NCBI RefSeq assembly: GCF_038595065.1
Contig: NZ_CP152003.1
Coordinates: forward strand, 2,894,001 to 2,958,000
Direction of reading: 5' to 3'
From: Sutcliffiella sp. FSL R7-0096
Lineage (GTDB): Bacteria; Bacillota; Bacilli; Bacillales; Bacillaceae_I
DNA length: 64,000 bases
Every line of letters starts with the position of its first letter. Position 1 is the first letter of the stretch. Shown here piece by piece: positions 1-64,000 of this stretch. The translations under genes and the position numbers were made by a program. The notes below the pieces were generated by a model. That model searched no databases. It saw only the letters and a list, made by a program, of their open reading frames with translations, and was not told where the DNA came from.

Positions 1-86
1 ATGGAATGAATCGATATATATTTTTCCCGGTTCACAAGAAAAAACTCCATTTAAATAGTAAAGATTTTTTTAGCAACGTGCAACAA

Positions 87-123
87 AAAAGGTGTCTCCA
101 TTACTTCATAGAATACACCTTTT
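87..123 (-). terminator. Rho-independent terminator of the DinB-like gene
   Basis: Arms AAAAGGTGT and ACACCTTTT form a hairpin just after the stop codon at 130. A T-run follows on the minus strand. Confidence 0.7.
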
Positions 124-129
124 ACTTTA

Positions 130-666
130 TTAACTATTTCTTTTCATATGACTCCATATTAATCTGATTTGCCCACGATGGTTCAATTCATCCTCAAATA
201 CATGAAACCAACGAAAATAGTTGTTTGCCTTATGTTTAGGACCAAATGGGAACTCTTCGTCCAACCACTTATCTTCTTTTTTCTTAAGTTGGGATTTAGT
301 CTGCTCCCTAACTTTGTCGAGCTTTTGAATATAGAAGGAAGCATCATTACCTTTGGATTCTTTAAACGCACTATCACCTAGTATCAAGCCAGCCTCCAAC
401 TTCTGCATTTCTTCCTCTGTAGGATTTCTTTCTTCAAAGGTGAGTATTTGATAAACCTCTTCAACACATGCAATATGTAATAATAAACTACCTATAGAAT
501 TTCCTTGTCCTTTTATTCTGTAGTCTAATTCTTCCACCGATAAATCCTGTATAGCCTCAATCGTAGTCCCCCTGGCATACTCCATCATAGCCAAAAGCCG
601 ACCTATCTCATGTGAATATCCTTCAGTAGATTCCAAAATAAACGTTTTATCCTTTATTGTTGCCAT
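130..666 (-). CDS. DinB/YfiT-like putative metalloenzyme
   Basis: The 178-residue protein has the four-helix layout of the DinB/YfiT superfamily (DUF664-like). A histidine after the first helices (SLLLHIACVEE) and two more near the C-terminus (FRWFHVFEDELNHRGQ) make the usual metal-binding triad. Members include bacillithiol- or mycothiol-dependent transferases, but many have no known substrate, and nothing here identifies one. The ATG follows AAGGGGGC at a normal distance. It appears to be a single-gene unit with its own terminator, and its upstream region holds the phased repeat array at 780-904. Confidence 0.75.
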   Translation of the reverse strand: MATIKDKTFILESTEGYSHEIGRLLAMMEYARGTTIEAIQDLSVEELDYRIKGQGNSIGSLLLHIACVEEVYQILTFEERNPTEEEMQKLEAGLILGDSAFKESKGNDASFYIQKLDKVREQTKSQLKKKEDKWLDEEFPFGPKHKANNYFRWFHVFEDELNHRGQIRLIWSHMKRNS

Positions 667-779
667 GATATAGCCCCCTTATTGTTTCAAATGATTTCAA
701 CCAGTTAATGATTGTAAAAAAGACATTTACTGAGGCCATCACGTTATTTGTTATTAAATAAAAGATATCTTTGTCAATT

Positions 780-904
780 TACTGTCCAAAACATCCCACT
801 TACAAGCGATACTGGAGTAAATACTGTCCGAAAATTAATAATACAATCCAAGTGGAAGCTTTTACCGTCCAAAGGCTTGCAAATACATGCGAACCGACAA
901 AAAA
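780..904. repeat. Phased degenerate repeat array, family 2 (TACTGTCCGAA, 20-21 bp period)
   Basis: Units beginning with TAC start at 780, 801, 822, 842, 863 and 884, so steps are 21, 21, 20, 21 and 21. The best units are TACTGTCCAAAAC, TACTGTCCGAAAA, TACCGTCCAAAGG and TACATGCGAACCG. Weaker TAC units may follow near 938 and 978. The 667-1023 gap has no convincing gene; the short plus-strand reading frame across it is a by-product. The same family recurs at 39043 and 25520. Confidence 0.7.
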
Positions 905-1023
905 ACGACCTATCTCCCTAAGCACCTCCGTTCTAGGTACTCTCGATATATGCGTTTTCCTTGAATTTGTGTTGACCTACACTGCCAGGCAAAAAATTTA
1001 GTTGCTAAAGTAAATTCGCTAAT

Positions 1024-1479
1024 TTATAATTTCTTCATCATAAAAACACAATTAGGATCTTCTTCATAATCAGCAAACGGCTCACAATAGTCAAAGCCAT
1101 AACTTTTATAAAGTTTCTGTGCAGGATAAAAAGCCTCCATTGAACCCGTTTCAAGATACAGCCTCTGATACCCCCGTTCATTTGCTGCCCTAATAATGGA
1201 TTGAAGCATTTGTCCTCCTATACCCTTTCTCAAATGCAACGATGAGGTGCGCATAGATTTAACTTCTCCACTTTCTGCATCCAACTCCTTAAGAGCTCCA
1301 CACCCAACAACCTCTTCACCTTCCCACACGCTCCAAAAAGTAACATCTGGTTTTCTCAAAGCCTCAAGGTCTAAATAATGGTTGCTCTCTGGCGGAGAGA
1401 GAAGATTTAATTTTCTCATATGCTCCTCTACAAAAGTAATGACAGCTGGGTGTTTGACATCATCAATTAATATTTTCAT
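1024..1479 (-). CDS. GNAT family N-acetyltransferase
   Basis: The 151-residue protein is a single GNAT fold. The acetyl-CoA loop is seen as LRKGIGGQML near residues 103-112, followed by the beta4-alpha4 region and a C-terminal LYKSYGFDYCEPF segment typical of the PsiE/YsnE-like group. Such enzymes acetylate small amines or amino-acid-like substrates; the substrate here is unknown. The ATG is preceded by AAAGAGGAGAGATG. It lies downstream of two tiny genes on the same strand but 79 nt away. Confidence 0.85.
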   Translation of the reverse strand: MKILIDDVKHPAVITFVEEHMRKLNLLSPPESNHYLDLEALRKPDVTFWSVWEGEEVVGCGALKELDAESGEVKSMRTSSLHLRKGIGGQMLQSIIRAANERGYQRLYLETGSMEAFYPAQKLYKSYGFDYCEPFADYEEDPNCVFMMKKL

Positions 1480-1558
1480 TTGGCATCTCTCCTCTTTGAA
1501 ATTTATACCGAAATTATCCTGTTATCCTTTGTGCTTTTTCACTTATTCATTTCTTTCC

Positions 1559-1702
1559 TTATTTTTTTAATTGTACAACCATATATATGTTAAAAAACAT
1601 GGATGCAATAAGAAAGGTGTAGAGCATTTCTTCCATCCCCATTATTCCAAAAAGTAGAGAAAAAAGGACTACTAAAATAGCTAGAATAATTCCATTAAAC
1701 AT
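1559..1702 (-). CDS. Tiny membrane protein, 47 aa
   Basis: A 47-codon frame starts with ATG behind a strong ribosome site (TAGGAGGAGGGCTA). The product begins MFNGIILAILVVLF and has two hydrophobic stretches (about residues 4-21 and 27-43) joined by GMEEM, ending QLKK, so it should be a two-helix membrane peptide. It starts 11 nt after the stop of another small frame (1714-1848). I do not recognise the family. Ribosome site, hydrophobic pattern and arrangement support it as real. Confidence 0.6.
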   Translation of the reverse strand: MFNGIILAILVVLFSLLFGIMGMEEMLYTFLIASMFFNIYMVVQLKK

Positions 1703-1713
1703 TAGCCCTCCTC

Positions 1714-1848
1714 CTATATGATTGATACAGCATGATTTGGAAATCTTAAAGCAATGGAAGCACCTGAAGAGAAAATCACTTCGAAGGAAATTGTGAACGG
1801 TTTCTCATCGTTTTGAGCAAGAAATAATTCATATGTAAAATATTTCAC
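1714..1848 (-). CDS. Small hypothetical protein, 44 aa
   Basis: A 44-codon frame starts with GTG behind GGGGAAGAGAAA and runs to 11 nt before the 47-aa membrane protein. The product begins MKYFTYELFLAQND and alternates hydrophobic and polar residues (FTISFEVIF, SIALRF), suggesting a small beta-strand protein. No family recognised. It could be a translated leader for the next gene. Confidence 0.45.
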   Translation of the reverse strand: MKYFTYELFLAQNDEKPFTISFEVIFSSGASIALRFPNHAVSII

Positions 1849-1921
1849 TTTCTCTTCCCCTTTTACACCTCTGACCGATATCTTATTTTAGCATTAAATT
1901 CCAATAACTGACCATAAAAAA

Positions 1922-1943
1922 ATGAATCCAAAAAAGGATTCAT
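1922..1943 (-). terminator. Terminator of the PhnA-like gene
   Basis: ATGAATCC and GGATTCAT form the stem, and a seven-T run follows on the minus strand. The stem abuts the stop codon at 1945. Confidence 0.75.
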
Positions 1944-1944
1944 C

Positions 1945-2280
1945 CTACACTTTCTTTACAAACTCCGTCTTCAGCTGCATGGCACCAAATCCATCAATTT
2001 TACACTCAATATCATGATCCCCATCGACAAGTCGGATATTTTTCACCTTTGTTCCCTGTTTCACAACAGAAGAACTGCCTTTTACTTTTAAGTCTTTTAT
2101 GACAGTGACCGTATCTCCATCTATGAGGATATTACCATTTGCATCCTTGTACACTTTCTCTTCTTCTACACTCTCCGTACCTGGTGTCCATTCATAAGCA
2201 CATTCTGGACATACCAGTAAGTTTCCATCTTCATATGTATATTCGGATTTACATTTTGGACAGTTTGGTAATGTTGACAT
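1945..2280 (-). CDS. PhnA/YjdM family zinc-ribbon protein
   Basis: Starting at the ATG behind AATGGAGGAAGC the product is 111 residues; a longer upstream frame adds 15 residues without a ribosome site. The N-terminus has two CxxC knuckles (CPKC, CPEC), a zinc ribbon, followed by the beta domain [17 protein letters not shown] and a C-terminal [19 protein letters not shown] segment typical of PhnA/YjdM. Despite the name, the family is not part of C-P lyase, and its cellular role is unclear. Single gene with its own terminator. Confidence 0.88.
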
Positions 2281-2420
2281 GTTCTGCTTCCTCCATTTAC
2301 GCTCTATTTTCACACTTTTTAGCATAGCATAGTTTTTTCTTAAAATTAATCATACATTTTTTCCCTTAATTACTAAATTACATGATATAATTCTTTCAAA
2401 TTCATATCCGGGGTGAAACG

Positions 2421-3047
2421 ATGATACTCGAAAACCAGAAATCAGAAGTCAAGATATATCCTACTAATCTAATGAAACAAAAAGAAACCACAACAAAACT
2501 TGCCATTATTCTACCTGGAGCCGGTTACACTTCTCAAGGGCCGTTGTTGCACTTTTCTTCCGGGCACTTCTTCAACCAGGGGTTCGATGTACTTCAAATC
2601 AATTACCGATTTAGCGAAGCGGAACTTGATCCTTTTGATTCGGAAGGATTTTCTACAAATGTTTTACTTACGTTGGATGAGACATTGAAAGAAACACACT
2701 ATGATCAACTTGTAATAGTAGCCAAATCGATTGGGACACTTGCATTGACGAAATTAATTGAGCATCAAAAATATAAAAACACATCAGCAATTTGGCTCAC
2801 TCCTTTATTACATCGTGATGACGTGTATCAAACCATGTTACAGAATGAGAACAATGCCCTCTGTATCATCGGCGATAAAGATTTCTGCTATCGGGAAGAG
2901 CGATTTGCAAACCTAGTATCTAATTCAACAACAAAAACTCTACTGATCCCTAACGGAGATCACAGTCTTGAAAATAAAGAAGATGTGTTAGGTTCCATTG
3001 ACATGTTAAAGGATGTCATAGAAAGCGTTATCCAGTTTTCATATTGA
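2421..3047 (+). CDS. Alpha/beta hydrolase (small, BAAT/DLH-like)
   Basis: The 208-residue protein has an alpha/beta-hydrolase core. The oxyanion strand is IILPGAGYTSQGPLL. The likely nucleophile elbow is VAKSIGT, so Ser sits in A-K-S-I-G rather than a perfect GxSxG. An acid lies around IIGDKDFCY, and the catalytic His is in IPNGDHSLE near the C-terminus. There is no signal peptide, so it should be cytosolic. Substrate unknown. The ATG follows CCGGGGTGAAACG, and a terminator follows directly. Confidence 0.75.
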   Translation: MILENQKSEVKIYPTNLMKQKETTTKLAIILPGAGYTSQGPLLHFSSGHFFNQGFDVLQINYRFSEAELDPFDSEGFSTNVLLTLDETLKETHYDQLVIVAKSIGTLALTKLIEHQKYKNTSAIWLTPLLHRDDVYQTMLQNENNALCIIGDKDFCYREERFANLVSNSTTKTLLIPNGDHSLENKEDVLGSIDMLKDVIESVIQFSY

Positions 3048-3053
3048 ATTTCT

Positions 3054-3083
3054 ACAGTACAAGGCCACTCTTGTACTGTTTTA
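3054..3083 (+). terminator. Terminator after the alpha/beta hydrolase
   Basis: ACAGTACAAG and CTTGTACTGT form a 10-bp stem with a 6-nt loop, followed by TTTTATTTT. Confidence 0.8.
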
Positions 3084-3168
3084 TTTTGAATAATTGGTAA
3101 GTATTATTGACAATATGTTAATTATACTTTACATTTAGTATATAAAAGTTAACAAAAAGGAGAAGTAT

Positions 3169-3384
3169 ATGCTTTGTAATCGGGTGAAAGAATTAAGGGC
3201 TCGTCACGGGTTTTCCCAGTCTGATTTGGGCAGCTTGGTGGGTGTAACTAGGCAAACAATAGGCTTTATTGAAAAAGGGGAATTTTCGCCTTCCATTGCT
3301 TTAACTTTAAGGCTTGCCAAGCATCTGAAAGTAAAAGTAGATGAGTTATTTTGGTTAGAAGGAGAGGATGAGGAGAATGAATAA
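3169..3384 (+). CDS. XRE-family helix-turn-helix regulator, 71 aa
   Basis: This is a minimal Cro/CI-type DNA-binding protein: helix-turn-helix ARHGFSQSDLGSLVGVTRQTIGFIEKG, then SPSIALTLRLAKHLKVKVDELF, the layout of the YozG/YgzD group. There is no ligand domain. The ATG sits behind AAAAAGGAGAAG; a TTGACA hexamer at 3107 may mark the promoter. The end overlaps the next gene by 17 nt, so the two are translationally coupled. Such pairs often have the HTH protein control the operon together with its membrane partner (inference). Confidence 0.88.
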   Translation: MLCNRVKELRARHGFSQSDLGSLVGVTRQTIGFIEKGEFSPSIALTLRLAKHLKVKVDELFWLEGEDEENE

Positions 3385-4129
3385 TGATTTAAGGATTCAG
3401 CTTCCACTTTGGACAATCGCATTTTGCATTCTATTGATGCCACTGACTTTTAGTCTTGTGCAGTTGTTTGATTTAATGATTCATAATTCTGATGCTTTTT
3501 TCGTTATGAATGGCACAGAGACTTTCTTTAATTGGGGTTTAATGTCCATCCAATTATTCACGGTTAGTAGCTTATTACTTATCTCTTTCTATATTGCATT
3601 TTATCGGAGATATAGAAAACATAATGAAAACAACCCTAAAGAAAAACTTTACCTATTTCTTTTTTATCGACCAGGTGAGTTATTGGAAGATGATGAAATG
3701 CTTCAACAGGTGTCCAAAAATGCCACAAAAAAGGTCTACATACTTTATGCAAATGCACTTCCGTTGCTTGCACTTCTGATGGTATTCCCTTTTCATCGTT
3801 TTGTCTTCATCATGGGGATCTTGCTGGTCATTATCATTCAGAACCTTATTTTTTACAGTGAGACCCGCCAATACTTCTCTGGCAACTATTCATTCGGCAA
3901 TAAAGTTAAAAAGCCAGACCGTGACCTCTCCAAAGCGAATAAGAGCGTTATACGGGGAATCGCGATTGTAAGTCTTATCATAATAGCTCTATCTGTAGGA
4001 AGGCTTGCTCAAATCCATTCTAATTCACAAAGTATCCTTCCTCAGATGGAAGCTTGTATGGACGAGGGTGGTACAGCACTTATAGAGAGTGGCAGTTTAT
4101 GGAGCCTTACGAAGTTCACATGCAAATAG
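3368..4129 (+). CDS. Multipass membrane protein coupled to the XRE regulator
   Basis: The 253-residue protein has about five predicted membrane helices (near residues 13-33, 54-77, 122-141, 143-162 and 195-214) and a roughly 40-residue outside tail with two cysteines (EACMDEGGT and FTCK). The second- to third-helix loop is basic and polar. I do not recognise a named family. The coding start overlaps the regulator gene. The stop codon abuts the first of two identical 23-bp hairpins that flank a repeat element. Confidence 0.6.
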   Translation: MRRMNNDLRIQLPLWTIAFCILLMPLTFSLVQLFDLMIHNSDAFFVMNGTETFFNWGLMSIQLFTVSSLLLISFYIAFYRRYRKHNENNPKEKLYLFLFYRPGELLEDDEMLQQVSKNATKKVYILYANALPLLALLMVFPFHRFVFIMGILLVIIIQNLIFYSETRQYFSGNYSFGNKVKKPDRDLSKANKSVIRGIAIVSLIIIALSVGRLAQIHSNSQSILPQMEACMDEGGTALIESGSLWSLTKFTCK

Positions 4130-4150
4130 GCATTGCTTTGCGCAATGCCT
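4128..4150. terminator. Palindromic hairpin, left copy of a 23-bp duplication
   Basis: AGGCATTGC-TTTGC-GCAATGCCT is a perfect 9-bp stem with a 5-nt loop touching the stop codon of the plus-strand gene. An identical copy in the same orientation lies at 4362-4384. Confidence 0.75.
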
Positions 4151-4361
4151 CAGACTGTTGACAAACTATAAACTAGTTAGGTTATCTGTTGGAAGAGTTG
4201 ATCTTCGTTGCAGGAGCTTCGCTTTCCGCGGGCGGTCCGGGAGCCTCCTCGGGCTAACGCCCTGCGGGGTCTCCCATGTCCCTTCCTCCCGCAGGAGTCT
4301 TCGCTCCTTCCACTGCGATCAACTAGAGAATTTCATTATTTTAAGCTTTGTCTACACACTG
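4151..4361. mobile_element. MITE-like intergenic element, copy A
   Basis: A non-coding, GC-richer block of about 211 bp. The ends are imperfect inverted repeats (CAGACTGTTGACAAA against the complement of TTTGTCTACACACTG, 12 of 15). Inner ends GTTGATC and GATCAAC flank a palindromic core with blocks GCTTCGCTTTCC, GGGAGCCTCC, CTGCGGGGTCTCCC and AGGAGTCTTCG, also found in copies B (58638) and C (61826). It sits exactly between two identical terminator hairpins, as if insertion duplicated one. Confidence 0.6.
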
Positions 4362-4384
4362 AGGCATTGCTTTGCGCAATGCCT
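4362..4384. terminator. Palindromic hairpin, right copy of the 23-bp duplication
   Basis: Identical to 4128-4150. It touches the stop codon of the minus-strand gene and is followed by TATTTTCTTT on the plus strand. Without the inserted element, one such hairpin would serve both convergent genes. Confidence 0.7.
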
Positions 4385-5088
4385 TATTTTCTTTCCAAAA
4401 TGCTTTTGATTTGGTCTGTATACATCCTATCTAATCCTTCCGTTGTGTAATGGAAATTCTCCATACTTGATACTTTAGTAATCCCCATTTCTACTAGGCG
4501 GGCATCGAGTTTATTCAGAACAAAGGTTGGATGTTCACCATTGCTGTCATAACTGCCGGCTTCATCATTCAAATCTATCTTTCTTCCATCAATGAACTCA
4601 ACTTTGTAATAAAAATCACCTTTATTATGGGTAAAAGGAAGATAAAACCTATCCCCACGAACGCCAGCATCTATTTTCACCACATCATTAAAGTCATACT
4701 TCTTGCCTTGTGGATATAGGAAGGAATGGTCTATGATATTCTGATGCGTTATTACGGTGACAGAGGAAAATATAATATAAAAACCAAGAATATTAGTTAC
4801 GATGAAGCCGATCCATAAAGCCCTACGCTTTCTAGTGATTGGAGTCTTCTCCCTCTCCCAATATTTTCTAAAGAAAAAATAGAAGAATAGGAGAAATAGA
4901 TAAAGGACAATAATAATGATAAATCTAGAGTATGGATAGTTGAAAATCCATAACACATAGTCATCAGGTACAAATATCTTATACTGAAGATATCCTATAA
5001 AGATAAATATAGAAAAACTTAAAATTAGGACCAATAAAGTACCTAATATGTAAACTAAAACTCTCCCTGCTACTTTCAAATCGATCAA
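4384..5088 (-). CDS. Membrane protein of unknown function, 234 aa
   Basis: Three membrane helices are predicted (about 10-34, 45-72 and 90-113), followed by an extracellular domain of about 120 residues rich in beta-type sequence (KYDFNDVVKIDAG, FYYKVEFIDGRKIDL). The start is TTG behind AATGGGGA. No family recognised. It is convergent with the regulator/membrane pair. Confidence 0.55.
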   Translation of the reverse strand: MIDLKVAGRVLVYILGTLLVLILSFSIFIFIGYLQYKIFVPDDYVLWIFNYPYSRFIIIIVLYLFLLFFYFFFRKYWEREKTPITRKRRALWIGFIVTNILGFYIIFSSVTVITHQNIIDHSFLYPQGKKYDFNDVVKIDAGVRGDRFYLPFTHNKGDFYYKVEFIDGRKIDLNDEAGSYDSNGEHPTFVLNKLDARLVEMGITKVSSMENFHYTTEGLDRMYTDQIKSILERK

Positions 5089-5135
5089 ATCCCCATTCCA
5101 AAAAACTATCTGATTTCTTTATGTTTCAGTCACCT

Positions 5136-5528
5136 TCAAGTAATAAAGGAATCAATGAAATTTGCCAACGCCTGAATCCCTCGATGAAACTGAAAGGAAC
5201 CTGCCACAATAATACAAGACATACCAATTCCACTGATTAACCCCGTAACGGATCGGAGGAAATTGTTGCTTACCCGCCAACCACGTAGCTGAGTATATCC
5301 ATCAACTACCATTGGAAAGTTCAAAAGAACACCAAGTACTAGCAATTTCAAAAATGCTATGTCTGCTGCCATCCATAGCAATGGAACCACAGCAAGGTAA
5401 CCTAGCAATATCGACATACACCTGTAGCACATTGGGAACTGCCTGCCCCCTATGACAAGCGAGCGTTCTTTTTTTCTATGACAAGGAAAAAAACGTAAGG
5501 TTATAATAGCATGTAAATATTCATTCAT
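5136..5528 (-). CDS. DUF2085 family membrane protein
   Basis: The 130-residue protein has the DUF2085 hallmark: an early CHRKKERS motif, then FPMCYRCMSILLGY, giving three conserved cysteines and a His that could bind a metal, followed by three membrane helices. The family function is not established. It follows the 100-aa cysteine-tailed membrane gene by 12 nt, so the two form an operon of small cysteine-containing membrane proteins. Confidence 0.75.
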   Translation of the reverse strand: MNEYLHAIITLRFFPCHRKKERSLVIGGRQFPMCYRCMSILLGYLAVVPLLWMAADIAFLKLLVLGVLLNFPMVVDGYTQLRGWRVSNNFLRSVTGLISGIGMSCIIVAGSFQFHRGIQALANFIDSFIT

Positions 5529-5540
5529 TTGTTATTCCCC

Positions 5541-5843
5541 TTAATTAAATGGATTGCAATCACAGTCTGTGCAATCCAACCCATTTGACTCCCCTGAAGA
5601 CCTCTCTGAAGATCTCGGAAGTGGCATATGACAATAGAAACAATCCCAAATCCCGCCACTTGTATTTTTCTTTTTCCTATCCTGTCTTTTCATATAGTAA
5701 TGGATGCTTGCAAACAATCCAATTATACTTAAAATTAGAAAGATAATGCTAGCGACCAGCTCTGATGTTGAACTGGACACAATAATCCCATAAATACTAC
5801 CTATGGAAGTGATACTGAATAAAGCCCATAAAATAAAAATCAT
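5541..5843 (-). CDS. Small two-helix membrane protein with Cys-rich tail
   Basis: About 100 residues. The ATG at 5843 is better placed behind AGAGGG than the in-frame TTG two codons earlier. Two membrane helices (about 5-22 and 28-48) are followed by a basic stretch (MKRQDRKKKN) and a tail carrying CFYC and CTDCDC, suggesting a metal- or redox-active end in the cytoplasm. First gene of an operon with the DUF2085 gene. No family recognised. Confidence 0.6.
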   Translation of the reverse strand: MIFILWALFSITSIGSIYGIIVSSSTSELVASIIFLILSIIGLFASIHYYMKRQDRKKKNTSGGIWDCFYCHMPLPRSSERSSGESNGLDCTDCDCNPFN

Positions 5844-6014
5844 ATGCAACCCTCTTTTAGTTGTTAATTAATTGATAAAATACCCTTTCCTCCACTCCAT
5901 ACAATTCTTTCCTCATGATGAAAATCCTGCTTCCCCTTGTCGAATATGTATCTTTTTTCCTATTATTTTGTGAGAGTCTCCACGTCCTTCCGCTCATTTT
6001 ACGAAAATCTATTC

Positions 6015-6028
6015 TGAAAGCGTTCCCT
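6015..6028 (+). promoter_or_regulatory. Possible cre (CcpA) site upstream of the lipase-like gene
   Basis: TGAAAGCGTTCCCT matches TGWNANCGNTNNCA at all but the last position and lies about 60 bp before the start codon. It is embedded in an inverted repeat CTATTC...GAATAG. Confidence 0.35.
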
Positions 6029-6086
6029 TTTCCGATAGAATAGATGGGGAGATATCTCCTATTTAAATACAAAAAGGAGTGTTGAA

Positions 6087-7568
6087 ATGAGAAGGTTGGT
6101 GGTCATATTGTTAGTAGCATTACTAGTTGTTCCAGTTTCAGTTAATGCAGGCACGATTGGTGGAAAAGACAATCCTGGGGGTGTACCTGGCCAATGGTAT
6201 GTGGGTGATACACCAAGTAACGTTGATCCGAACAAACCGGTTCTTGTATTCGTCCACGGAATCAACAGTTCATCAAAGACTTGGTGGGAAAACAATAATA
6301 TGTATCAGACAGCCCTGAACAATGGATATGAAACAGCATTCATCGATGTCCATCCAGATAAAAATATGTGGGATAACGGGGCCATCATCAACAATCGGAT
6401 ACGAGATATAGCCAACCATTTCAACCAAAAGAAGATTGTGATTGTCGCACACAGTAAAGGCGGCATTGATTCTCAGAACGCCCTTGTTCATTATGGAGCC
6501 CACCCTTATGTATCTAACCTCATCACTCTATCCACGCCTCATTATGGCTCACAGCTTGCAGACCTTGCTTACAGTGGCTGGGCAAGCTGGCTTTCAGGCA
6601 TTCTAGGAAGTAAAAATGATGCAACCTACTCGCTTCAAACCGGTTATATGAACAGCTACAGACCTCAAATGGATAATCACATAAACCGTAATCGTAACAG
6701 AATCTATACACTCGCCGGAACCAGCTGGGGGAGCTTTGGATCTTCCCTTTATTGGGGCGGCCTATACTTAAGCTCATATGGTTCTAATGATGGTGCCGTC
6801 ACCGTCAGCAACTCCCGCCTCAACTATAGTACAGAAGTAAGGGTAAGCAACTGGAATCATACGACAGTACGTGAAGGCGGTACATTCCAATACTTCCGTC
6901 CCTATTTGACGACTACACAAACAGCCGGCTTTGCACTTGGTGAGGCAGCCGCTACAGTCGAACCCATGGAAAAGGAACCAATTAATATTAGTGCACTTCA
7001 TCGGGGTGGTCAATTCCAGACCGAAGTGAAACAAACCTTCACTGTAGAGGAAAATGTACAAAAAATTGACCTGGATTGGTTGAGTGACAAGCAGACAAAA
7101 GATATCGAAATTATCAGCCCATCAGGGAAAGTTTATAATAATTTCGTCCATTCGGTCGATCAGGAAATTTTCAAAGGTGGCCATCACCACACATTCCAGA
7201 TTCCGTCACCTGAACAAGGTCAATGGACCGTAAAAGCCAAGAAAGATAAAGCCGCCTACTTGATGACAGTTGGATATCATACCGACTTAAATGAGGAAGT
7301 GGTCTTGGAAGATGACACATTAGAACTGAAAAATAAAGGACAAAAAGTTAAGAATATGAATGTAGATGTCAAAATCAATAAAGATGGAAAGGCTAAAGCA
7401 GACTTTGGGATGAAAGTTGTCAATAAAGGTAAGGTCGACCTAGACTTTAAAGAAGAAGGTGTCTACACCATCACTCTAGATGTGAAAGGTACCACGATAA
7501 ACGGGAATCCGTTTGAACGGACCATTGTGAAATCCATTTATGTAGATAAAAACGGAAATAGATACTGA
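6087..7568 (+). CDS. Secreted lipase-like alpha/beta hydrolase with C-terminal beta domain
   Basis: A Sec signal peptide (MRRLVVILLVALLVVPVSVNA, cleavage near residue 21) is followed by a hydrolase domain: oxyanion loop VFVHGIN (52-60), nucleophile Ser123 in AHSKGG, Asp235 in GSNDGA and His258 in NWNHTT, in the order Ser-Asp-His. The A-H-S-K-G elbow is a known variant of GxSxG in Bacillus secreted lipases and PGAP1-like esterases. Residues from about 300 on form beta-rich modules (PSGKVYNNFVHSVDQE, GHHHTFQIPSPEQGQWTVKA) like pre-peptidase or jelly-roll appendages. Expected extracellular esterase/lipase. Confidence 0.82.
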   Translation: MRRLVVILLVALLVVPVSVNAGTIGGKDNPGGVPGQWYVGDTPSNVDPNKPVLVFVHGINSSSKTWWENNNMYQTALNNGYETAFIDVHPDKNMWDNGAIINNRIRDIANHFNQKKIVIVAHSKGGIDSQNALVHYGAHPYVSNLITLSTPHYGSQLADLAYSGWASWLSGILGSKNDATYSLQTGYMNSYRPQMDNHINRNRNRIYTLAGTSWGSFGSSLYWGGLYLSSYGSNDGAVTVSNSRLNYSTEVRVSNWNHTTVREGGTFQYFRPYLTTTQTAGFALGEAAATVEPMEKEPINISALHRGGQFQTEVKQTFTVEENVQKIDLDWLSDKQTKDIEIISPSGKVYNNFVHSVDQEIFKGGHHHTFQIPSPEQGQWTVKAKKDKAAYLMTVGYHTDLNEEVVLEDDTLELKNKGQKVKNMNVDVKINKDGKAKADFGMKVVNKGKVDLDFKEEGVYTITLDVKGTTINGNPFERTIVKSIYVDKNGNRY

Positions 7569-7576
7569 ATTCAAGG

Positions 7577-7605
7577 AAGTGCTCACCCTTGAGGGATGAG
7601 CACTT
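7577..7605. terminator. Bidirectional terminator
   Basis: AAGTGCTCACCCTT and GAGGGATGAGCACTT form a long stem between the convergent lipase-like and DUF4306-like genes. Plus-strand TTTTGTT follows. Confidence 0.75.
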
Positions 7606-7608
7606 TTG

Positions 7609-8073
7609 TTAATCTAGTTGTATTTTTCTATTAGAACGGATTAGGGAATATCCTATTAGCAAACTCGCAATAATTAGTTGTGAAAACATAAACGCTTTTG
7701 CCCCAGCAGTAGGAGACCCTATTAGAAATGTTGCACCAATCAATAGTAAAATTCCTAATGATACTACAAACATATACACGGATCTTTCCTGCCTAATTAA
7801 TTTATGCCCTAAAGCTACTAATATATAAATAAAACTTACTAGCATGATAATGGGAAAGAGCGGTTTAAACTTAATGGAATATACAAAGTAGTCTAGTTGT
7901 GATATGTTTTCCCTTTCTACTTCCCCATTGTTCAACCATGAAGTGATAATTGCTGTGTGCTTCCATTCAAAAGTGTCATCTATCAACCCACTCCCCTCAT
8001 ACCAAGCAGCGAAAGTGGCGATGCTGAAAAACAAAAATGCCAGACCGAACGGAATAGTTTTTTTCATGCTCAT
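7609..8073 (-). CDS. YjdJ-like (DUF4306) membrane protein
   Basis: The 154-residue protein has an N-terminal helix (residues 8-23), the motif WYEGSGL followed by FEWKHTA typical of DUF4306/YjdJ, and three further helices. Function unknown. The family assignment rests on the YEGS...W pattern. The start is ATG, or a second ATG two codons on. Confidence 0.55.
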   Translation of the reverse strand: MSMKKTIPFGLAFLFFSIATFAAWYEGSGLIDDTFEWKHTAIITSWLNNGEVERENISQLDYFVYSIKFKPLFPIIMLVSFIYILVALGHKLIRQERSVYMFVVSLGILLLIGATFLIGSPTAGAKAFMFSQLIIASLLIGYSLIRSNRKIQLD

Positions 8074-8196
8074 AAATATCCCTACCTTTAAAATCCTTCT
8101 ATTGAAGTAAACGATTCTAAAAGCAAAAAGGTTTCAATCGGTCCGTTTATTTATTTTCACATTAGGGAACTACTACAACATTGAGGAGGTTCACTC

Positions 8197-8916
8197 ATGA
8201 ATAAAACAATCATCTATGCTGCCGCCTTAATGGTCGTTGCTCTTATAGGGGCTGGTTTCTATAACGGTTATCAGGACAATAAGGAAACAACTGATTCGGA
8301 TCAATCATCGAAAACAATGGTCACACTCGGTGACTCATTGACATATGGAGTCGGTGACAAGTCCGGTGAAGGATACGTAGAAAATTTAGAAAAACTGATC
8401 CAAGAAGAGAAAGGCACAAATGTAAAAGTGAGAAACTACGGCATACCCGGGCAAGAATCCGGCGGTGTTGTAAAACAAGTCAAACTTACTAACATTCAGA
8501 ACGACATTCGCAACGCTGATTATATCATCCTCTTTATTGGCACCAATGATTTAATTCAAAGCAATGGCGGTGACTTAAATGTAATCAATGAAGAAAAGAT
8601 CAAAGAAGGCGCGGTGGAATACGAGAAGAATATACAAGAAATTCTTAAGACGATTCGCCATGAAAATAAAGATGCTCCGATATTATTTCTAGGACTATAC
8701 AATTCTTATCCAGATTCCGTTGAACATGAAAATATCATTGTCGAGTGGAATGAAAATAGCAAAAAGATAGTGGATGACTATGAGCGGATTAAATTTATTT
8801 CTACCAACGATCTTTTCAAGGAAAAATCAAAGGAGTACTTCAGTGATTCCTTGCATCCCAATGAAAAGGGATATGATTTGATGACTAAAAAGATAGTTAA
8901 TGAATACGATTTTTAA
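8197..8916 (+). CDS. SGNH/GDSL hydrolase, membrane-anchored or secreted
   Basis: After an N-terminal hydrophobic segment (residues 4-22) come the four SGNH blocks: GDSLTYG (catalytic Ser), the Gly block YGIPGQ, GTNDL (Asn) and DSLHPNEKGY (Asp and His). At 239 residues it matches the B. subtilis YpmR-type esterases. Expected to act outside the membrane on an ester or acyl-polysaccharide substrate not identified here. It starts behind TTGAGGAGG. Confidence 0.88.
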   Translation: MNKTIIYAAALMVVALIGAGFYNGYQDNKETTDSDQSSKTMVTLGDSLTYGVGDKSGEGYVENLEKLIQEEKGTNVKVRNYGIPGQESGGVVKQVKLTNIQNDIRNADYIILFIGTNDLIQSNGGDLNVINEEKIKEGAVEYEKNIQEILKTIRHENKDAPILFLGLYNSYPDSVEHENIIVEWNENSKKIVDDYERIKFISTNDLFKEKSKEYFSDSLHPNEKGYDLMTKKIVNEYDF

Positions 8917-8920
8917 AATT

Positions 8921-8946
8921 GAAAACGCTCAGGATTGAGCGTTTTC
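8921..8946. terminator. Bidirectional terminator after the SGNH hydrolase
   Basis: GAAAACGCTC and GAGCGTTTTC form a 10-bp stem with a 6-nt loop between convergent genes. Confidence 0.8.
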
Positions 8947-8951
8947 TTCCT

Positions 8952-9707
8952 TTAGTTACTGCCCAAAGATTTTAAGTAATCCCCAGCATATTCAATATTG
9001 AATACACCCCCTTCATGGGCTAATTGGTTTAGCAGATGAGCATGTCCAACTCCATATATGACCAATAGTCGATCACTTTCACAGACTAGACTTTTTATGT
9101 TTTTATAGATTAGTAAATTACGATAATACCAATAATTTGCGACCCATTTGGCACCAATTAGATCGTTATTCTCCCCTATTAACGCGATATCCATATATAA
9201 TTGATGATTCTTCCTCACTTGTTGTGTTTCATTCAAAAAAATAAGATATTCCCCAATTGTTGAGGTACGAGCCTTTTCATTGGCTTCTGCTACCATTCTT
9301 TCTAGATTCATGAATAGCCGCCTAGACAATTTTGTTTCATGCGTTTGCATGTATTCGAATATATCTGGTACACCTACTTCTTCGTTCCAATCTACTGCGA
9401 ATATGTTTGAATGACCTAATTCTTTTGCTAATTGGAATCCGAATTGATGGCGTTCATTAGCAGATATTTTAAAGTTTCCAGATATGTAATCTTGATACTC
9501 ATTTGTTAGTTTCAATTGATACTTTAATGGATACTCCAACACTATTTTCGTAGGGGAAAATTCTTTCAAACAACTTATAACATTACATACCTCCACCTGT
9601 TTGCGTGGTGAGAAAATGTCCAACTCATCGGTTTTTGCATAATCTTGAACAGCAGACTTTTCAAAGTGATCTGTACCTAATATCATGAATGTTGGTTTAT
9701 TGGACAT
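8952..9707 (-). CDS. DUF5694 / TraB-ChaN-like protein
   Basis: The 251-residue protein begins ILGTDHFEK, has VLEYPLKY after the first helix, and ends with VIYGVGHAHLLNQL. These are the GTxHF, E and GxGH motifs of DUF5694, a relative of the TraB/ChaN fold in which the His and Glu residues may bind metal. No signal peptide. Cellular role unknown. It is downstream of a Nif3-like gene on the same strand with a 44-nt gap. Confidence 0.65.
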   Translation of the reverse strand: MSNKPTFMILGTDHFEKSAVQDYAKTDELDIFSPRKQVEVCNVISCLKEFSPTKIVLEYPLKYQLKLTNEYQDYISGNFKISANERHQFGFQLAKELGHSNIFAVDWNEEVGVPDIFEYMQTHETKLSRRLFMNLERMVAEANEKARTSTIGEYLIFLNETQQVRKNHQLYMDIALIGENNDLIGAKWVANYWYYRNLLIYKNIKSLVCESDRLLVIYGVGHAHLLNQLAHEGGVFNIEYAGDYLKSLGSN

Positions 9708-9751
9708 CGCCTTACTCCTTTACTTTTCCCAATAATTATTTAAGACCTTTA

Positions 9752-10516
9752 TCATTTTCCTGGAGTCATTTCAAAGTGTTCTTCCTTCAATTCAATAAGC
9801 GCGATACTTTCGTTTAGGCCCTTTATCTTTAACGCTAAACTCTCTACTCCAAATTTCTCAGTAAAAGTATGGCTTCCTACCAAAAGGTTTATGCCTGCAA
9901 ACTGAGCATATTGAATAGAATATAAGCTTGCCTCTCCAGTTATGTAAGTATCGCATCCCTGTTCCAAAGCAAATTTAATATGATCTGTTGAATGGCCTGC
10001 ACCAGTCAACACACCTACTTTCTTTACTTTATTCCCATGGTTTTTCCACGCTCTGACGGGTTCATTCAACTCCGTACTCATTTTCTCTACAAGAGTCTCA
10101 AAACTTTTACCTTCATTAAGCTCACCTATACCAGGCATACTAGAGTTCTTATACTCCGAAAATCGTATAATGTTATCAATTCCAATTCGATTCATCAATG
10201 AAGTGCATGTCCCAAAATCAATATAATCCAGGGGCCCATGGATCCAGAAATGGCTTATGTTATACTCTTTTAATCTCTTTGTACATTCATCTTTCAATCC
10301 ATAAATGAAATCCCATGCGTCATGATGAGTAATGATTAAATCAACTTGAGCAGCTTTTGCCTGCTCTATTACTTCAATTGAAAGGTTGGTTGAATATCCA
10401 ATCGTCTTTATCATGTTATTGGATGTGTTGGTAAATCCGTAATCATCATTGAATTCTTCTAACAATTCTCTAGGGAAAAGCTCATTGATAGTGGCATTGA
10501 ATTTTGTGATGTTCAT
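9752..10516 (-). CDS. Nif3-like dinuclear metal center protein (YbgI/DUF34 family)
   Basis: The 254-residue protein carries LIITHHDAWDF, the conserved His-His-Asp motif of the Nif3/YbgI family, and a C-terminal GEASLYSIQYAQ...LLVGSHTFTEKFG part containing the remaining metal ligands. The family forms toroidal hexamers with a dinuclear metal site. The older GTP cyclohydrolase I type 2 label is not firmly established. It lacks the PII-like insert of longer Bacillus YqfO, so it is a short paralogue. Confidence 0.85.
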   Translation of the reverse strand: MNITKFNATINELFPRELLEEFNDDYGFTNTSNNMIKTIGYSTNLSIEVIEQAKAAQVDLIITHHDAWDFIYGLKDECTKRLKEYNISHFWIHGPLDYIDFGTCTSLMNRIGIDNIIRFSEYKNSSMPGIGELNEGKSFETLVEKMSTELNEPVRAWKNHGNKVKKVGVLTGAGHSTDHIKFALEQGCDTYITGEASLYSIQYAQFAGINLLVGSHTFTEKFGVESLALKIKGLNESIALIELKEEHFEMTPGK

Positions 10517-10548
10517 AATTCCCTCCTAAAGTATGCATAAATAAACTA

Positions 10549-11118
10549 TTAGTCTATTGCTTTTAACAAAAGATTTAATTCCTTTTCAATTGAAGTTCCG
10601 TTATATTCTTTTGTTATTTCGAATGGCTTTTTATATAGACAGGCGTATTTCAATGCAAGAAAACCATCCATAGGGAACGTATAATTTTGCCACTCTTGCC
10701 GATAACCTAATATTCCACGCTGTTTAATCACTCTGTCTAACTCCTTCACTACACATAATACGAAATCATCAAAATTACATACAGTTTTCAATATTGTTCT
10801 TGGAAAATTCTTATTTTGAACTATTTCGGCAATGTAGTTTTGTTTTTCCGTTATAGTTATCTCTAACTCCTCAAAGTTACGCTTGAATTCCCACCCTAAT
10901 AGGATTGGCCCCATATTCCAATCAATTCCCCCTTTTATATGATGAAAAGCTCCTTCTTTCCAACTTAATTTACATAGTGGATGAATCGATGCAAGATATG
11001 ATAAAAAGTCTCCTAGAGCATCAGAATGAAAGGTAGGAGAAAATTCGAATTTCTTACCGTTAATTTCAAAAATACATGTTGCATTTCCGCTTTTGATATC
11101 TATGTATGAAAACTTCAT
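10549..11118 (-). CDS. Hypothetical soluble protein, 189 aa
   Basis: I do not recognise the family. The start is placed at the ATG behind GGGGTGCGATAT. The sequence mixes beta strands at the N-terminus (FSYIDIKSGNATCIFEINGKK) with an aromatic-rich middle (HHIKGGIDWNMGPILLGWEF) and C-terminal helices. There is no signal peptide. The composition resembles stand-alone immunity or SMI-like accessory proteins, but no toxin neighbour is present, so this is not a functional claim. It is 32 nt upstream of the Nif3-like gene and probably cotranscribed. Confidence 0.5.
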   Translation of the reverse strand: MKFSYIDIKSGNATCIFEINGKKFEFSPTFHSDALGDFLSYLASIHPLCKLSWKEGAFHHIKGGIDWNMGPILLGWEFKRNFEELEITITEKQNYIAEIVQNKNFPRTILKTVCNFDDFVLCVVKELDRVIKQRGILGYRQEWQNYTFPMDGFLALKYACLYKKPFEITKEYNGTSIEKELNLLLKAID

Positions 11119-11196
11119 ATATCGCACCCCGTATTTTTATAATTTTACTTACCTTTCAATTATTTCAAACATTTGGAATTAACTCAATAAAAAAAA

Positions 11197-11229
11197 AGCA
11201 GGCTCAATCCATATAGAATCAAGCCTGCT
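11197..11229 (-). terminator. Terminator of the Bce-type operon
   Basis: AGCAGGCT and AGCCTGCT with inner pairing (GATT/AATC), followed by a nine-T run on the minus strand. Confidence 0.85.
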
Positions 11230-11233
11230 CTTA

Positions 11234-13207
11234 TTAGAATTCCAGCTCCTGCAACAATTTCTTTCTAGAGTAAAAGTAGTAGATTGATTGAATCGTTAAA
11301 TAAACCCCTGAAACGCTCGCGAAATGCAGGAGAGAATGAAGATTTTCCATTATACCCCCAACATCCTGTGAAAAGGATAAGATATAGATAAACGCTATGG
11401 TGCATCCAAGAATTGGTGCAAAAAAGAATAATACACCCATTTCCTTTGATACAAATGTCTGCATTTCTTTTTTTGTAATGCCAATCTTAAACAACTTCTT
11501 GTATTTCGCTTTCTCCTCTTCTATATTAGAGAAAATAGTAAGATAAAGCAGGATGAAAGAGCCAAAGAAAAACAAGATACTGATGAACGAGGATACCAGA
11601 AACATGATTTTAGATGAAATTTTAATTACATTATATGCTGAGATTTTAGAGACTGGTTGAAAGATTTCTAGTTCGTCCTCTTCATAGAATGTTTCACGGA
11701 CACTTTTAAAGGGAAGCGTGTTTTGACTCAGATTTTCCAGCGTGTTTTTCAACTCCTCCACCACAACTTCTGTTTGCTTCCAATCTTTGAAATTCAATAA
11801 ATGCAAGGTGACTTCATCGCCTACTAAATCACTACTAAGCTCTTGGAACACCTTATCATGTACAACCAGCAACGAGTATGGCGTGATTCTATGAGAGTTC
11901 AATTGGTCGTTCATCACAAATTTTTTACGCTTAAATTGATAAGGGTTGTTTCCATCCATGAGTATAAGCCCATTTTCATACATACCCTCATCGTATACAT
12001 ACTTTGGATCCCTATTTATCCATTCAAGTAATTCATCCTCTGACAATATTTCTTCTGTATCCATAATGCGATTAAAGTCAGAGATTCCCATGAACGTAAA
12101 ATCATAATAGGCATCTTCCCAGTATGGATCATCTTGATAGAAAATGAACATGTTCACTTTCTCGTAATCTTCAACAGGGTTTTCCGGTTTATCAACAATG
12201 TTGAACAATTCTTCTTTCGTTAGCGTATTCCTTGTTTCGGTCTCTGCGTAGAAGAGATCATATGGATTGGAGTTGATTGCCTGCCTTTCTCCTTCCGCAC
12301 CGACAATCAACATCATGCTTGTGTAAAAGATCGTGACCATGCTCATGATGGTGATCAGGAGCATAATCGCCACCAACTGATTGAATTTGTACTCAAGATT
12401 GCTTAAAGCAAGCATCCTTTTGAAATAATAGGATTTATGCTTCTTCGCCTTTTTTATCAAGAAACTCATTCCTTGAGAAAGGACAATATAAAGGCTCATA
12501 AAAATTCCGAGTGTACTTAGAAGCAAATAGCCTCCTGCATCTCCTTGGGCTAAGGAAGGGATGGCAAACAATACAACACTGCCAATCAGCAGGATGACCC
12601 CGAGCAACCCAAAAACAGGACTCCTACCTTTGATCATATCTGCCACTTTATCACTTTTCAGATTGTGAGAAACGGTTCTCCTCAAGGTCAAGTATAGAGT
12701 GATAAAAACTGAAATCAGGAAGATAGCAAGATATGTCAAGATAGAATAAACGATCATTTCCTGTGAGAGATGGAATGGCACCTCTCCCAAGCCAGAGAAT
12801 TTGATGAAAAGTAAGAATAGTAACCGTGAAAAAACCATCCCTGTCAAGATACCAGATACAATGGACGCAAAAGCAATCAGCGCATTTTCTACTAATAATA
12901 GTTTTGCGATATCCCTTTTGGACATGCCTAAAGTCATCAGGAGTGCGAATTCCTTTTTTCTTCTCCTAGTAAAAATACGGTGGGCATATGTAATAAAGAA
13001 TACAGTGAAAAAGACAAGCGCTGCTCCAGGTATAGATAATGCATCCTTTATACTCTCACTCTCTTTGACCGCCACCACTGAATCATTAAAATAGATCGTG
13101 CTATACATAAAGAAGAAGAACACAGCAAAGCTGTTGCACAGATAATAGAATAGGTATTTCCCCTTGTTCCCTTTCGCCATCTTCCAAACCAGTTGATTAA
13201 ATGTCAT
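11234..13207 (-). CDS. Bce-type ABC transporter permease (FtsX-like)
   Basis: The start is the ATG at 13207 behind GGGAGGTAGGAGCC (657 residues), overlapping the ATPase gene by 11 nt. About ten membrane helices are arranged in the BceB pattern, with a large outside domain of roughly 200 residues (about 310-520) between the seventh and eighth helices. That domain is the antimicrobial-peptide recognition region in the family. The conserved KKEFALLMTLGMSKRDIAKLL segment couples to the ATPase. With the neighbouring ATPase, kinase and regulator it should form a sensing and detoxification complex for a peptide antibiotic; which one cannot be read from sequence. Confidence 0.88.
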   Translation of the reverse strand: MTFNQLVWKMAKGNKGKYLFYYLCNSFAVFFFFMYSTIYFNDSVVAVKESESIKDALSIPGAALVFFTVFFITYAHRIFTRRRKKEFALLMTLGMSKRDIAKLLLVENALIAFASIVSGILTGMVFSRLLFLLFIKFSGLGEVPFHLSQEMIVYSILTYLAIFLISVFITLYLTLRRTVSHNLKSDKVADMIKGRSPVFGLLGVILLIGSVVLFAIPSLAQGDAGGYLLLSTLGIFMSLYIVLSQGMSFLIKKAKKHKSYYFKRMLALSNLEYKFNQLVAIMLLITIMSMVTIFYTSMMLIVGAEGERQAINSNPYDLFYAETETRNTLTKEELFNIVDKPENPVEDYEKVNMFIFYQDDPYWEDAYYDFTFMGISDFNRIMDTEEILSEDELLEWINRDPKYVYDEGMYENGLILMDGNNPYQFKRKKFVMNDQLNSHRITPYSLLVVHDKVFQELSSDLVGDEVTLHLLNFKDWKQTEVVVEELKNTLENLSQNTLPFKSVRETFYEEDELEIFQPVSKISAYNVIKISSKIMFLVSSFISILFFFGSFILLYLTIFSNIEEEKAKYKKLFKIGITKKEMQTFVSKEMGVLFFFAPILGCTIAFIYILSFSQDVGGIMENLHSLLHFASVSGVYLTIQSIYYFYSRKKLLQELEF

Positions 13208-13967
13208 GGCTCCTACCTCCCAACACGGCAAGATTGTCCATAATCTGGTTCAAAAACTCCTTTCTGTCTCCTTTTCTGACAATATAGGAATCTATTTTTC
13301 CGTCTTTAATGAAAACAACCTTTCGGCAATAGCTAGCGGCGAATACATCATGTGTAACTACAACGACGGTCGTGGAGAGCTCTTTCACAATTTTCTCGAA
13401 ACACTCCATGATGACTGTGGATGATTTCGAATCCAGGTTTCCGGTTGGTTCATCCGCAAAAATAATGGTAGGATCGTTCACCAGAGCACGACTAACGGCC
13501 GTCCTTTGTTGCTGCCCACCGGAAATGTTAAACGGGTATTTATCCAATATAGCGTCTATGCCAAACAACTCGGATAGTCCCTTCGCCTTCTCCTCCATTT
13601 CTGCCACTGATTTTTTCTCCAGCACCATCGGAACTAGTATATTTTCTTTCACAGTCAGACTATCTAGCAGGTTGAATTCTTGGAAAACAAACCCTAATTG
13701 TTTTCTTCTGAAAAGGGCTAATTCATCCCCGTTCATTTCACTGATTTCTCTTCCTGCAATCAATACTTCCCCAGATGTAGGTGCATCAATTCCACTCATC
13801 ATATGAAGCAATGTCGTTTTTCCACTTCCAGACGGACCCATGATGGCGATGAATTCGCCCTTATTTATGGAAAGGTTTACGCCATCGATTGCAGTTGTTG
13901 CTCCTTCCGCACCGGCATCCCCATATATTTTCACTAATTTACTGGCTTCTAAGATTGTTTCCCCCAT
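13197..13967 (-). CDS. Bce-type ABC transporter ATP-binding protein
   Basis: The 256-residue protein is a MacB/LolD-like ATPase: Walker A GPSGSGKTT, Q-loop QEFNLLDSL, signature ISGGQQQR, Walker B IIFADEPTGNLD and H-switch VTHD. It starts behind GAGGAGGCC and is separated from the kinase gene by a terminator and about 100 bp that should hold its own promoter, the normal target of the cognate response regulator. Partner of the permease at 11234-13207. Confidence 0.92.
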   Translation of the reverse strand: MGETILEASKLVKIYGDAGAEGATTAIDGVNLSINKGEFIAIMGPSGSGKTTLLHMMSGIDAPTSGEVLIAGREISEMNGDELALFRRKQLGFVFQEFNLLDSLTVKENILVPMVLEKKSVAEMEEKAKGLSELFGIDAILDKYPFNISGGQQQRTAVSRALVNDPTIIFADEPTGNLDSKSSTVIMECFEKIVKELSTTVVVVTHDVFAASYCRKVVFIKDGKIDSYIVRKGDRKEFLNQIMDNLAVLGGRSHDI

Positions 13968-14068
13968 TGTATGGCCTCCTCACGCAACTTAAGATGCAAG
14001 TCACCTTCTATTTATATCTATATAGTACTAAGTGGCCGTTTTACCTACCATGGAACAATACGAAAAAA

Positions 14069-14088
14069 ACCTTACACTTTTGTAAGGT
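14069..14088 (-). terminator. Terminator overlapping the 3' end of the kinase gene
   Basis: ACCTTAC and GTAAGGT with a loop of 6, then a seven-T run on the minus strand. The stem contains the stop codon of the kinase gene, so termination starts inside the coding end. Confidence 0.75.
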
Positions 14089-15085
14089 ATCTAATCGTGA
14101 CTGTAGTCCCCTTGGAAGTTTCCGACTCAATTGAGATCCGATGATTGAGCCGGTCCGCGATTTTTTTACATAGGTACAGCCCTATACCTGATGAGTTCTC
14201 GTATTTCCTCCCGTTTTCCCCAGTGAAAAATGCTTCAAACACTCTTTCTAGATCATAGGACTCAATGCCAACCCCTTCATCTGTAATAACTAGTATGACA
14301 TCGTCTTCTTCTATATCCACTTGAAATCTTATCTTTTTGCTTCCTTCTTTTCCGCTTGAGTATTTAATGGCATTGGAGATGATCTGATCTAGCATCGCTT
14401 CGTTCCATTTTTGGTCCGTAATGATGAAAACAGCTTGTTCCTCACTATCCAATACCGGGAAAACTGATTGATAGATAAATTCACTTTTTCGATTATTTAT
14501 CACCTTACGCAAGGATGATAGAAGGTCGATTGACTTTATATCCAAATCATTTTCGAAGCTGTCCATCCTGATCATGGTCAATCCTTGTTCAATGGCAGTA
14601 TGTAGTCGTTTATTTTCCAGTTGTAATTTATCAATAGCTTCCGAACTGCTTTTTGTATTCTTCTCATTCTGGATAATTAGGTCCATAACAGATACCGGTG
14701 TCTTCAAGTGGTGCATCCAGTGGGATAAGAAATACAGCCTTTCTCTATTCTTTTCGATCTGTTCATTCTTTTCCCTGGAATGTTCATGATTCATTTTCTT
14801 AATCCAATTATAAAAACCTTTTTGTTCTTCTGTATGCACCTTCATATCTGCATGCTGATTTGCGAGCTTCTTTTCTATCGCTTCATTTACCTGGTAATAA
14901 CGGTAACCATCAATGAGAAGGTAGACAATTAGGAGAAATACCCCTACGGAAAAAGGATATAGTATTTCTGTATTAGCAGGCTCAATCAGATGGAAAAAGG
15001 TGATGACAGCAGCCATATTAAATATATAGAACGAAATGAGGAGACTTCTATCTTTGAAAAATCTCTTTAATATTCTATTATCCAT
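14072..15085 (-). CDS. Intramembrane-sensing histidine kinase (BceS-like)
   Basis: The 337-residue protein has two N-terminal helices (about 13-33 and 40-58) with almost no outside loop, the mark of intramembrane-sensing kinases of Bce systems. The H-box is HWMHHLKTPVS with His125 aligned to the phosphorylated His. Then come the N-box (DQIISNAIKYS), G1 (DEGVGI) and G2 (SSGIGLYLCKK). These kinases sense the activity of their ABC transporter rather than the peptide directly. It overlaps the regulator gene by 8 nt. Confidence 0.9.
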   Translation of the reverse strand: MDNRILKRFFKDRSLLISFYIFNMAAVITFFHLIEPANTEILYPFSVGVFLLIVYLLIDGYRYYQVNEAIEKKLANQHADMKVHTEEQKGFYNWIKKMNHEHSREKNEQIEKNRERLYFLSHWMHHLKTPVSVMDLIIQNEKNTKSSSEAIDKLQLENKRLHTAIEQGLTMIRMDSFENDLDIKSIDLLSSLRKVINNRKSEFIYQSVFPVLDSEEQAVFIITDQKWNEAMLDQIISNAIKYSSGKEGSKKIRFQVDIEEDDVILVITDEGVGIESYDLERVFEAFFTGENGRKYENSSGIGLYLCKKIADRLNHRISIESETSKGTTVTIRYLTKV

Positions 15086-15785
15086 TTGTTTTGCCTAACT
15101 CAGTAGGCACACTCAGCATATAGCCCACTCCTCTTTTGCTTGTGATGACCTTTGGGAGTCCAAGAGAAGAAAGCTTTTGCTTGATTCTAGTCATATTGAC
15201 CGTCAATGTATTATCATCAACAAAGGTTAACGAGTCCCATACTTCTTCTATCAGTGTTTCTCTTGGAATATAGGCATTGTGTTGTTCCATTAATTTTTTC
15301 AACAATATGTATTCATTTTTACTAAGTTCTTCGCGCTTTTCACCAAAATGAGCTGCAAGGGTTTGACTGTTTATTTTCAATGAGCCTACAGCTAGACTGC
15401 CACTATCTTTTCCTGCGTATTCCCCGTAAACTCGTCTCATAGTTGCCTTTACTTTTGTATGTAATAAGTCAAAAGTGAAGGGTTTTGTTATATAGTCATC
15501 CGCTCCAAGTTCAATTGCCATGATTTGATCCATCTCGGTACTTCTCGCAGAAATGATGATGATAGGAACGGTTGATTGCTGCCTAATGCTCCTGCATAAA
15601 AAGTATCCATCATAGTATGGTAGATTAATATCTAATAAGACAAGGTCTGGCTGTGCTTTTACAAAACCCTCCATTATATGTTGAAAATCCGTTGGCTGGT
15701 ATATCACATAACCGTATCGTGCTAAATGCCCTCCAACAAGTTCATTTAATTGCCTATCATCTTCAATAAGCATGATCTTATGCAT
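15078..15785 (-). CDS. OmpR-family response regulator (BceR-like)
   Basis: The 235-residue protein has a receiver domain (acidic pair EDD at 8-10, phosphorylated Asp52 in LDINLP, Thr/Ser and Lys in IISARS and ITKPF) and a winged-helix DNA-binding domain with DNTLTVNMTRIKQKL and KVITSKRGVGYML. First gene of the kinase pair. It should activate the downstream ATPase/permease genes, whose promoter lies near 13970-14060. Confidence 0.92.
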   Translation of the reverse strand: MHKIMLIEDDRQLNELVGGHLARYGYVIYQPTDFQHIMEGFVKAQPDLVLLDINLPYYDGYFLCRSIRQQSTVPIIIISARSTEMDQIMAIELGADDYITKPFTFDLLHTKVKATMRRVYGEYAGKDSGSLAVGSLKINSQTLAAHFGEKREELSKNEYILLKKLMEQHNAYIPRETLIEEVWDSLTFVDDNTLTVNMTRIKQKLSSLGLPKVITSKRGVGYMLSVPTELGKTNG

Positions 15786-16017
15786 GTCTTAAATCCCCTT
15801 TTATTTTGCCGAGCTGTTTTATGTATATTTTACCATATAAATTATCTTGGATTCATTCTCAATCGATGAATATATGTCACACCACAAAAATTCCCATTGG
15901 GAAAATAAAGGTTTATTTCTTGTATAATTTCAATCTTTTATTCTGAATTTTCCCAATATAAATTCTTTCTTTAATATGCTAAATTATTCTTGTGTTACCA
16001 ATTGAGAGGAGATGAGC

Positions 16018-17955
16018 ATGAGGATGAAGAAAAAGGGTCAATCAAAGAAAGTGTTTTTATCCGTTTTATCAGCAGCAACCATTCTATCCACTGTTGCGCT
16101 AAGCAGTCCATCAACAGGGGGAGCCAGCAACTTTGAACTAGATTTCAAGGGAGTCAGCCAGATAACAGAGACGAAGGCAGTTTCCAAGAGTGGTAAAACT
16201 GGTGAAGCTTCTTTTCTAGCAAATACAGAGAATGTTAAAATTCCAAAAGGCCTGCAAAAAAAGCTAGAAGTCGTACCGAAAGATAATAGTCTTTATATTG
16301 TACAGTTTGATGGTCCCATTTTAGAAGAAACAAAAAAAGAACTGGAGTCTACTGGGGCAACAATTGTAGATTACATACCTGACTATGCATACATTGTGGA
16401 ATACAAGGGTGATGTTGCAAAGGCCACTAACGGTATCGCTCATTTAGAATCTGTAGAGCCCTACCTTCCCCTTTATAAGGTCGACCCACTATTATTCACT
16501 AAAGGCGCTTCTGCTTTAGTAAAGGCCGTTGCACTTGATGCTAAACAAAATAATAAAGAAATCACTTTCAAAGGCATAGAAGAAATTGTCGAATATGCTG
16601 CCAACCATAACGTTCTATATATCTCCCCAAAACCGGAATATAAGGTGATGAATGATGTAGCGAGAGGAATTGTTAAAGCAGACGTAGCACAAAACAGTTA
16701 TGGATTATACGGACAAGGCCAAGTGGTTGCAGTTGCCGATACAGGTCTTGATACTGGTCGCAACGACAGCTCGATGCATGAAGCTTTCCGCGGAAAAATT
16801 ACAGCTTTATACGCATTAGGAAGATCCAATAATTCCAACGACCCGAACGGTCATGGTACACACGTTGCCGGATCTGTACTTGGAAACGGGGCAACCAATA
16901 AAGGAATGGCACCGCAGGCAAATCTTGTATTCCAATCCATCATGGATAGCAGCGGCGGATTGGGAGGCCTTCCATCCAACCTGAGCACATTGTTTAGTCA
17001 AGCTTACACTGCCGGGGCCCGAATTCACACCAACTCCTGGGGTGCTGCGGTAAATGGCGCTTACACAACAGATTCCAGAAACGTTGATGACTATGTTCGT
17101 AAAAATGATATGGCTGTTCTTTTCGCAGCTGGGAATGAAGGACCTAATAGTGGCACCATCAGTGCACCGGGTACTGCGAAAAATGCCATTACAGTTGGAG
17201 CAACAGAAAATTATCGTCCAAGCTTTGGGTCTTATGCAGACAATATCAATCATGTTGCACAGTTCTCTTCACGCGGACCTACTCGTGACGGTCGAATCAA
17301 GCCGGACGTAATGGCGCCAGGAACCTTTATTTTATCAGCACGCTCTTCCCTTGCACCAGATTCTTCCTTCTGGGCAAATCATGACAGTAAATATGCGTAC
17401 ATGGGCGGAACTTCCATGGCAACACCGATTGTTGCAGGAAACGTGGCACAATTACGTGAGCACTTTATCAAAAACAGAGGCATCACACCTAAGCCGTCCT
17501 TATTGAAGGCTGCTCTTATTGCTGGTGCCACTGATGTGGGTCTTGGATTCCCGAACGGCAACCAAGGTTGGGGACGTGTGACATTGGATAAGTCTTTAAA
17601 CACTGCATTTGTGAATGAGACAAGCTCCCTGTCTACAAGCCAAAAAGCGACGTATTCCTTCAATGCAACTGCAGGCAAGCCACTTAAGATCTCTCTAGTA
17701 TGGTCTGATGCTCCTGCAAGCACATCCGCTTCTATAACATTAGTAAACGACCTTGACTTGGTGATTACCGCTCCAAACGGAACGAAATATGTTGGAAACG
17801 ACTTTACTGCACCATTTGATAACAACTGGGATGGCCGTAACAATGTGGAGAATGTGTTTATCAATGCTCCACAAAGTGGAACATATACGGTAGAGGTTCA
17901 GGCATATAATGTTCCTCAAGGTCCACAGGCGTTTTCTTTGGCGATTGTGAACTGA
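16018..17955 (+). CDS. KP-43-like alkaline subtilase (S8) preproprotein
   Basis: The start is set at the ATG with good spacing to GAGAGGAG (645 residues). Signal peptide to about residue 35, then a propeptide of about 175 residues. Mature NDVARGIVKAD starts near residue 212, leaving 434 residues. The triad is Asp241 (VADTG), His279 (GHGTH) and Ser466 (GGTSMATP), i.e. D30, H68 and S255 of the mature chain, the numbering of KP-43. A C-terminal beta-sandwich (PLKISLVWSDAP onward, about 110 residues) is also as in KP-43. Expected secreted, alkaline and oxidant-tolerant protease. Monocistronic with its own terminator. Confidence 0.93.
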   Translation: MRMKKKGQSKKVFLSVLSAATILSTVALSSPSTGGASNFELDFKGVSQITETKAVSKSGKTGEASFLANTENVKIPKGLQKKLEVVPKDNSLYIVQFDGPILEETKKELESTGATIVDYIPDYAYIVEYKGDVAKATNGIAHLESVEPYLPLYKVDPLLFTKGASALVKAVALDAKQNNKEITFKGIEEIVEYAANHNVLYISPKPEYKVMNDVARGIVKADVAQNSYGLYGQGQVVAVADTGLDTGRNDSSMHEAFRGKITALYALGRSNNSNDPNGHGTHVAGSVLGNGATNKGMAPQANLVFQSIMDSSGGLGGLPSNLSTLFSQAYTAGARIHTNSWGAAVNGAYTTDSRNVDDYVRKNDMAVLFAAGNEGPNSGTISAPGTAKNAITVGATENYRPSFGSYADNINHVAQFSSRGPTRDGRIKPDVMAPGTFILSARSSLAPDSSFWANHDSKYAYMGGTSMATPIVAGNVAQLREHFIKNRGITPKPSLLKAALIAGATDVGLGFPNGNQGWGRVTLDKSLNTAFVNETSSLSTSQKATYSFNATAGKPLKISLVWSDAPASTSASITLVNDLDLVITAPNGTKYVGNDFTAPFDNNWDGRNNVENVFINAPQSGTYTVEVQAYNVPQGPQAFSLAIVN

Positions 17956-17976
17956 TAAGTTTTGGAATTGGAGAAA

Positions 17977-18020
17977 CTGCTGTAATTGAGGGGAATGACT
18001 CTCGATTGCAGTGGTTTTTT
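17977..18020 (+). terminator. Terminator of the subtilase gene
   Basis: CTGCTGTAATTGAG pairs (with some G-T pairs) with CTCGATTGCAGTGG, followed by TTTTTT. Confidence 0.75.
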
Positions 18021-18043
18021 GGGAGTATTTTGTTTTTTTAAAT

Positions 18044-18261
18044 AATCCCGGCACTTGATTGGCTAATCCCTTCACAAATAGAGGGAATCCCTTCACAACT
18101 GACCGTTTATTGGGCTCACATTTTAACGTGAGGATAACCCCGATGAAAATCCCTGCACAAGGATGGGAAATCGCTGCATAACTCCGTGTAATCCCTTCAT
18201 AATACCAAAAACTCCCGGCATAACGGTGAGTTATCCCGTCACAAGAGCAACCTCTTCATAA
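18044..18261. repeat. Phased repeat array, family 1 (AATCCCTTCACAA, 21 bp period)
   Basis: Thirteen-base units close to AATCCC(T/G)(T/G)CA(C/T)AA start at 18044, 18065, 18086, 18148, 18169, 18190, 18211, 18232 and 18249. Six of eight steps are exactly 21 bp; one is 62 and the last 17. The eight-base spacers differ. The array fills most of the gap between the convergent subtilase and lipoprotein genes, where no gene is seen. Confidence 0.8.
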
Positions 18262-18331
18262 AAAAGCACCCAGAAGCATCCCGACTCCTTTTAAAAGAGT
18301 CGTCACTCCCAGGTACCTTCATTTACTCTAC

Positions 18332-18478
18332 CTATTCCTCGTTCGTTTCACCAGTATTCGTTTCATTCTGTTCCATGTTTGTTTCGTTATTGTTCATTTC
18401 TTCATTATCAGCCGCGCATCCAGTGGCAAGAGCTAGTAATAGTACGGAAGATGATAATGCCAAGAACCATTTTTTCAT
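18332..18478 (-). CDS. Small lipoprotein, 48 aa
   Basis: The ATG behind CAGGGAGGAAG starts a 48-residue product with a lipoprotein signal (KKWFLALSSSVLLL) and lipobox LATGC. The mature part is about 28 residues, almost only Asn, Glu, Thr and Met. A longer upstream frame lacks a ribosome site. Likely an outer-leaflet lipopeptide; function unknown. On the same strand as the MutS2-type gene, 145 nt downstream. Confidence 0.7.
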   Translation of the reverse strand: MKKWFLALSSSVLLLALATGCAADNEEMNNNETNMEQNETNTGETNEE

Positions 18479-18622
18479 GATTGAACTTCCTCCCTGTGCT
18501 ATGCTTGTTTTTATTGGATTTACAAGTTCCATCATACAAAAAATCAGAACCAAAAAAAGCATTTTTACCAATAATTCACAACAACTATACATTGTTTACT
18601 TCAGCTTTACACCTCCAAAACA

Positions 18623-20554
18623 TCAGTTGTCCGACTCTTCCAAAATCACCTCATCCACATGATGCTTTTTCATCTTATTCCGGAGTTTCCGATTTTCCTT
18701 GGATTCAAACACAATATCCATGTCGTAACCATCCGTGTATAGATCTTCTGCTTTAATATAAAGAGATAGTCGCTTATGGTTGAAGGTCTCTATCCGTCCT
18801 TTTACCATAACCTCCACATCCCCCTTTTCATCTGCTGGCTTATAAACGATACCGAACTCCCCAATAGAGGCAATCTCTACATTGTCCCCCTTCTTAAAAA
18901 TGATTTCCTGTTTTGTCTTCTCTTTTTCCGGATGCTTCATCTTTCTGACATACTTACGATTCATTGCTAGTTGCCTTTCGAGTTCATGCCTTGGTCTATC
19001 CGTTTTTCCACTGTAATCTTTTGATTCTTTATAGGTTATTTCATGTGCTCTTTCTATTAACTTAGGGTGCATGCCTAGACGCAAAGCGATGGCAAATGCC
19101 TGACTGTCCCCTCCTTTTCCAACGATAAGGCGGTACGTTGGTTTTAGGGTGCTCAAATCAAATTCCATCGAGCCGTTGCAGAAGCCCTCACGCTCATTTG
19201 CGAATTCCTTGATTTCACTGTAGTGGGTCGTGGCAAGCATCGTCGTTCCCTTATTATATAGTTCTTCTAAGATGGAGGTGGCGAGCCCCATCCCTTCCGC
19301 TGGATCTGTGCCGGAACCTAACTCATCCAAGAGTACTAGCGTTTGCGGGGTGGATTCAGCCAAGATTTCAATGATATTTTTCACCCTGGAAGAGAACGTA
19401 CTCAATGACTGTTCGATGCTCTGCCCGTCGCCGATGTCCACCAGCACTTTGTGAAAGATGGCAATCTCGCTTCCTTGTTCAGCAGGGATATGCATACCAC
19501 ACTGAGCCATTACCGTCAGGAGACCCACCGTTTTTATCGTGACTGTTTTTCCTCCAGTGTTCGGGCCTGTGATAACAAGTGCATCGTAGTCCTCACCTAT
19601 GATCAGATTTAAAGGGACAGCGTTTTTTCCAAGTAAGGGATGTCTCGCACCGGCTAATCGTATGACATGATGCTCATTTATCTGAGGTGACGTTCCCATT
19701 AACATTAAGCTGTGCTTCGCCTTTGCAAAAATAACGTCATAACTGACCATCAAATCCATCGCCAGTTTGATTTCTTTTTCATGCTCTTGTACCAAACCAG
19801 TCAGCATAAAAAGAATCTGCTCCTCTTCGGCCTCTTCCTGATACTTCAGCATACTGATGGAATCTTGCATGATACTGATTTCTTCCGGCTCCATGAACAC
19901 GGTGGATCCTGAAGCAGATATATCCAGCACAGCACCCTTTATATTATTTTTATATTCCTTTTTAACAGGGACAACATATCTGCCATTTCTAGTACTAAAT
20001 AGACTCTCCTGAAGATATTTACTGTATTTGCTCGACTTGACCAATTGCTCGATACGGTTTTTAATTCGTTCCTCCAAAGTGGAAATCTGCTTTCTGACCT
20101 TCAGCAGCTCCTTGCTTGCGTAATCGTCCACCCTCCCGTTTCGAATGCAACGGATGATTTCTTCCGCCACATGAGAAAGCTCCACAACGGAATACATATA
20201 GCTTGTGATGACAGGTGCTGCAGATTCTTTGTCTTTCATAAACCTCTTCAGTTTTTCAATTGTATCCAGGAATTCGTATAGTCCTATCATCTGATCTGGC
20301 CTGAATGCAATTCCTTTATGGAGATTTTTTAAAATATACTCAATGCCTTGAAGTCCATGAATTGGCACGCTTGAACTAATTGAGAGTATCTTCTTCCCTT
20401 CTGTGACTTCATTTAACCAAGCTTCAATCTGTCTTTTATTCATGGATGGTTCCAATGCCATTACTGCTTTTTTCCCTGGTTCAGAAATAGCAAGGTATGC
20501 CACATCTTTCTTCAAATCTGTAAATTGTAATGCTTGAATAGTTTCGTTATTCAC
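18623..20554 (-). CDS. MutS2-type ATPase without the Smr domain
   Basis: The 643-residue protein has the MutS2 core and clamp helices (about 1-300) and the MutS ATPase domain: Walker A GPNTGGKTVT, Walker B LVLLDELGSGTDP, His-switch ATTHYSEIKEF. Full MutS2 (MutSB) has about 780 residues with a C-terminal Smr nuclease domain; here the chain stops about 85 residues after the KGDNVEIASIGEFG strand region with no Smr motif. It is probably a second, short paralogue acting on branched DNA or stalled ribosomes (inference from MutS2). The start is GTG behind CTAGGAGG. Confidence 0.85.
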   Translation of the reverse strand: MNNETIQALQFTDLKKDVAYLAISEPGKKAVMALEPSMNKRQIEAWLNEVTEGKKILSISSSVPIHGLQGIEYILKNLHKGIAFRPDQMIGLYEFLDTIEKLKRFMKDKESAAPVITSYMYSVVELSHVAEEIIRCIRNGRVDDYASKELLKVRKQISTLEERIKNRIEQLVKSSKYSKYLQESLFSTRNGRYVVPVKKEYKNNIKGAVLDISASGSTVFMEPEEISIMQDSISMLKYQEEAEEEQILFMLTGLVQEHEKEIKLAMDLMVSYDVIFAKAKHSLMLMGTSPQINEHHVIRLAGARHPLLGKNAVPLNLIIGEDYDALVITGPNTGGKTVTIKTVGLLTVMAQCGMHIPAEQGSEIAIFHKVLVDIGDGQSIEQSLSTFSSRVKNIIEILAESTPQTLVLLDELGSGTDPAEGMGLATSILEELYNKGTTMLATTHYSEIKEFANEREGFCNGSMEFDLSTLKPTYRLIVGKGGDSQAFAIALRLGMHPKLIERAHEITYKESKDYSGKTDRPRHELERQLAMNRKYVRKMKHPEKEKTKQEIIFKKGDNVEIASIGEFGIVYKPADEKGDVEVMVKGRIETFNHKRLSLYIKAEDLYTDGYDMDIVFESKENRKLRNKMKKHHVDEVILEESDN

Positions 20555-20786
20555 TGTTTTTCCTCCTAGTAATTAGTTAGCAATTTGATTAGTGTAATCA
20601 CTAATTCCGTGCGAGGAAATGAAAAGAGCAGGGTCGTTAAATTTATTTTGCATATAAAAAAACACAAAGAACAACACTCGTCCTTTGCGTTTTTGAATGG
20701 TAGTTTTAAATTTGAATGCAGGATAGGCAGAAAAATACCCATACCCATGCTGTAACTATCATTTTATGAAGCAGGCGCAAACCCGT

Positions 20787-20890
20787 GTTCTTAACATTTC
20801 GCTATGAGAAAAAAAGCGTACTCAAACAGAGCTCGATAAAATCGAACTTTCTCTCATATCGCACGTATTAGATTACGTTTAGTTAAGAAC
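20787..20890. repeat. Long imperfect palindrome upstream of the MutS2-type gene
   Basis: GTTCTTAAC at 20787 is matched by GTTAAGAAC ending at 20890. Inside, CGCTATGAGAAA faces TTTCTCTCATATCG, and a small TCGAT-aaa-ATCGA hairpin sits in the middle. The gap 20555-21025 shows no coding frame; a second short hairpin (ATTAGTG/CACTAAT) is near 20590-20610. It could be a small structured RNA, a MITE remnant or an operator region. Confidence 0.45.
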
Positions 20891-21025
20891 TACCTTTTCC
20901 ATAAAACAAACTCCTTCTGTTTGAAGATATATCCATTATAATAAATGTATTTCTAAATGTCACGCCTATTTTACTATAATAAGAATTGCTTTAATAAATG
21001 AACGTGTTTATGTTTACCTTGTAAC

Positions 21026-21490
21026 TCAGTTACTTACCATATAGTGCTCCGAATTCTCAGGTATATTCTTCAATGCTTTTTTCAGAAATTCAGGGTAAAG
21101 GATCACGTCTTCCAGCTCGTCGACCGGTACCCATTCATAGATCAATCTTTCGCCTTCTACACCATGAAATGGTCCAACAGGTATGGGTTGTTCTAACTCG
21201 CTTGAAACGATGTAGTAAAACCCGATTTCGTGTACTCGTTTCCCACGATAGTCAAAAAAGTTTTCAACCACCCATACTAGCCTTTCAATAGTCATGGATA
21301 TATCCAATTCTTCTTTAAACTCCCGTTGCAGGCTGACTGGTGATGCTTCGTTCATTTCGACTCTCCCGCCAGGAAGGGACCAAATATTATCATCACTTGC
21401 CCTATGCATTAATATGCGGTTGTCCTTTATCCAGATGCCCGCCACTCTATAATTGAATACTTCTTGTTCTGTATGAAAAACGACATCCAT
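21026..21490 (-). CDS. Nudix hydrolase
   Basis: Starting at the ATG behind GGAGGGGCATAGCC the product is 154-155 residues. The Nudix box is complete: GGRVEMNEASPVSLQREF followed by KEELDI, with the invariant Gly, Glu, Arg and Glu pair. It begins 2 nt after the stop of the upstream membrane protein, so the genes are cotranscribed. It should cleave a nucleoside-diphosphate-linked substrate; which one is unknown. Confidence 0.88.
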   Translation of the reverse strand: MDVVFHTEQEVFNYRVAGIWIKDNRILMHRASDDNIWSLPGGRVEMNEASPVSLQREFKEELDISMTIERLVWVVENFFDYRGKRVHEIGFYYIVSSELEQPIPVGPFHGVEGERLIYEWVPVDELEDVILYPEFLKKALKNIPENSEHYMVSN

Positions 21491-21492
21491 GG

Positions 21493-21873
21493 CTATGCCC
21501 CTCCATTCAACTCGCTTATTGATTTTGATATTTCTTCCGTTAATGCCAATTGAGTAGGAATAATCCATATTAGAATGGCAACAAGCAAAAGAAGATAAAT
21601 TGCAGCATACCTTTTCCAATGTTTTTTAGGTCGAGACTCTTTGAAAGAACTGACTAAAAAAAGGGTGGTGAACAATAGAGAAAATGAAAAAGTCAAATCC
21701 CAATAATTGTCTGCCTCTGAGATAAGTATGATGGCCTTTATTGCTTCATTAGTAGGCATATAGATTACTTGCTCTTTTACGAAATGTCCTCTTTCAATCG
21801 TTACCATTCCGTTGTCATGAAAAGTATAGGAGTATCCTGTCAAATTGAAACTTGTGATCGTCGTAAAAACCAC
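21493..21873 (-). CDS. Membrane protein upstream of the Nudix gene
   Basis: At least 126 residues with membrane helices near 57-76 and 88-107. The GTG at 21873 has no clear ribosome site. An in-frame CTG at 21924 lies behind GGAGGGGAGAGGGGGA and would add 17 hydrophobic residues making an N-terminal helix, so the true start may be that CTG. No family recognised. Confidence 0.5.
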   Translation of the reverse strand: MVFTTITSFNLTGYSYTFHDNGMVTIERGHFVKEQVIYMPTNEAIKAIILISEADNYWDLTFSFSLLFTTLFLVSSFKESRPKKHWKRYAAIYLLLLVAILIWIIPTQLALTEEISKSISELNGGA

Positions 21874-21945
21874 AAGGCTTATGTATATAAGAAAGAAAAT
21901 GATAAATAAATAGAGCTTTTTCAGGTTATATCCCCCTCTCCCCTC

Positions 21946-22416
21946 CTATAAGAATTTCTTAAATACCACCCGATCTTGGCCCATGCCATCATAATTTTGA
22001 TGGATAGGAATGCCGTTCATACTCATGTCTCCATCCTCCATGCTAAAGCCCATCTTTGTATGAAAGTGGATAGAGGTTGTATTCACAGGGGAGGTCACGC
22101 AGCTCACGTCCTTGCATCCTTGGTCCTTCACTGTTTGAAAGAAGTGTTCGTAAAGTGTTCTTCCCACGTTCTTTTGGCGGGTCTTCGGGTTTACACCTAC
22201 AAAATGTATGTATGCCTGCTCCGGATTGGAAGGAGAAATGAAACCTATCAAAAACCCAATCGTTTCTCCCTCTCCTTCCATGATGAAACTTGTGTCTTTA
22301 AAATGATGGATAAATAACCTTGGTAGCATGTCGACCATTTCCCTACCTCCCCACCACGTATTCAGGTTAGTAGAAATACGAAGGAAATCGCCATCGCGAA
22401 TGTTTCTTATTTTCAT
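21946..22416 (-). CDS. GNAT family N-acetyltransferase
   Basis: The 156-residue protein is a GNAT: YIHFVGVNPKTRQKNVGRTLYEHF is the beta4 strand plus CoA-binding loop, followed by VTSPVNTTSIHFHTKMGF, typical of enzymes acting on small amines or protein N-termini. It starts at MKIRNIRDGD behind a purine-rich site. Substrate unknown. Confidence 0.85.
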   Translation of the reverse strand: MKIRNIRDGDFLRISTNLNTWWGGREMVDMLPRLFIHHFKDTSFIMEGEGETIGFLIGFISPSNPEQAYIHFVGVNPKTRQKNVGRTLYEHFFQTVKDQGCKDVSCVTSPVNTTSIHFHTKMGFSMEDGDMSMNGIPIHQNYDGMGQDRVVFKKFL

Positions 22417-22435
22417 GAGGTTAGCTCCTTTTCTT

Positions 22436-22825
22436 TTATTCAGCAGGAAGCGCCAAAAAATAATTACGTACCTCCTCTGGCAATTCTTTTACATCTAATA
22501 CTTGTAATCTATTTGTTCCTGGTGTAGTCATGATTAAATATGTTTTTTCTTTGTATTCAAAAAGAGTAAACTGGGATATACTATTTGGCGAGTTGTCGAG
22601 ATGACTCATAAAGTCGTAATCTTCTTCCGGAAAATTCCCATTATATCCTTCAAGCATTAGTTCAGATAATTCTTCATAACTTTTTGAGAAGCGTATGGCT
22701 TGATAAAGCTCTAAAGAATTTTTGGGGGTATAGAAAAGGACATAATATATCGCGACTCCTACAATCAAAAACCCTATTAAAATTGAACTAATGATGCTAT
22801 ATTTTTTCCCTCTCCACTTTTCCAT
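22436..22825 (-). CDS. Membrane-anchored hypothetical protein
   Basis: The 129-residue protein has a basic start (MEKWRGKKYS), one helix (about 12-32) and an outside domain of about 95 residues. Its start follows the stop of the 165-aa gene directly, so they form one operon behind the signal peptidase gene. No family recognised. Confidence 0.55.
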   Translation of the reverse strand: MEKWRGKKYSIISSILIGFLIVGVAIYYVLFYTPKNSLELYQAIRFSKSYEELSELMLEGYNGNFPEEDYDFMSHLDNSPNSISQFTLFEYKEKTYLIMTTPGTNRLQVLDVKELPEEVRNYFLALPAE

Positions 22826-23323
22826 TTAGCTATCGAGCTCCGACGTAAAAGCTTCTGCCATTTTAATCAATTGCTTTTTACTTACTTCTTTGGGAGTAAG
22901 TTTGTAATAGAATGTTATTTCGTAATTAACATCATTCTCTTCCCAAGCAAGAATACGTTTTCCTTCTTCATCTGATATGAAGACTCCATTATTTTCTCCT
23001 ATATGTATTTTTTGTTGTTTCATTGACTTGAAGGCTTCCGTTTCTTTAACACCTATATACACGTCCATATATTCCTTATTTATATTAGACAAGGTGACTG
23101 TTAAGCTCTCTTTGTCTGCATCCAGATTACGCTGTGCTACTTCCATTTCTTTGAAAGGGACGTATGTTGGTATTTTCTTTTCGAAAGGTAGATTTTCCGC
23201 TGCCATATAGAACGGCTCTCGATTATATTCATATAGTTTTCCATTCCAAATCGACCATACAATAGCCAATCCCACCATGAAGGTCAATAGAAGGGCCAAC
23301 CCTATCATTCTTTTTTTAAGCAT
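22826..23323 (-). CDS. Membrane-anchored protein, DUF4367-like
   Basis: The 165-residue protein has a single N-terminal helix (about 6-25) and an outside domain with KIPTYVPFKE near its start and ILAWEENDVNYEITFYYKL toward the end. This resembles the DUF4367 layout seen in anti-sigma-linked and signal-peptidase-linked proteins (weak resemblance). It follows the signal peptidase gene by 15 nt. Confidence 0.5.
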   Translation of the reverse strand: MLKKRMIGLALLLTFMVGLAIVWSIWNGKLYEYNREPFYMAAENLPFEKKIPTYVPFKEMEVAQRNLDADKESLTVTLSNINKEYMDVYIGVKETEAFKSMKQQKIHIGENNGVFISDEEGKRILAWEENDVNYEITFYYKLTPKEVSKKQLIKMAEAFTSELDS

Positions 23324-23338
23324 CCCTTCGCTCCCTCT

Positions 23339-23959
23339 CTATTCAAGCGTATTCAATCTATCAAATGGATAATAACGAAGAACCACTTTCCCCATAACAT
23401 TTTCTTTGGGAATGGACCCTATTTCCCGGCTATCCCTACTGTCATTACGGTTATCCCCCATTACAAAAACGTGGTCCTTCGGAACAATCACTTCATCAAA
23501 TGGATACAGCATCTCTTCTTGTATGTATGCTTCCTCCAGCTCTTCCCCATTGCGGTAAACAGTTCCCCCACGATATTCGAGCTTATCCCCTTCTACCCCA
23601 ATCACTCTCTTTATCCAGTAATTATTCCCCTGTTGCTCTTTTAATAATGTACTAACGAGCGGGCTTTCCTTGAAGTTATCCGCCAAATTCCTTCCGCGAT
23701 CTACCCTGCTATCTATTACAACAATATCATTGTATTTCGGTTCGATTCCCAGCATATAACCGCTCTTGAAAATGAGCACTTTATCGCCTTCCTCTTTATG
23801 AGCCCAAACATCTTCACCAGTCAAAGTTGGCTCCATGGAGCTACCTTTCACGGTAAAGGGCTGAACGATTAATGCACTGACAAGAAAGGCAAAAAAGAGT
23901 CCGATCACACAGGCTTTTCCCCAACTAATAATTTCATTTTTAAATTTTTTTGTTTTCAT
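23339..23959 (-). CDS. Type I signal peptidase (S26)
   Basis: The ATG at 23959 behind AAGGGTG gives 206 residues. One N-terminal helix is followed by the catalytic Ser in KGSSMEPT (residue 41), the general-base Lys in YWIKRVIG (residue 117) and the box MGDNRNDSRDSR. It has the size and motifs of the SipS/SipT class and cleaves signal peptides at the outer membrane face. The spacing suggests it heads a three-gene operon with the two membrane-anchored proteins. Confidence 0.92.
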   Translation of the reverse strand: MKTKKFKNEIISWGKACVIGLFFAFLVSALIVQPFTVKGSSMEPTLTGEDVWAHKEEGDKVLIFKSGYMLGIEPKYNDIVVIDSRVDRGRNLADNFKESPLVSTLLKEQQGNNYWIKRVIGVEGDKLEYRGGTVYRNGEELEEAYIQEEMLYPFDEVIVPKDHVFVMGDNRNDSRDSREIGSIPKENVMGKVVLRYYPFDRLNTLE

Positions 23960-24086
23960 ATGTATCACCCTTGCTCTTAGACGAATTTATTGAACGATTG
24001 GTTCATTTCAGAAAGAAAAACGATCAGAAAGTTCTGATCTCCGTTAGTCAAGCTTTACCCTTTGTAATAGTTACGAATTTTTGCTG

Positions 24087-24105
24087 GAAAAGGTTTCGCC
24101 TTTTC
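24087..24105 (-). terminator. Terminator of the HAD gene
   Basis: AAAAGG and CCTTTT with a 5-nt loop lie just after the stop codon at 24112. A second small hairpin (GATCAGAA/TTCTGATC) is near 24020-24040. Confidence 0.5.
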
Positions 24106-24111
24106 TAATTA

Positions 24112-24774
24112 TTATTCTACAATTTGAAGGACTAACTTTTTCAACTCTTCCAAACTATTTATTACCATATCGGCTTGCTCCAACTCTTCCTCTTGTGCAA
24201 AATCAAACCTGCATCCAATAGCCGTTAACCCATTTCGTTTTGCCGCATTTATATCTGAGAGGCGATCCCCGACCACCGCTCCATGTTTAATGGAGTATTT
24301 TCTGATAATCTCCCCTACTAGCTCTGTCTTGTCCAAAGATTCAATCCGATCTATACTGAATACTTCTGTCACCCATCGATTTAAATCATACTGTTCCACA
24401 ATCGCTTCAAGATAAGCAGTCTGCCCATTGCTTGCTATGTATACATCCAGGTTCTCCTTCTTCAAAAATTCCAGAACATCTGTTACACCAGGATAAAGAG
24501 CGCCATTTCCCTTATGTATATTGTCTATCAACTTTTCATGAAAAATCAGGTTTGCCTCGACCCTTATTGCCTGTGAATGTGACGGCAGAAGAGTTTCCCA
24601 CACTACAGGCAGGGGTACTCCCATAATCCTTCTGTATGTATCGATAGGAGTTGGCTCTTCTATATCCCAAACATTCATTTCCGCTAACAGCTTGAATGTA
24701 TCATCCAAAGCCAATTCCAATATTCTATCCGTTTGAAAGAGAGTTCCGTCCATGTCAAAGATTATTGCTTGCAT
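24112..24774 (-). CDS. HAD-superfamily hydrolase (phosphoglycolate-phosphatase-like)
   Basis: The 220-residue protein has HAD motif I IIFDMDGTLF (Asp7 and Asp9), a helical cap, motif II YIASNGQT, the Lys in SLDKTELVG and motif IV VVGDRLSDINAAKRNG. This is the class I-C1 cap layout of Gph/PpaX-like phosphatases. Substrate not determinable. It starts behind GATAAAGGAGTG. Confidence 0.85.
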   Translation of the reverse strand: MQAIIFDMDGTLFQTDRILELALDDTFKLLAEMNVWDIEEPTPIDTYRRIMGVPLPVVWETLLPSHSQAIRVEANLIFHEKLIDNIHKGNGALYPGVTDVLEFLKKENLDVYIASNGQTAYLEAIVEQYDLNRWVTEVFSIDRIESLDKTELVGEIIRKYSIKHGAVVGDRLSDINAAKRNGLTAIGCRFDFAQEEELEQADMVINSLEELKKLVLQIVE

Positions 24775-24801
24775 TTGTTATGCACTCCTTTATCTTATTG
24801 T

Positions 24802-25155
24802 CTATTTATCTTGAAGAAGGGAGGTATCGATTGACTCTGACTCTATCACTAAAGCAAGCATCCCTGATTCGCTTCCAGACTCATGCCATTCTCCCTCTTC
24901 CCACATGACTCCTTCTCCGCTTTTGATTACCATTTTTTCGCGATCCGTTCCCGTTACCCATCCTTCCCCCTGCACGACAATGAACAACTGCTGCACACTT
25001 GCTTGATGATATCCCACTACACCGCCAGCATCTATTTGAATAAACCCTACGCTAGTTTCCTGCTTACTTCTCAATACTTTTATGAAATGGGCCGTTTGTG
25101 AATCATATCGTTTTATCGGGAATCCAATTTCTTTATCAAATCGGAAGAATTTCAC
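24802..25155 (-). CDS. Cupin-fold protein
   Basis: The 117-residue protein has one cupin barrel: GYHQASVQQLFIVVQGEGWV (motif 1, with His and Gln rather than HxH) and a later GEGVMWEEGEWHESG (motif 2 with its His). A metal site is therefore possible but incomplete. The start is GTG. It is three bases from the next gene upstream, so they form an operon. Confidence 0.75.
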   Translation of the reverse strand: MKFFRFDKEIGFPIKRYDSQTAHFIKVLRSKQETSVGFIQIDAGGVVGYHQASVQQLFIVVQGEGWVTGTDREKMVIKSGEGVMWEEGEWHESGSESGMLALVIESESIDTSLLQDK

Positions 25156-25158
25156 TGA

Positions 25159-25398
25159 TTACACATCCTTTTCTATTTTTCTGAATTTCTCCGTCAAATA
25201 ATCATCATAAGCATCTCTGACAGGATCCGGATCTTTCGTGATTTGTGAGAGTCTTGCTTTAATGGCCGTTAATAGCGTTAAACATCTTAACAAAACGCCT
25301 AATATTAGGGCACATATTAAAATCATGGCAATTTCTCCCGTAAACGCTAACCCGAAACAAATTAATACAGATAGAAATATCCAGCCAAATAGTTTCAT
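25159..25398 (-). CDS. Small membrane protein, 79 aa
   Basis: Two closely spaced hydrophobic segments (about 3-20 and 22-42) are followed by a charged tail (DPDPVRDAYDDYLTEKFRKIEK). It starts behind AAAAAGAGGGGAAACT and sits directly upstream of the cupin gene. No family recognised. Confidence 0.55.
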   Translation of the reverse strand: MKLFGWIFLSVLICFGLAFTGEIAMILICALILGVLLRCLTLLTAIKARLSQITKDPDPVRDAYDDYLTEKFRKIEKDV

Positions 25399-25519
25399 AG
25401 TTTCCCCTCTTTTTTTATATTATTTTGAAAATATACTTTAGAGTATAGAGAAGATTGGGTGAGGTGTAAATAATTGGTTTTGAAAGTCTCAAGGAGAAAC
25501 GGGTCTACGTCTGGGCTTT

Positions 25520-25620
25520 TATGTTTTGACCCACACAATTTACTGTCTAAACTCCATGTAATACATGCCAATCGACACATTTCGACAATTATCAACAAAG
25601 GATACCTCTCTCAGGGGAGG
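25520..25620. repeat. Weak third array of family 2
   Basis: TACTGTCTAAAC at 25541 and TACATGCCAATCGACA at 25562 are 21 bp apart and match the units at 822/884 and 39084/39146. Degenerate units may lie at 25520, 25583 and 25603. The rest of 25399-25721 has a TACCTC/GAGGTA hairpin and the yqkC terminator, but no gene. Confidence 0.45.
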
Positions 25621-25678
25621 TACCGGGCTCCATAGATACTACCTCTGGTTCTAGAATTGCCTCCCTCAATACAAAAAA

Positions 25679-25713
25679 AAGCCGAAGAACAAAGTTCCCC
25701 GACTTTTCGGCTT
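25679..25713 (-). terminator. Terminator of yqkBC
   Basis: AAGCCGAA and TTCGGCTT form the stem; eight T residues follow on the minus strand. Confidence 0.8.
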
Positions 25714-25721
25714 GACCTATC

Positions 25722-25970
25722 TTAGCCTAACACATCCGTAATCCCGTCCATATTTTCCGAGATCCATTCCACTGCCATATCCAAGTTCTCAAACTCTTGA
25801 ACCTCGAATGTTACTTCATCCTGAAGCAGCCATACATCTTTGTCTTCATAATTGATGCCACCAATCGACCAGTGCAGCAAGCTGTAAGGATGATTATGAT
25901 TTAAGAATGATGCCCACGTTTTGGATTGGGCCACATTTTTCAACGAATTGATTTTGCCCCCGTTGCTCAT
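25722..25970 (-). CDS. yqkC: YqkC-like (DUF2552) protein
   Basis: The ATG behind GGAGGGTGCAAA gives 82 residues; the longer frame runs into yqkB. The product contains [20 protein letters not shown] and [18 protein letters not shown], and ends in an acidic helix. Length and position immediately after yqkB match B. subtilis YqkC. The two genes overlap by ATGA. Function unknown, perhaps linked to the Fe-S-type partner. Confidence 0.65.
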
Positions 25971-26302
25971 TTTGCACCCTCCACTACCAATAAACTCATT
26001 CGTGGATTTAGAATCTGGCTCGGACATTTCAACATATAGCAGTTCGCACTTTCCACAAAATCGACTGTCATGTCTTCATCAAAAAAGACAAGCTTTGACT
26101 TTTCCATTAATAATGGACCGATGTTTGTTTCTAGCTCCACATCATCATCGTCTTTTTCCGGTGTGATCCATAGTGCGGAAACTCCGCTAACGACGCATCC
26201 GCATCCATCTGTATCATATTTTAGCTTCAACCATTTTCCATCTTGGTTTTCAAGCTTTGCTTTGACTCTTTCTGCTGCTTTCTCTGTAAACGTTACTTTC
26301 AC
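25967..26302 (-). CDS. yqkB: HesB/IscA-fold iron-sulfur biosynthesis-type protein
   Basis: The 111-residue protein has the A-type carrier fold: [15 protein letters not shown] at the start, then [16 protein letters not shown] with the cysteines early, as in the YqkB/YneR branch. It lacks the C-terminal CGCG pair of true IscA, so it is unlikely to be a standard Fe-S carrier. Translationally coupled to yqkC. Confidence 0.8.
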
Positions 26303-26468
26303 GTTTCATGCCTCCAACTGTTTCATTATTAGCATGATTGTACCATATATTGCTCATTAGTATAACTACAAGGCATTTGGAAAGGATGGTAGTGGATAAG
26401 TTCTTGTTGTCAAAATGGATAATTGTAGGTACGATACTAATATCTTTATAAGAAGGAGGAGATTACCA

Positions 26469-26681
26469 ATGTCAAAAGTAACAATTAAAGTAATGGATAA
26501 CGGAGGCTTCCGTGTAACCGGTGATGTGGAGTTAATCGATGCAGAAGGAAACAAGTTTGAGGACAAGCCGGCTTTTACTTTGTGCCGTTGCGGGCTTTCC
26601 AAAAAGCTTCCTTATTGTGATGCTTCACATAAAGGCAATTTCGAGTCCTGTGTGCGGGCTGCCCAAGTATTGAACGACTGA
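26469..26681 (+). CDS. CDGSH-type iron-sulfur protein (variant CDASH)
   Basis: Beginning at the ATG behind AGAAGGAGGAG the product has 70 residues. The 2Fe-2S motif is present as TLCRCGLSKKLPYCDASHKG: three Cys and one His as ligands, with Ala replacing the usual Gly of CDGSH. A short beta domain precedes it (VTIKVMDNGGFRVTGDVEL). MitoNEET-like one-electron or cluster-transfer proteins have this motif; the partner here is unknown. Confidence 0.85.
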   Translation: MSKVTIKVMDNGGFRVTGDVELIDAEGNKFEDKPAFTLCRCGLSKKLPYCDASHKGNFESCVRAAQVLND

Positions 26682-26709
26682 TTTGGCGCAGCCGTAACCA
26701 GTAAAGCTT

Positions 26710-26734
26710 GGAGGGGAAAATCATTTTCCCCTCC
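26710..26734. terminator. Bidirectional terminator
   Basis: GGAGGGGAAAA and TTTTCCCCTCC form an 11-bp stem between the convergent CDGSH and MATE genes. Confidence 0.85.
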
Positions 26735-26739
26735 TTTCA

Positions 26740-28074
26740 TTATGAAAAATGGAGTCGCTGGAGTTGCGGAAGGTAACGAGCCAAAAAGATAGAACGTCCC
26801 AAACTAAATACAACAAATGCCAACCAGATACCCTGATTTTCATACATAGGTACGAATAACCAAATGGCAAATAAAAATACAAGTAATGCAACAAAAATAG
26901 AGTTTCTAATAGACTTCGCGTCTGTCGCTCCTGAAAATATACCTTCTAGTTGCAAACCCCAAAAACCTACAAATGGGAATATCACCATCCAAATTAAGTT
27001 TTCGATGGCCAAAGCCCTCACCGTGTCTATACTGGTAAACAATTCGACAACACTATCTCCAAATAGCAATATGAGGGCAGCCAGTATAACAGCAGTTCCT
27101 CCCCCCCATACTGCAGATAAATTTACGGCTCTTCTAAATAGGAATGGATCCTTTCCTCCTATTGACCTTCCCGTCAAAATACTGGACGCATTTGCAAATC
27201 CTCCAATTAAATAAGCCATTATATAATGTATTTGTAGCAGAATTGCGTTTGCCGCCAGTGTTACCTCTCCCATACCCGCCCCCTTGGATGTGAAAATTCC
27301 GGTCATGATCAATAAACACACCGTTCTTAAAAAGAGGTCTCTATTTACTTTTATCATCTTCATCAAAGGTTCCGGATCTAACATCATCCGACGATCCACA
27401 TTGGAGAACCCTATTTTGTTATGTCTGGCAATGATGAACCCACCGAAGAGAACGGCACTTATTTCAGAAATAAGCGTGGCATAGGCCACCCCAGCTACCC
27501 CCAGTCCCAAAACCAACACAAAGATAATGCTAAGAGCTATATTCATCATATTCATGACCAATTGGGTGGCAAGCGCTAGCCTTACCTTGCCCATCCCTAT
27601 TAACCACCCAATAAACACATAGCTCATAAGGATAAATGGCGCTCCCCAAATTCGAATAGAAAAATAAGTGGAGGCAAAAGAAGATACCGCCTCGCTCCCT
27701 CCTATTACATTTAATGAAATATGAAGAATCGGCTTTTGAAAAATAATAAAAAGCAAGCCGAAAATTATCGCGATAATCATCGGTCTAAGCAAGGTTAAGA
27801 TGGTTTCATAACCTTTATCAGACCCTTGTGCCTGTGCAGTAAAGCCGCTTGTACTTACTCTTAAAAACCCAAGTAGCCAGTACATCGTATTGAAGATGTC
27901 AGCACCAATCGCCACTCCACCTATGGAAGATGGATCAGGCAGCCTTCCAACAACCGCAGTATCGACCGCTCCGATTAGCGGCGTGGTAATTCCCGCTATT
28001 ATTAGGGGGAAAGCCAATGCTACATACTGCCCGTTACTAAAGGCTGCTTTCTCTTTTGCTACTACTACATTCAT
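26740..28074 (-). CDS. MATE family efflux transporter (DinF-like)
   Basis: The 444-residue protein has twelve predicted helices in two homologous halves. The first begins ALAFPLIIAGITTPLIGAVDTAVVGRL, the DinF-subfamily entry with its conserved Asp. It lies 21 nt after the last ATPase of the peptide/metal-type importer, with no terminator between, so it is the sixth gene of that operon. MATE proteins export drugs or small metabolites using Na+ or H+. In this setting it may export the chelator that the importer takes back (inference). Confidence 0.85.
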   Translation of the reverse strand: MNVVVAKEKAAFSNGQYVALAFPLIIAGITTPLIGAVDTAVVGRLPDPSSIGGVAIGADIFNTMYWLLGFLRVSTSGFTAQAQGSDKGYETILTLLRPMIIAIIFGLLFIIFQKPILHISLNVIGGSEAVSSFASTYFSIRIWGAPFILMSYVFIGWLIGMGKVRLALATQLVMNMMNIALSIIFVLVLGLGVAGVAYATLISEISAVLFGGFIIARHNKIGFSNVDRRMMLDPEPLMKMIKVNRDLFLRTVCLLIMTGIFTSKGAGMGEVTLAANAILLQIHYIMAYLIGGFANASSILTGRSIGGKDPFLFRRAVNLSAVWGGGTAVILAALILLFGDSVVELFTSIDTVRALAIENLIWMVIFPFVGFWGLQLEGIFSGATDAKSIRNSIFVALLVFLFAIWLFVPMYENQGIWLAFVVFSLGRSIFLARYLPQLQRLHFS

Positions 28075-28095
28075 TCCTTCTTTTCCTTTCTGTCC

Positions 28096-28866
28096 TTAAA
28101 ACGAAGCAGCCTTGATCAGTGCCTTCGTATATGGATGTCGATTATCTTGGTAGAGATTTTGCAACGGGAACCGATCCACTACTATTCCATCTTTTAAGAC
28201 GATTATCTGGTTACATAAGAAGGTGACAGCTCTTATGTCATGCGAAATGAAAAGTATCGTCATTTCTGTTTTTTCTTGATGCTCCTTTAGTAACTGCAGG
28301 ATTTGCTTTTGAACGGTAACATCAAGGCTTGCCGTAGGTTCATCACAAATCAGAAGGCCCGGTTCTAGACTTAGTGCCCTGGCAATACTGACACGTTGTT
28401 TTTGCCCTCCACTCAACTCGCCTGGAAACCGCTCCAGCATATGCTCGTCTAGACCGACCATTTCAAGAAGGGCCATCGCTGATTCTTTGCGGGATGCCTC
28501 TTCTCTATTTAGAAAAGATGGCTGAACCTCCTTGAAATTATCTAATGGTTCCAAAACACTTTTCCATATTGGAAGTTTAGGATTAAGAGTGCTGTTAGCA
28601 TCCTGGAATACCATCTGGACTTGTCTCCGGTACTCCCGCAACGCCTCTTTCTTTTTTGGCACGATTTGATTCCCTTCAAATGTTATGTGACCCTCCTTAT
28701 ATGGTTGAAGACCTAATAGTACCTTCGCAAGCGTACTCTTTCCACTACCGCTTTCTCCTACAATCCCCACACACTCTCCTTTGTTTACAGCAAAAGACAC
28801 ATTGTCTAGGGCTTTAACGCCTTTGGAATAATGGATTGAGAGCTCCTCTACGATTAATTGACTCAT
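28096..28866 (-). CDS. Opp/Nik/Cnt-type ABC ATPase 2 (OppF/CntF-like)
   Basis: The 256-residue protein has Walker A GESGSGKST, Q-loop MVFQDANSTLNPKLP, signature LSGGQKQR, Walker B LLICDEPTASLD and H-switch ISHD. It is shorter than classical OppF (about 310) and lacks the full C-terminal Fe-S/peptide-type extension, as in NikE/CntF. It overlaps the first ATPase by ATGA. Confidence 0.9.
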   Translation of the reverse strand: MSQLIVEELSIHYSKGVKALDNVSFAVNKGECVGIVGESGSGKSTLAKVLLGLQPYKEGHITFEGNQIVPKKKEALREYRRQVQMVFQDANSTLNPKLPIWKSVLEPLDNFKEVQPSFLNREEASRKESAMALLEMVGLDEHMLERFPGELSGGQKQRVSIARALSLEPGLLICDEPTASLDVTVQKQILQLLKEHQEKTEMTILFISHDIRAVTFLCNQIIVLKDGIVVDRFPLQNLYQDNRHPYTKALIKAASF

Positions 28867-29690
28867 ATGGACATCACCTTCTCACTAGTCGACTGAACTC
28901 CGTTTCCTTCTCCAGGCAGGTCCAATACACAACCACATAATTTTTTCGTATAAGGGTGTCGATGATCACATTTAATCACTTCGGGAGTTCCACTTTCTAC
29001 AATCTCACCATGTTCCATTACATATATCTTGTCCGTCCGCTTGTAAGCCTGTGTAAGATCATGTGTGATCATCAAAACGGCACATCCCGTCTCTTTTCTC
29101 ATTTTCTCAATATAATCCAATACCTTTTCTCCGCTCATGACATCAAGGGCAGTGGTAACCTCATCGCAAATTAACAACGATGGCTTCAACGCAAGGGACA
29201 TCGCTATAGCAGCCCTTTGCACCTGCCCTCCACTTAATTGAAATGGGTAACTTCTATAGACTCTTTCCGCTTCTAGCCCCATTTCGGTAAGTACATCCAA
29301 TGCCGCTTTTTTTGCCTTTTTCTTTGAAAGGGGGTTGTGTGCTTGTATTGTTTCAACCATTTGTTTTCCTATACAGATAAAAGGAGTGAAACTCCCTCTA
29401 TAATCCTGAAAAATTATGCCTATCTCTTTCCCAAGAAGCTTACGGTGTTCCTGATGTGACAATCCTAATAGATTTCTATTTTTATAGAGGATTTTCCCTT
29501 TCGCATTCATCTGTCCTGGAAGCAGATTCAAGATTGCCCTAGCCGTAATGCTTTTCCCGCAACCACTTTCCCCTATCAAACCAATCATTTCCCCTCTAGC
29601 AATCTGTAGATTTAATCGGCTGATGATTGCTTTTGACTCATTGTGTTTTTCAACGACTAATTGTTCAATAGTAAGCAATGGTTCACTCAT
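28863..29690 (-). CDS. Opp/Nik/Cnt-type ABC ATPase 1 (OppD/CntD-like)
   Basis: The 275-residue protein has Walker A GESGCGKSI, signature LSGGQVQR, Walker B LLICDEVTTALD, H-switch ITHD and the C-terminal HRHPYTKKLCG motif of the Opp/Dpp/Nik group. It is coupled by ATGA to the permease upstream and the second ATPase downstream. Confidence 0.9.
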   Translation of the reverse strand: MSEPLLTIEQLVVEKHNESKAIISRLNLQIARGEMIGLIGESGCGKSITARAILNLLPGQMNAKGKILYKNRNLLGLSHQEHRKLLGKEIGIIFQDYRGSFTPFICIGKQMVETIQAHNPLSKKKAKKAALDVLTEMGLEAERVYRSYPFQLSGGQVQRAAIAMSLALKPSLLICDEVTTALDVMSGEKVLDYIEKMRKETGCAVLMITHDLTQAYKRTDKIYVMEHGEIVESGTPEVIKCDHRHPYTKKLCGCVLDLPGEGNGVQSTSEKVMSI

Positions 29691-30541
29691 CGATTATCAC
29701 TGCCCTTTCTAATGTCAAAGTGATCTTTTAATCCATCTGCCAATAAATTGCATGTTAAGACGGTTATCATGATGGCAAGACCAGGATAGATCATGAGGGA
29801 AGGTACTGCTTGAAAATATCCTCGCCCTTCATTCAACATTGCCCCCCATTCCGGAATAGGCGGTTGTGCTCCAAGTCCGATGTAGGATAAGGCAGAAATC
29901 ATGAGTATCACCTTACCTACGTCAATGGCTGCCATCGCAATGATCTCCGGCAGTACTTGTGGTAAAAGGTGCATGCGAATTGTTTTCCATGTACTAGAGT
30001 GCGAAATCTTAGACACAAGAATATACTCTTTTTCCTTTTCTGCCATAACCAGACTCCGGACCACTCTCGCATACATGATCCACCTGACTAAAATGATGGC
30101 GAGCACAATATTGGTCAGGTTCGGACCCAATATGCCGGCAATAGCTATCGCCAGGATAAAATCGGGAAATGCCAAAATACCATCTATCATTCTCATGAAA
30201 ACGGCATCTACTTTCCCTCCTATATAACCGGAGAGGAGGCCGATGGGAACACCAATTACTATTGCAAGGGAAATTGCAAGTAATCCAAGCCCTATGGTTA
30301 ACTTGGCTCCATACAAAATTCTGGAAAAAACATCCCTGCCCAATTGATCTGTACCAAGCCAATGGATGGATGAAGCCTCTTTAAGCCTATTTCCCATATC
30401 TATTTGGAATGGATCATGGGGAGCCATTGTGCTTCCAAACACAATGACAGCAGCCAGCATGCTCGCAAGAATGGAGCCAATCACTAGATTAGGATTGCGA
30501 ACAAGAGTAGTATTTTTCCATTTTATTGTCATGCTTTCCAT
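29687..30541 (-). CDS. Opp/Nik/Cnt-type permease 2 (OppC/CntC-like)
   Basis: The 284-residue protein starts with the short cytosolic N-tail and first helix of DppC/NikC (NLVIGSILASMLAAVIVFGS), has HWLGTDQLGRDVFSRILYG before the core, and the EAA loop near EYILVSKISHSSTWKTI. The BPD-transport core has five helices. The start codon shares a base with the first permease stop (TAATG). Confidence 0.9.
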   Translation of the reverse strand: MESMTIKWKNTTLVRNPNLVIGSILASMLAAVIVFGSTMAPHDPFQIDMGNRLKEASSIHWLGTDQLGRDVFSRILYGAKLTIGLGLLAISLAIVIGVPIGLLSGYIGGKVDAVFMRMIDGILAFPDFILAIAIAGILGPNLTNIVLAIILVRWIMYARVVRSLVMAEKEKEYILVSKISHSSTWKTIRMHLLPQVLPEIIAMAAIDVGKVILMISALSYIGLGAQPPIPEWGAMLNEGRGYFQAVPSLMIYPGLAIMITVLTCNLLADGLKDHFDIRKGSDNR

Positions 30542-31491
30542 TAACTTATCTCCTTTCCATGCCTAATCTGTGGATCGATGATTAAGTAGAGCAAATCTAC
30601 AATTAAATTGGTCATGACCACTAAGAGACCTACCACCATAATGTATCCTTGTATTAGCGGGTAATCCCGTTGCATCACTGCTTGTACAATCATTTCTCCC
30701 ATACCCGGCCAGGAGAATAGTATCTCAATTACGGTAATCCCTCCGAGAAGACTGCCAATACTCAATCCAAACATAGTAACAAGCGGAACGAGACTACCGC
30801 GTAAAGCATGAAATAAAAGGATTCTTCCTTTTCCCAATCCTCGCGCATAGGCCGATTCGATATATGTGCTCTGCAAGGTAGAAACGAGCCTTTCCCGCAA
30901 TATCTTTATATATAAAGGTGCCATTGCAATCCCTAGAGTGATAGAAGGCAGAACAAAGTGGGCAAGCGTTCCCTTCCCCATTACAGGAAGTAAGTTCCAC
31001 TTTAATGAAAAAAAGTAGATGAGTAGTAATCCAAGCCAAAAGCTAGGGATGGAGGCACCGAGTATGGCAAACCATCTGCTGATATAATCCGGCCACCGCC
31101 CTTCATATACCGCCCCAAGTACACCGAGTGGCACAGCAATGACAAAAAGGGCGATCATGCCTCCTACGGATAAGGCAAAGGTCGCTGGGAGTCTATCCAA
31201 AATGATATCCAATACTGGCCTCTTAGAGATAATAGATTCCCCTAAATCCAATTGCGCTACATTCCATAGCCATTGAACATATTGGACTAAAATCGGTTTA
31301 TCAAATCCATATTCCTTCATGACCCTTTCCTTATCATCTGTGGTTGATATAACATCATCCACTTTCAATAATGCCCTGACCGGGTCTCCCGGGGTTATTT
31401 TCATCAGGACAAATGTTGCGAAAGAAAGAATCAAAATCATAATAATCAATTGAAACAGCCTTGAGCCGATAATAGAAACAGCCTTCCGCAT
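30541..31491 (-). CDS. Opp/Nik/Cnt-type permease 1 (OppB/CntB-like)
   Basis: With the ATG at 31491 the protein has 316 residues; a GTG four codons earlier is possible. It shows the OppB/NikB N-terminus (FATFVLMKITPGDPVRALL) and the EAA region (YIESAYARGLGKGRILLFHAL). It follows the substrate-binding protein gene after a 50-nt gap holding a hairpin that probably lowers expression of the membrane components. Confidence 0.9.
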   Translation of the reverse strand: MRKAVSIIGSRLFQLIIMILILSFATFVLMKITPGDPVRALLKVDDVISTTDDKERVMKEYGFDKPILVQYVQWLWNVAQLDLGESIISKRPVLDIILDRLPATFALSVGGMIALFVIAVPLGVLGAVYEGRWPDYISRWFAILGASIPSFWLGLLLIYFFSLKWNLLPVMGKGTLAHFVLPSITLGIAMAPLYIKILRERLVSTLQSTYIESAYARGLGKGRILLFHALRGSLVPLVTMFGLSIGSLLGGITVIEILFSWPGMGEMIVQAVMQRDYPLIQGYIMVVGLLVVMTNLIVDLLYLIIDPQIRHGKEIS

Positions 31492-31520
31492 TTTCCCACC
31501 CACTTCTATTCATGAAGAAA

Positions 31521-31547
31521 AGTGAAAGCATCCATGATACTTTCACT
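31521..31547 (-). terminator. Intercistronic hairpin between binding protein and permease genes
   Basis: AGTGAAAG and CTTTCACT with an 11-nt loop, followed by TTTTC on the minus strand. Probably partial termination or mRNA protection so that the binding protein is made in excess. Confidence 0.6.
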
Positions 31548-31555
31548 TCATCATT

Positions 31556-33088
31556 TTATTTTACATCCATTTTGTTCGTTATAAGGTAATATTCTTCTGA
31601 TCCCGGCTCCCAATCTTTCACTCTATCATTTACGCCTACGATAATGTGCGGGTGCAAGATGAAGGAATGAGGAACCTCCTTCTGAATGACATTCACAGCT
31701 CCTTCCTGTAACTCCATTCTCTTTTCTGGATCTGCTGTAGTGTTTAGTTGTTCGGTCAGTTCATTTAATTCCCGAATATCAATTTGGCCAGGATTCAACG
31801 CCCCCTCCGGCAAATAAGCAACATTAAGGAAGTAACCGCCATCCCCACGGGGAGCCGTCAGGTTAGAGTATGTCACCATATCCCATTCATCCTGTCGCTC
31901 CCATAAATAACTATCAATATTTTCGATGGTGACAATCTCTATATCAACTCCGACAGATGCAGCTTCACCCTGTAAGTATTGGGCAAGCAAGGGAAGCTCC
32001 GGTCTTCCTGAATACGTTGCCAGTTTAAGCGTAAGCACCTTTCCCTCTTTTTCCATCTTTCCGTCCGCGTTCTTCCGATAGCCTGCCTCTTTCAATAGCT
32101 TTTCCGCCATTTCAGGGTCATAACTGGTTGGTTCCGTTTCACCCGCAAATGCAAAGTTAGGATTAAATGGGCCAGCCGCCTCTGTTGCATGACCATTCAT
32201 AATTTCCTTTACTGCCACTGGACGGTTCACTAATAGGTCCAATGCCCTTCTCACATTTACATCCTGCAATGCAGGGTTAGCATTGTTATAGAGTAGGAAA
32301 TGGACACGAAGGCTTGGTACCGACTCAACCCTTAGTTTATCGTTGCTTTCAATTGGCTCCAACGACTCGGGAGGAAGATGATAGGCTATATCTGCTTCTC
32401 CGGATTGAAGGGCGAGTGCCCTAACGTTTCCATCTGAATTAAATTTGATTTTCACTTGATCCAATTTTGCCGCTCCGTCCCAATAATCCTCATACCGTTC
32501 TAAGTTCACTTCCGTTTCTGAGATAAAACTTGTAACCTTAAACGGGCCAGTCGCTATCGGCTGCTCCCCAATACTCTCAGCTTCCACTTTAACGATGGAG
32601 GCATTTGTATGTACCAGCTCGGAAAGAAAGGCCGGGTATTCCTCTGTATTGACAAACGTTATCTCCTGTCCATCCGCTTCCATAGATTCGATTTTCAAAC
32701 TAGATGAGACGGCTTCATTCGTTTCCAGCACTCGTTCAAAGGAAGCTTTCACCGCTTCTCCATCAACTGGGGTCCCATCATGAAAGGTGACACCCTCCCG
32801 AATCTTGAATGTCCAGGTTTTTCCATCTTTTCTCTCCCATGCTTCTGCCAGCCATGGCTGAATTTCCAGGTTTCCGTCAATTCGAACCAATGTTTCAGCC
32901 ACTCCAGCACGCACCCCCATCCAGTCCTGATGCGGATCCATTGTTTTGGAAGCAAAACTGAATAGCATCGTTACAGACTTTTCGTTGGATTCTTGTGATG
33001 CTGTCTTTTCATTTGCGCTCCTGCAACCTATGATTGTTAATAACAATACGATGAAAATGGAAAATATCAGTACTTTTTTTAATTTCAT
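31556..33088 (-). CDS. Substrate-binding lipoprotein of a Nik/Cnt-type ABC importer
   Basis: The 510-residue protein has a lipoprotein signal with lipobox TIIGC (Cys22) and a family 5 solute-binding fold: TLVRIDGNLEIQPWLAEAWE, WTFKIREGVTFHDGTPVDGE, GEADIAYHLPPES, and late WDMVTYSNLTAPRGDGGYFL. The closest families are NikA-type nickel/metallophore and CntA-type opine-metallophore binders rather than long-peptide OppA. With a Zur-like operator at the promoter, zinc (or another divalent metal) bound to a small chelator is the best guess. Ligand residues cannot be confirmed without an alignment. Confidence 0.85.
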   Translation of the reverse strand: MKLKKVLIFSIFIVLLLTIIGCRSANEKTASQESNEKSVTMLFSFASKTMDPHQDWMGVRAGVAETLVRIDGNLEIQPWLAEAWERKDGKTWTFKIREGVTFHDGTPVDGEAVKASFERVLETNEAVSSSLKIESMEADGQEITFVNTEEYPAFLSELVHTNASIVKVEAESIGEQPIATGPFKVTSFISETEVNLERYEDYWDGAAKLDQVKIKFNSDGNVRALALQSGEADIAYHLPPESLEPIESNDKLRVESVPSLRVHFLLYNNANPALQDVNVRRALDLLVNRPVAVKEIMNGHATEAAGPFNPNFAFAGETEPTSYDPEMAEKLLKEAGYRKNADGKMEKEGKVLTLKLATYSGRPELPLLAQYLQGEAASVGVDIEIVTIENIDSYLWERQDEWDMVTYSNLTAPRGDGGYFLNVAYLPEGALNPGQIDIRELNELTEQLNTTADPEKRMELQEGAVNVIQKEVPHSFILHPHIIVGVNDRVKDWEPGSEEYYLITNKMDVK

Positions 33089-33249
33089 ATTTTTCTCTCC
33101 TTTAAACTATTCAGCCTTAGCAAGACTCGGTGTGATTCTAGCATCAGGCATTTTCTGGTGGAAAGCGCAATGGATGTGCTAATGATTAATACACCGCCAA
33201 CTAGTGAGAAGACTTCTAAAGTCTCTCCCCAAAAAACAAATTCCCTCAT
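33085..33249 (-). pseudogene. Remnant of a DMT (EamA) family exporter, C-terminal part
   Basis: A 54-codon frame begins MREFVFWGETLEVFSLVGG and continues VLIISTSIALS, the sequence of the last helix and GGxLI motif of EamA/DMT transporters. The rest of a roughly 300-residue protein is missing. Its stop TGA overlaps the ATG of the binding-protein gene, so it lies in the operon leader and may still be translated and coupled. It has no ribosome site of its own. EamA exporters accompany some opine-metallophore loci. Confidence 0.55.
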
Positions 33250-33265
33250 GACATTAAGACCCTAT

Positions 33266-33288
33266 AAAATAGAGTGATTACGCTTTAA
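33266..33288 (-). promoter_or_regulatory. Possible second Zur-like half operator
   Basis: ATTACGCTTTAA at 33277-33288 is the exact inverted copy of TTAAAGCGTAAT at 33327-33338. Its other half is poor. The centres of the two sites are 63 bp apart, six helical turns. Confidence 0.4.
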
Positions 33289-33328
33289 ACACCATGCCGC
33301 TTTTGGATTTTTTAAATAAACGCAGATT

Positions 33329-33349
33329 AAAGCGTAATGATTACTATTT
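33329..33349 (-). promoter_or_regulatory. Zur-like operator at the transcription start of the importer operon
   Basis: On the minus strand the site reads AAATAGTAATCATTACGC followed by TTT, a 21-bp palindrome around TAAT-C-ATTA. It fits the Bacillus Zur box (TCGTAATNATTACGA) at 12-13 of 15 positions and fits Fur (TGATAATNATTATCA) or PerR boxes less well. It begins about 10 bp downstream of the -10 element, so a bound repressor would cover the start site. Confidence 0.65.
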
Positions 33350-33358
33350 GCATTTTTC

Positions 33359-33387
33359 ACTATACACCTCCCCTTTTAAACCGTCAA
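33359..33387 (-). promoter_or_regulatory. Sigma-A promoter of the Nik/Cnt-type operon
   Basis: On the minus strand TTGACG (33387-33382) and TATAGT (33364-33359) are separated by exactly 17 bp; each hexamer matches the consensus at five of six positions. The leader to the binding-protein ATG is about 265 nt and contains the DMT remnant. Confidence 0.75.
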
Positions 33388-33421
33388 TAACAAAATCAAA
33401 CAACGCGTATTGTCCCATAAT

Positions 33422-33459
33422 AAAAACCTTGAAAGAATAAACATTCCTTCAAGGTTTTT
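33422..33459 (-). terminator. Terminator of the HAD gene
   Basis: AAAAACCTTGAA and TTCAAGGTTTTT form a 12-bp stem after the stop codon at 33474, with an AT-rich 14-nt loop. Confidence 0.8.
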
Positions 33460-33473
33460 ACATTAAATGAAAG

Positions 33474-34091
33474 CTAAAAAATTTTTTGCAGATCATTAAG
33501 TGAATGAATAATATAATCATATTCTTCCACTTCTCCAAACCCATAACTAGCGTAGACAAATGGAATACCAGCTACCCTCGCTGCTTGCTGATCTCCAACC
33601 GTATCTCCCACATAAACAGGACTCTCCAGTTTATTGCGTTCGATAATTAGTTTAATATTTTCACCTTTTGAGAGTCCTGTTCTGCCTGGATTCTCATAAT
33701 CAATGAAATAAGTCTCTAATTGATGATATTTATAAAAAGCTTCTATGTAGCCTTCTTGGCAATTACTCACAATAAAAAGTTTGTATTTTTGAGATAGGCT
33801 CTCTAACACTTCTTCTACCTGACCGTAGAGCTGTCCCCCTTTTTCCTCTAAAAGCACTCTCTCCGCTTCTCCACATTTGTTCAACAACTGGGTGCGGCTT
33901 CCTTCTTCTAAGTCAGGGAAGAAATGTTTCCCTATATCATGCATTTGAAGCCCCATGGTAGCTTTGAAATCATCACTTGTTAACTCTTTCTCGATCTGAC
34001 CTTCATTTTTCAGGATTTCATTCCAAGCTACAAGTACGGTTTCCCTTGAATCCCATAACGTACCGTCTAAATCGAAAATAATGCTGTCCAT
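33474..34091 (-). CDS. HAD-superfamily hydrolase
   Basis: The 205-residue protein has motif I IIFDLDGTLWDS (Asp7 and Asp9), a small helical cap, motif II FIVSNCQEGY, a Lys in GLSKGENIKL and motif IV YVGDTVGDQQAA. It belongs to the Gph/beta-phosphoglucomutase-like group; the Cys after the Asn in motif II is less common. It follows a 53-aa membrane gene by 18 nt. Confidence 0.85.
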   Translation of the reverse strand: MDSIIFDLDGTLWDSRETVLVAWNEILKNEGQIEKELTSDDFKATMGLQMHDIGKHFFPDLEEGSRTQLLNKCGEAERVLLEEKGGQLYGQVEEVLESLSQKYKLFIVSNCQEGYIEAFYKYHQLETYFIDYENPGRTGLSKGENIKLIIERNKLESPVYVGDTVGDQQAARVAGIPFVYASYGFGEVEEYDYIIHSLNDLQKIF

Positions 34092-34109
34092 TAGTTACCC
34101 TCCTTTAAT

Positions 34110-34271
34110 TTACTTTATCCTTCTTTCCAAGTCTTCTACTCTTGCTTCCAATTTTTCTATCTGCGTTTTCTTTTTAGTAGAAGAACGCATCATCATTATG
34201 ATTATAAAAATAAAGGTTAACGGGACAAAAAAAGCAAACAACTGAAAAATCAGATCTCCAAGGGTTATCAT
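34110..34271 (-). CDS. Small membrane protein, DUF4083-like, 53 aa
   Basis: A 53-codon frame starts with ATG behind GAGGTGATAGATA. The product has one helix (GDLIFQLFAFFVPLTFIFII) followed by a basic segment (RSSTKKK) and a short coiled coil (IEKLEARVEDLERRIK). This layout fits DUF4083-type Bacillus peptides. Probably cotranscribed with the HAD gene. Confidence 0.65.
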   Translation of the reverse strand: MITLGDLIFQLFAFFVPLTFIFIIIMMMRSSTKKKTQIEKLEARVEDLERRIK

Positions 34272-34381
34272 TATCTATCACCTCTATAACTAGAACTGTT
34301 TTCTATTGTATCGTAAGTGAGCATTTTTTTCGTCATTTAAGTACCTACTATCCAAAAGGTCAGACCGTTAACTTTGCACTC

Positions 34382-35212
34382 TCAACTTGTGATTGGCGGA
34401 AAGAACCCCTCTGGACTTCGAACAACTTGTTCTTCAGGAAATACCTCACGCACCTTCTCAAATACCTCTTGCTGAACATTTCCATCTAACCATATTCCCT
34501 TCTCTATGTCCTCATATTTTTCATAAATACCTAGACGTGCCGTCCGCTTTCCTCCACTTCCGTCCCCTGTAAAATCATCCACACATACCCTATCCACTAT
34601 TCCTTTTAGTTTTAAAGCAAACTCTTCGGAAAATGGCAAGGCTGGTGCAATGGCAACCTGGTTTGGCACCCCTTCTTCATGTAACGTTTTTAATGCTTTC
34701 AGCCTTGCTGGGATGGGTGGTGCTGCTGGGGAAAACCTCTTACGTACCTCCTCTAGGTCCGTTTCTATTGTGATGCTCACCATCACCCTCTTGCCCAATG
34801 ATTTCAGCAAATCGATATCTCTTGTTACCAATGGACTTCTTGTTTGGACAAAAAGAAAATCCGGTGGTTCTTCTGCCATTACTTCCAAAAGGGTTCGGGT
34901 TACCTCCTCCTTTTGTTCCACCGGTTGGTAAGGATCGGTACTGGATGACATGAAAATGCTGATGGGCTGTTCTTTTTTTCTCAACAACCGTAGTTCTTTG
35001 GCGAGCTTTTCTTTTACATCCTTCTTGACATCCACCCAGGTTCCCCATTCCTGTTTACGGAATAGACCGACCGGGCTTTGTCTGACATAACAATACGAAC
35101 AACCAAAAGCACAGCCGATATAGGGGTTAAGGGTGTGGGTATAGCCTTTTAGAAAGCCACTTGCTTTGGTCAGAAGTTTTTGTGGTGTTTTTTCGGTTAC
35201 TTCTACTCGCAT
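34382..35212 (-). CDS. Radical SAM protein (SPL/Rv2578c type)
   Basis: The ATG at 35212 gives 276 residues; a TTG four codons earlier touches the ribosome site. The radical SAM cluster motif is GCAFGCSYCYV (CxxxCxxC), preceded by HTLNPYIG as in spore-photoproduct-lyase-like and Rv2578c-like proteins. Further on are IFMSSSTDPYQPVE and VQTRSPLVTRDIDLL. It binds a 4Fe-4S cluster and S-adenosylmethionine. The reaction is unknown. Single gene. Confidence 0.88.
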   Translation of the reverse strand: MRVEVTEKTPQKLLTKASGFLKGYTHTLNPYIGCAFGCSYCYVRQSPVGLFRKQEWGTWVDVKKDVKEKLAKELRLLRKKEQPISIFMSSSTDPYQPVEQKEEVTRTLLEVMAEEPPDFLFVQTRSPLVTRDIDLLKSLGKRVMVSITIETDLEEVRKRFSPAAPPIPARLKALKTLHEEGVPNQVAIAPALPFSEEFALKLKGIVDRVCVDDFTGDGSGGKRTARLGIYEKYEDIEKGIWLDGNVQQEVFEKVREVFPEEQVVRSPEGFFPPITS

Positions 35213-35313
35213 CCTTTGGCACAACTCCTTTCCTTTACATCAATATTTTTCTCTTGTTGTTTCCATCTTTTTCTTTATACTTAAAGTATCACATTATAAA
35301 GGGGTAGATGCAT

Positions 35314-35553
35314 ATGGTACTTACGGTGCTAAAGCCTATTTTTGCTGAGTCTGCAAGTAATCTTGTGAATACAATCAGTTCTTATTCCGGAACGGTTTTG
35401 TTTAAAAAGGAGCATTGGGTAGTCGATGCAAAGAGCCTGCTTGGTGTATTGGCACTAGCCCTTCAGCCAGGACAGGAAGTGGAAGTGACTTCTGATGAGA
35501 GCGAAGAAGTGTTTGAGGCCATTTTGGCGCTCGGGTATTTTGAAAAGAAATAA
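35314..35553 (+). CDS. HPr-like protein lacking the phosphorylatable His15
   Basis: The ATG at 35314 behind AAAGGGG gives 79 residues. The chain follows HPr strand order, and VVDAKSLLGVLALAL matches the HPr Ser46 region, so Ser46 is kept. The segment that should be GIHARPA is IFAESAS: no His15 and no Arg17. It therefore cannot carry phosphate in the PTS but might be phosphorylated on Ser by HPr kinase and bind CcpA, as Crh does in B. subtilis. It is too different from Crh to use that name. Confidence 0.75.
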   Translation: MVLTVLKPIFAESASNLVNTISSYSGTVLFKKEHWVVDAKSLLGVLALALQPGQEVEVTSDESEEVFEAILALGYFEKK

Positions 35554-35561
35554 AAAGCAAG

Positions 35562-35592
35562 CATCCTTCCTCATGCGTGCGTGGGAAGGATG
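35562..35592. terminator. Bidirectional terminator
   Basis: CATCCTTCC and GGAAGGATG form a 9-bp stem between the HPr-like and YolD-like genes; TATTTTTA follows on the plus strand. Confidence 0.7.
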
Positions 35593-35602
35593 TATTTTTA
35601 TG

Positions 35603-35935
35603 CTAGGAAATATCCAAAATATCGTCTACGCACAGGCTGCCAGCTTCGCCGAATTTATCGACCACGTGCAATCGTCTTTGGTAAGCATCAAGATGATGCA
35701 CCGCTCCCACAAACAGATGGTACCTTCTTTTTTCATAATAGGTGATGGTTACTTCCTTACCCGTTTCCATCGCTTCGCAAAACAGTTCATTCAATTCTTC
35801 CAGCCGCTGTTCGTCCATTTCCGGCTTGGTTTCATATAGGTCCTCTTTAGTCCAATCGCGCAGCATTTTGACATGCTCCGGTAGCATCATGGACGTCCAT
35901 TTGATGGTTCCGCGATCCCGTATCATCCTCATCAT
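35603..35935 (-). CDS. YolD-like protein, partner of UvrX
   Basis: The 110-residue protein has the YolD family layout: an N-terminal MIRDRGTIKWTSMMLPEHV, helices with Trp and Glu, and a C-terminal DDILDI. The family almost always lies beside a UvrX/YqjW polymerase in Bacillus chromosomes and phages, and here it follows that gene by 26 nt. It is likely a small accessory factor in the SOS response. The first, second or third Met could be the start. Confidence 0.85.
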   Translation of the reverse strand: MMRMIRDRGTIKWTSMMLPEHVKMLRDWTKEDLYETKPEMDEQRLEELNELFCEAMETGKEVTITYYEKRRYHLFVGAVHHLDAYQRRLHVVDKFGEAGSLCVDDILDIS

Positions 35936-35961
35936 CCTTTCTTAAGTTCTAGCTAAAGCCC

Positions 35962-37224
35962 CTAAGCCTTATGCCCACCAACCAACCTGCTTCTATGCAC
36001 GGCCGTTCCGGCATTGGTGTAGGACACAGCCCTCAATAGAGCATTGGTTCCGTACTTTCCGCGGATGGTGTCCATTACATAGCCCAGTTCCCGCTTTTTC
36101 GGCTGTTCGAGTTCAAATAGGCTCAGCTGCATTTCGCTGTCCTCGACGATATTGGAGAGGGATACAGCGATTTTCCTGACGGTTTTTGGTTCATAGTTTT
36201 CCTCGAACAGCTCAAGACAAGTACGGTATAAGTCCATCGTGACATTGCTTGCCCGTTCCATCGTTCGGGAGCGGTAGAATCCACCGCCTAGTTCATCGCG
36301 ACTATAGCCGATTCCAAGGCTGATGGTGCGGCCGGCTTTGCGGTTATGGCGTGTTCTTCTGGCGACTTCCTCACAGATTTCCAGGATGACCTGTTTGACC
36401 TCCTTGGGGTCTGTATAGTCGCGCATTAGAATCTGGCTTTTTCCAAAGCTGATTTGCCCCTGTATGATTGGGGCACCAAGCTCTGATAGATCAATCCCCC
36501 AAGCGTGATAGTACAGCTGGTTTCCCATCACACCAAATTTCTTCTCCAGCAGCTCGAGGGGATAATTTGCGAGCTGTCCAACATTGAAAATTCCCATACG
36601 ATTTAATGTTTTTTGCACTCTCGATCCGATTCCCCACATTTCACTGAGCGGAGAAAGTGGCCAAAGCTTTGTTTTCACATCTTCATAGGTCCACTCAGCA
36701 ACGCCCTTTTTCTTGGCTTCAAGATCCAGGCAAAGCTTTGACATCAACATGTTCGGACCAATTCCGATGGCGCATGGAAGCTGAAATTCACGTTCCATGT
36801 CTTCCTTGATTTTTTCGGCAATCGTGGTGGCGTCTCCCCAAAGCGCCTCCACCCCGTCGACTTGTAAGAAGCTTTCATCGACACTATACGTATGGATGGC
36901 GTCCTTTGGCACATATCGGTTGAAAAGCCGAGTGATTTCTGTGGAGATGCGCAGATAGGTTGCCATCTTGGGGTTCACAATATGGATGCGTTCGTCATTT
37001 GGAATCTCAAACCGGCGGGAGCCCGTCTTGATTCCAAATTCCTTTTTCAACATGGGAGAGGCCGCAAGTACGACACTCCCTTGTCGTTCCGTATCCCCAA
37101 CCACCGCCAAATAGCAAGTGAGTGGATCGAGTCCCTTCATCACTGCCGAGCAGCTGGCATAAAAGCTTTTCATATCTACACATAAAATCTTGTTGTTTGG
37201 CATCTTGCTGTAATCCATGTCCAC
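35962..37224 (-). CDS. yqjW: Y-family DNA polymerase UvrX/YqjW (PolYB)
   Basis: The 420-residue protein has Y-family motifs: ILCVDMKSFYASCSAV with the first catalytic Asp, the fingers YLAVVGD, YSVDESFLQ with the second acidic pair, then the thumb helix-hairpin-helix (WGIGSRVQKTLNRMGI) and little-finger domain. The DMKSFYAS variant marks the UvrX branch rather than Pol IV. Two LexA-type boxes upstream and a YolD partner downstream indicate an SOS-induced translesion operon. Confidence 0.93.
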   Translation of the reverse strand: MDMDYSKMPNNKILCVDMKSFYASCSAVMKGLDPLTCYLAVVGDTERQGSVVLAASPMLKKEFGIKTGSRRFEIPNDERIHIVNPKMATYLRISTEITRLFNRYVPKDAIHTYSVDESFLQVDGVEALWGDATTIAEKIKEDMEREFQLPCAIGIGPNMLMSKLCLDLEAKKKGVAEWTYEDVKTKLWPLSPLSEMWGIGSRVQKTLNRMGIFNVGQLANYPLELLEKKFGVMGNQLYYHAWGIDLSELGAPIIQGQISFGKSQILMRDYTDPKEVKQVILEICEEVARRTRHNRKAGRTISLGIGYSRDELGGGFYRSRTMERASNVTMDLYRTCLELFEENYEPKTVRKIAVSLSNIVEDSEMQLSLFELEQPKKRELGYVMDTIRGKYGTNALLRAVSYTNAGTAVHRSRLVGGHKA

Positions 37225-37247
37225 GAACTTTCACACCTCACTAAAAC

Positions 37248-37261
37248 AGAAAGTATGTTCG
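37248..37261. promoter_or_regulatory. Weak LexA (DinR) box
   Basis: AGAAAGTATGTTCG matches CGAACNNNNGTTCG at eight of ten fixed positions. It lies between the stronger box and the uvrX start. Confidence 0.4.
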
Positions 37262-37288
37262 TATCAGTAGTATATACCCAATAATAAG

Positions 37289-37302
37289 CGAATATACGTT
37301 CG
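37289..37302. promoter_or_regulatory. LexA (DinR) box of the uvrX-yolD operon
   Basis: CGAATATACGTTCG matches CGAACNNNNGTTCG at nine of ten fixed positions, about 65 bp upstream of the polymerase start. Confidence 0.75.
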
Positions 37303-37403
37303 GTTTCAATGGTAAATTCCACTACATATTTCGACAAATGTCATTTTGATGTTCTTGTTTAGGGAGCAAAACCTTTATAATAAAGGATAATGAGGTGAAT
37401 GAT

Positions 37404-37598
37404 GTGGAGAGAAACTTAGTGAAAAAAATGATCCGAAATTGTTTTATTCAATATCAGCATGATTTTGAATCGATTCCACTCAGTGAGGAAGAGTACGAAA
37501 GGATGGCAAAGGAAGTAAACCATATAATTACTGAAAACCCTATCTTGGATGTATTTGAAGTGGTCCATGATGTGGTATATGAGTATTTAAGCAAATAG
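37404..37598 (+). CDS. yqzH: YqzH-like protein
   Basis: With GTG at 37404 behind GAGGTGAAT the product has 64 residues. It is an acidic, all-helical protein (NLVKKMIRNCF, LSEEEYERMAKEVNHI) matching the size and yqj-region position of B. subtilis YqzH. Function unknown. Divergent from the SOS operon and followed by its own terminator. Confidence 0.6.
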   Translation: MERNLVKKMIRNCFIQYQHDFESIPLSEEEYERMAKEVNHIITENPILDVFEVVHDVVYEYLSK

Positions 37599-37599
37599 T

Positions 37600-37632
37600 A
37601 GCACTATTCCAGTGAGGAATGGTGCTTTTTTT
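37600..37632 (+). terminator. Terminator after yqzH
   Basis: AGCAC-ATTCC and GGAAT-GTGCT arms, followed by TTTTTTT. Confidence 0.8.
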
Positions 37633-37730
37633 AGTTGTTTATTATAGGAACTTGTAAATTAATTCATAAATCCCCTGCAATTACACATGATAAAAGCAGA
37701 AGTTTATTACAATGAGGAGGGACATCCATC

Positions 37731-38270
37731 ATGAAAAAAAAACCTGTGCTCGTATTATGGATAATGGTATTCATTTCTATATTGACGCTCCCTTTTCTAG
37801 GGTGGCAGCACTTTAAACGCTACTTGCCAGGGGCTTTGTTTATGTCCATTCTGATTGCACTGGAAAGCATCGTTGCGGAAAAATATAAATGGTGGGCCAT
37901 CTACAAGAAAATCCCTCCATATTTCATAAATGAATTTGCATTTATAGTAGGTCCGTTCTTTGCGGGCTCGCTTTGGATATTACGCTTAACTTACGGGAGA
38001 TTCTATTTATACTTCCTATTGAATGCATTAGTGGATGCTATATTTATGTATCCCGTATTTACATGTTTTAAAAGTATGGGGATCTTTGAAATGAAGAAAA
38101 TGAGCCGTCATCAGCTTTTTGGGTTATTTTTAATCAAGGCATTATTAATGTACGGGTTTCAGGGGATGTGGGAAAAGATCTTCCGTAACAGGTCCCAGCA
38201 GAAGTCGACTGGGACAACAGACCAGGAAGTTGAAAAAGAAAGACCTTACGCCATTTCCACAGTAGAATGA
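37731..38270 (+). CDS. Membrane protein of unknown function, 179 aa
   Basis: About four to five helices (near 7-24, 33-50, 68-88, 95-115 and 128-146) are followed by a polar tail. It starts behind ATGAGGAGGGAC. The last 25 nt overlap the 3' end of the ankyrin gene on the other strand. No family recognised. Confidence 0.6.
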   Translation: MKKKPVLVLWIMVFISILTLPFLGWQHFKRYLPGALFMSILIALESIVAEKYKWWAIYKKIPPYFINEFAFIVGPFFAGSLWILRLTYGRFYLYFLLNALVDAIFMYPVFTCFKSMGIFEMKKMSRHQLFGLFLIKALLMYGFQGMWEKIFRNRSQQKSTGTTDQEVEKERPYAISTVE

Positions 38271-39007
38271 GCGCCCTTGTTGCGAAGCCACCCGACCAAT
38301 TTTTTGTCTGAATCATCACGGCGGATTGCTGCATCGAACGGAGTAAGTCCATCATAACCAATCCAGTTGATATCGGCCCCATGATTGAAGAGGAACTCTG
38401 CTGTACGGAGCTCGCCACCATGACATGCCAGCCAGAAAGCTTGTGTGATTTCAAAAGTGGAAGGAAGCTCATCGCATGCAAAGTATGCTTTTAATTCATC
38501 CATCATCCCAAGCGCAGCAGTATTCCACAGGTTGGTCTGCGCTCCCGCCTCCACTAGCCGGCGAGCTGCATTCCACTGTCCGAAGGCCACCGCGTCGTCT
38601 AAAGGGGTTCCTCCAGCAATTACTGCTCCTGTGGCATTTATGTCCGCACCTGCATCGAGAAGCGTCTCGAGCACTTCCACATCATTACTGCTGGCGGCCC
38701 AATGAAGAGGTGTTTCCGAGTGATGACCAGTGAATCTAGCATCCACCTCTGCTCCCGCCCCCACTAAAGTGCGCACGATTGTCGACCCATTCGGAAAATG
38801 GCCAGGCCAATCAGTGGCCACATGGAGTAATGTGCGGGACACTCCATATGTATCAGAATTTTCATCATGATAACCTCTTGAGATAATTCTTGCCATGGCA
38901 AGGTCGGGATGATCAGCAAGTAAACCCCTAAGAGATGGTACATCCCCGCTTTGAATGGCATTAATGACCTCGACACCTAACTTCTCCTCATTCAAAATAA
39001 AATTCAT
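38246..39007 (-). CDS. Ankyrin-repeat protein
   Basis: The 253-residue protein has at least four ankyrin repeats: TLLHVATDWPGHF..., GHHSETPLHWAASSNDVEVLETLLDAGADIN, GGTPLDDAVAFGQWNAARRLVEAGA, GGELRTAEFLFNHGADINWIGYDGLTPFDAAI. There is no signal peptide. These repeats bind other proteins; the partner is unknown. Its tail overlaps the membrane protein gene on the plus strand. Confidence 0.88.
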   Translation of the reverse strand: MNFILNEEKLGVEVINAIQSGDVPSLRGLLADHPDLAMARIISRGYHDENSDTYGVSRTLLHVATDWPGHFPNGSTIVRTLVGAGAEVDARFTGHHSETPLHWAASSNDVEVLETLLDAGADINATGAVIAGGTPLDDAVAFGQWNAARRLVEAGAQTNLWNTAALGMMDELKAYFACDELPSTFEITQAFWLACHGGELRTAEFLFNHGADINWIGYDGLTPFDAAIRRDDSDKKLVGWLRNKGAHSTVEMA

Positions 39008-39042
39008 CTGTAAATCCTCCTTTTGATTCCGTCCATCCCACT

Positions 39043-39187
39043 TACTGTCGAAAAAGGCCTTTTTACTGTCGTTTCGCGGTAAATACTGTCCGAACTTTTA
39101 AAATACAAGTCAAACTCACCTACGTACTTTCCAAACTCAAAGCAATACATGCGAACCGACAAATTCCAACAAACACCGACAAAGCTA
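39043..39187. repeat. Phased degenerate repeat array, family 2 (second locus)
   Basis: Units start with TAC at 39043, 39064, 39084, 39104, 39125 and 39146, with a decayed one at 39167; steps are 21, 20, 20, 21, 21 and 21. TACTGTCG occurs twice, then TACTGTCCGAAC and TACATGCGAACCGACAAA, the last matching 884 onward almost exactly. It lies upstream of the ankyrin gene; no coding frame is credible here. Confidence 0.75.
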
Positions 39188-39258
39188 ATCGACGCTAAGG
39201 AGCTTCTAGTAGACGAAAAGACGCCCTGCACTATCACACAAGACGTCTCAAATGGACA

Positions 39259-39870
39259 TTATCCCTCTTCCACTTCAACCTCAATGTCTACCGGTTCGCT
39301 ATCATCTAACAGATTCTTCAAGGTTACCTTATACGATTGTCCTTCATGTTCCGTCACTTCCTCAACGTGCCACGGGTTACCTGCTTCCACTTCTTCCAAC
39401 GCCTTGGCGACAGCCTGTTGCTCATGCTTATCTTGGCCTGCATCAACCAATACTTTTATGGCGCCTGACTGGGCAGGAAAGGATTCGGCTACAATGCCTG
39501 AGTTCCAGACTGTCACTTTCATACCCACTTTAAGGTCTGCTGCTTCCAACGTTTCACCCTCAGAGTCTTCCACCTTTGTGCTTTCCTCAAGTGTGTACAT
39601 GGTAGCAGATGTACCTGAGACACCACTGCTTGGGTGCTGACCTGTCACTAACATGCGCAATTGCCCTTCATCAGAGAGAGAAATGATATAACCTGTCAGA
39701 TCCTCGACTGCCTGCTCCTCGTCATCTGCTGGTTCATCATTAGGGACTTCTTCACCAGAACCCGGATTGGATCCCGTCCCACTGTTGTTATTGTTGTTCC
39801 CGCCTGCTGTTCCACAGCCAAACAAAAGAAGGAAACAAGACAGTAATGAAATGAATTTTACTGTTTTCAT
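39259..39870 (-). CDS. Lipoprotein with DUF3221-like domain
   Basis: The 203-residue protein has a lipoprotein signal with lipobox LLFGC (Cys19), an Asn/Gly/Ser-rich linker, an acidic stretch (PADDEEQ) and a domain starting DLTGYIISLSDEGQLRMLVTG that continues LKVGMKVTVWNSGIVAESFPAQS. This is the OB-like DUF3221 pattern of Bacillus YobA-type lipoproteins. A further C-terminal beta module of about 60 residues has no match I know. Confidence 0.7.
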   Translation of the reverse strand: MKTVKFISLLSCFLLLFGCGTAGGNNNNNSGTGSNPGSGEEVPNDEPADDEEQAVEDLTGYIISLSDEGQLRMLVTGQHPSSGVSGTSATMYTLEESTKVEDSEGETLEAADLKVGMKVTVWNSGIVAESFPAQSGAIKVLVDAGQDKHEQQAVAKALEEVEAGNPWHVEEVTEHEGQSYKVTLKNLLDDSEPVDIEVEVEEG

Positions 39871-39930
39871 GCTCTTATCACCTCTTGCCCTATTGGACGG
39901 AAGGCTAAATAAAAAGTTACAGAAAGTTCA

Positions 39931-40722
39931 TTATTTTTGTCGAAAAGCCTTGCCGCCGAATTTTTCCACCACCCCTGGACACAGCTGATACAATTTGCTG
40001 GCCATGTTCATCCAACCAGGCAGATTAATTTCCCGGGTACGCGTGAACATCGCATCCGCAATCCGCTTTGCAACAAAATCAGGCTCAAGCATCCATTTAT
40101 CCACCTTCTGCTTATAGTTGCCGGATGAATCCGCAATATCAAAAAACTCCGTCCTGATCGGGCCTGGATTAACAGATGTCACAAAGATATTGGTATCATA
40201 AAGCTCCATTCGCATGCTATTGGTGAAACCGAGAACCGCATGCTTCGTCGCAGCATATACACTTGATTTCGGTGTTGCAATCTTTCCAGCCTGTGAAGCA
40301 ATATTGATGATATGTCCTTGGGTTTGTTCCAGCATTGACGGCAAGACCATTTTCGTACAGGCGATTAAGCCATAAACATTCACCTCAAACATTCCACTCA
40401 TGTCATCTAGTGAAAGGTCGGCAATATCATCAAACTTCCCATACCCTGCATTGTTCACCAGCACATCTACAGCCGGAATTTCCGTCATTAATTTTTCGAA
40501 CGTACGCTCAATATCAGCTTGCTTCCGGACATCCAATTGATAAAAAGGCGTCTCTATCTGGTGAGTCATTTTTATTTGATTTGCCACCTGCTCTAATTTA
40601 TCCAAGGACCGAGCCATAAGTACCGGAGTCGCTCCTCGCTTGGCCACCTCAAAAGCAAGAGCTTTTCCGATTCCACCTGAAGCACCAGTGATAACAACAT
40701 ATTTACCTTGAAGACTAGCCAT
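39931..40722 (-). CDS. yqjQ: Short-chain dehydrogenase/reductase YqjQ
   Basis: The 263-residue protein is a classical SDR: GASGGIGKAL cofactor loop, DVLVNNAGYG, catalytic Ser in NIASQAG and YAATKH (Tyr and Lys). The Arg after the second strand suggests NADP preference. It begins 3 nt after the yqjP stop, as in the yqjPQ pair of B. subtilis. Substrate unknown. Confidence 0.9.
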   Translation of the reverse strand: MASLQGKYVVITGASGGIGKALAFEVAKRGATPVLMARSLDKLEQVANQIKMTHQIETPFYQLDVRKQADIERTFEKLMTEIPAVDVLVNNAGYGKFDDIADLSLDDMSGMFEVNVYGLIACTKMVLPSMLEQTQGHIINIASQAGKIATPKSSVYAATKHAVLGFTNSMRMELYDTNIFVTSVNPGPIRTEFFDIADSSGNYKQKVDKWMLEPDFVAKRIADAMFTRTREINLPGWMNMASKLYQLCPGVVEKFGGKAFRQK

Positions 40723-40725
40723 CGA

Positions 40726-41703
40726 TTACTCTCCTCCCGCTTTATACATATATGGCTTGGAAGATGCATCTTCTATAATCAAGCCTTTATCAAGTAAAAA
40801 GTCAATCTGGCCAATTGTTTCAGAAAGCGTGAGTAATAGTTGTTTCTCATAAACAGATTTGAAAAGGAACTGACAGATCTCATAAGCGGTTGCAGGATTT
40901 TCCTTTAGGAATTTCAGCACCTTGTCTGCACGTTTATCCTGCTGCTTCAAACGGATTTCCAGTAATTCTGGAACATTTTCGACAATATCCCCATGCCCTG
41001 GCAGGACTCGTGTGATTGGCAGGCGCTTCATCTTTTCAATGGAATGTATGTATTCAAGCATCGATTTCTTTCGGTCGGTTTCACCGACATACGGCGGTTC
41101 CACCAATGGATTTGGAGAGATATCAGAAAGAATTAGATCTCCCCCTATTAAGGTCCCGCTCTTTTCATCAAAGAGAACCAGGTGGCTGCTTGCATGTCCC
41201 GGCGTTTCGATGATACGCCAATTTACAAGGCCTTCTAAACGATCTCCTTCCCCGATAAAGGAAGTAAGACCACGATGGCAGGAAAAACGTAAAGGCTTAT
41301 CAATGGCATTCAACAATGGATAGAATCGTTGCTCCACTCCCATTTGTTCAAAAATCCCTTTATAATAGGTTTCATGCAGGGAAAAATAGCGTTGATCCTG
41401 CGTCATCCATGGATGTGCACGTTTATGACCATATACCGGAATATTCGATGGCAGGAAATCAAGTAGTCCGACATGATCTGGATGGTGATGTGTCACTACC
41501 ACCTGATCAATGTCCATTACTTTCAATCCATGCTTGTTCAGTTCACGCTGAAACACTTCCCAAGCCTCCATCGTCTTTACCCCGGCATCCACCAATGTCA
41601 CTTTATCGGTAATGATAATGTAAGTATGTACGTCCCCAACCGCAAACGGGGTCGGGATTGTAATTTGCTTTATCTCTTGCTTACAAGAAACCTTGTTCAT
41701 CAT
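40726..41703 (-). CDS. yqjP: MBL-fold hydrolase YqjP
   Basis: The 325-residue protein has the metallo-beta-lactamase fold: VTHHHPDHVG metal motif, ETPGHASSHL, GGDLILSD and ITRVLPGHG, followed by a C-terminal winged-helix-like part (LKFLKENPATAYEICQFLF) found in the LACTB2/YqjP group. It binds two metal ions, and related proteins act as thioesterases or RNases. Coupled to yqjQ. Confidence 0.9.
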   Translation of the reverse strand: MMNKVSCKQEIKQITIPTPFAVGDVHTYIIITDKVTLVDAGVKTMEAWEVFQRELNKHGLKVMDIDQVVVTHHHPDHVGLLDFLPSNIPVYGHKRAHPWMTQDQRYFSLHETYYKGIFEQMGVEQRFYPLLNAIDKPLRFSCHRGLTSFIGEGDRLEGLVNWRIIETPGHASSHLVLFDEKSGTLIGGDLILSDISPNPLVEPPYVGETDRKKSMLEYIHSIEKMKRLPITRVLPGHGDIVENVPELLEIRLKQQDKRADKVLKFLKENPATAYEICQFLFKSVYEKQLLLTLSETIGQIDFLLDKGLIIEDASSKPYMYKAGGE

Positions 41704-41840
41704 AATCCCCTTTTAACTCCTTATTGTATGTATATATGTAATAATTGTTTTATAAAATTATAACAAAATAATAGCCTGAAAATGATAAGTGAATAACCAT
41801 TCAATTATAGAATGCACTAAATAAGGAAAAAAAGAAAGGG

Positions 41841-41876
41841 TTATTCCTCAATAACTAATAAAATCTCCCAGTTCAT
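41841..41876 (-). CDS. Possible 11-codon peptide frame
   Basis: ATG overlaps the TGA of the 21-codon frame upstream (ATGA) and the frame ends in TAA after eleven codons. Listed only because of the coupling; most likely a chance frame. Confidence 0.15.
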   Translation of the reverse strand: MNWEILLVIEE

Positions 41877-41938
41877 TTTTTTGAAATAACGTCCAGTGCG
41901 TTTGAGCATTTGTCCGCACTACTCAATTTGCGTTTCAT
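41873..41938 (-). CDS. Possible 21-aa leader peptide
   Basis: A 21-codon frame (MKRKLSSADK...) follows the near-perfect ribosome site AAAGGAGGTGT. It is not hydrophobic. The rest of 41704-42065 shows an inverted repeat GAATAACC/GGTTATTC but no larger gene. It may be a decayed gene start, a short peptide, or accidental. Confidence 0.3.
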   Translation of the reverse strand: MKRKLSSADKCSNALDVISKK

Positions 41939-42065
41939 ACACCTCCTTTGACCCACGGTTTTCCTACGCTCTACTAATCCTGAGATTGATAGGCTTGCTA
42001 ATACATGGAGATAGGCGGCCTACTACTTCCCGAAAAAAATCTTTAAAATCGTGACAAATATCCCC

Positions 42066-42094
42066 TTGACTTTCCGTCCCTTCCATTGCATAAT
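42066..42094 (+). promoter_or_regulatory. Sigma-A promoter of the T-box/proI unit
   Basis: TTGACT and CATAAT are separated by 17 bp, each one base from consensus, and lie just upstream of the T-box leader. Confidence 0.7.
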
Positions 42095-42111
42095 GTATAA
42101 AATTACAAATG

Positions 42112-42342
42112 ATAACGTGACGAATGGGACCAGTAGAAAGTTGCAAGATGAAAAGAGATGGAGGTTCACCGGCTGAAAGACCTCCTCATCCCCTGCACTT
42201 TCGAACCTACCCAGGAACAATCAGGAAAACCTGATCGTCCTCCCACGATACGGGAAACGAAGCTGGGTTTAACCAACCAATCAAGGTGGTACCGCGGATA
42301 AGACCTATCCGTCCTTACATACAGGACAGATAGGTCTTTTTT
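42112..42342 (+). promoter_or_regulatory. T-box leader, proline type
   Basis: The leader has the conserved T-box AAGGTGGTACCGCGGA at 42283-42298, followed by a terminator (AGACCTATC...GATAGGTCT with a T-run, about 42301-42342). In the stem I loop, GAA-CCT-A at 42203-42209 fits a specifier codon CCU for proline, flanked as usual by GAA and a purine. Uncharged tRNA-Pro should therefore switch on the downstream proline gene. Confidence 0.92.
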
Positions 42343-42367
42343 CATTTTTAAAAGGAGCGTGTTAACG

Positions 42368-43210
42368 ATGAAGATAGCATTTATTGGTGCCGGATCGATG
42401 GCAGAGGCGATTATGGCAGGACTGCTGAAACAGGAAATCTGTGCAAAAGAGGATATTACGGTGACGAACAAACAGGATCAATTACGCTTAGAAAGCCTTA
42501 AATATAAATACGGTGTAACCATTATGGATAATAAAGAGGCAACAGTAAAAGATGCAGATGTGATCTTTTTGGCCATGAAACCGAAGGATGCCAAAGATGG
42601 AATTCAGGCAATTAAATCCTATGTAAAGAAAGAGCAGCTAATTGTTTCTGTACTGGCAGGAATTTCGAGCGAAGTCATCCAAGATCTCTTTGAGCAAGAT
42701 TTGCGTGTCATCAGATCTATGCCGAATACGTCTGCGGCCATCGGTCTATCTGCTACTGGGATTGCAAAAGGTACCTTTGCGACAGATGCAGACCTCGCAC
42801 TTGTGCAATCCATATTCTCAGCGATTGGTCTATGCACCATCGTCGAAGAAGACCAACTCCATGCCGTAACAGGCGTTTCCGGAAGCGGCCCCGCCTATAT
42901 ATATTACATTGCAGAGGCGATGGAAAAAGCGGCGTTAGCACAAGGATTGGATATGGATGTTGCTAAAAAGCTTGTCAGTCAGACCTTGATTGGAGCCGCT
43001 CATATGCTACAGGAAACCGATAAGGATGCAGAAATTTTGCGGAAAGAAGTTACAAGTCCAAACGGTACCACACAGCGCGGAATATCCGTGTTGGATGACA
43101 AAAAAGTTTCCGAAGCATTCGAGAGTTGTATTGAAGGGGCGACAGAACGTTCCCGAGAAATGGGAGAGGAAATGGCGGAGAGGTTGAAAGCAAAGACGTC
43201 GAATATATAA
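42368..43210 (+). CDS. proI: Pyrroline-5-carboxylate reductase
   Basis: The ATG behind AAAAGGAGCG gives 280 residues. The N-terminal Rossmann motif is IAFIGAGSMAEAI, and the C-terminal helical domain has VTGVSGSGPAYIYYIAEA and EVTSPNGTTQ. It performs the last step of proline synthesis with NADPH. The proline T-box upstream agrees with this. In B. subtilis the equivalent in this gene neighbourhood is ProI (YqjO). Confidence 0.95.
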   Translation: MKIAFIGAGSMAEAIMAGLLKQEICAKEDITVTNKQDQLRLESLKYKYGVTIMDNKEATVKDADVIFLAMKPKDAKDGIQAIKSYVKKEQLIVSVLAGISSEVIQDLFEQDLRVIRSMPNTSAAIGLSATGIAKGTFATDADLALVQSIFSAIGLCTIVEEDQLHAVTGVSGSGPAYIYYIAEAMEKAALAQGLDMDVAKKLVSQTLIGAAHMLQETDKDAEILRKEVTSPNGTTQRGISVLDDKKVSEAFESCIEGATERSREMGEEMAERLKAKTSNI

Positions 43211-43223
43211 ATCAAAGGTAATA

Positions 43224-43260
43224 AAGCACTTGGAGATATACTTGCTCCAAGTGCTTTTGC
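43224..43260. terminator. Bidirectional terminator after proI
   Basis: AAGCACTTGGAG and CTCCAAGTGCTT form a 12-bp stem between convergent genes; TTGCTTT follows. Confidence 0.85.
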
Positions 43261-43287
43261 TTTAAAGGGATTCTCCTTCCCTCTTTT

Positions 43288-44112
43288 TTATGGATGAATA
43301 GGAAACTCATATCCGGCATACCTATAAACCATTTCAAACCCACAAGCCTCTGCGACTGCAATGGATGCCTTGTTCTGCTCTACACAATCCCAGTAAGGTA
43401 TCTTGTTCGCATCCACACATGCTTTAATGAAATGATAGGTTAAATGCTGGGCCAGCTTTTTTCCACGATGCTCTTTCGCCGTTTCAATAGCAATGGCGTG
43501 AAATTTCCCATCTGTAAATAAAGTAAAGCAAGTACTTACAATTCTATTATTGAAGGTGACACAATACCCAATACCATTTTCAAAGAAATCTTCCATTGAA
43601 GACCACGAGTCCAGAACTTTATCGACCATACCTTTCTTATTGACCGCTCGGTTATTAGCATAAAAGTAGTTATCCATTTTATGTAGTTTATATTGATTAT
43701 CCAAAGAGTCGTTTAAAACAATGCGTGAATTCCCACTATATTGATAAACTCGTTGATTCCAGCTACCAAGTGGACGATGCCGGAAAGTACTTTCCAAACT
43801 ATTATGCCAATCAGAATGATCTCCCAGTGCTTCAAACCACTTTAGACCAACCTTTGCCGCTTCGGGTTTAATTATCTCTTCAATAAAGCTATTCAACTCT
43901 CGGTTAAATGAAAGATTGTTCTCATTTCCAAAGAAGATGAAGCCGTCGTTATTCCCTTGCCATACAAAACCTGAGGAAGGAGAAATTGGATCATCCACAA
44001 AGACTCGACCTGTATTGAATCCCTGGATTACTGCCTTCACTTCTATAAGTCCATTTTCATGTACCAATTCTCTGCACTTATTAAAATCTTTCTTCTCTAA
44101 CTCAATGATCAT
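43288..44112 (-). CDS. GNAT acetyltransferase, two-domain type
   Basis: The 274-residue protein has a degenerate N-terminal half and a C-terminal GNAT half with FHAIAIETAKEHRGKKLAQHLTYHF (CoA loop) and WDCVEQNKASIAVAEACGFE. This is the GNAT_acetyltransf_3 pattern common in Bacillus. Substrate unknown. Confidence 0.8.
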   Translation of the reverse strand: MIIELEKKDFNKCRELVHENGLIEVKAVIQGFNTGRVFVDDPISPSSGFVWQGNNDGFIFFGNENNLSFNRELNSFIEEIIKPEAAKVGLKWFEALGDHSDWHNSLESTFRHRPLGSWNQRVYQYSGNSRIVLNDSLDNQYKLHKMDNYFYANNRAVNKKGMVDKVLDSWSSMEDFFENGIGYCVTFNNRIVSTCFTLFTDGKFHAIAIETAKEHRGKKLAQHLTYHFIKACVDANKIPYWDCVEQNKASIAVAEACGFEMVYRYAGYEFPIHP

Positions 44113-44142
44113 TGGCTACCCCTTCTTTGAAAAACGACTTTA

Positions 44143-44634
44143 TCAATCAGCTTCTAAACTATCATGTAAAATGGCTTGATAAACATTATTGAAGCCACTG
44201 TAGCACTTTGGTAAATCTGTAGGTTCGATTAAGATTCTTTCGGAGGATTCATGTTCTGCCCTAAAAGGATGAAACTTGGTAATATCCATTCTATAAAAAA
44301 CCTGATAACCTACTTTGGGATAAGGACTATCCTCATTCCAGTTTGGATTATCATGATGATCGACCACAATGGAACCGAGCAAGCGGCACTCCCCCTCGAC
44401 ATACCCCTCCTCCATTGCTTCCCTTTGGAAGCACTCTTCTGGAGTTTCATTGAGTTCGATATGTCCACCAGGAAAATCCCATCCTCTGTCCCTGAGGTTG
44501 ACGAGCATCAGTTTATCCTGATAAAAACAATAGCCGTGAGCACTGGTAATCATCTCTCTAGGTGGAAGTTCAGACTGCTTTTGCCAGATTAATTGAACGA
44601 TAGAATTGCCCCAGTTTACTTGAATAGTTGTCAT
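44143..44634 (-). CDS. Nudix hydrolase
   Basis: The ATG at 44634 gives 163 residues. The Nudix box reads GGHIELNETPEECFQREAMEEG followed by YVEGE, with all key Gly, Glu and Arg residues. It lies 30 nt downstream of the start of the GNAT gene on the same strand and could be cotranscribed with it. Confidence 0.85.
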   Translation of the reverse strand: MTTIQVNWGNSIVQLIWQKQSELPPREMITSAHGYCFYQDKLMLVNLRDRGWDFPGGHIELNETPEECFQREAMEEGYVEGECRLLGSIVVDHHDNPNWNEDSPYPKVGYQVFYRMDITKFHPFRAEHESSERILIEPTDLPKCYSGFNNVYQAILHDSLEAD

Positions 44635-44713
44635 ACCATCAAACTCCAATCGTTAATCATATATATAAACTTTAACATAATTAACCAATCGAAATAGTTT
44701 TTTCACATAAAAA

Positions 44714-44749
44714 AGCCTGTCCAGAAAGACTACGCTATCCAAACAGGCT
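44714..44749 (-). terminator. Terminator of the RocB-like gene
   Basis: AGCCTGT and ACAGGCT arms, with a T-run on the minus strand directly after the stop at 44759. Confidence 0.7.
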
Positions 44750-44758
44750 ACCTCATCA

Positions 44759-46360
44759 TTATAAATTCTTAACAAAATCAGCCAATATCGGCGGAAATTC
44801 CTCAAAAGAAAACTTAACATTCAACCTCTCCGTCCATTGATGAGGATCCTTCCCGACCGGCCCCAAATTGAACACCGGCATCTGCAATGCTTCCATCTCT
44901 GCAAATGGTAAGGAGTATGTTGCCCCATAGACCGGAATATTGAATGGAAGACGATCTTTTGCCGAAAAGTCCCCTTTCCCTATGAAACTCAAATCACATA
45001 AACCTGAGAAATAGCGTTGCTCATTGAATTCGACATCTGCCTCCACTTTCCACTTCTGAATGAACTTACGTGCAGAATCCAATAATTCCTTATGGTCCGT
45101 TGCTACTGCCGGATAGTATGGTGGTGCGAAAAAGAGGATGATCATCGGCCCCAAGTCCTTACATAGGGAGGCGACTTCTTCTACAACTTTGATGGACTGC
45201 TCCCTTTCATCAAGGTGGGAGTTCGACAGAATCATGGATGAAATTCGCATCTCCATCTCCTGATCTCCATGGATTGTTTTGGCTTTTTCCAAAAGCTCTT
45301 CGTAGGTATAGACCGCTACGTCCACCGGCATTTCGGTAAAAGTCGTAAATCGCTTAAATTGATCTGCTTTCGCTTTGCAAAATTCATTGATATTCTTTGC
45401 CGCGTGCTTGGCAATGCGAAGGAAATCTGCCTCCCAATCAGTTAGGGACTTTTCCATAAATAAGACATTGTATAGCGTCACGGCCGTGTGTGGGATTTGT
45501 ACGGAATACTCCGTTTTCAGATCCTTTTGAATCAGGCTTGTAGGAGGTGGTGTGACTTCTGCACCTACCTGTTCACACAGATCCGTATTCCACTCCATCA
45601 GTTTTTGTATCTCTGAAACCATCAAATTGGCATTTAGGCCAGCCAAAGGCTCCCCAACATGTGTTTCTTTTCCGTAGCAGAAAAACCCTGGTAAAAGCTT
45701 TCCGATGGCACCTGTATAAAGATAAAGATTGTTGTCCCCAGGGTATTTTTGAAACATCGGTTCAGAATTGACGCAAGCCTTATAATTCAACTCATGCCTT
45801 GAAGCTAGATCAGCCAAAGCAGGCAATGCCTGAAGCATCCCTTGTGAGTTCACTTCTTCATCCGGAACCGCCAATAAGAGGAGGTTTATATCCCATTTTT
45901 CTTCAATCGCTTTTTCCAGGAGGGACATTTGAAGAGCAAGTCCCGCTTTCATGTCCATGACCCCTCTTCCAAAAAGCCACTCGCCTGATAAGAGGTGTTC
46001 CTTCGCTTCACTAGGAAGGGCTTCTACATTATGTTCTAACTCACGGGTCAATTCAATAGGCTGGAAAGCAAGATCTTTCAGGAATCCGTAATCTTCCACT
46101 CCTACCACATCAAAATGACTGACAAGCACAATCGTGTCCTTCTTCTCAGATTGCTTCACTAAAGCGGTTACAAAAGAACGCCCATCCTCCATCCGATGAA
46201 GCTCCAGATTACCAGGGTTCTTTTGGAAATAATCGAGATGATTCAGTTGATAATAAATAAAGGAAGCCAAACGCTTCTCTTCCCCCGATAATGTCACACT
46301 TCCGTGCTGGACAAGGGATACAAGTAAATTTGTCAACTGCTCTTTCGTTTGCCAGTGCAT
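44759..46360 (-). CDS. yqjN: M20-family peptidase, RocB-like (YqjN)
   Basis: The 533-residue protein has M20 zinc ligands and catalytic acids: VSHFDVVG (His and Asp), LFGRGVMDMKAG (bridging Asp), AVPDEEVNSQG (Glu pair) and late HQWTERL (His). It has the long form typical of RocB/YqjN, which are linked to arginine or peptide degradation. It is divergent from namA, as in B. subtilis. Confidence 0.9.
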   Translation of the reverse strand: MHWQTKEQLTNLLVSLVQHGSVTLSGEEKRLASFIYYQLNHLDYFQKNPGNLELHRMEDGRSFVTALVKQSEKKDTIVLVSHFDVVGVEDYGFLKDLAFQPIELTRELEHNVEALPSEAKEHLLSGEWLFGRGVMDMKAGLALQMSLLEKAIEEKWDINLLLLAVPDEEVNSQGMLQALPALADLASRHELNYKACVNSEPMFQKYPGDNNLYLYTGAIGKLLPGFFCYGKETHVGEPLAGLNANLMVSEIQKLMEWNTDLCEQVGAEVTPPPTSLIQKDLKTEYSVQIPHTAVTLYNVLFMEKSLTDWEADFLRIAKHAAKNINEFCKAKADQFKRFTTFTEMPVDVAVYTYEELLEKAKTIHGDQEMEMRISSMILSNSHLDEREQSIKVVEEVASLCKDLGPMIILFFAPPYYPAVATDHKELLDSARKFIQKWKVEADVEFNEQRYFSGLCDLSFIGKGDFSAKDRLPFNIPVYGATYSLPFAEMEALQMPVFNLGPVGKDPHQWTERLNVKFSFEEFPPILADFVKNL

Positions 46361-46453
46361 CTCCCATCCTCCTCTAGATAGTAGTATTTTGCTCCTATCA
46401 TACTACTATTTTCATAAATTGAACACCTATCTTTTGGTGGGAATAAAAACGTT

Positions 46454-46462
46454 TGATATAAT
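46454..46462 (+). promoter_or_regulatory. Extended -10 promoter of namA
   Basis: TGATATAAT is an extended -10 element (TG-n-TATAAT), 37 bp before the start codon. The -35 region (TTGGTG) is weak. Confidence 0.55.
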
Positions 46463-46498
46463 ATTTTAGGAACTCGAAATAAATAGGAGGAATCATTT

Positions 46499-47515
46499 AT
46501 GAAATCAGCATTATTTTCCCCATATACAGTAAAAGGTGTGACACTGAAAAATCGGATTGTCATGTCCCCGATGTGCATGTATTCCAGTCATAATGAAGAC
46601 GGGCATGTTCAAGATTGGCATATGACCCATTATGTATCCCGTGCAGTCGGGCAGGTAGGGCTGATCATGGTGGAAGCAACAGCGGTCCAGCCACAAGGGC
46701 GCATCTCTCCACAAGACCTTGGGATTTGGAACGACGAACATATCCAAGGCTTCCAGGAACTGATTAGACAAATCAAGGTCCATGGCTCCAAAACAGCCAT
46801 ACAACTTGCTCATGCCGGCAGAAAAGCAATGGTAGAAGGAGATATCTATGCACCATCTGCATTGGCATTTAACGAGAAAATGAAAACTCCTGTTGAAATG
46901 TCCACCGAAGATATAAAAGAAACCATAGCGGCATTTGTAGAAGGCGCCAAGCGTTCCAAGGAAGCAGGATTTGATATTATTGAACTTCACGGTGCCCATG
47001 GATATTTAATCAATGAATTCCTATCTCCTCTTACGAACAAACGTAAGGATGAATACGGTGGAAGTACAGAAAACCGCTACCGCTTCCTTTGTGACATCAT
47101 TGATGGCGTAAATGAAGTGTGGGATGGTCCATTATTTGTCCGTGTATCAGCTAATGACTACCACCCTGAAGGCTTGACTGCAGAAGACTATGTAACATAT
47201 GCAAAATGGATGAAGGAGCAAGGAGTGGACCTAGTGGATGTAAGCTCAGGTGCAGTGGTGCCAGCAGCCATTGATGTGTACCCAGGCTACCAGGTTGGCT
47301 TTGCTGAAACCATCAGGGCGGGTGCTGCCATCGATACAGGTGCGGTTGGACTGATCACTTCAGGTTTGCAAGCGGAAGAAATTTTAAAAAATAACCGTGC
47401 AGATTTAATTTTTGTTGCAAGGGAACTATTGCGTGACCCTTACTGGCCAAGAACAGCGGCCAAGCAACTTGGTCTTGAGATTGACTCGCCAAAACAATAT
47501 GATCGATCTTGGTAA
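46499..47515 (+). CDS. namA: NADPH dehydrogenase NamA (old yellow enzyme)
   Basis: The 338-residue protein is the same length as B. subtilis YqjM. The flavin-modulating MSPMCMYSS holds Cys26 and Tyr28, HAGRKA lies in the substrate pocket, and [16 protein letters not shown] carries the paired His ligands. It reduces activated alkenes, nitro compounds and quinones with NADPH, mainly in detoxification. Confidence 0.95.
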
Positions 47516-47518
47516 TTG

Positions 47519-47547
47519 AAACGGCCACTCCCGAGAGTGGCCGTTTT
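47519..47547. terminator. Bidirectional terminator after namA
   Basis: AACGGCCACTC and GAGTGGCCGTT form an 11-bp GC-rich stem with a 4-nt loop, followed by TTTTCTTTT. Confidence 0.9.
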
Positions 47548-47562
47548 TCTTTTATCTCTATA

Positions 47563-48504
47563 CTAATTAGAAGACTCAAGAAGGTTTTTCTTTTCTTCTT
47601 TTACAGAAAACCATTCTTCTTCCATCTGATCTCGCTGGCCTTTCAAGCTACCGAGCAACCTGGAAACCCTTCCGATTATTTGGGACGTCTGTTCATAGCT
47701 TTGTGTTATCTTCCCGTGTACCATCCAATCCACAATCAGTCCGTCAAAGAAATAGTCAGCAAAAGTTAACATCCCTCCCACTTCTATCGTGGAATCGAAG
47801 TGATGCTTGATATCAAGTAACTCATCTTGAAAAACTCTCAGCTTATTTTGAGCTTGATGAATATGTTTCTTGGCATCATCCAAGCGGCTATGCTTCATTG
47901 CAGTGGATACCATTCCCCCGCCGAACATATCAAACGTAGACCATCCCTTAGCAGAATCCAGGGAAGATAGCGCACGCTCTAATGCAACAAGTGCCAAATC
48001 ACCGGCACCAATCGCTTCATTGTACTCATTCAGATTCGTTTGCAGATCCGCCTCTTTATCTGCTAGATCATATAATTTGACACTCCAAATAGAATCGGAA
48101 TCTTGTATAAGCCTTTCTTTCTCACGGATAATAGCTTGGTATCTGATAGGAGCATTGATAACAGGGGCAAGTAGCACTCGGAATTCTGACAGCTCCTGCT
48201 CCACATCCTCAATAGTCTCGATCGCTTCTGTATATTTTAGTTTTGCGGCTAGTACTTCCTTTTGCTCTTGATCAAGCTTCTCCAACTTTTTGCCGATCAT
48301 CGAATAGAAGACACTCGTCAGTGTAAATCGTTCTAAACGTGCAACATCCTCTTCTTCTTTTTCAAGAAGAGACTCTAACTGATATTTTTTCCGTTTTTCT
48401 TCTGCCAAATATGTATTCAATCTTTCAATATGTTCTTCATACTTCGCTTTTTTACGCAGGTTGTCTTTAACCTCTAATAACTGTTGGTTCAGATCTGTGA
48501 ACAA
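47563..48504 (-). CDS. Coiled-coil protein of unknown function, 313 aa
   Basis: The protein is mostly long coiled coil (about 5-120 and 150-180) with a middle part KGWSTFDMFGGGMVSTAMKHSRLDDAKKHI and ADYFFDGLIVDWMVHGKI, and a final coiled coil. The FGGG...MKH segment is a recurring motif in Bacillus proteins of this size. No membrane segment. Starts with TTG behind GGGGGAG. Function unknown. Confidence 0.6.
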   Translation of the reverse strand: MFTDLNQQLLEVKDNLRKKAKYEEHIERLNTYLAEEKRKKYQLESLLEKEEEDVARLERFTLTSVFYSMIGKKLEKLDQEQKEVLAAKLKYTEAIETIEDVEQELSEFRVLLAPVINAPIRYQAIIREKERLIQDSDSIWSVKLYDLADKEADLQTNLNEYNEAIGAGDLALVALERALSSLDSAKGWSTFDMFGGGMVSTAMKHSRLDDAKKHIHQAQNKLRVFQDELLDIKHHFDSTIEVGGMLTFADYFFDGLIVDWMVHGKITQSYEQTSQIIGRVSRLLGSLKGQRDQMEEEWFSVKEEKKNLLESSN

Positions 48505-48589
48505 ACTGACTCCCCCTTTTTCTTCCTATGTTTTTTACGTATAGAAATAGTTTTGGTTTCAAGTATTTCCCCTGTTCTCAAAATGTAAA

Positions 48590-48613
48590 AACCAGAACTG
48601 TTAAGTCCTGGTT
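48590..48613 (-). terminator. Terminator of the small membrane gene
   Basis: AACCAGAAC and GTCCTGGTT with a 6-nt loop; a T-run follows on the minus strand. Confidence 0.65.
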
Positions 48614-48656
48614 AAAACGTAAGCCATTATTAAAGCAAACCTTCATTATTACGTGT

Positions 48657-48920
48657 TTATGTTCCTGATTTGACGTTACTTTTGATTAGTGCGTAAAAAA
48701 CAAAAAACAAACCGTAGAAAAATAAAATATAAGAAAACCCCATCCAAAAGTAAGATAATAGCTCTCGGGTCTCGGATATAAAAATAAGAACGCTACTTGA
48801 GATAATTAGCACCAAAGAGATAGAGATTAATTCTAGGTTACTTTTCTGTTTAAAACCTTCAGAGTTTATTAAAAGCAACAAAAAGAACAGACCTAATATT
48901 AAGTAAATCCACACCTGCAT
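48657..48920 (-). CDS. Three-helix membrane protein, 87 aa
   Basis: Three hydrophobic segments (about 3-18, 28-48 and 55-80) fill nearly the whole protein. It starts behind GAGGGGTAGT. No family recognised. Confidence 0.5.
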   Translation of the reverse strand: MQVWIYLILGLFFLLLLINSEGFKQKSNLELISISLVLIISSSVLIFISETRELLSYFWMGFSYILFFYGLFFVFYALIKSNVKSGT

Positions 48921-49055
48921 ACTACCCCTCCACGAACCTCAAAAAATTCCATTTTTTATAATAATAACATATAATCCCCATTCAAAGTTCAACTTACTTA
49001 TTATATTTTGTAATTAAAAGCGACTCACACTCACTCAAGGGAGGAGTTAAAAGAT

Positions 49056-49754
49056 TTATTTGATTTTCATCAGACTCGTCCATAAAAAGTCCTCACCAAA
49101 CACTTCTGAAGGCTGCGAAACCTTTACCATTTCCCTAAATTCAAGGATATCAAAGTCCGCTTCGAAGAGTTTTTTCAACCTTTCTTCTGAATAACCAATT
49201 CCCCCGTTCATGCTTCTTTGTACATAAACATCCCAGTCAAAAGTTTCTGATGCACCTTTAGTATTAAAACAGACCAAACCGAAGTGACCGCCCTTTTTTA
49301 ATGCTTTCTTTATCGTTTCTACATAGCTCAGTCGGCGATGTGGAGCAAGATGATGGAATAATCCACAATCGTAGATAAAATCATAAGTCTTGGGTTTTAT
49401 TTCATAATCAAAAAGGGAGGAATGGTGAAAATTAATATCAACATTTTCAGAAAGTGCCCTTTCTCTTGCCCAGGTAAGTGCATTTTCCGATATATCAATA
49501 GCATCTACTGCACAACCCTTTTTTGCAAAAAATATCGCATTCCTTCCTGGCCCACATCCAATCTCTAACACTCGTTTAGGAAACAGCCCGTTTTCAAAAT
49601 AGGAAACTAGATTTTCATCCGGACCATTCACTTTAAAGAATGGGATTTCCTTGTTTCTGTCCTCATAAAAGTCATTCCAAAAAGCCCTGGGCTCTCGTAG
49701 AAGTCCATCTAACATTTCGAAAAGATCTTCATTATTTATAATTTCTTTCGCCAT
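49056..49754 (-). CDS. SAM-dependent methyltransferase
   Basis: The 232-residue protein has a class I methyltransferase core: VLEIGCGPGRNAIF (motif I), VDAIDIS (acidic loop), YDFIYDCGLFHHLAPHRR (motif II and post-motif). An N-terminal helical part (FWNDFYEDRNKEIPFF) resembles thiopurine-type or TehB-like enzymes. Acceptor unknown. Confidence 0.85.
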   Translation of the reverse strand: MAKEIINNEDLFEMLDGLLREPRAFWNDFYEDRNKEIPFFKVNGPDENLVSYFENGLFPKRVLEIGCGPGRNAIFFAKKGCAVDAIDISENALTWARERALSENVDINFHHSSLFDYEIKPKTYDFIYDCGLFHHLAPHRRLSYVETIKKALKKGGHFGLVCFNTKGASETFDWDVYVQRSMNGGIGYSEERLKKLFEADFDILEFREMVKVSQPSEVFGEDFLWTSLMKIK

Positions 49755-50216
49755 CTTCTCTCCCCCTTACCTTATATGTAATATTGTACCAATCACCCAT
49801 CTTTCTATTGTTACAACGGTTTTAAAGTTAGGTGAAATAGCTAAAATTGGAAAGCAGTATTTCCTGCTAAACCTCTATCTAGTGCAAATCTACAGCCTCT
49901 ATTTTTCCTTTTATACTATTGATTGACCTGTAGGGTTACTATTCTTTAAAAGATGTTTTTCCCCTTCTACAATCATTCAGGATAACAGTGGTTTTCTAGT
50001 CCGCTCTCCACCTTTGTAACATTTGTTACATAACCGTAATACACAAACTAAAAAGAACGATTACCTCAATAGTAATCGCTCCCTCTTAATTAAAGGTTAT
50101 TTTCGTAAATTTTGTTGCTTTTACGTATTTTTAAAACAACCAGTATATTTCCTTACTGTCGTGCTCTTTTCGTTGCAATAATAAATATGCTACGTGCATA
50201 TCTAGAGTGAGAACGC
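49755..50216. other. Intergenic stretch with no gene detected
   Basis: AT-rich. The only structure I see is a hairpin ACGATTAC/GTAATCGC near 50058-50081. No credible ribosome site plus frame was found. Confidence 0.5.
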
Positions 50217-50246
50217 AGTAAAAAGTCCATTTTCCGACTTTTTACT
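50217..50246 (-). terminator. Terminator of fosB
   Basis: AGTAAAAAGTC and GACTTTTTACT form an 11-bp stem just downstream of the fosB stop on the minus strand. Confidence 0.65.
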
Positions 50247-50269
50247 AGTGAATGGCAACAATAAAGAGC

Positions 50270-50689
50270 CTAATTAAAAAACTCCATATGAGGCTTTTCC
50301 TGTTTATAGTAGTCCAATCTATCCTTCAATGTCCCAGTATGGAATTCAAACTTATGACCATCCAAATCAGTGAAATAGATAGACTTTTTGTCCTTTTCAT
50401 CTCTCGGTCGTCCCGGAAGAATATGGACATTTAGATCATGAAGCCTTTCTGTCAATTCATCAAAATCCGATAGATCAACGGAAAAGGCAATGTGTGTATA
50501 AGAATGCTCAATCTCAGCCCTAGGAATATCCTTTTCTTCGTTCAAAGCAAGCCATATCCCGTTCAAATCAAAATAAGCCGTACTTCTTCCTTTTACTAAA
50601 AGTTTTGCACCAAATACGCTTTGGTAGAATGCAATCGACTTTTCAAGGTTGGAAACCGAAAATAATAAATGATTGATTCCCTGTATCAT
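50270..50689 (-). CDS. fosB: FosB-type metallothiol transferase
   Basis: The 139-residue protein is a glyoxalase-fold enzyme with the three FosB metal ligands His7 (GINHLLF), His66 (SYTHIAF) and Glu115 (KFEFHTG). The end [16 protein letters not shown] is typical of Bacillus FosB. FosB adds bacillithiol or cysteine to fosfomycin and inactivates it. It lies 10 nt downstream of rnz, so it is probably cotranscribed with RNase Z. Confidence 0.9.
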
Positions 50690-50699
50690 GGATGATCCC

Positions 50700-51620
50700 T
50701 CACTTTATCGCAATCACATCAAAATCATTTACAACTAATGTGTTGGGGAAAACCTCTCTTGCCTCTTCAAGTAACATAGATACCTCTTCTTTTTGGTACC
50801 TGGCACTTATATGGGTAAGCAACAATTGGGAGGCCCCTGCCTCTTTGGCAACTTTTGCGGCCTGAATGGTCGTCGAGTGAAAATATTCTTTAGCCAACAT
50901 TTCATCCTTTGCTGCAAACGTCGCCTCATGGATAAGAACATCAGAGGCTAATCCTAACTCAATCGATGTCTCATTGTACCTTGTATCCCCAAGAACCGTA
51001 ATTACTTTTCCTTTTTTAGGGGGGCCGATGAAATCTTTCCCATCCACTATTCTCCCGTCATCTAGCGTAACCTGCTTCCCTTCTTTCAAGCTTTGAAGGT
51101 GTGGTCCAGATGGAATATTGTTTTCCTTGACCTTGTCCATCAATAAGGCTCCAGGCAAATCCTTTTGGACAATGCGGAAACCATAAGAAGAAATTCCGTG
51201 AACCAGCTTCTTCCCTTCAATAAAGTAATCCTCTTCGTCATAAAATAATCCTTCCTCATCAAACTCTTCAATGATAAGAGGATACTTCACATGCGTCATG
51301 CTCACTCGCATAGACGTTTCTATAAATTCTCTGACCCCTTTTGGCCCATAAACCGTTAAGGCTGTTTCCCCACCTTGAAAAGAGCGACTGCTTAAAAGAC
51401 CAGGCAAGCCGAAAATATGGTCTCCATGTAAGTGTGTAATAAATATTTTTGTTATCTTTCTTGGTTTTAAAGATGTATGTAAAATTTGATGCTGTGTTGC
51501 CTCTCCACAATCAAAAAGCCACACGGCCCCCTCTTTGTCATTTATATGTAATGCTAAAGACGATACATTTCGATGCTTCGCAGGAACACCAGATCCAGTA
51601 CCTAAAAACGTCAATTTCAT
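50700..51620 (-). CDS. rnz: Ribonuclease Z
   Basis: The start is placed at [11 protein letters not shown] (306 residues) behind AGAGGAG; an ATG two codons earlier is also possible. The zinc motif THLHGDH is at residues 62-68, with later HEATF and [13 protein letters not shown] segments (the exosite and C-terminal ligands) and TLVVNDF. It cleaves the 3' trailer of tRNA precursors that lack CCA. The B. subtilis enzyme has 307 residues. Confidence 0.95.
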
Positions 51621-51723
51621 ATTCATCCGCTCCTCTTGTTCCATTATACTCAATTATAGAAATTTCCATAAGAGTATGGAGGAATATAGTACAATGATAA
51701 TATCACGGAAAAGGAGACTAGCT

Positions 51724-52560
51724 ATGGAACATATAAAAACAATTGTTTTTGACCTCGATGGAACCTTATACGAAGATACCCATCATTTTCAGTACTATGC
51801 CAACCTACTGAAAGCCAAACTGCCTTTCGAAAAACAGACCCTATTTGAAGAAGACTACATTGCGGTCGGGGAAGGAACCCACACTTTAAAGATTGGTAGG
51901 GTTTATGATGCCAAAAAGGACCTTATCTTAGCGCATCATGACGGGAAGGTAACTAACGGCTGGACATGGGAAGGGGTAGAAGTGACGAAAGAACAACTTA
52001 CTTCTCATTATCCTGACTCTCTCACATTTGACCTATTCGATATGCTCAGTATCGGGGATTTGTGGTGGGTACCGGTTTCCATTGCGAAGCATTATGGATT
52101 AACTAGTGAGGAAGCATATGCTGCCTTCCTCCAAACAAGGGAACATATGATGACCGATGACTTTATATTAGAACCACTCAAAGAGTTTGCCCAAGTATTA
52201 GAAAGATTGCATACCAAGTACACATTAGTCTTAATGACCAATAGTCCCCAGACGGATAGTGATGTCATTTTGAAAAAGTTGGGATTCTCTTCTTATTTCC
52301 ATGATAAGATTTATGAAGCGAATAAACCGATAAATACAACAGATCGTCTTACATACATATCTCAACAACACAGTGTCCCCTATAATCAAATGTTGAGTGT
52401 TGGCGATAACTATATTAACGAAATTCTCCCTGCTGCCCTATTGGGTTGCAAAACAATTTGTATCGATCCTTTTGAATTATTTAAAGATAGTGAAGCCAAC
52501 TATACAGTAAAAGGCTTATCAGAACTATCTGACCTATTGGATAAATCTCTTTTAAAATAA
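51724..52560 (+). CDS. HAD-superfamily hydrolase, 278 aa
   Basis: The ATG behind AAAAGGAGAC is the real start; a longer upstream frame runs into rnz on the other strand. Motif I is TIVFDLDGTLYED (Asp10 and Asp12), motif II LVLMTNSPQTDS, and motif IV MLSVGDNYINEILPA. The cap has a distinctive long insert (residues 40-120), so the substrate may differ from the other HAD proteins here. Confidence 0.8.
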   Translation: MEHIKTIVFDLDGTLYEDTHHFQYYANLLKAKLPFEKQTLFEEDYIAVGEGTHTLKIGRVYDAKKDLILAHHDGKVTNGWTWEGVEVTKEQLTSHYPDSLTFDLFDMLSIGDLWWVPVSIAKHYGLTSEEAYAAFLQTREHMMTDDFILEPLKEFAQVLERLHTKYTLVLMTNSPQTDSDVILKKLGFSSYFHDKIYEANKPINTTDRLTYISQQHSVPYNQMLSVGDNYINEILPAALLGCKTICIDPFELFKDSEANYTVKGLSELSDLLDKSLLK

Positions 52561-52588
52561 CACTTTATTAAGGTGTTATTTTTTTTGC
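52556..52588 (+). terminator. Terminator of the HAD gene
   Basis: AATAACAC and GTGTTATT arms, then TTTTTTTT. Confidence 0.85.
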
Positions 52589-52669
52589 ATTTAACGCTTG
52601 CTTTTAGAACGTTTGTTCGACTATAATGAAATAAGAACAAATGTTCTAAAAACTGATGAGGTGATACTT

Positions 52670-52876
52670 ATGAAATTAATCCAACACTCTTTTTACGTTA
52701 TTCTAAAACTCTTGGCCGTTTCAGGTTTTGCCATTCTTTTTTACGTCATGATGACAGATAAGACAAGCAATGCCCCTATGTTCATGCTTAGCCTTATGAC
52801 TTCCCTAAGCCTGATTGCAATTCCTGGTATGAAGAATATCATCAATAATCATGAAGAGTCTCATCATGAATCCTAA
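52670..52876 (+). CDS. Small membrane protein, 68 aa
   Basis: The ATG behind GATGAGGTGATAC gives two membrane helices (about 7-27 and 38-55) and an acidic His-containing tail (NNHEESHHES). Its end overlaps the next gene by 11 nt. No family recognised. Confidence 0.6.
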   Translation: MKLIQHSFYVILKLLAVSGFAILFYVMMTDKTSNAPMFMLSLMTSLSLIAIPGMKNIINNHEESHHES

Positions 52877-53066
52877 TACTTCCTATGCTTCCAAGGAAAC
52901 AGCACTCGAAATCGCAAGAAGATTGATTACCTATAAAGTTACCAATGACTTGGATATAATTAGTTCTGTTGTGGATGTTTGCAAAGAAGATGTGGTTGCC
53001 TATCTTAAAAGGCCAGACGCCCAAAACAAAAAAAGTCCTGCGCTCGAACACCACAGGACTGGATAA
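52866..53066 (+). CDS. Small helical protein, 66 aa
   Basis: A helical, soluble product starting MNPNTSYASKETALEIARR, coupled by overlap to the 68-aa membrane gene; an ATG five codons earlier is possible. Its stop codon directly abuts the stop of yunB on the other strand, and its last codons contain the yunB terminator hairpin. No family recognised. Confidence 0.5.
   Translation: MNPNTSYASKETALEIARRLITYKVTNDLDIISSVVDVCKEDVVAYLKRPDAQNKKSPALEHHRTG
53034..53060 (-). terminator. yunB terminator inside the convergent coding end
   Basis: AGTCCTG and CAGGACT form the stem with a 13-nt loop, and seven T residues follow on the minus strand. The hairpin lies wholly within the 3' codons of the 66-aa plus-strand gene. 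Confidence 0.7.
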
Positions 53067-53864
53067 TCAGTTGTTATTCTTTTTCTCTTCAACCGGATTT
53101 TCAGGAATAATAACTGGTGCTACTCCTCCACCACCGTTACCGCTTCCTTGGTAGTACATAGGGACTTTACCAGGGATAATTAAATCGCCTATCTTCACAG
53201 AATTATTAATTTCCATCGGTTGCTCTACCAATGGGATAATGATGTTCATTTTCACACTTACATTGACATAGATCTCAATGACCGTATTATTTATTCCTGT
53301 TTCAATAACTTTTGTTTCAACATTGGAGATAACATCCCCTAATATCTCAAAGCGAACCGGAATTTTTGGTCCAAGGTTTGAGAAAAGCGTCGTTTTGGTC
53401 GCCATCCCCAACGGGACATTATAGACGATACCGTTTTGCTTTTTTGATTCTTCATAATCTATATTTAAATCATTTTTATATGATTCCAGGCCTTCCAAAT
53501 TACCTTCTTCTAAAAAATCCAAATATCTTTGTACTCTTAACGTGGTTTCGGAAATAACCCTATTTACAACTCTATGATTCGTACCAAAAGCCACGTGATC
53601 TGTTCCTTCGTTCAAAACAATAATCAATTCCTCGGGATTCAAACTATCTGCTATCTTTTTTGAAACCGCATCGTTTATGGCCTGCGTTGCAATCTGACGA
53701 GCCTTGGTTTCTGCTATACTTCTTAAACTTGGTTCCAAATTCTTATTAATGATAATCAAACTGAAAACAGTCAAAATGTTAAATAAAATAAATGTAATTA
53801 AAAAAACATACTTTAATGGCAGTGGCCCACTTTTCAAAAGGGAAGTCCGACGCATTCTCTTCAT
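53067..53864 (-). CDS. yunB: Sporulation protein YunB
   Basis: The 265-residue protein has one N-terminal helix (about 18-40) and the YunB domain: ARQIATQAINDAV, VVNRVISETTLRVQRYLD, VPLGMATKTTLFSNLGPKIPVRFEILG. In B. subtilis it is made in the mother cell and needed for proper spore formation. The C-terminus is a Gly/Pro-rich tail. Starts behind GAGGAGGATT. Confidence 0.92.
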   Translation of the reverse strand: MKRMRRTSLLKSGPLPLKYVFLITFILFNILTVFSLIIINKNLEPSLRSIAETKARQIATQAINDAVSKKIADSLNPEELIIVLNEGTDHVAFGTNHRVVNRVISETTLRVQRYLDFLEEGNLEGLESYKNDLNIDYEESKKQNGIVYNVPLGMATKTTLFSNLGPKIPVRFEILGDVISNVETKVIETGINNTVIEIYVNVSVKMNIIIPLVEQPMEINNSVKIGDLIIPGKVPMYYQGSGNGGGGVAPVIIPENPVEEKKNNN

Positions 53865-53950
53865 GGTTGCAATCCTCCTCCCCTTATATATATAAGTTTG
53901 TGGGACAGATTATTAATCATTTCTTTAATATTTAAAAATAAGAAAAAAAC

Positions 53951-53973
53951 CTGCAAACCAATATGGTTTACAG
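53951..53973 (-). terminator. Terminator of dinB
   Basis: CTGCAAACC and GGTTTACAG with one mismatch and a 5-nt loop; a seven-T run follows on the minus strand. Confidence 0.8.
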
Positions 53974-53985
53974 ATTAAAAATGTC

Positions 53986-55239
53986 CTAGTCCAAAAAATC
54001 CTTTTGAAAACTAGTTGTAATTTTAGCCTTTGACCCAACATCTGCAGTATTTTTATTCTTAATTCCCCTTTTTATAATACCTTTCCCAAATTTCTCTTCT
54101 AAGTCCTGAAGGGTTTTATGCAATGGTTCTTGTTTGGCATCTTCTTGGAATGTAAAGAGATCTAGCTGTTTGACGGAATCATCTTTTTCAACCAATTCTT
54201 GTGCTGTGACACCAAGTAATCGAACAGGTTCTCCATTCCAATGCTTTCTTAACAAAAACATAGCCGCCTCTTTAATTTGAGCTTCGGATTCTACTGGATT
54301 AGATAACTTTCTACTTCTTGTAACCGTATGGTGAATGCCATATCGTATCATCAGCTGAATGTTTTGACTAAGCACAGATTTTCTTTTCATTCGTGCACTT
54401 ACTGATGCTGCAAGCTTCTCAATGGTTTTTTCAATCATCCGTTCATCATCCGTATCTTTGGGCAAAGTAGTGGAGTTCCCTATACTTTTAAACTCTGAAA
54501 CACTATCTGGATCAACGGGGCGGTTGTCTACACCATTTGCTCTTTTCTTCAACCTCTCTCCATTAATACCGAGAAGATGTTTTAATTGATAGTCATTTCC
54601 GTTAGCAAGGTCACCTATGGTAGCAATATTTATCGTCTTAAGTTTTTCTGCAGTTTTAGATCCAACTCCATGCATCTCCCCCACATTGAATGGCCAAAGG
54701 ATTTTTTGAAGTTCCCTTTTTCTTAAGATTGTAATTCCCATTGGCTTTTTCATATCTGAGGCCATTTTTGCCAGGAACTTATTTGGAGCGATCCCAATGC
54801 TACAGGGTAACAATAGTTCTTTTTGCAACCTTGTTTGAATTTCCTCCGCTATTTGCAAAGGAGATAAAGATCCCGAGTAATCCGTTACATCCATATATCC
54901 TTCATCAATGGAAACCGGTTCAACTAAATCTGTATATTGTCTTAACAGCTCAAACATTGCTTGAGAACTTTTTCTGTACCTATCAAAATTAGGCTTCCGC
55001 ACAATAAGCTGGGGACATTTTTGCCTTGCTTCCCATAACGGCATCGTGGTTCTTACCCCAAAGGCCCTTGCTTCATAACTGCAGGTGACGATAATCCCCT
55101 TACGTTCTTCAACGTTTCCAGCAATAGCCACCGGTTTTCCTATAAGGGCTGGATCATAGGCCATCTCAACAGATGCGTAAAAGCTATTCATATCCACATG
55201 AAAAATAATTCGATGTCTTTTTGTGATTTTTTCACTCAT
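53986..55239 (-). CDS. dinB: DNA polymerase IV (DinB, YqjH)
   Basis: With the ATG at 55239 the protein has 417 residues. It has IIFHVDMNSFYASVEMAYDP (first Asp), YSIDE-type motif VSIDEGYMDVTD, the thumb HhH VGSKTAEKLKTINI and the little finger. A late QLDLFTF motif is a beta-clamp binding sequence (QLDLF). It makes error-prone translesion synthesis. It complements the UvrX-type polymerase at 35962. Confidence 0.95.
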   Translation of the reverse strand: MSEKITKRHRIIFHVDMNSFYASVEMAYDPALIGKPVAIAGNVEERKGIIVTCSYEARAFGVRTTMPLWEARQKCPQLIVRKPNFDRYRKSSQAMFELLRQYTDLVEPVSIDEGYMDVTDYSGSLSPLQIAEEIQTRLQKELLLPCSIGIAPNKFLAKMASDMKKPMGITILRKRELQKILWPFNVGEMHGVGSKTAEKLKTINIATIGDLANGNDYQLKHLLGINGERLKKRANGVDNRPVDPDSVSEFKSIGNSTTLPKDTDDERMIEKTIEKLAASVSARMKRKSVLSQNIQLMIRYGIHHTVTRSRKLSNPVESEAQIKEAAMFLLRKHWNGEPVRLLGVTAQELVEKDDSVKQLDLFTFQEDAKQEPLHKTLQDLEEKFGKGIIKRGIKNKNTADVGSKAKITTSFQKDFLD

Positions 55240-55307
55240 ACTATCCATCCTAAACTTTCTTGCCTATTTTATTTCTACTAATAACATAATATAAAACAAT
55301 TCTCCGT

Positions 55308-55727
55308 TTATCTTTCTACCAGTTTTGATAAAAGGTTGCTTAACATTTGCAAATCATCCGTATCTAATGACACTTTTTCAAGAAATTTACTTGGAATGCA
55401 TTCTACCTCTTGGTTAATTGCCTTACCTTTTTGGGTAAGAGTTATGACCACAACTCGTTCATCTTTTTTAGATCGGTTTCTGGTAATTAATTGATTTGTT
55501 TCCATCCGCTTAAGCATTGGAGTCAATGTACCAGAGTCAAGCATGAGCTTTTCACCTAACTCCTTCACAGAAAGGTCATCCTGTTCCCATAGTACCAATA
55601 GTACTAAGTATTGAGGATAAGTAATTCCAATTTCGTCTAAATAAGCTCTATATAGTTTGGTCATCTTTTTTTCTGCCGAGTAAATCTTAAAACACAATTG
55701 ATTCTCTAACCTTAAGTTGCTCTCCAT
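55308..55727 (-). CDS. ohrR: MarR-family peroxide sensor OhrR
   Basis: The ATG behind AAAGGAGACATT gives 139 residues. The only early Cys (Cys12 in ENQLCFKIYSAEK) corresponds to the single redox-sensing Cys of B. subtilis OhrR. The winged helix is LSVKELGEKLMLDSGTLTPMLKRME followed by KKDERVVVITLT. Divergent from ohrA, which it should repress until organic peroxide oxidises the Cys. Confidence 0.92.
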   Translation of the reverse strand: MESNLRLENQLCFKIYSAEKKMTKLYRAYLDEIGITYPQYLVLLVLWEQDDLSVKELGEKLMLDSGTLTPMLKRMETNQLITRNRSKKDERVVVITLTQKGKAINQEVECIPSKFLEKVSLDTDDLQMLSNLLSKLVER

Positions 55728-55810
55728 ACCAATGTCTCCTTTAAATCTCAATAATACTATTGTACCTATCCAGTATCACTTAAACAAATATCTTTCGCAC
55801 AACTTATTAA

Positions 55811-55839
55811 TTGACTAAATAATTTATGCGCGTTATTAT
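55811..55839 (+). promoter_or_regulatory. Sigma-A promoter of ohrA
   Basis: TTGACT and TATTAT are separated by 17 bp, each one base from consensus. Confidence 0.65.
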
Positions 55840-55853
55840 AGTGAAGAATTAGA

Positions 55854-55883
55854 TTTTGCACAATATAATTTTACACAATTTAA
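55854..55883. promoter_or_regulatory. Candidate OhrR operator
   Basis: TTTTGCACAATATAA and TTTTACACAATTTAA are tandem 15-bp copies with two differences, directly downstream of the predicted ohrA start site. The AT-rich ACAAT/AATTT content resembles known OhrR sites, but the arrangement is direct rather than inverted. Confidence 0.55.
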
Positions 55884-55898
55884 AGGAGTGGAGTTTAC

Positions 55899-56324
55899 AT
55901 GGAAGCACTTTATACTGCAAAAGTTACAGCGTCAGGTGGTAGAGCAGGAAAAATACAAAGCGAAGATGGTACATTAGATTTAGTACTTGCTATGCCCAAG
56001 TCATTGGGAGGAACAGAAAAGGAAGGCGCAACGAACCCAGAACAACTATTTGCGGCAGGATATTCAGCTTGCTTTGACAGTGCTTTAAACCTGGTTGCAC
56101 GACAAGCAAGGCAGAAAATTGAATCTGAAGTCATTGCAGAAGTTTCAATTGGTAAAGATACGGATGGAGGCTTCAAACTGGCGGTTGTGTTAAATGTGAA
56201 CATAAGTGGCGTTTCACAAGCGGAAGCAGAAAAGCTTGTAGAACAGGCTCATTCTGTTTGCCCTTATTCAAAAGCGACACAAGGAAATATTGAGGTTGAA
56301 TTAAAGACAAAAGCACAAGCTTAA
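55899..56324 (+). CDS. ohrA: Organic hydroperoxide reductase (Ohr)
   Basis: The 141-residue protein has the two catalytic cysteines of Ohr: Cys58 in GYSACFDSAL and Cys121 in HSVCPYSKAT, plus the N-terminal TASGGRAGKIQSEDG. It reduces organic hydroperoxides through a disulfide, recycled by lipoylated proteins in other species. Next to OhrR; monocistronic. Confidence 0.95.
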   Translation: MEALYTAKVTASGGRAGKIQSEDGTLDLVLAMPKSLGGTEKEGATNPEQLFAAGYSACFDSALNLVARQARQKIESEVIAEVSIGKDTDGGFKLAVVLNVNISGVSQAEAEKLVEQAHSVCPYSKATQGNIEVELKTKAQA

Positions 56325-56332
56325 TGACTAAA

Positions 56333-56364
56333 CAAGACCACCCGCGAGAAAGCGAGTGGTCTTG
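56333..56364. terminator. Bidirectional terminator between ohrA and cheW-like genes
   Basis: CAAGACCAC(C)CG and CGAGTGGTCTTG form an almost perfect stem. Confidence 0.8.
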
Positions 56365-56384
56365 AATAATGGTTTTTTATGATT

Positions 56385-56846
56385 TTAGAGCGTAGCGGTT
56401 TCTACGGCACTCTTAATGTGTTGAATTTTCTCCAGACTACTAATTAAATTATCAGGTTCAATAATTGCAATTAACCGATTTTCAAGATTGACCATCCCAC
56501 TAATATAAGGAGTTGACTGGAACGCTAAGAGACCTTTAATAGCTTCTTCGTTTACGTCTAAAATCTCTTTCGCATCTTCTACTAATAACCCTATCGAAAG
56601 TTCGGATGTTTTTACCACTATCAAACGTGTTTTATCATCTTTGAGGATGGGATCTGTAAATAATATTTGTTTAACATCCAATACAGGGATTAACTCTTCT
56701 CTCACTTTTGTTATCCCCTTTAGATAGCTTTCCATATCTGGCAAAGCATTGACTGCCCCCAATTTTTCTATGGAAACCACAAATTCTACCGGGATGCCAT
56801 ATTCTTCTCCATTTGCTTCAAAGATCACTAGTTTTTTGGATTCCAT
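56385..56846 (-). CDS. CheW-domain chemotaxis protein
   Basis: The 153-residue protein is a single CheW domain: KLVIFEANGEEYGIPVEFVVSIEKL, a ring of beta strands with KGITKVREELIPVLDVKQIL and PYISGMVNLENRLIAIIE. It is stand-alone, without the receiver domain that CheV has. CheW links chemoreceptors to CheA. It lies outside any chemotaxis operon here, so it may be an extra adaptor. Confidence 0.88.
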   Translation of the reverse strand: MESKKLVIFEANGEEYGIPVEFVVSIEKLGAVNALPDMESYLKGITKVREELIPVLDVKQILFTDPILKDDKTRLIVVKTSELSIGLLVEDAKEILDVNEEAIKGLLAFQSTPYISGMVNLENRLIAIIEPDNLISSLEKIQHIKSAVETATL

Positions 56847-56897
56847 GACTTTTCTCCTATTCGCCCTTTTTATCTATTATAAAACAAGGTGCAAAAA

Positions 56898-56923
56898 AAA
56901 GCTTGGCAATTTCACCAAGCTTT
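56898..56923 (-). terminator. Terminator of the YqjE peptidase gene
   Basis: AAAGCTTGG and CCAAGCTTT arms with an 8-nt loop and a T-run on the minus strand. Confidence 0.75.
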
Positions 56924-56931
56924 CCCAATTT

Positions 56932-58050
56932 TTATTTTGCTACTTCCTTCATGATGCTTACAACAAGTTCTGTTGTTTTGATCAATTCTTCAATTGGCAT
57001 TCTTTCATTTGTTGTGTGAATTTCCTCATATCCAACTGCAAGGTTTACCGTAGGAACACCAAAGCCTGCGATAACATTGGCATCACTACCGCCACCGCTG
57101 CGCTGTAGCTCAGGCGTTCTGCCGATTTCAGAAACGGCACGCTTCGCCACTTCCACCACATGATCACCATCAGCAAATTTGAAGCCTGGATACATAACGT
57201 CAACTATTACTTCTGCCCGGCCACCCATATCAGCTGCAACTGTTTCAAATGCATCCTTCATTTTTGCTACTTGCGCTTCCATTTTTTCAGGAACTAAAGA
57301 ACGAGCTTCTGCTAAAATGTCTACACGATCACAAACGATGTTCGTCGGTCCGCCGCCTTCAAAACGTCCGATGTTAGCAGTCGTTTCTTCATCAATACGG
57401 CCTAAAGGCATTTTTGCGATGGACTTAGCAGCAATCGTAATTGCCGATACGCCTTTTTCCGGAGCAACTCCTGCATGAGCGGTTTTACCGTAAATGGTTG
57501 CCTTCACTTTTGCTTGTGTTGGCGCTGCTACGATGATGTTTCCAACTGTCCCGTCGCTATCAAGAGCAAAGCCGAATTTTGCTGTTACTAAAGCTGGATC
57601 TAGAGCTTTTGCTCCTACAAGGCCTGATTCTTCTCCAACTGTGATAACAAACTCGATTTTTCCATGTTCGATATTGTGTTCTTTTAGTACTTTTACCGCT
57701 TCAAGCATTGCAGCAAGCCCAGCTTTGTCATCTGCTCCAAGGATTGTCGTTCCATCAGTTACAATGTAGCCGTCTTTTATGGATGGTTTGATTCCCTTAC
57801 CTGGAACAACTGTATCCATATGGGACGTGAAATATATGGTATCTACACCATCTTTCGTCCCTTCTAATGTACAGATAAGATTCCCTGCACCATGACCTGT
57901 CTCATTCATGGTATCATCTTCTACTACTTGTACACCAAGCGCGGTGAATTTCTCTTTTAACACTTTGCAAATTTCTGCTTCAAATTTTGTTTCTGAGTCC
58001 ACCTGGACAAGCTCTAAAAACTCTTCGACAAGTCTGTCTCTGTTAATCAT
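56932..58050 (-). CDS. yqjE: M20/M42-type tripeptidase T-like enzyme (YqjE)
   Basis: The 372-residue protein has YFTSHMDTVVPG (His and Asp), ILGADDKAGLAAM (bridging Asp), VGEESGLVGAKAL (Glu pair), LDSDGTVG and late GYEEIHTTNERM (His). This is the PepT-like aminotripeptidase family with two zinc ions. It sits near yqjD and yqjC as in B. subtilis. Starts behind TAGGAGGAAC. Confidence 0.93.
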   Translation of the reverse strand: MINRDRLVEEFLELVQVDSETKFEAEICKVLKEKFTALGVQVVEDDTMNETGHGAGNLICTLEGTKDGVDTIYFTSHMDTVVPGKGIKPSIKDGYIVTDGTTILGADDKAGLAAMLEAVKVLKEHNIEHGKIEFVITVGEESGLVGAKALDPALVTAKFGFALDSDGTVGNIIVAAPTQAKVKATIYGKTAHAGVAPEKGVSAITIAAKSIAKMPLGRIDEETTANIGRFEGGGPTNIVCDRVDILAEARSLVPEKMEAQVAKMKDAFETVAADMGGRAEVIVDVMYPGFKFADGDHVVEVAKRAVSEIGRTPELQRSGGGSDANVIAGFGVPTVNLAVGYEEIHTTNERMPIEELIKTTELVVSIMKEVAK

Positions 58051-58131
58051 ATGTATGTTCCTCCTACTACTTATTGAATCCCATCCTATTATAACCTATT
58101 CAAGCGATTATTTCCTTGATTCCCCCACTAA

Positions 58132-58614
58132 TTATGGCAAAGCATTGGTATCAAACTCTTGTATAGGTCTTCTATGTTCATCATATCGCTCCGTAAAAGT
58201 GTTACTTGTATATTCCTTGATTGTTTTTCTCCAAAAAGCCTGTGCAGGATAGTTATTTTCAATTTGAAATACCTGCCATTTACCAGGGAACATGGAAAAC
58301 AGCTGTTGAGAGGCTATTGTTCCCAGCCCTTTTCCATGAAACTTTCTCAAGACAAAGAACTCTTCAATAACACTTGGAGCATCTCCGTGTCCCTCTTCCA
58401 CCAAGGCAAAACCTGAGAGTTCTTCTCCTGATTTAACAAAAAATGCATGGTACTCTTGGTCATTCCAATACTTATCCAAATCAAATGGCTTATACTTCCC
58501 ATCTGTTTCTAATATAATTTGTTTATTAAATCTTGTGAATTCGTAAATATAGAATTGTATAAGATTATGAAGGGCCTCTTCTTCACTTTGCTTCACTTTT
58601 ACTAGATGGACCAA
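58132..58614 (-). CDS. GNAT family N-acetyltransferase
   Basis: The 160-residue protein has a GNAT core: SGFALVEEGH, VIEEFFVLRKFHGKGLGTIASQQLF (CoA loop) and a final EYTSNTFTERYDEHR. Starts with TTG behind GGGGGAGGATGAC. The start region abuts the MITE-like copy B. Substrate unknown. Confidence 0.82.
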   Translation of the reverse strand: MVHLVKVKQSEEEALHNLIQFYIYEFTRFNKQIILETDGKYKPFDLDKYWNDQEYHAFFVKSGEELSGFALVEEGHGDAPSVIEEFFVLRKFHGKGLGTIASQQLFSMFPGKWQVFQIENNYPAQAFWRKTIKEYTSNTFTERYDEHRRPIQEFDTNALP

Positions 58615-58637
58615 GTCATCCTCCCCCTTTTTAGTTT

Positions 58638-58787
58638 GGCTCCGTTTAGCACCGCTGTTGATTTCCGCACTAGGCTTCGCTTTCCTAGGGGCTCTCCCCT
58701 AAACGCTATCTCCCTCAGGAGTCTTAGCCTATTGCTCCAAACAACAGCTAGGTTGCTGCAAAAATCAACAGTATGCTTTAATAAGCC
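58638..58787. mobile_element. MITE-like intergenic element, copy B (short)
   Basis: Ends GGCTCCGTTTAGCACCGC and, as complement, GGCTTATTAAAGCATA are both followed by CTGTTGATTT. Internal blocks GCTTCGCTTTCCTAGGGG, TCTCCCCTAAACGCTATCTC and CAGCTAGGTTGCTGCAAAAA are the same as in copy C at 61826 in inverse orientation, but about 90 bp are missing. No coding capacity. Confidence 0.65.
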
Positions 58788-58800
58788 TATAGTTAAAAAA

Positions 58801-58827
58801 GATAGCAGGCTTTATCAACCTACTATC
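58801..58827 (-). terminator. Terminator of the carboxylase operon
   Basis: GATAGCAGG and CCTACTATC with one mismatch and a T-run on the minus strand; it lies just before copy B. Confidence 0.8.
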
Positions 58828-58839
58828 TCTCCTCATGAA

Positions 58840-60393
58840 TTATAGTGGGATGTTCCCGTGTTTTTTATATGGTCTTGTTTCCTTTTTATTGCGGAGCATT
58901 TCCAATGATTGAATCAATTTAATCCTTGTCTCTCTCGGATCAATCACGTCATCTACCATCCCTTGACTTGCTGCAACATATGGGTTGGCAAACTTTTCAC
59001 GATACTCCTCAATCTTCTGGGCGCGTGTCTCTTCCGGATTAGCGCTCTCATTGATTTCACGGGCAAAGATGATGTTTGCTGCTCCTTGAGGACCCATTAC
59101 TGCGATTTCGGCATTCGGCCATGCAAATACAAGATCGGCACCAATGGATTTACTGTTTAGGGCTACATAGGCGCCCCCATATGCTTTACGCAAAATCACG
59201 GTCAGCTTTGGCACAGTCGCTTCCGAATAAGCGTATAGGATCTTGGCACCATGACGGATGATCCCGCCATGCTCCTGTTTAACACCCGGGAAGAATCCAG
59301 TAACATCCTCGAACGTAATCAACGGGATATTGAAAGAGTCACAGAATCGTATAAACCTGGATGCTTTATCGGATGAATCGATATCGAGGCCGCCAGCCAT
59401 GACTTTTGGCTGATTACAAACAAGTCCTACTACTTCTCCCTTCAACCTTGCCAATCCAACTACGATATTCTTCGCAAAATCCTTATGAACTTCCATGAAC
59501 GAACCTTCATCCACCACCTGGTTGATGACAATTCGAACATCATATGGTCTGATTGCGTCAAACGGGATGGCATCCGCTAAATCCGGACGGTAGTCATCAC
59601 CTTGTTCACAAGAAATTCTTTCCGGCTTCTCTTCATTGTTTTGTGGAAGGTAGCTTAGCAAATTTCGCACCTGTGCCAATACCTCTTCCTCTGAAGAACT
59701 GGAGAAATGGGCATTACCGCTAATCGCGTTATGTACTTTTGCACCACCGAGGCCTTCTGAACTGATTTTCTCCCCTGTTACCGTTTCAATTACCTTTGGC
59801 CCTGTGATAAACATTTGACTGGTCTTTTCCACCATGAATACGAAATCAGTAATTGCCGGAGAGTATACAGCTCCGCCTGCACATGGTCCCATAATGACTG
59901 ATATCTGTGGAATCACCCCTGAATAGATAGAGTTTCTATAAAAAATATGTCCATATCCATCTAATGAAAGAACACCTTCCTGAATCCGCGCTCCACCGGA
60001 ATCATTCAAGCCGACAATCGGTGCACCATTTTTCGCTGCCATATCCATGACATTGGCGATTTTCTTTGCATGCATTTCCCCTAGGGCTCCACCAAATACA
60101 GTGAAGTCTTGAGAAAATAGATAGATTGGTTTCCCGTTCACTTTTCCATATCCTGTGACGACACCATCTCCAGGACCTTTCTTTCCTTGCAGTCCAAAGT
60201 CATTGCAACGGTGCTCGATAAATGGATTAAGCTCTACAAAAGTCCCTTCATCTACAAGAAGTTCAATGCGCTCTCTTGCGGTCAGTTTCCCTTTTTCATG
60301 TTGCTTGTCAATCCGGTCGTCTCCACCGCCAAGTTCTACTTCCCGACGTTTGTCATAAAGCTCATTTATTTTTTCATAGATATCAATTGTCAT
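58840..60393 (-). CDS. yqjD: Acyl-CoA carboxylase carboxyltransferase subunit (PccB-like, YqjD)
   Basis: The 517-residue protein is a two-half crotonase-fold carboxyltransferase: KGPGDGVVTGYGKVNGKP, NDSGGARIQEGV, GGAVYSPAITDF, then FEDVTGFFPG, RKAYGGAYVAL and FAWPNAEIAVMGP. It carboxylates propionyl- or methylmalonyl-type CoA esters with a biotin partner. No biotin carboxylase gene is in the window, so the partner subunit lies elsewhere. It overlaps the epimerase gene by 11 nt. Confidence 0.93.
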   Translation of the reverse strand: MTIDIYEKINELYDKRREVELGGGDDRIDKQHEKGKLTARERIELLVDEGTFVELNPFIEHRCNDFGLQGKKGPGDGVVTGYGKVNGKPIYLFSQDFTVFGGALGEMHAKKIANVMDMAAKNGAPIVGLNDSGGARIQEGVLSLDGYGHIFYRNSIYSGVIPQISVIMGPCAGGAVYSPAITDFVFMVEKTSQMFITGPKVIETVTGEKISSEGLGGAKVHNAISGNAHFSSSSEEEVLAQVRNLLSYLPQNNEEKPERISCEQGDDYRPDLADAIPFDAIRPYDVRIVINQVVDEGSFMEVHKDFAKNIVVGLARLKGEVVGLVCNQPKVMAGGLDIDSSDKASRFIRFCDSFNIPLITFEDVTGFFPGVKQEHGGIIRHGAKILYAYSEATVPKLTVILRKAYGGAYVALNSKSIGADLVFAWPNAEIAVMGPQGAANIIFAREINESANPEETRAQKIEEYREKFANPYVAASQGMVDDVIDPRETRIKLIQSLEMLRNKKETRPYKKHGNIPL

Positions 60394-60802
60394 GGTGTTT
60401 CGCCGCCTTTTCGCAGAATTCTACCAGTACGCCATTGCTTGCTTTTGGATGCATGAAAGCGATATTCGCTCCACCAGCACCGACACGGGAATTCTTGTCA
60501 ATCATCGGGATTCCCTTCTCAATCATTTCTTGTATTCTTTCTTCTATTGACTCTACACTTAGTGCTACATGGTGAATTCCTTCCCCACGCTTTTCAATAA
60601 ACTTGGCAACCGGACTATCAGGAGAGGTAGGTTCCAACAACTCAAGCTTGCAATTCCCCGCATCTATAAATGCTACCCTTACCCTTTGCTCCGCTACATG
60701 TTCGACGGCTTCAAAAGTCAACCCCAGTGTCTCTGTATAAAATGGAAGCGCTGTCTCTATTGAGCTTACAGCAATCCCAATATGATTTACATTTTTAATC
60801 AT
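60383..60802 (-). CDS. yqjC: Methylmalonyl-CoA epimerase (YqjC)
   Basis: The ATG behind CAAGGGGGATTGGC gives 139 residues; the longer frame lacks a ribosome site. The VOC-fold enzyme has HIGIAVSSIETALPFYTETLG (first metal His), KLELLEPTS (Glu), GIHHVALSV (second His) and LVEFCEK (last Glu). It interconverts (R)- and (S)-methylmalonyl-CoA, fitting the adjacent carboxylase in propionate or branched-chain catabolism. Confidence 0.93.
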   Translation of the reverse strand: MIKNVNHIGIAVSSIETALPFYTETLGLTFEAVEHVAEQRVRVAFIDAGNCKLELLEPTSPDSPVAKFIEKRGEGIHHVALSVESIEERIQEMIEKGIPMIDKNSRVGAGGANIAFMHPKASNGVLVEFCEKAAKHHDN

Positions 60803-60896
60803 GCCAATCCCCCTTGTTGTATGTCCCCTAACTATGACTCTATAACATTTCGACTTATTGTGCAAAATTCCTTCCTTTTTCGTCTAGAATCCTAAC

Positions 60897-60925
60897 TTGA
60901 GAAAGAATTGAAATCCATGTAAAAT
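60897..60925 (+). promoter_or_regulatory. Sigma-A promoter of prli42
   Basis: TTGAGA and TAAAAT are separated by 17 bp, and the start codon lies 38 bp downstream. Confidence 0.65.
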
Positions 60926-60962
60926 AGGGATAGTAGAATAAATGGGGAGTGAATGAACTCAA

Positions 60963-61058
60963 ATGATGAACCGCAAATTCCAAAAAGTTGTCGTATATTT
61001 AATGATTGGCGTCATGCTAATTACGACACTATTAGCTGGAGCTTCCATGTTTTTCTAA
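60963..61058 (+). CDS. prli42: Stressosome-associated peptide Prli42
   Basis: A 31-codon frame (30 if the second ATG is used) encodes MMNRKFQKVVVYLMIGVMLI, then TTLLAGASMFF: a basic start and one membrane helix, the sequence pattern of Prli42. In Listeria and Bacillaceae, Prli42 anchors the RsbR stressosome to the membrane. It has a good promoter and a terminator right after, which supports it as a real gene. Confidence 0.85.
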   Translation: MMNRKFQKVVVYLMIGVMLITTLLAGASMFF

Positions 61059-61073
61059 TAGATTAAAAAGGAA

Positions 61074-61108
61074 AACGAGCCAAGTTTATACCTGGCTCGT
61101 TTTTTTTC
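61074..61108. terminator. Bidirectional terminator after prli42
   Basis: AACGAGCCA and TGGCTCGTT with a 10-nt loop, then TTTTTTT. Confidence 0.85.
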
Positions 61109-61115
61109 ATTGTAT

Positions 61116-61481
61116 TTAAGTGTAAAGGTCAATTAGGAAATCAATATTAAGCATAAAAACAATGAACACCACACTCATTAACAAAGTGATGATATATTCT
61201 TTTGATTCTTTGATATAGACGTATTGAAGTATTGCTTGGAAACTAAACAGAACCGTAAACAATATCATAAATAAGTATTTTAATTGTATAACCCCATTGT
61301 CAAGAAGTGGTGGGAAGGCCACAAAAATTATAACAGCGCAAAGGACCCTTCCAAACACATCTAATTTCTTTGCTTTGGGGTCCGTCAGTTTAACACGTTT
61401 AATATTCAGTGCCTTTCTTACTACCACATCAACCAGCATAAGCACGATAACAACTGTCATCATCAACCATACAAAGGTCAT
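61116..61481 (-). CDS. DUF4181-like membrane protein
   Basis: The ATG at 61481 gives 121 residues. Helices lie near 2-20, 45-62, 68-90 and 98-118, with a cytosolic basic loop (RKALNIKRVKLTDPKAKKLD) after the first. This resembles the DUF4181 family of Bacillus. It ends a mini-operon of three small membrane-protein genes. Function unknown. Confidence 0.6.
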   Translation of the reverse strand: MTFVWLMMTVVIVLMLVDVVVRKALNIKRVKLTDPKAKKLDVFGRVLCAVIIFVAFPPLLDNGVIQLKYLFMILFTVLFSFQAILQYVYIKESKEYIITLLMSVVFIVFMLNIDFLIDLYT

Positions 61482-61500
61482 TTTCACCCCTCCTCCTCTC

Positions 61501-61590
61501 CTATAAAACTTTTCTGAATTGAGAGATTAGTATCAAAAGAATTACTTCCATCACAAATAGAAAAATTACAACAGCTATTATCGGGAGCAC
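61501..61590 (-). CDS. Tiny membrane peptide, 29 aa
   Basis: A GTG start sits behind TGAGGAGATTTTG. The peptide begins MLPIIAVVIFLFVMEVILLI and is a single helix with a basic end (SQFRKVL). It lies between a 48-aa and the 121-aa membrane gene, with gaps of 10 and 19 nt. Confidence 0.45.
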   Translation of the reverse strand: MLPIIAVVIFLFVMEVILLILISQFRKVL

Positions 61591-61600
61591 CAAAATCTCC

Positions 61601-61747
61601 TCATAAACAACTATAAACGGGGAAGCTACAAATTAGCAGCAAAGCATAAAGGGTTAACCTGAACCTCGCCTTTTGTGCAATCTCAAATACCCCTTTACTT
61701 TGAGCTGTTTTTATTAGTCTTGAAATGACAAAATAAATATGTATCAT
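61601..61747 (-). CDS. Small membrane protein, 48 aa
   Basis: A 48-codon frame begins MIHIYFVISRLIKTAQSKG and ends with one helix (RLTLYALLLICSFPVYSCL). The stop TGA is part of the ribosome site (TGAGGAG) of the 29-aa frame, which suggests coupling. The ATG itself has a weak ribosome site. It may be the shortened end of a larger membrane protein. Confidence 0.4.
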   Translation of the reverse strand: MIHIYFVISRLIKTAQSKGVFEIAQKARFRLTLYALLLICSFPVYSCL

Positions 61748-61825
61748 GCATGGTAATCCCCCATTAAGAACCTATGTCTTAATATACGTAATGTGGTTCC
61801 CAGGGTTTCATTTATTTTTATAATT

Positions 61826-62067
61826 GGCTCTGTTAAAGCAACTGTTGATTTTTGCAGCAACCTAGCTGTTGATTGGAGCCATAGGCGAAGACTCCTCGAA
61901 AATGCTGCCGCATTTTCTTCGTGCGATGTATTGCTGCCGAAGCCTTCCTTGTCCTGAGGGAGATAGCGTTTAGGGGAGACCCCGCAGGTCAAGCCATGGA
62001 GGCTCCCCAAACGCCCCTAGGAAAGCGAAGCTTAGTGCTGAAATCAACAGTGGTGTCTAACAGAGCC
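61826..62067. mobile_element. MITE-like intergenic element, copy C (longest)
   Basis: About 242 bp with strong terminal inverted repeats: GGCTCTGTTAAAGCAACTG and complement GGCTCTGTTAGACACCACTG, both followed by TTGATTT. The core contains GGAGTCTTCGCC, CTGCGGGGTCTCCC and GGAGCCTCC as in copy A, and long blocks identical to copy B. No transposase; a short frame across it is not a gene. It lies between the small-membrane operon and the dctM terminator. Confidence 0.7.
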
Positions 62068-62080
62068 TTCTAATTAAAAA

Positions 62081-62102
62081 ACCGAACCAATATGGTCCGG
62101 CT
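62081..62102 (-). terminator. Terminator of the TRAP operon
   Basis: ACCGAACCA pairs with TGGTCCGG, and a T-run follows on the minus strand. It sits 5 nt after the original dctM stop codon. Confidence 0.7.
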
Positions 62103-62106
62103 AACA

Positions 62107-63376
62107 TTAGAAACCTAGCATTCTTGGAATAAATAAAACAGCGTCCGCCCAATACGTGATAATCATCAGTATGAGAATACCCATTATCAGAAATGGGGTT
62201 GTGGCCTTTATCAGCTTTTCGATTTTCACTTCCGCAATAGAAGAGACAACAAACAATCCAGTTCCAACAGGGGGTGTCAATAGTCCAATGGTCAATGATG
62301 ACACCGAAGTGAATAGGATCTATCCCAAATGCAACAACAAGCGGCATTAATACAGGAATCAAAATAATTAATGCTGCAATACCGTCTAAAACCGCTCCAA
62401 GCAATAGAAGCATCAAATTAACCATCAATAAGAAAACAAGCGGGTTTTCTGAAATGCTTAGCATGCCATCGGCTACAAGTTGAGGTATTTGTTCAAAGGC
62501 AATCATCCAGCCAAAGATGTTTGCCATCGCAATAAGAAACGTTACGGTGGCTGTACTTATCACCGTATTCATCAATAGCTTTGGAATGTTCTTCAGTTTC
62601 AATTCCTTGTAGAGGAACATACCAACTATCAGCGCAACGAAACATGCGACCGCAGCCGATTCCGTCGGGGTAAAAGCACCGCTTAAAATACCGAAGATAA
62701 TGATAAATGGAACACTTAATGCAGGTATGACATACAACCCATGCCGTACAATTTCTCTAATCGACGCTCGTTCACTTTTGGGAAAATTGTACTTATAACC
62801 CATAAAGGCAATGAGACCAATAAACCCTAATCCATAAATGATTCCGGGAATTATCCCTGCCATAAATAATCCACCTATGGAGGTGCCAGAGAGAGTTCCA
62901 TAAATAATGAATATCATACTTGGAGGAATGATGGGGGCGACAATGGAGGAAGCAAGGGTGAGCGCGGAGGAAAACTCTCTTTTGTACCCTTCTCTTTCCA
63001 TTTCCGGGACCATGACTTTACTCATCATCGCAGCTTGAGCATTTGCTGAACCTAATATGGATGCAATAAACATATTAGATATGATCGTCACATATGCTAG
63101 GCCGCCTCTCACGTGACCAATTAATGTTTTAGAGAACTTCACAAGTCTTGTCGTGATTCCACCGCTATTCATCAATTCCCCTGCGAGCATGAAGAGTGGA
63201 ATCGCCAATAGACCGAAATTTTCGAGTCCAGAATATAAACGCATAGGTGTGGATTGAAGCAGCACCGGACTTCCTACAAGTAAGAAGTACAAAACAGTTG
63301 TCATTCCAAGGACGAGAGAGATCGGGATACCGATAAGTAAAAATATAAAAAACAAGACAATTACCAGTATCGTCAA
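62107..63376 (-). pseudogene. dctM: TRAP transporter large permease DctM, frameshifted
   Basis: The TTG start overlaps dctQ by 4 nt. The chain is a normal DctM (SPVLLQSTPMRLYSGLENFGL, LAIPLFMLAGELMNSGGITTRL, IIPPSMIFIIYGT) up to DPIHFGVI near 62300. There the frame shifts: the conserved end LTIGLLTPPVGTGLFVVSSI continues in another frame to the true stop at 62107. The expected FGVI-xxxx-LTIG spacing has shrunk from about 12 nt to 1, so an 11-nt deletion is likely. The shifted product would run on to 62057, inside element C. The last roughly 65 residues (about two helices) are lost, so the transporter should be inactive unless this is a sequence error. Confidence 0.8.
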
Positions 63377-63852
63377 TTAACTTCCCCCTCTCTTAAAACA
63401 ACTAGAAAATTAGTCAAAATATGAAACGCTGCACAAGTAAGACCAATTGGGACTGCGCTATATGGTATCCACATGGGTAAAAGAATACCACTAGATCTCT
63501 GCAAAGCTACATTGGATGATAGTATCCAAGTGTAGGTATAATATAAAATGATCAGAAGAAATAACAACATACATAGATGGCCAATCAGGATTAATGCCTT
63601 CTTTATATTTATCGGCACATACTCCAAGAATATCGAAACAGAAGCTTGGGACTTATATTTCAGTCCCAAGCTACCTCCAATAAAGCTGATCCAGATTAAT
63701 AGAAAGATAGATACTTCCCCGGCCCATGACAGGGGGGAGTTCAGGAAGTATCGGAAGGCAACTGATAATGTAATGATAACCGCCATGCACAACATTAAGA
63801 ATGCACCGAGAAATTTCTCGACTTTGGCTATTCCGTCACTGATTCTCATCAT
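63373..63852 (-). CDS. dctQ: TRAP transporter small permease DctQ
   Basis: The ATG at 63852 behind GAAGGGGGAA gives 159 residues. Four helices follow the DctQ pattern, with FRYFLNSPLSWAGEVSIFLLIWISFIGGSLGLKYK in the middle. It is overlapped by dctM and follows dctP by about 25 nt. It forms the membrane complex with DctM; the substrate is usually a C4-dicarboxylate or related acid. Confidence 0.88.
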   Translation of the reverse strand: MMRISDGIAKVEKFLGAFLMLCMAVIITLSVAFRYFLNSPLSWAGEVSIFLLIWISFIGGSLGLKYKSQASVSIFLEYVPINIKKALILIGHLCMLLFLLIILYYTYTWILSSNVALQRSSGILLPMWIPYSAVPIGLTCAAFHILTNFLVVLREGEVN

Positions 63853-63876
63853 TCTCGTGACTTCCCCCTTCAAATC

Positions 63877-64000
63877 CTATTTTCTATACGTTTCAATAAA
63901 CTCTTTAATTAGAGGGTCTGCTTCTTTGTATTTCGCATCAAACTCTGCAATCTGGTCTGCAAATGCATCCGCAGGTATATCATAGATTTTCATACCGTTG
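63877..64000 (-). CDS. dctP: TRAP transporter substrate-binding protein DctP, C-terminal fragment
   Basis: The window edge cuts the gene; only about 40 C-terminal residues are visible (NGMKIYDIPADAFADQI, then KEADPLIKEFIETYRK). They match the end of DctP-type periplasmic-fold binding proteins and agree with dctQ and dctM downstream. The substrate cannot be inferred from this piece. Confidence 0.75.
   Translation of the reverse strand, partial: NGMKIYDIPADAFADQIAEFDAKYKEADPLIKEFIETYRK

Follow-up and report, generated by a model that had tools for sequence, protein, structure and literature searches.

Iteron-type plasmid centromeres (ParR/parC and TubR/tubC) consist of two clusters of direct repeats around a unit-free centre, on which a small DNA-binding protein assembles cooperatively. 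The ends of Tn7/Mu/Tn5053-type elements also carry direct sites, these being for the transposase; the sites are spaced about 20–22 bp apart and their words start with TGT. In Bacillus, constant-length repeats of 20–21 nt and of 52 nt have been described that are species-specific in sequence and contain conserved short signals (Subirana and Messeguer 2021, PMC8161180). According to the parts of that paper considered here, the 20–21-nt repeats are intergenic and non-coding, form several families per genome, and are of unknown function, with a polymerising nucleoid protein or a small RNA being suggested for them. B. horikoshii is listed for the 52-nt family (Table 1 of PMC8161180), and the 52-nt consensus units of B. 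oceanisediminis and B. alkalitelluris hold GTCCGAA or TGTCTGAA together with the inverted word TTCGGAC(A).

The array considered here lies in a window of 64,000 nucleotides (contig positions 2,894,001–2,958,000) from the source genome G000, a Sutcliffiella of the horikoshii group. An initial annotation had described nine phased units with six steps of 21 bp and spacers free to vary. Eight good 13-bp units lie on the lattice (Table 1): six steps are exactly 21 bp, as described, and the one remaining step is 62 bp. The proposed ninth unit, AACCTCTTCATAA at about 18249, is off the lattice, however, and matches a conserved flank in relatives. The spacers inside the array are indeed dissimilar to each other. 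The unit-free centre contains a short inverted repeat, CTCAC..GTGAG, which is not general among copies elsewhere.

Table 1. The array and its surroundings, in window positions.
Feature	Position	Strand	Basis
Left neighbour, S8 subtilisin-like peptidase gene, 647 aa, convergent	16012..17955	+	ORF list; family from translation reading
Segment swapped for about 34 bp (congeners G006, G008) or a family 2 array (others)	18021..18257	+	Alignment gaps between same-site flanking matches
Left block, three 13-bp units (starts 18044, 18065, 18086; exact 21-bp steps)	18044..18098	+	Sequence and lattice scan
Unit-free centre; unit 3 to unit 4 step of 62 bp (about six helical turns)	18099..18147	.	62/63-bp step shared by ten locus families
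Right block, five 13-bp units (starts 18148, 18169, 18190, 18211, 18232; exact 21-bp steps)	18148..18244	+	Sequence and lattice scan
Right neighbour, small lipoprotein-like ORF, stop at 18332	18332..18478	-	ORF list; name from translation reading
MutS2-like gene, beyond the lipoprotein-like ORF	18623–20554		Name from translation reading

A scan of the window found a single 21-bp lattice carrying all eight units, and 200 dinucleotide-preserving shuffles reached a maximum of three; the pattern that the initial annotation proposed to check against shuffled sequence is thus not reproduced by chance arrangement. When stacked 9-mers at period 21 were sought without reference to a motif, the array ranked first, scoring 6.03 against 4.64 for the runner-up. 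With its dominant 21-bp steps, it has the length of the 20–21-nt class of PMC8161180 as there described. Membership of that class also involves at least four copies recovered by standard finders, and the array is unlisted by Tandem Repeats Finder at a minimum score of 30, this being the detector applied. No 52-nt lattice was found within the window.

The array is one copy of a dispersed element, here called family 1, and is real rather than a decayed tandem repeat. The initial annotation did not see this dispersal, nor the constant layout of the element, nor that a different array fills the same gap elsewhere. The family 1 unit is a 13-bp word, AATCCC[G/T]TCA[C/T]AA, and the element comprises a block of three units spaced 21 bp apart and, after a single step of 62 or 63 bp, a block of five with the same spacing, covering about 202 bp in total. 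This split layout is found in around 30 elements belonging to ten locus families with unrelated flanks, and steps outside the gap are 21 bp, bar a few. Spacers are about 32% identical across locus families, and the unit-free centre has no sequence common to them. Outside the unit, certain positions show a weak preference for particular bases.

Within the source genome, the unit pair with an 8-bp spacer occurs at five places, with 26 pair matches against one for a reversed control. Recognisable copies number five in the source genome and roughly seven to 16 in each of three close relatives, as counted by pattern searches allowing up to three mismatches, which decayed copies may escape. Similar arrays, which the initial annotation had suggested seeking in relatives, are therefore present. 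Three of 15 congeners carry the family 1 unit pair, and these were taken as S. horikoshii DSM 8719, B. horikoshii FJAT-14233, and S. horikoshii biET1; the word AATCCCKTCAYAA is confined to the S. horikoshii group. When 84,980 species genomes were searched for exact matches, family 1 pairs were recovered in this group and otherwise only as two lone clostridial matches, which lie in coding sequence and were rejected as coincidences. In G003, one locus (L063, 2033–2970) holds the element three times in tandem with a 362-bp period, and another (L065) holds two in tandem. At L053, some 200 bp separate a family 1 element from a SAM riboswitch (1712–1832, minus strand) that precedes a methionine-pathway gene.

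Comparison between orthologues shows that the units are constrained. The 11 core unit positions differ by 10.5%, the spacers by 31%, and the centre by 39%, with a bias towards conserved units arising from the collection of copies via the motif; for the core-to-spacer contrast, Fisher p = 3e-18 with one orthologue pair per locus. Variable unit positions 7 and 11 differ by 33%, i.e., at the spacer rate, and thus constraint tracks single positions, as would be expected from a pattern of protein contacts rather than from repeat homogenisation. Much the same contrast is seen in a second family described below, in which units at the glmM–glmS site differ by 3.7% and spacers by 24.4% across six aligned species. 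At the window locus, the contrast between units and spacers is small (0.114 versus 0.125 for the pair listed), and G000 holds decayed copies, so that the station in the window may be losing its function.

These data bear on the view that the lattice is merely the memory of a functionless 21-bp tandem array whose spacers have diverged further than its units. Some copies have clearly decayed (L054 and L057 in family 1; L193–L195 in family 2), and the weak preferences outside the unit could be read as remnants of such an array. Under neutral decay, however, there would be no reason for one set of 11 out of 21 positions to be preserved at locus after locus, nor for the unit numbers and the unit-free gap to stay constant across unrelated loci, which makes this explanation very improbable.

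The second family was first met in the purH–purD gap of G010, as another 21-bp array with the word TGTCCGAA. Its unit is WTGTCCGAA, and in its layout eight units follow one another at 21 bp, often with one step of 22 bp, before a step of 31–32 bp and two more units at 21 bp. Steps of 21 bp were counted 266 times, steps of 22 bp 32 times, and steps of 31 or 32 bp 37 times, with few others. Family 2 spacers retain a position-specific consensus. The word TGTCCGAA at 21-bp spacing is present in ten of the 16 genomes of the genus, including the source genome, which has around 24 family 2 arrays. In several species the inner units read TTGACCGAA or TTGGCCGAA, with the end units retaining TGTCC, and complete family 2 elements stand in tandem, 323 bp from start to start, at L219 (G011) and L220 (G006).

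Arrays of G010 carry TTGTCCGAA in a layout of five units, a 62–63-bp step, and three units, which is the family 1 layout seen from the other strand with a different word; L260 and L267 are complete, and L261, L262, L266, and L268 are partial but consistent. The purH–purD array of the same genome departs from this layout. Across 299 genomes sampled at the level of the order, TGTCCGAA pairs occur in 24 (11 genera), several of these being single matches that possibly arose by chance. G160, a distant genome in this sample, has abundant pairs, and its arrays include a 19-bp step. Many species in the sample are without such arrays, and thus their role is not essential in general. In the glmM–glmS gap of G012, a lone array (L152, 2983–3098) repeats a third word, ATTTTGCCACTT, at steps of about 21 bp; no second array was found in the genus with up to two mismatches, and the third unit considered in G012, TTTTGCCACTT, came down to one array and was dropped.

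The word of family 2 is also that of the 52-nt repeats reported in the portions of PMC8161180 considered, the constant length of which equals about five helical turns; those repeats, however, are inverted word pairs with a period of 52 nt, whereas the Sutcliffiella arrays advance in 21-bp steps. Like the 20–21-nt class described there, the arrays combine species-specific sequence with a conserved word (AATCCCKTCAYAA or TGTCCGAA). They differ from that class in their split form, where unit number and unit-free gap are both fixed, in being too degenerate for tandem-repeat finders, and in showing both word-specific constraint between orthologues and an exchange of families at the same site.

This exchange was seen at all four sites compared, including that of the window, each of which holds family 1 in some species and family 2 in others. 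The window gap contains family 1 in G000, G003, G004, and G009, complete family 2 arrays in G005, G011, and G014, and a shortened one in G007; in G013, a family 2 array starts before the contig diverges, and the short replacement in G006 and G008 is that of Table 1. Between glmM and glmS, family 1 is present in G003 and G004 and family 2 in seven species. The gap between two acyl-CoA dehydrogenase genes holds family 1 in G003, family 2 in G000, G004, G007, G009, and G014, and about 30–35 bp in G006 and G008. The purH–purD site is occupied by family 1 in G003 and G004 and by the TGTCCGAA array in G010.

Since arrays fill only a few dozen intergenic gaps per genome, the sharing of four sites out of four is, by informal estimate, a strong departure from independent random placement. 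The orientation of family 1 and family 2 units agrees at two of the four sites and disagrees at the other two; the idea that a single element gave rise to both families through mutation of its unit at the site is thus unsupported, as is replacement in place. The parts of PMC8161180 examined describe neither the fixed split architecture nor the constraint test nor the exchange of families at one site (other papers may do so); relative to them, the architecture and the same-site swap of words appear to be new. At the purH–purD site, G000, G009, and several congeners (L110, L112–L115, L117, and L118) carry another kind of dispersed repeat, GAGACTCCGGCGGGAGGTAGCGGTAGACTTGAGACCCCACAGCG...GCGGAAAGCGAACACCTGGAACG, some 150 nt long, in the gap that holds phased arrays or almost nothing in other species. 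A sequence resembling this repeat is also present near the array of L001.

We regard it as somewhat probable that each array serves as a station at which a sequence-specific DNA-binding protein docks at multiple sites; we infer this protein, its cooperativity, and its role from the arrangement and conservation of the units. B-DNA has 10.5 bp per turn, and steps of 21 bp (two turns), 22 bp, 31–32 bp (three turns), and 62–63 bp (six turns) all lie close to multiples of this value, the exception being the 19-bp step in G160. Near-whole-turn spacing places the units on one face of the DNA, so that cooperative binding would be possible. Each 13-bp unit could be read by one protomer or dimer, and cooperative binding along the shared face would then generate a short complex of fixed length, with the unit-free centre either looped out or serving as the seat of a second factor. 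The initial annotation had likewise suggested a protein on one DNA face, or an array under selection; the split architecture at many loci, the unit-specific constraint, and the near-whole-turn steps lend support to both, albeit the protein itself is deduced rather than observed. Its placement of the array between convergent genes is correct for the window but is not a feature of the class, as other copies occur where the flanking genes diverge or run the same way.

Units run along or opposite to the adjacent genes with about equal frequency. This independence of gene orientation, together with the many intergenic stations per chromosome, favours a role at the DNA level, likely in chromosome organisation, segregation, or a system of self-recognition, over control of single genes. 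The recognised word would turn over fast between species, with sites being kept or re-used. It is conceivable, though we hold this with more doubt than conviction, that Bacillota chromosomes bear discrete nucleoprotein stations of fixed geometry, each with a constant count of sites on one face of the DNA and a single fixed gap, and that sister species keep the positions but exchange the recognition word. Such stations would be a bacterial equivalent of fast-evolving, centromere-like satellites whose binding protein evolves along with them. Should the word indeed switch while the sites stay, bacteria would here provide an uncommon example of a DNA-binding protein that co-evolves rapidly with numerous sites on the chromosome. 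The geometry, word, contact positions, and presence/absence species pairs open the function of the constant-length Bacillus repeats to direct experiment.

The main rival to docking stations is a non-autonomous mobile or selfish repeat, spread by copying, for which a recombinase or transposase acting in trans would bind the units, and with a preference for certain intergenic positions; unit conservation would then reflect competence for copying rather than service to the host. It owes this standing to the dispersed and polymorphic copies, with empty sites in close relatives, and to the family 2 spacer consensus, which suggests copying from a common ancestor; whole elements are, in addition, tandemly duplicated in G003. 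Yet the roughly 32% identity between spacers of copies within one genome argues against recent amplification, and the empty sites examined show neither terminal inverted repeats nor target duplications. The one candidate binding-protein family tested, the TnsB/TniA-type PF09299, has a distribution across 24 genomes that does not follow the arrays: it is present in nine, including array-free G015, and missing from array-bearing G003, G004, G009, G013, G014, and G160. We therefore consider a mobile repeat unlikely, and the more specific notion of TnsB/TniA transposon-end sites was rejected on this distribution.

The likeness to Tn7/Mu/Tn5053-type ends is limited to direct sites about 20–22 bp apart and words beginning with TGT; Sutcliffiella units, by contrast, all share one orientation with no opposed end, and PF09299 proteins, taken as the mark of a cognate TnsB/TniA/MuA-type transposase, are absent from several array-bearing genomes among the 24 surveyed. 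With ParR/parC and TubR/tubC, the arrays share two clusters of short direct repeats around a unit-free centre, but they differ in being chromosomal, in having many copies per genome, and in their period. Adjacent genes for an adaptor and a filament-forming NTPase were not found among the ORFs flanking family 1, which, on reading of their translations, are metabolic or housekeeping genes.

Another possibility is that the arrays are transcribed and act as RNA, for example as a sponge for an RNA-binding protein or as a source of small RNA. Transcription is possible for some copies, namely those set between genes that run the same way, and such roles are considered for the 52-nt repeats in the portions of PMC8161180 seen here. 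There is no strand preference relative to neighbouring genes, however, and no sign of a conserved fold or known RNA family: RNAalifold energy is 0 on both strands, single-sequence z-scores are near zero, and the element has no Rfam match. An RNA function is accordingly quite improbable. A protein-coding heptad repeat was also rejected, as steps of 22, 31, 32, and 62 break the frame; no open frame runs through the array, and the ORF list contains no ORF of at least 80 aa spanning it in the window.

The window element has no match in phage and plasmid collections, and no family 1 pair was found in viral contigs. Family 2 pairs in viral contigs are mostly beside lambda-type integrase genes at 10–11-bp spacing, or lone, and were judged unrelated. 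At lambda-type prophage ends (viral contigs L283–L350, e.g., L311, 612–641), TGTCCGAA occurs three times at this spacing beside the integrase gene. These copies are perhaps arm-type integrase sites, and the word that they share with family 2 is probably a coincidence.
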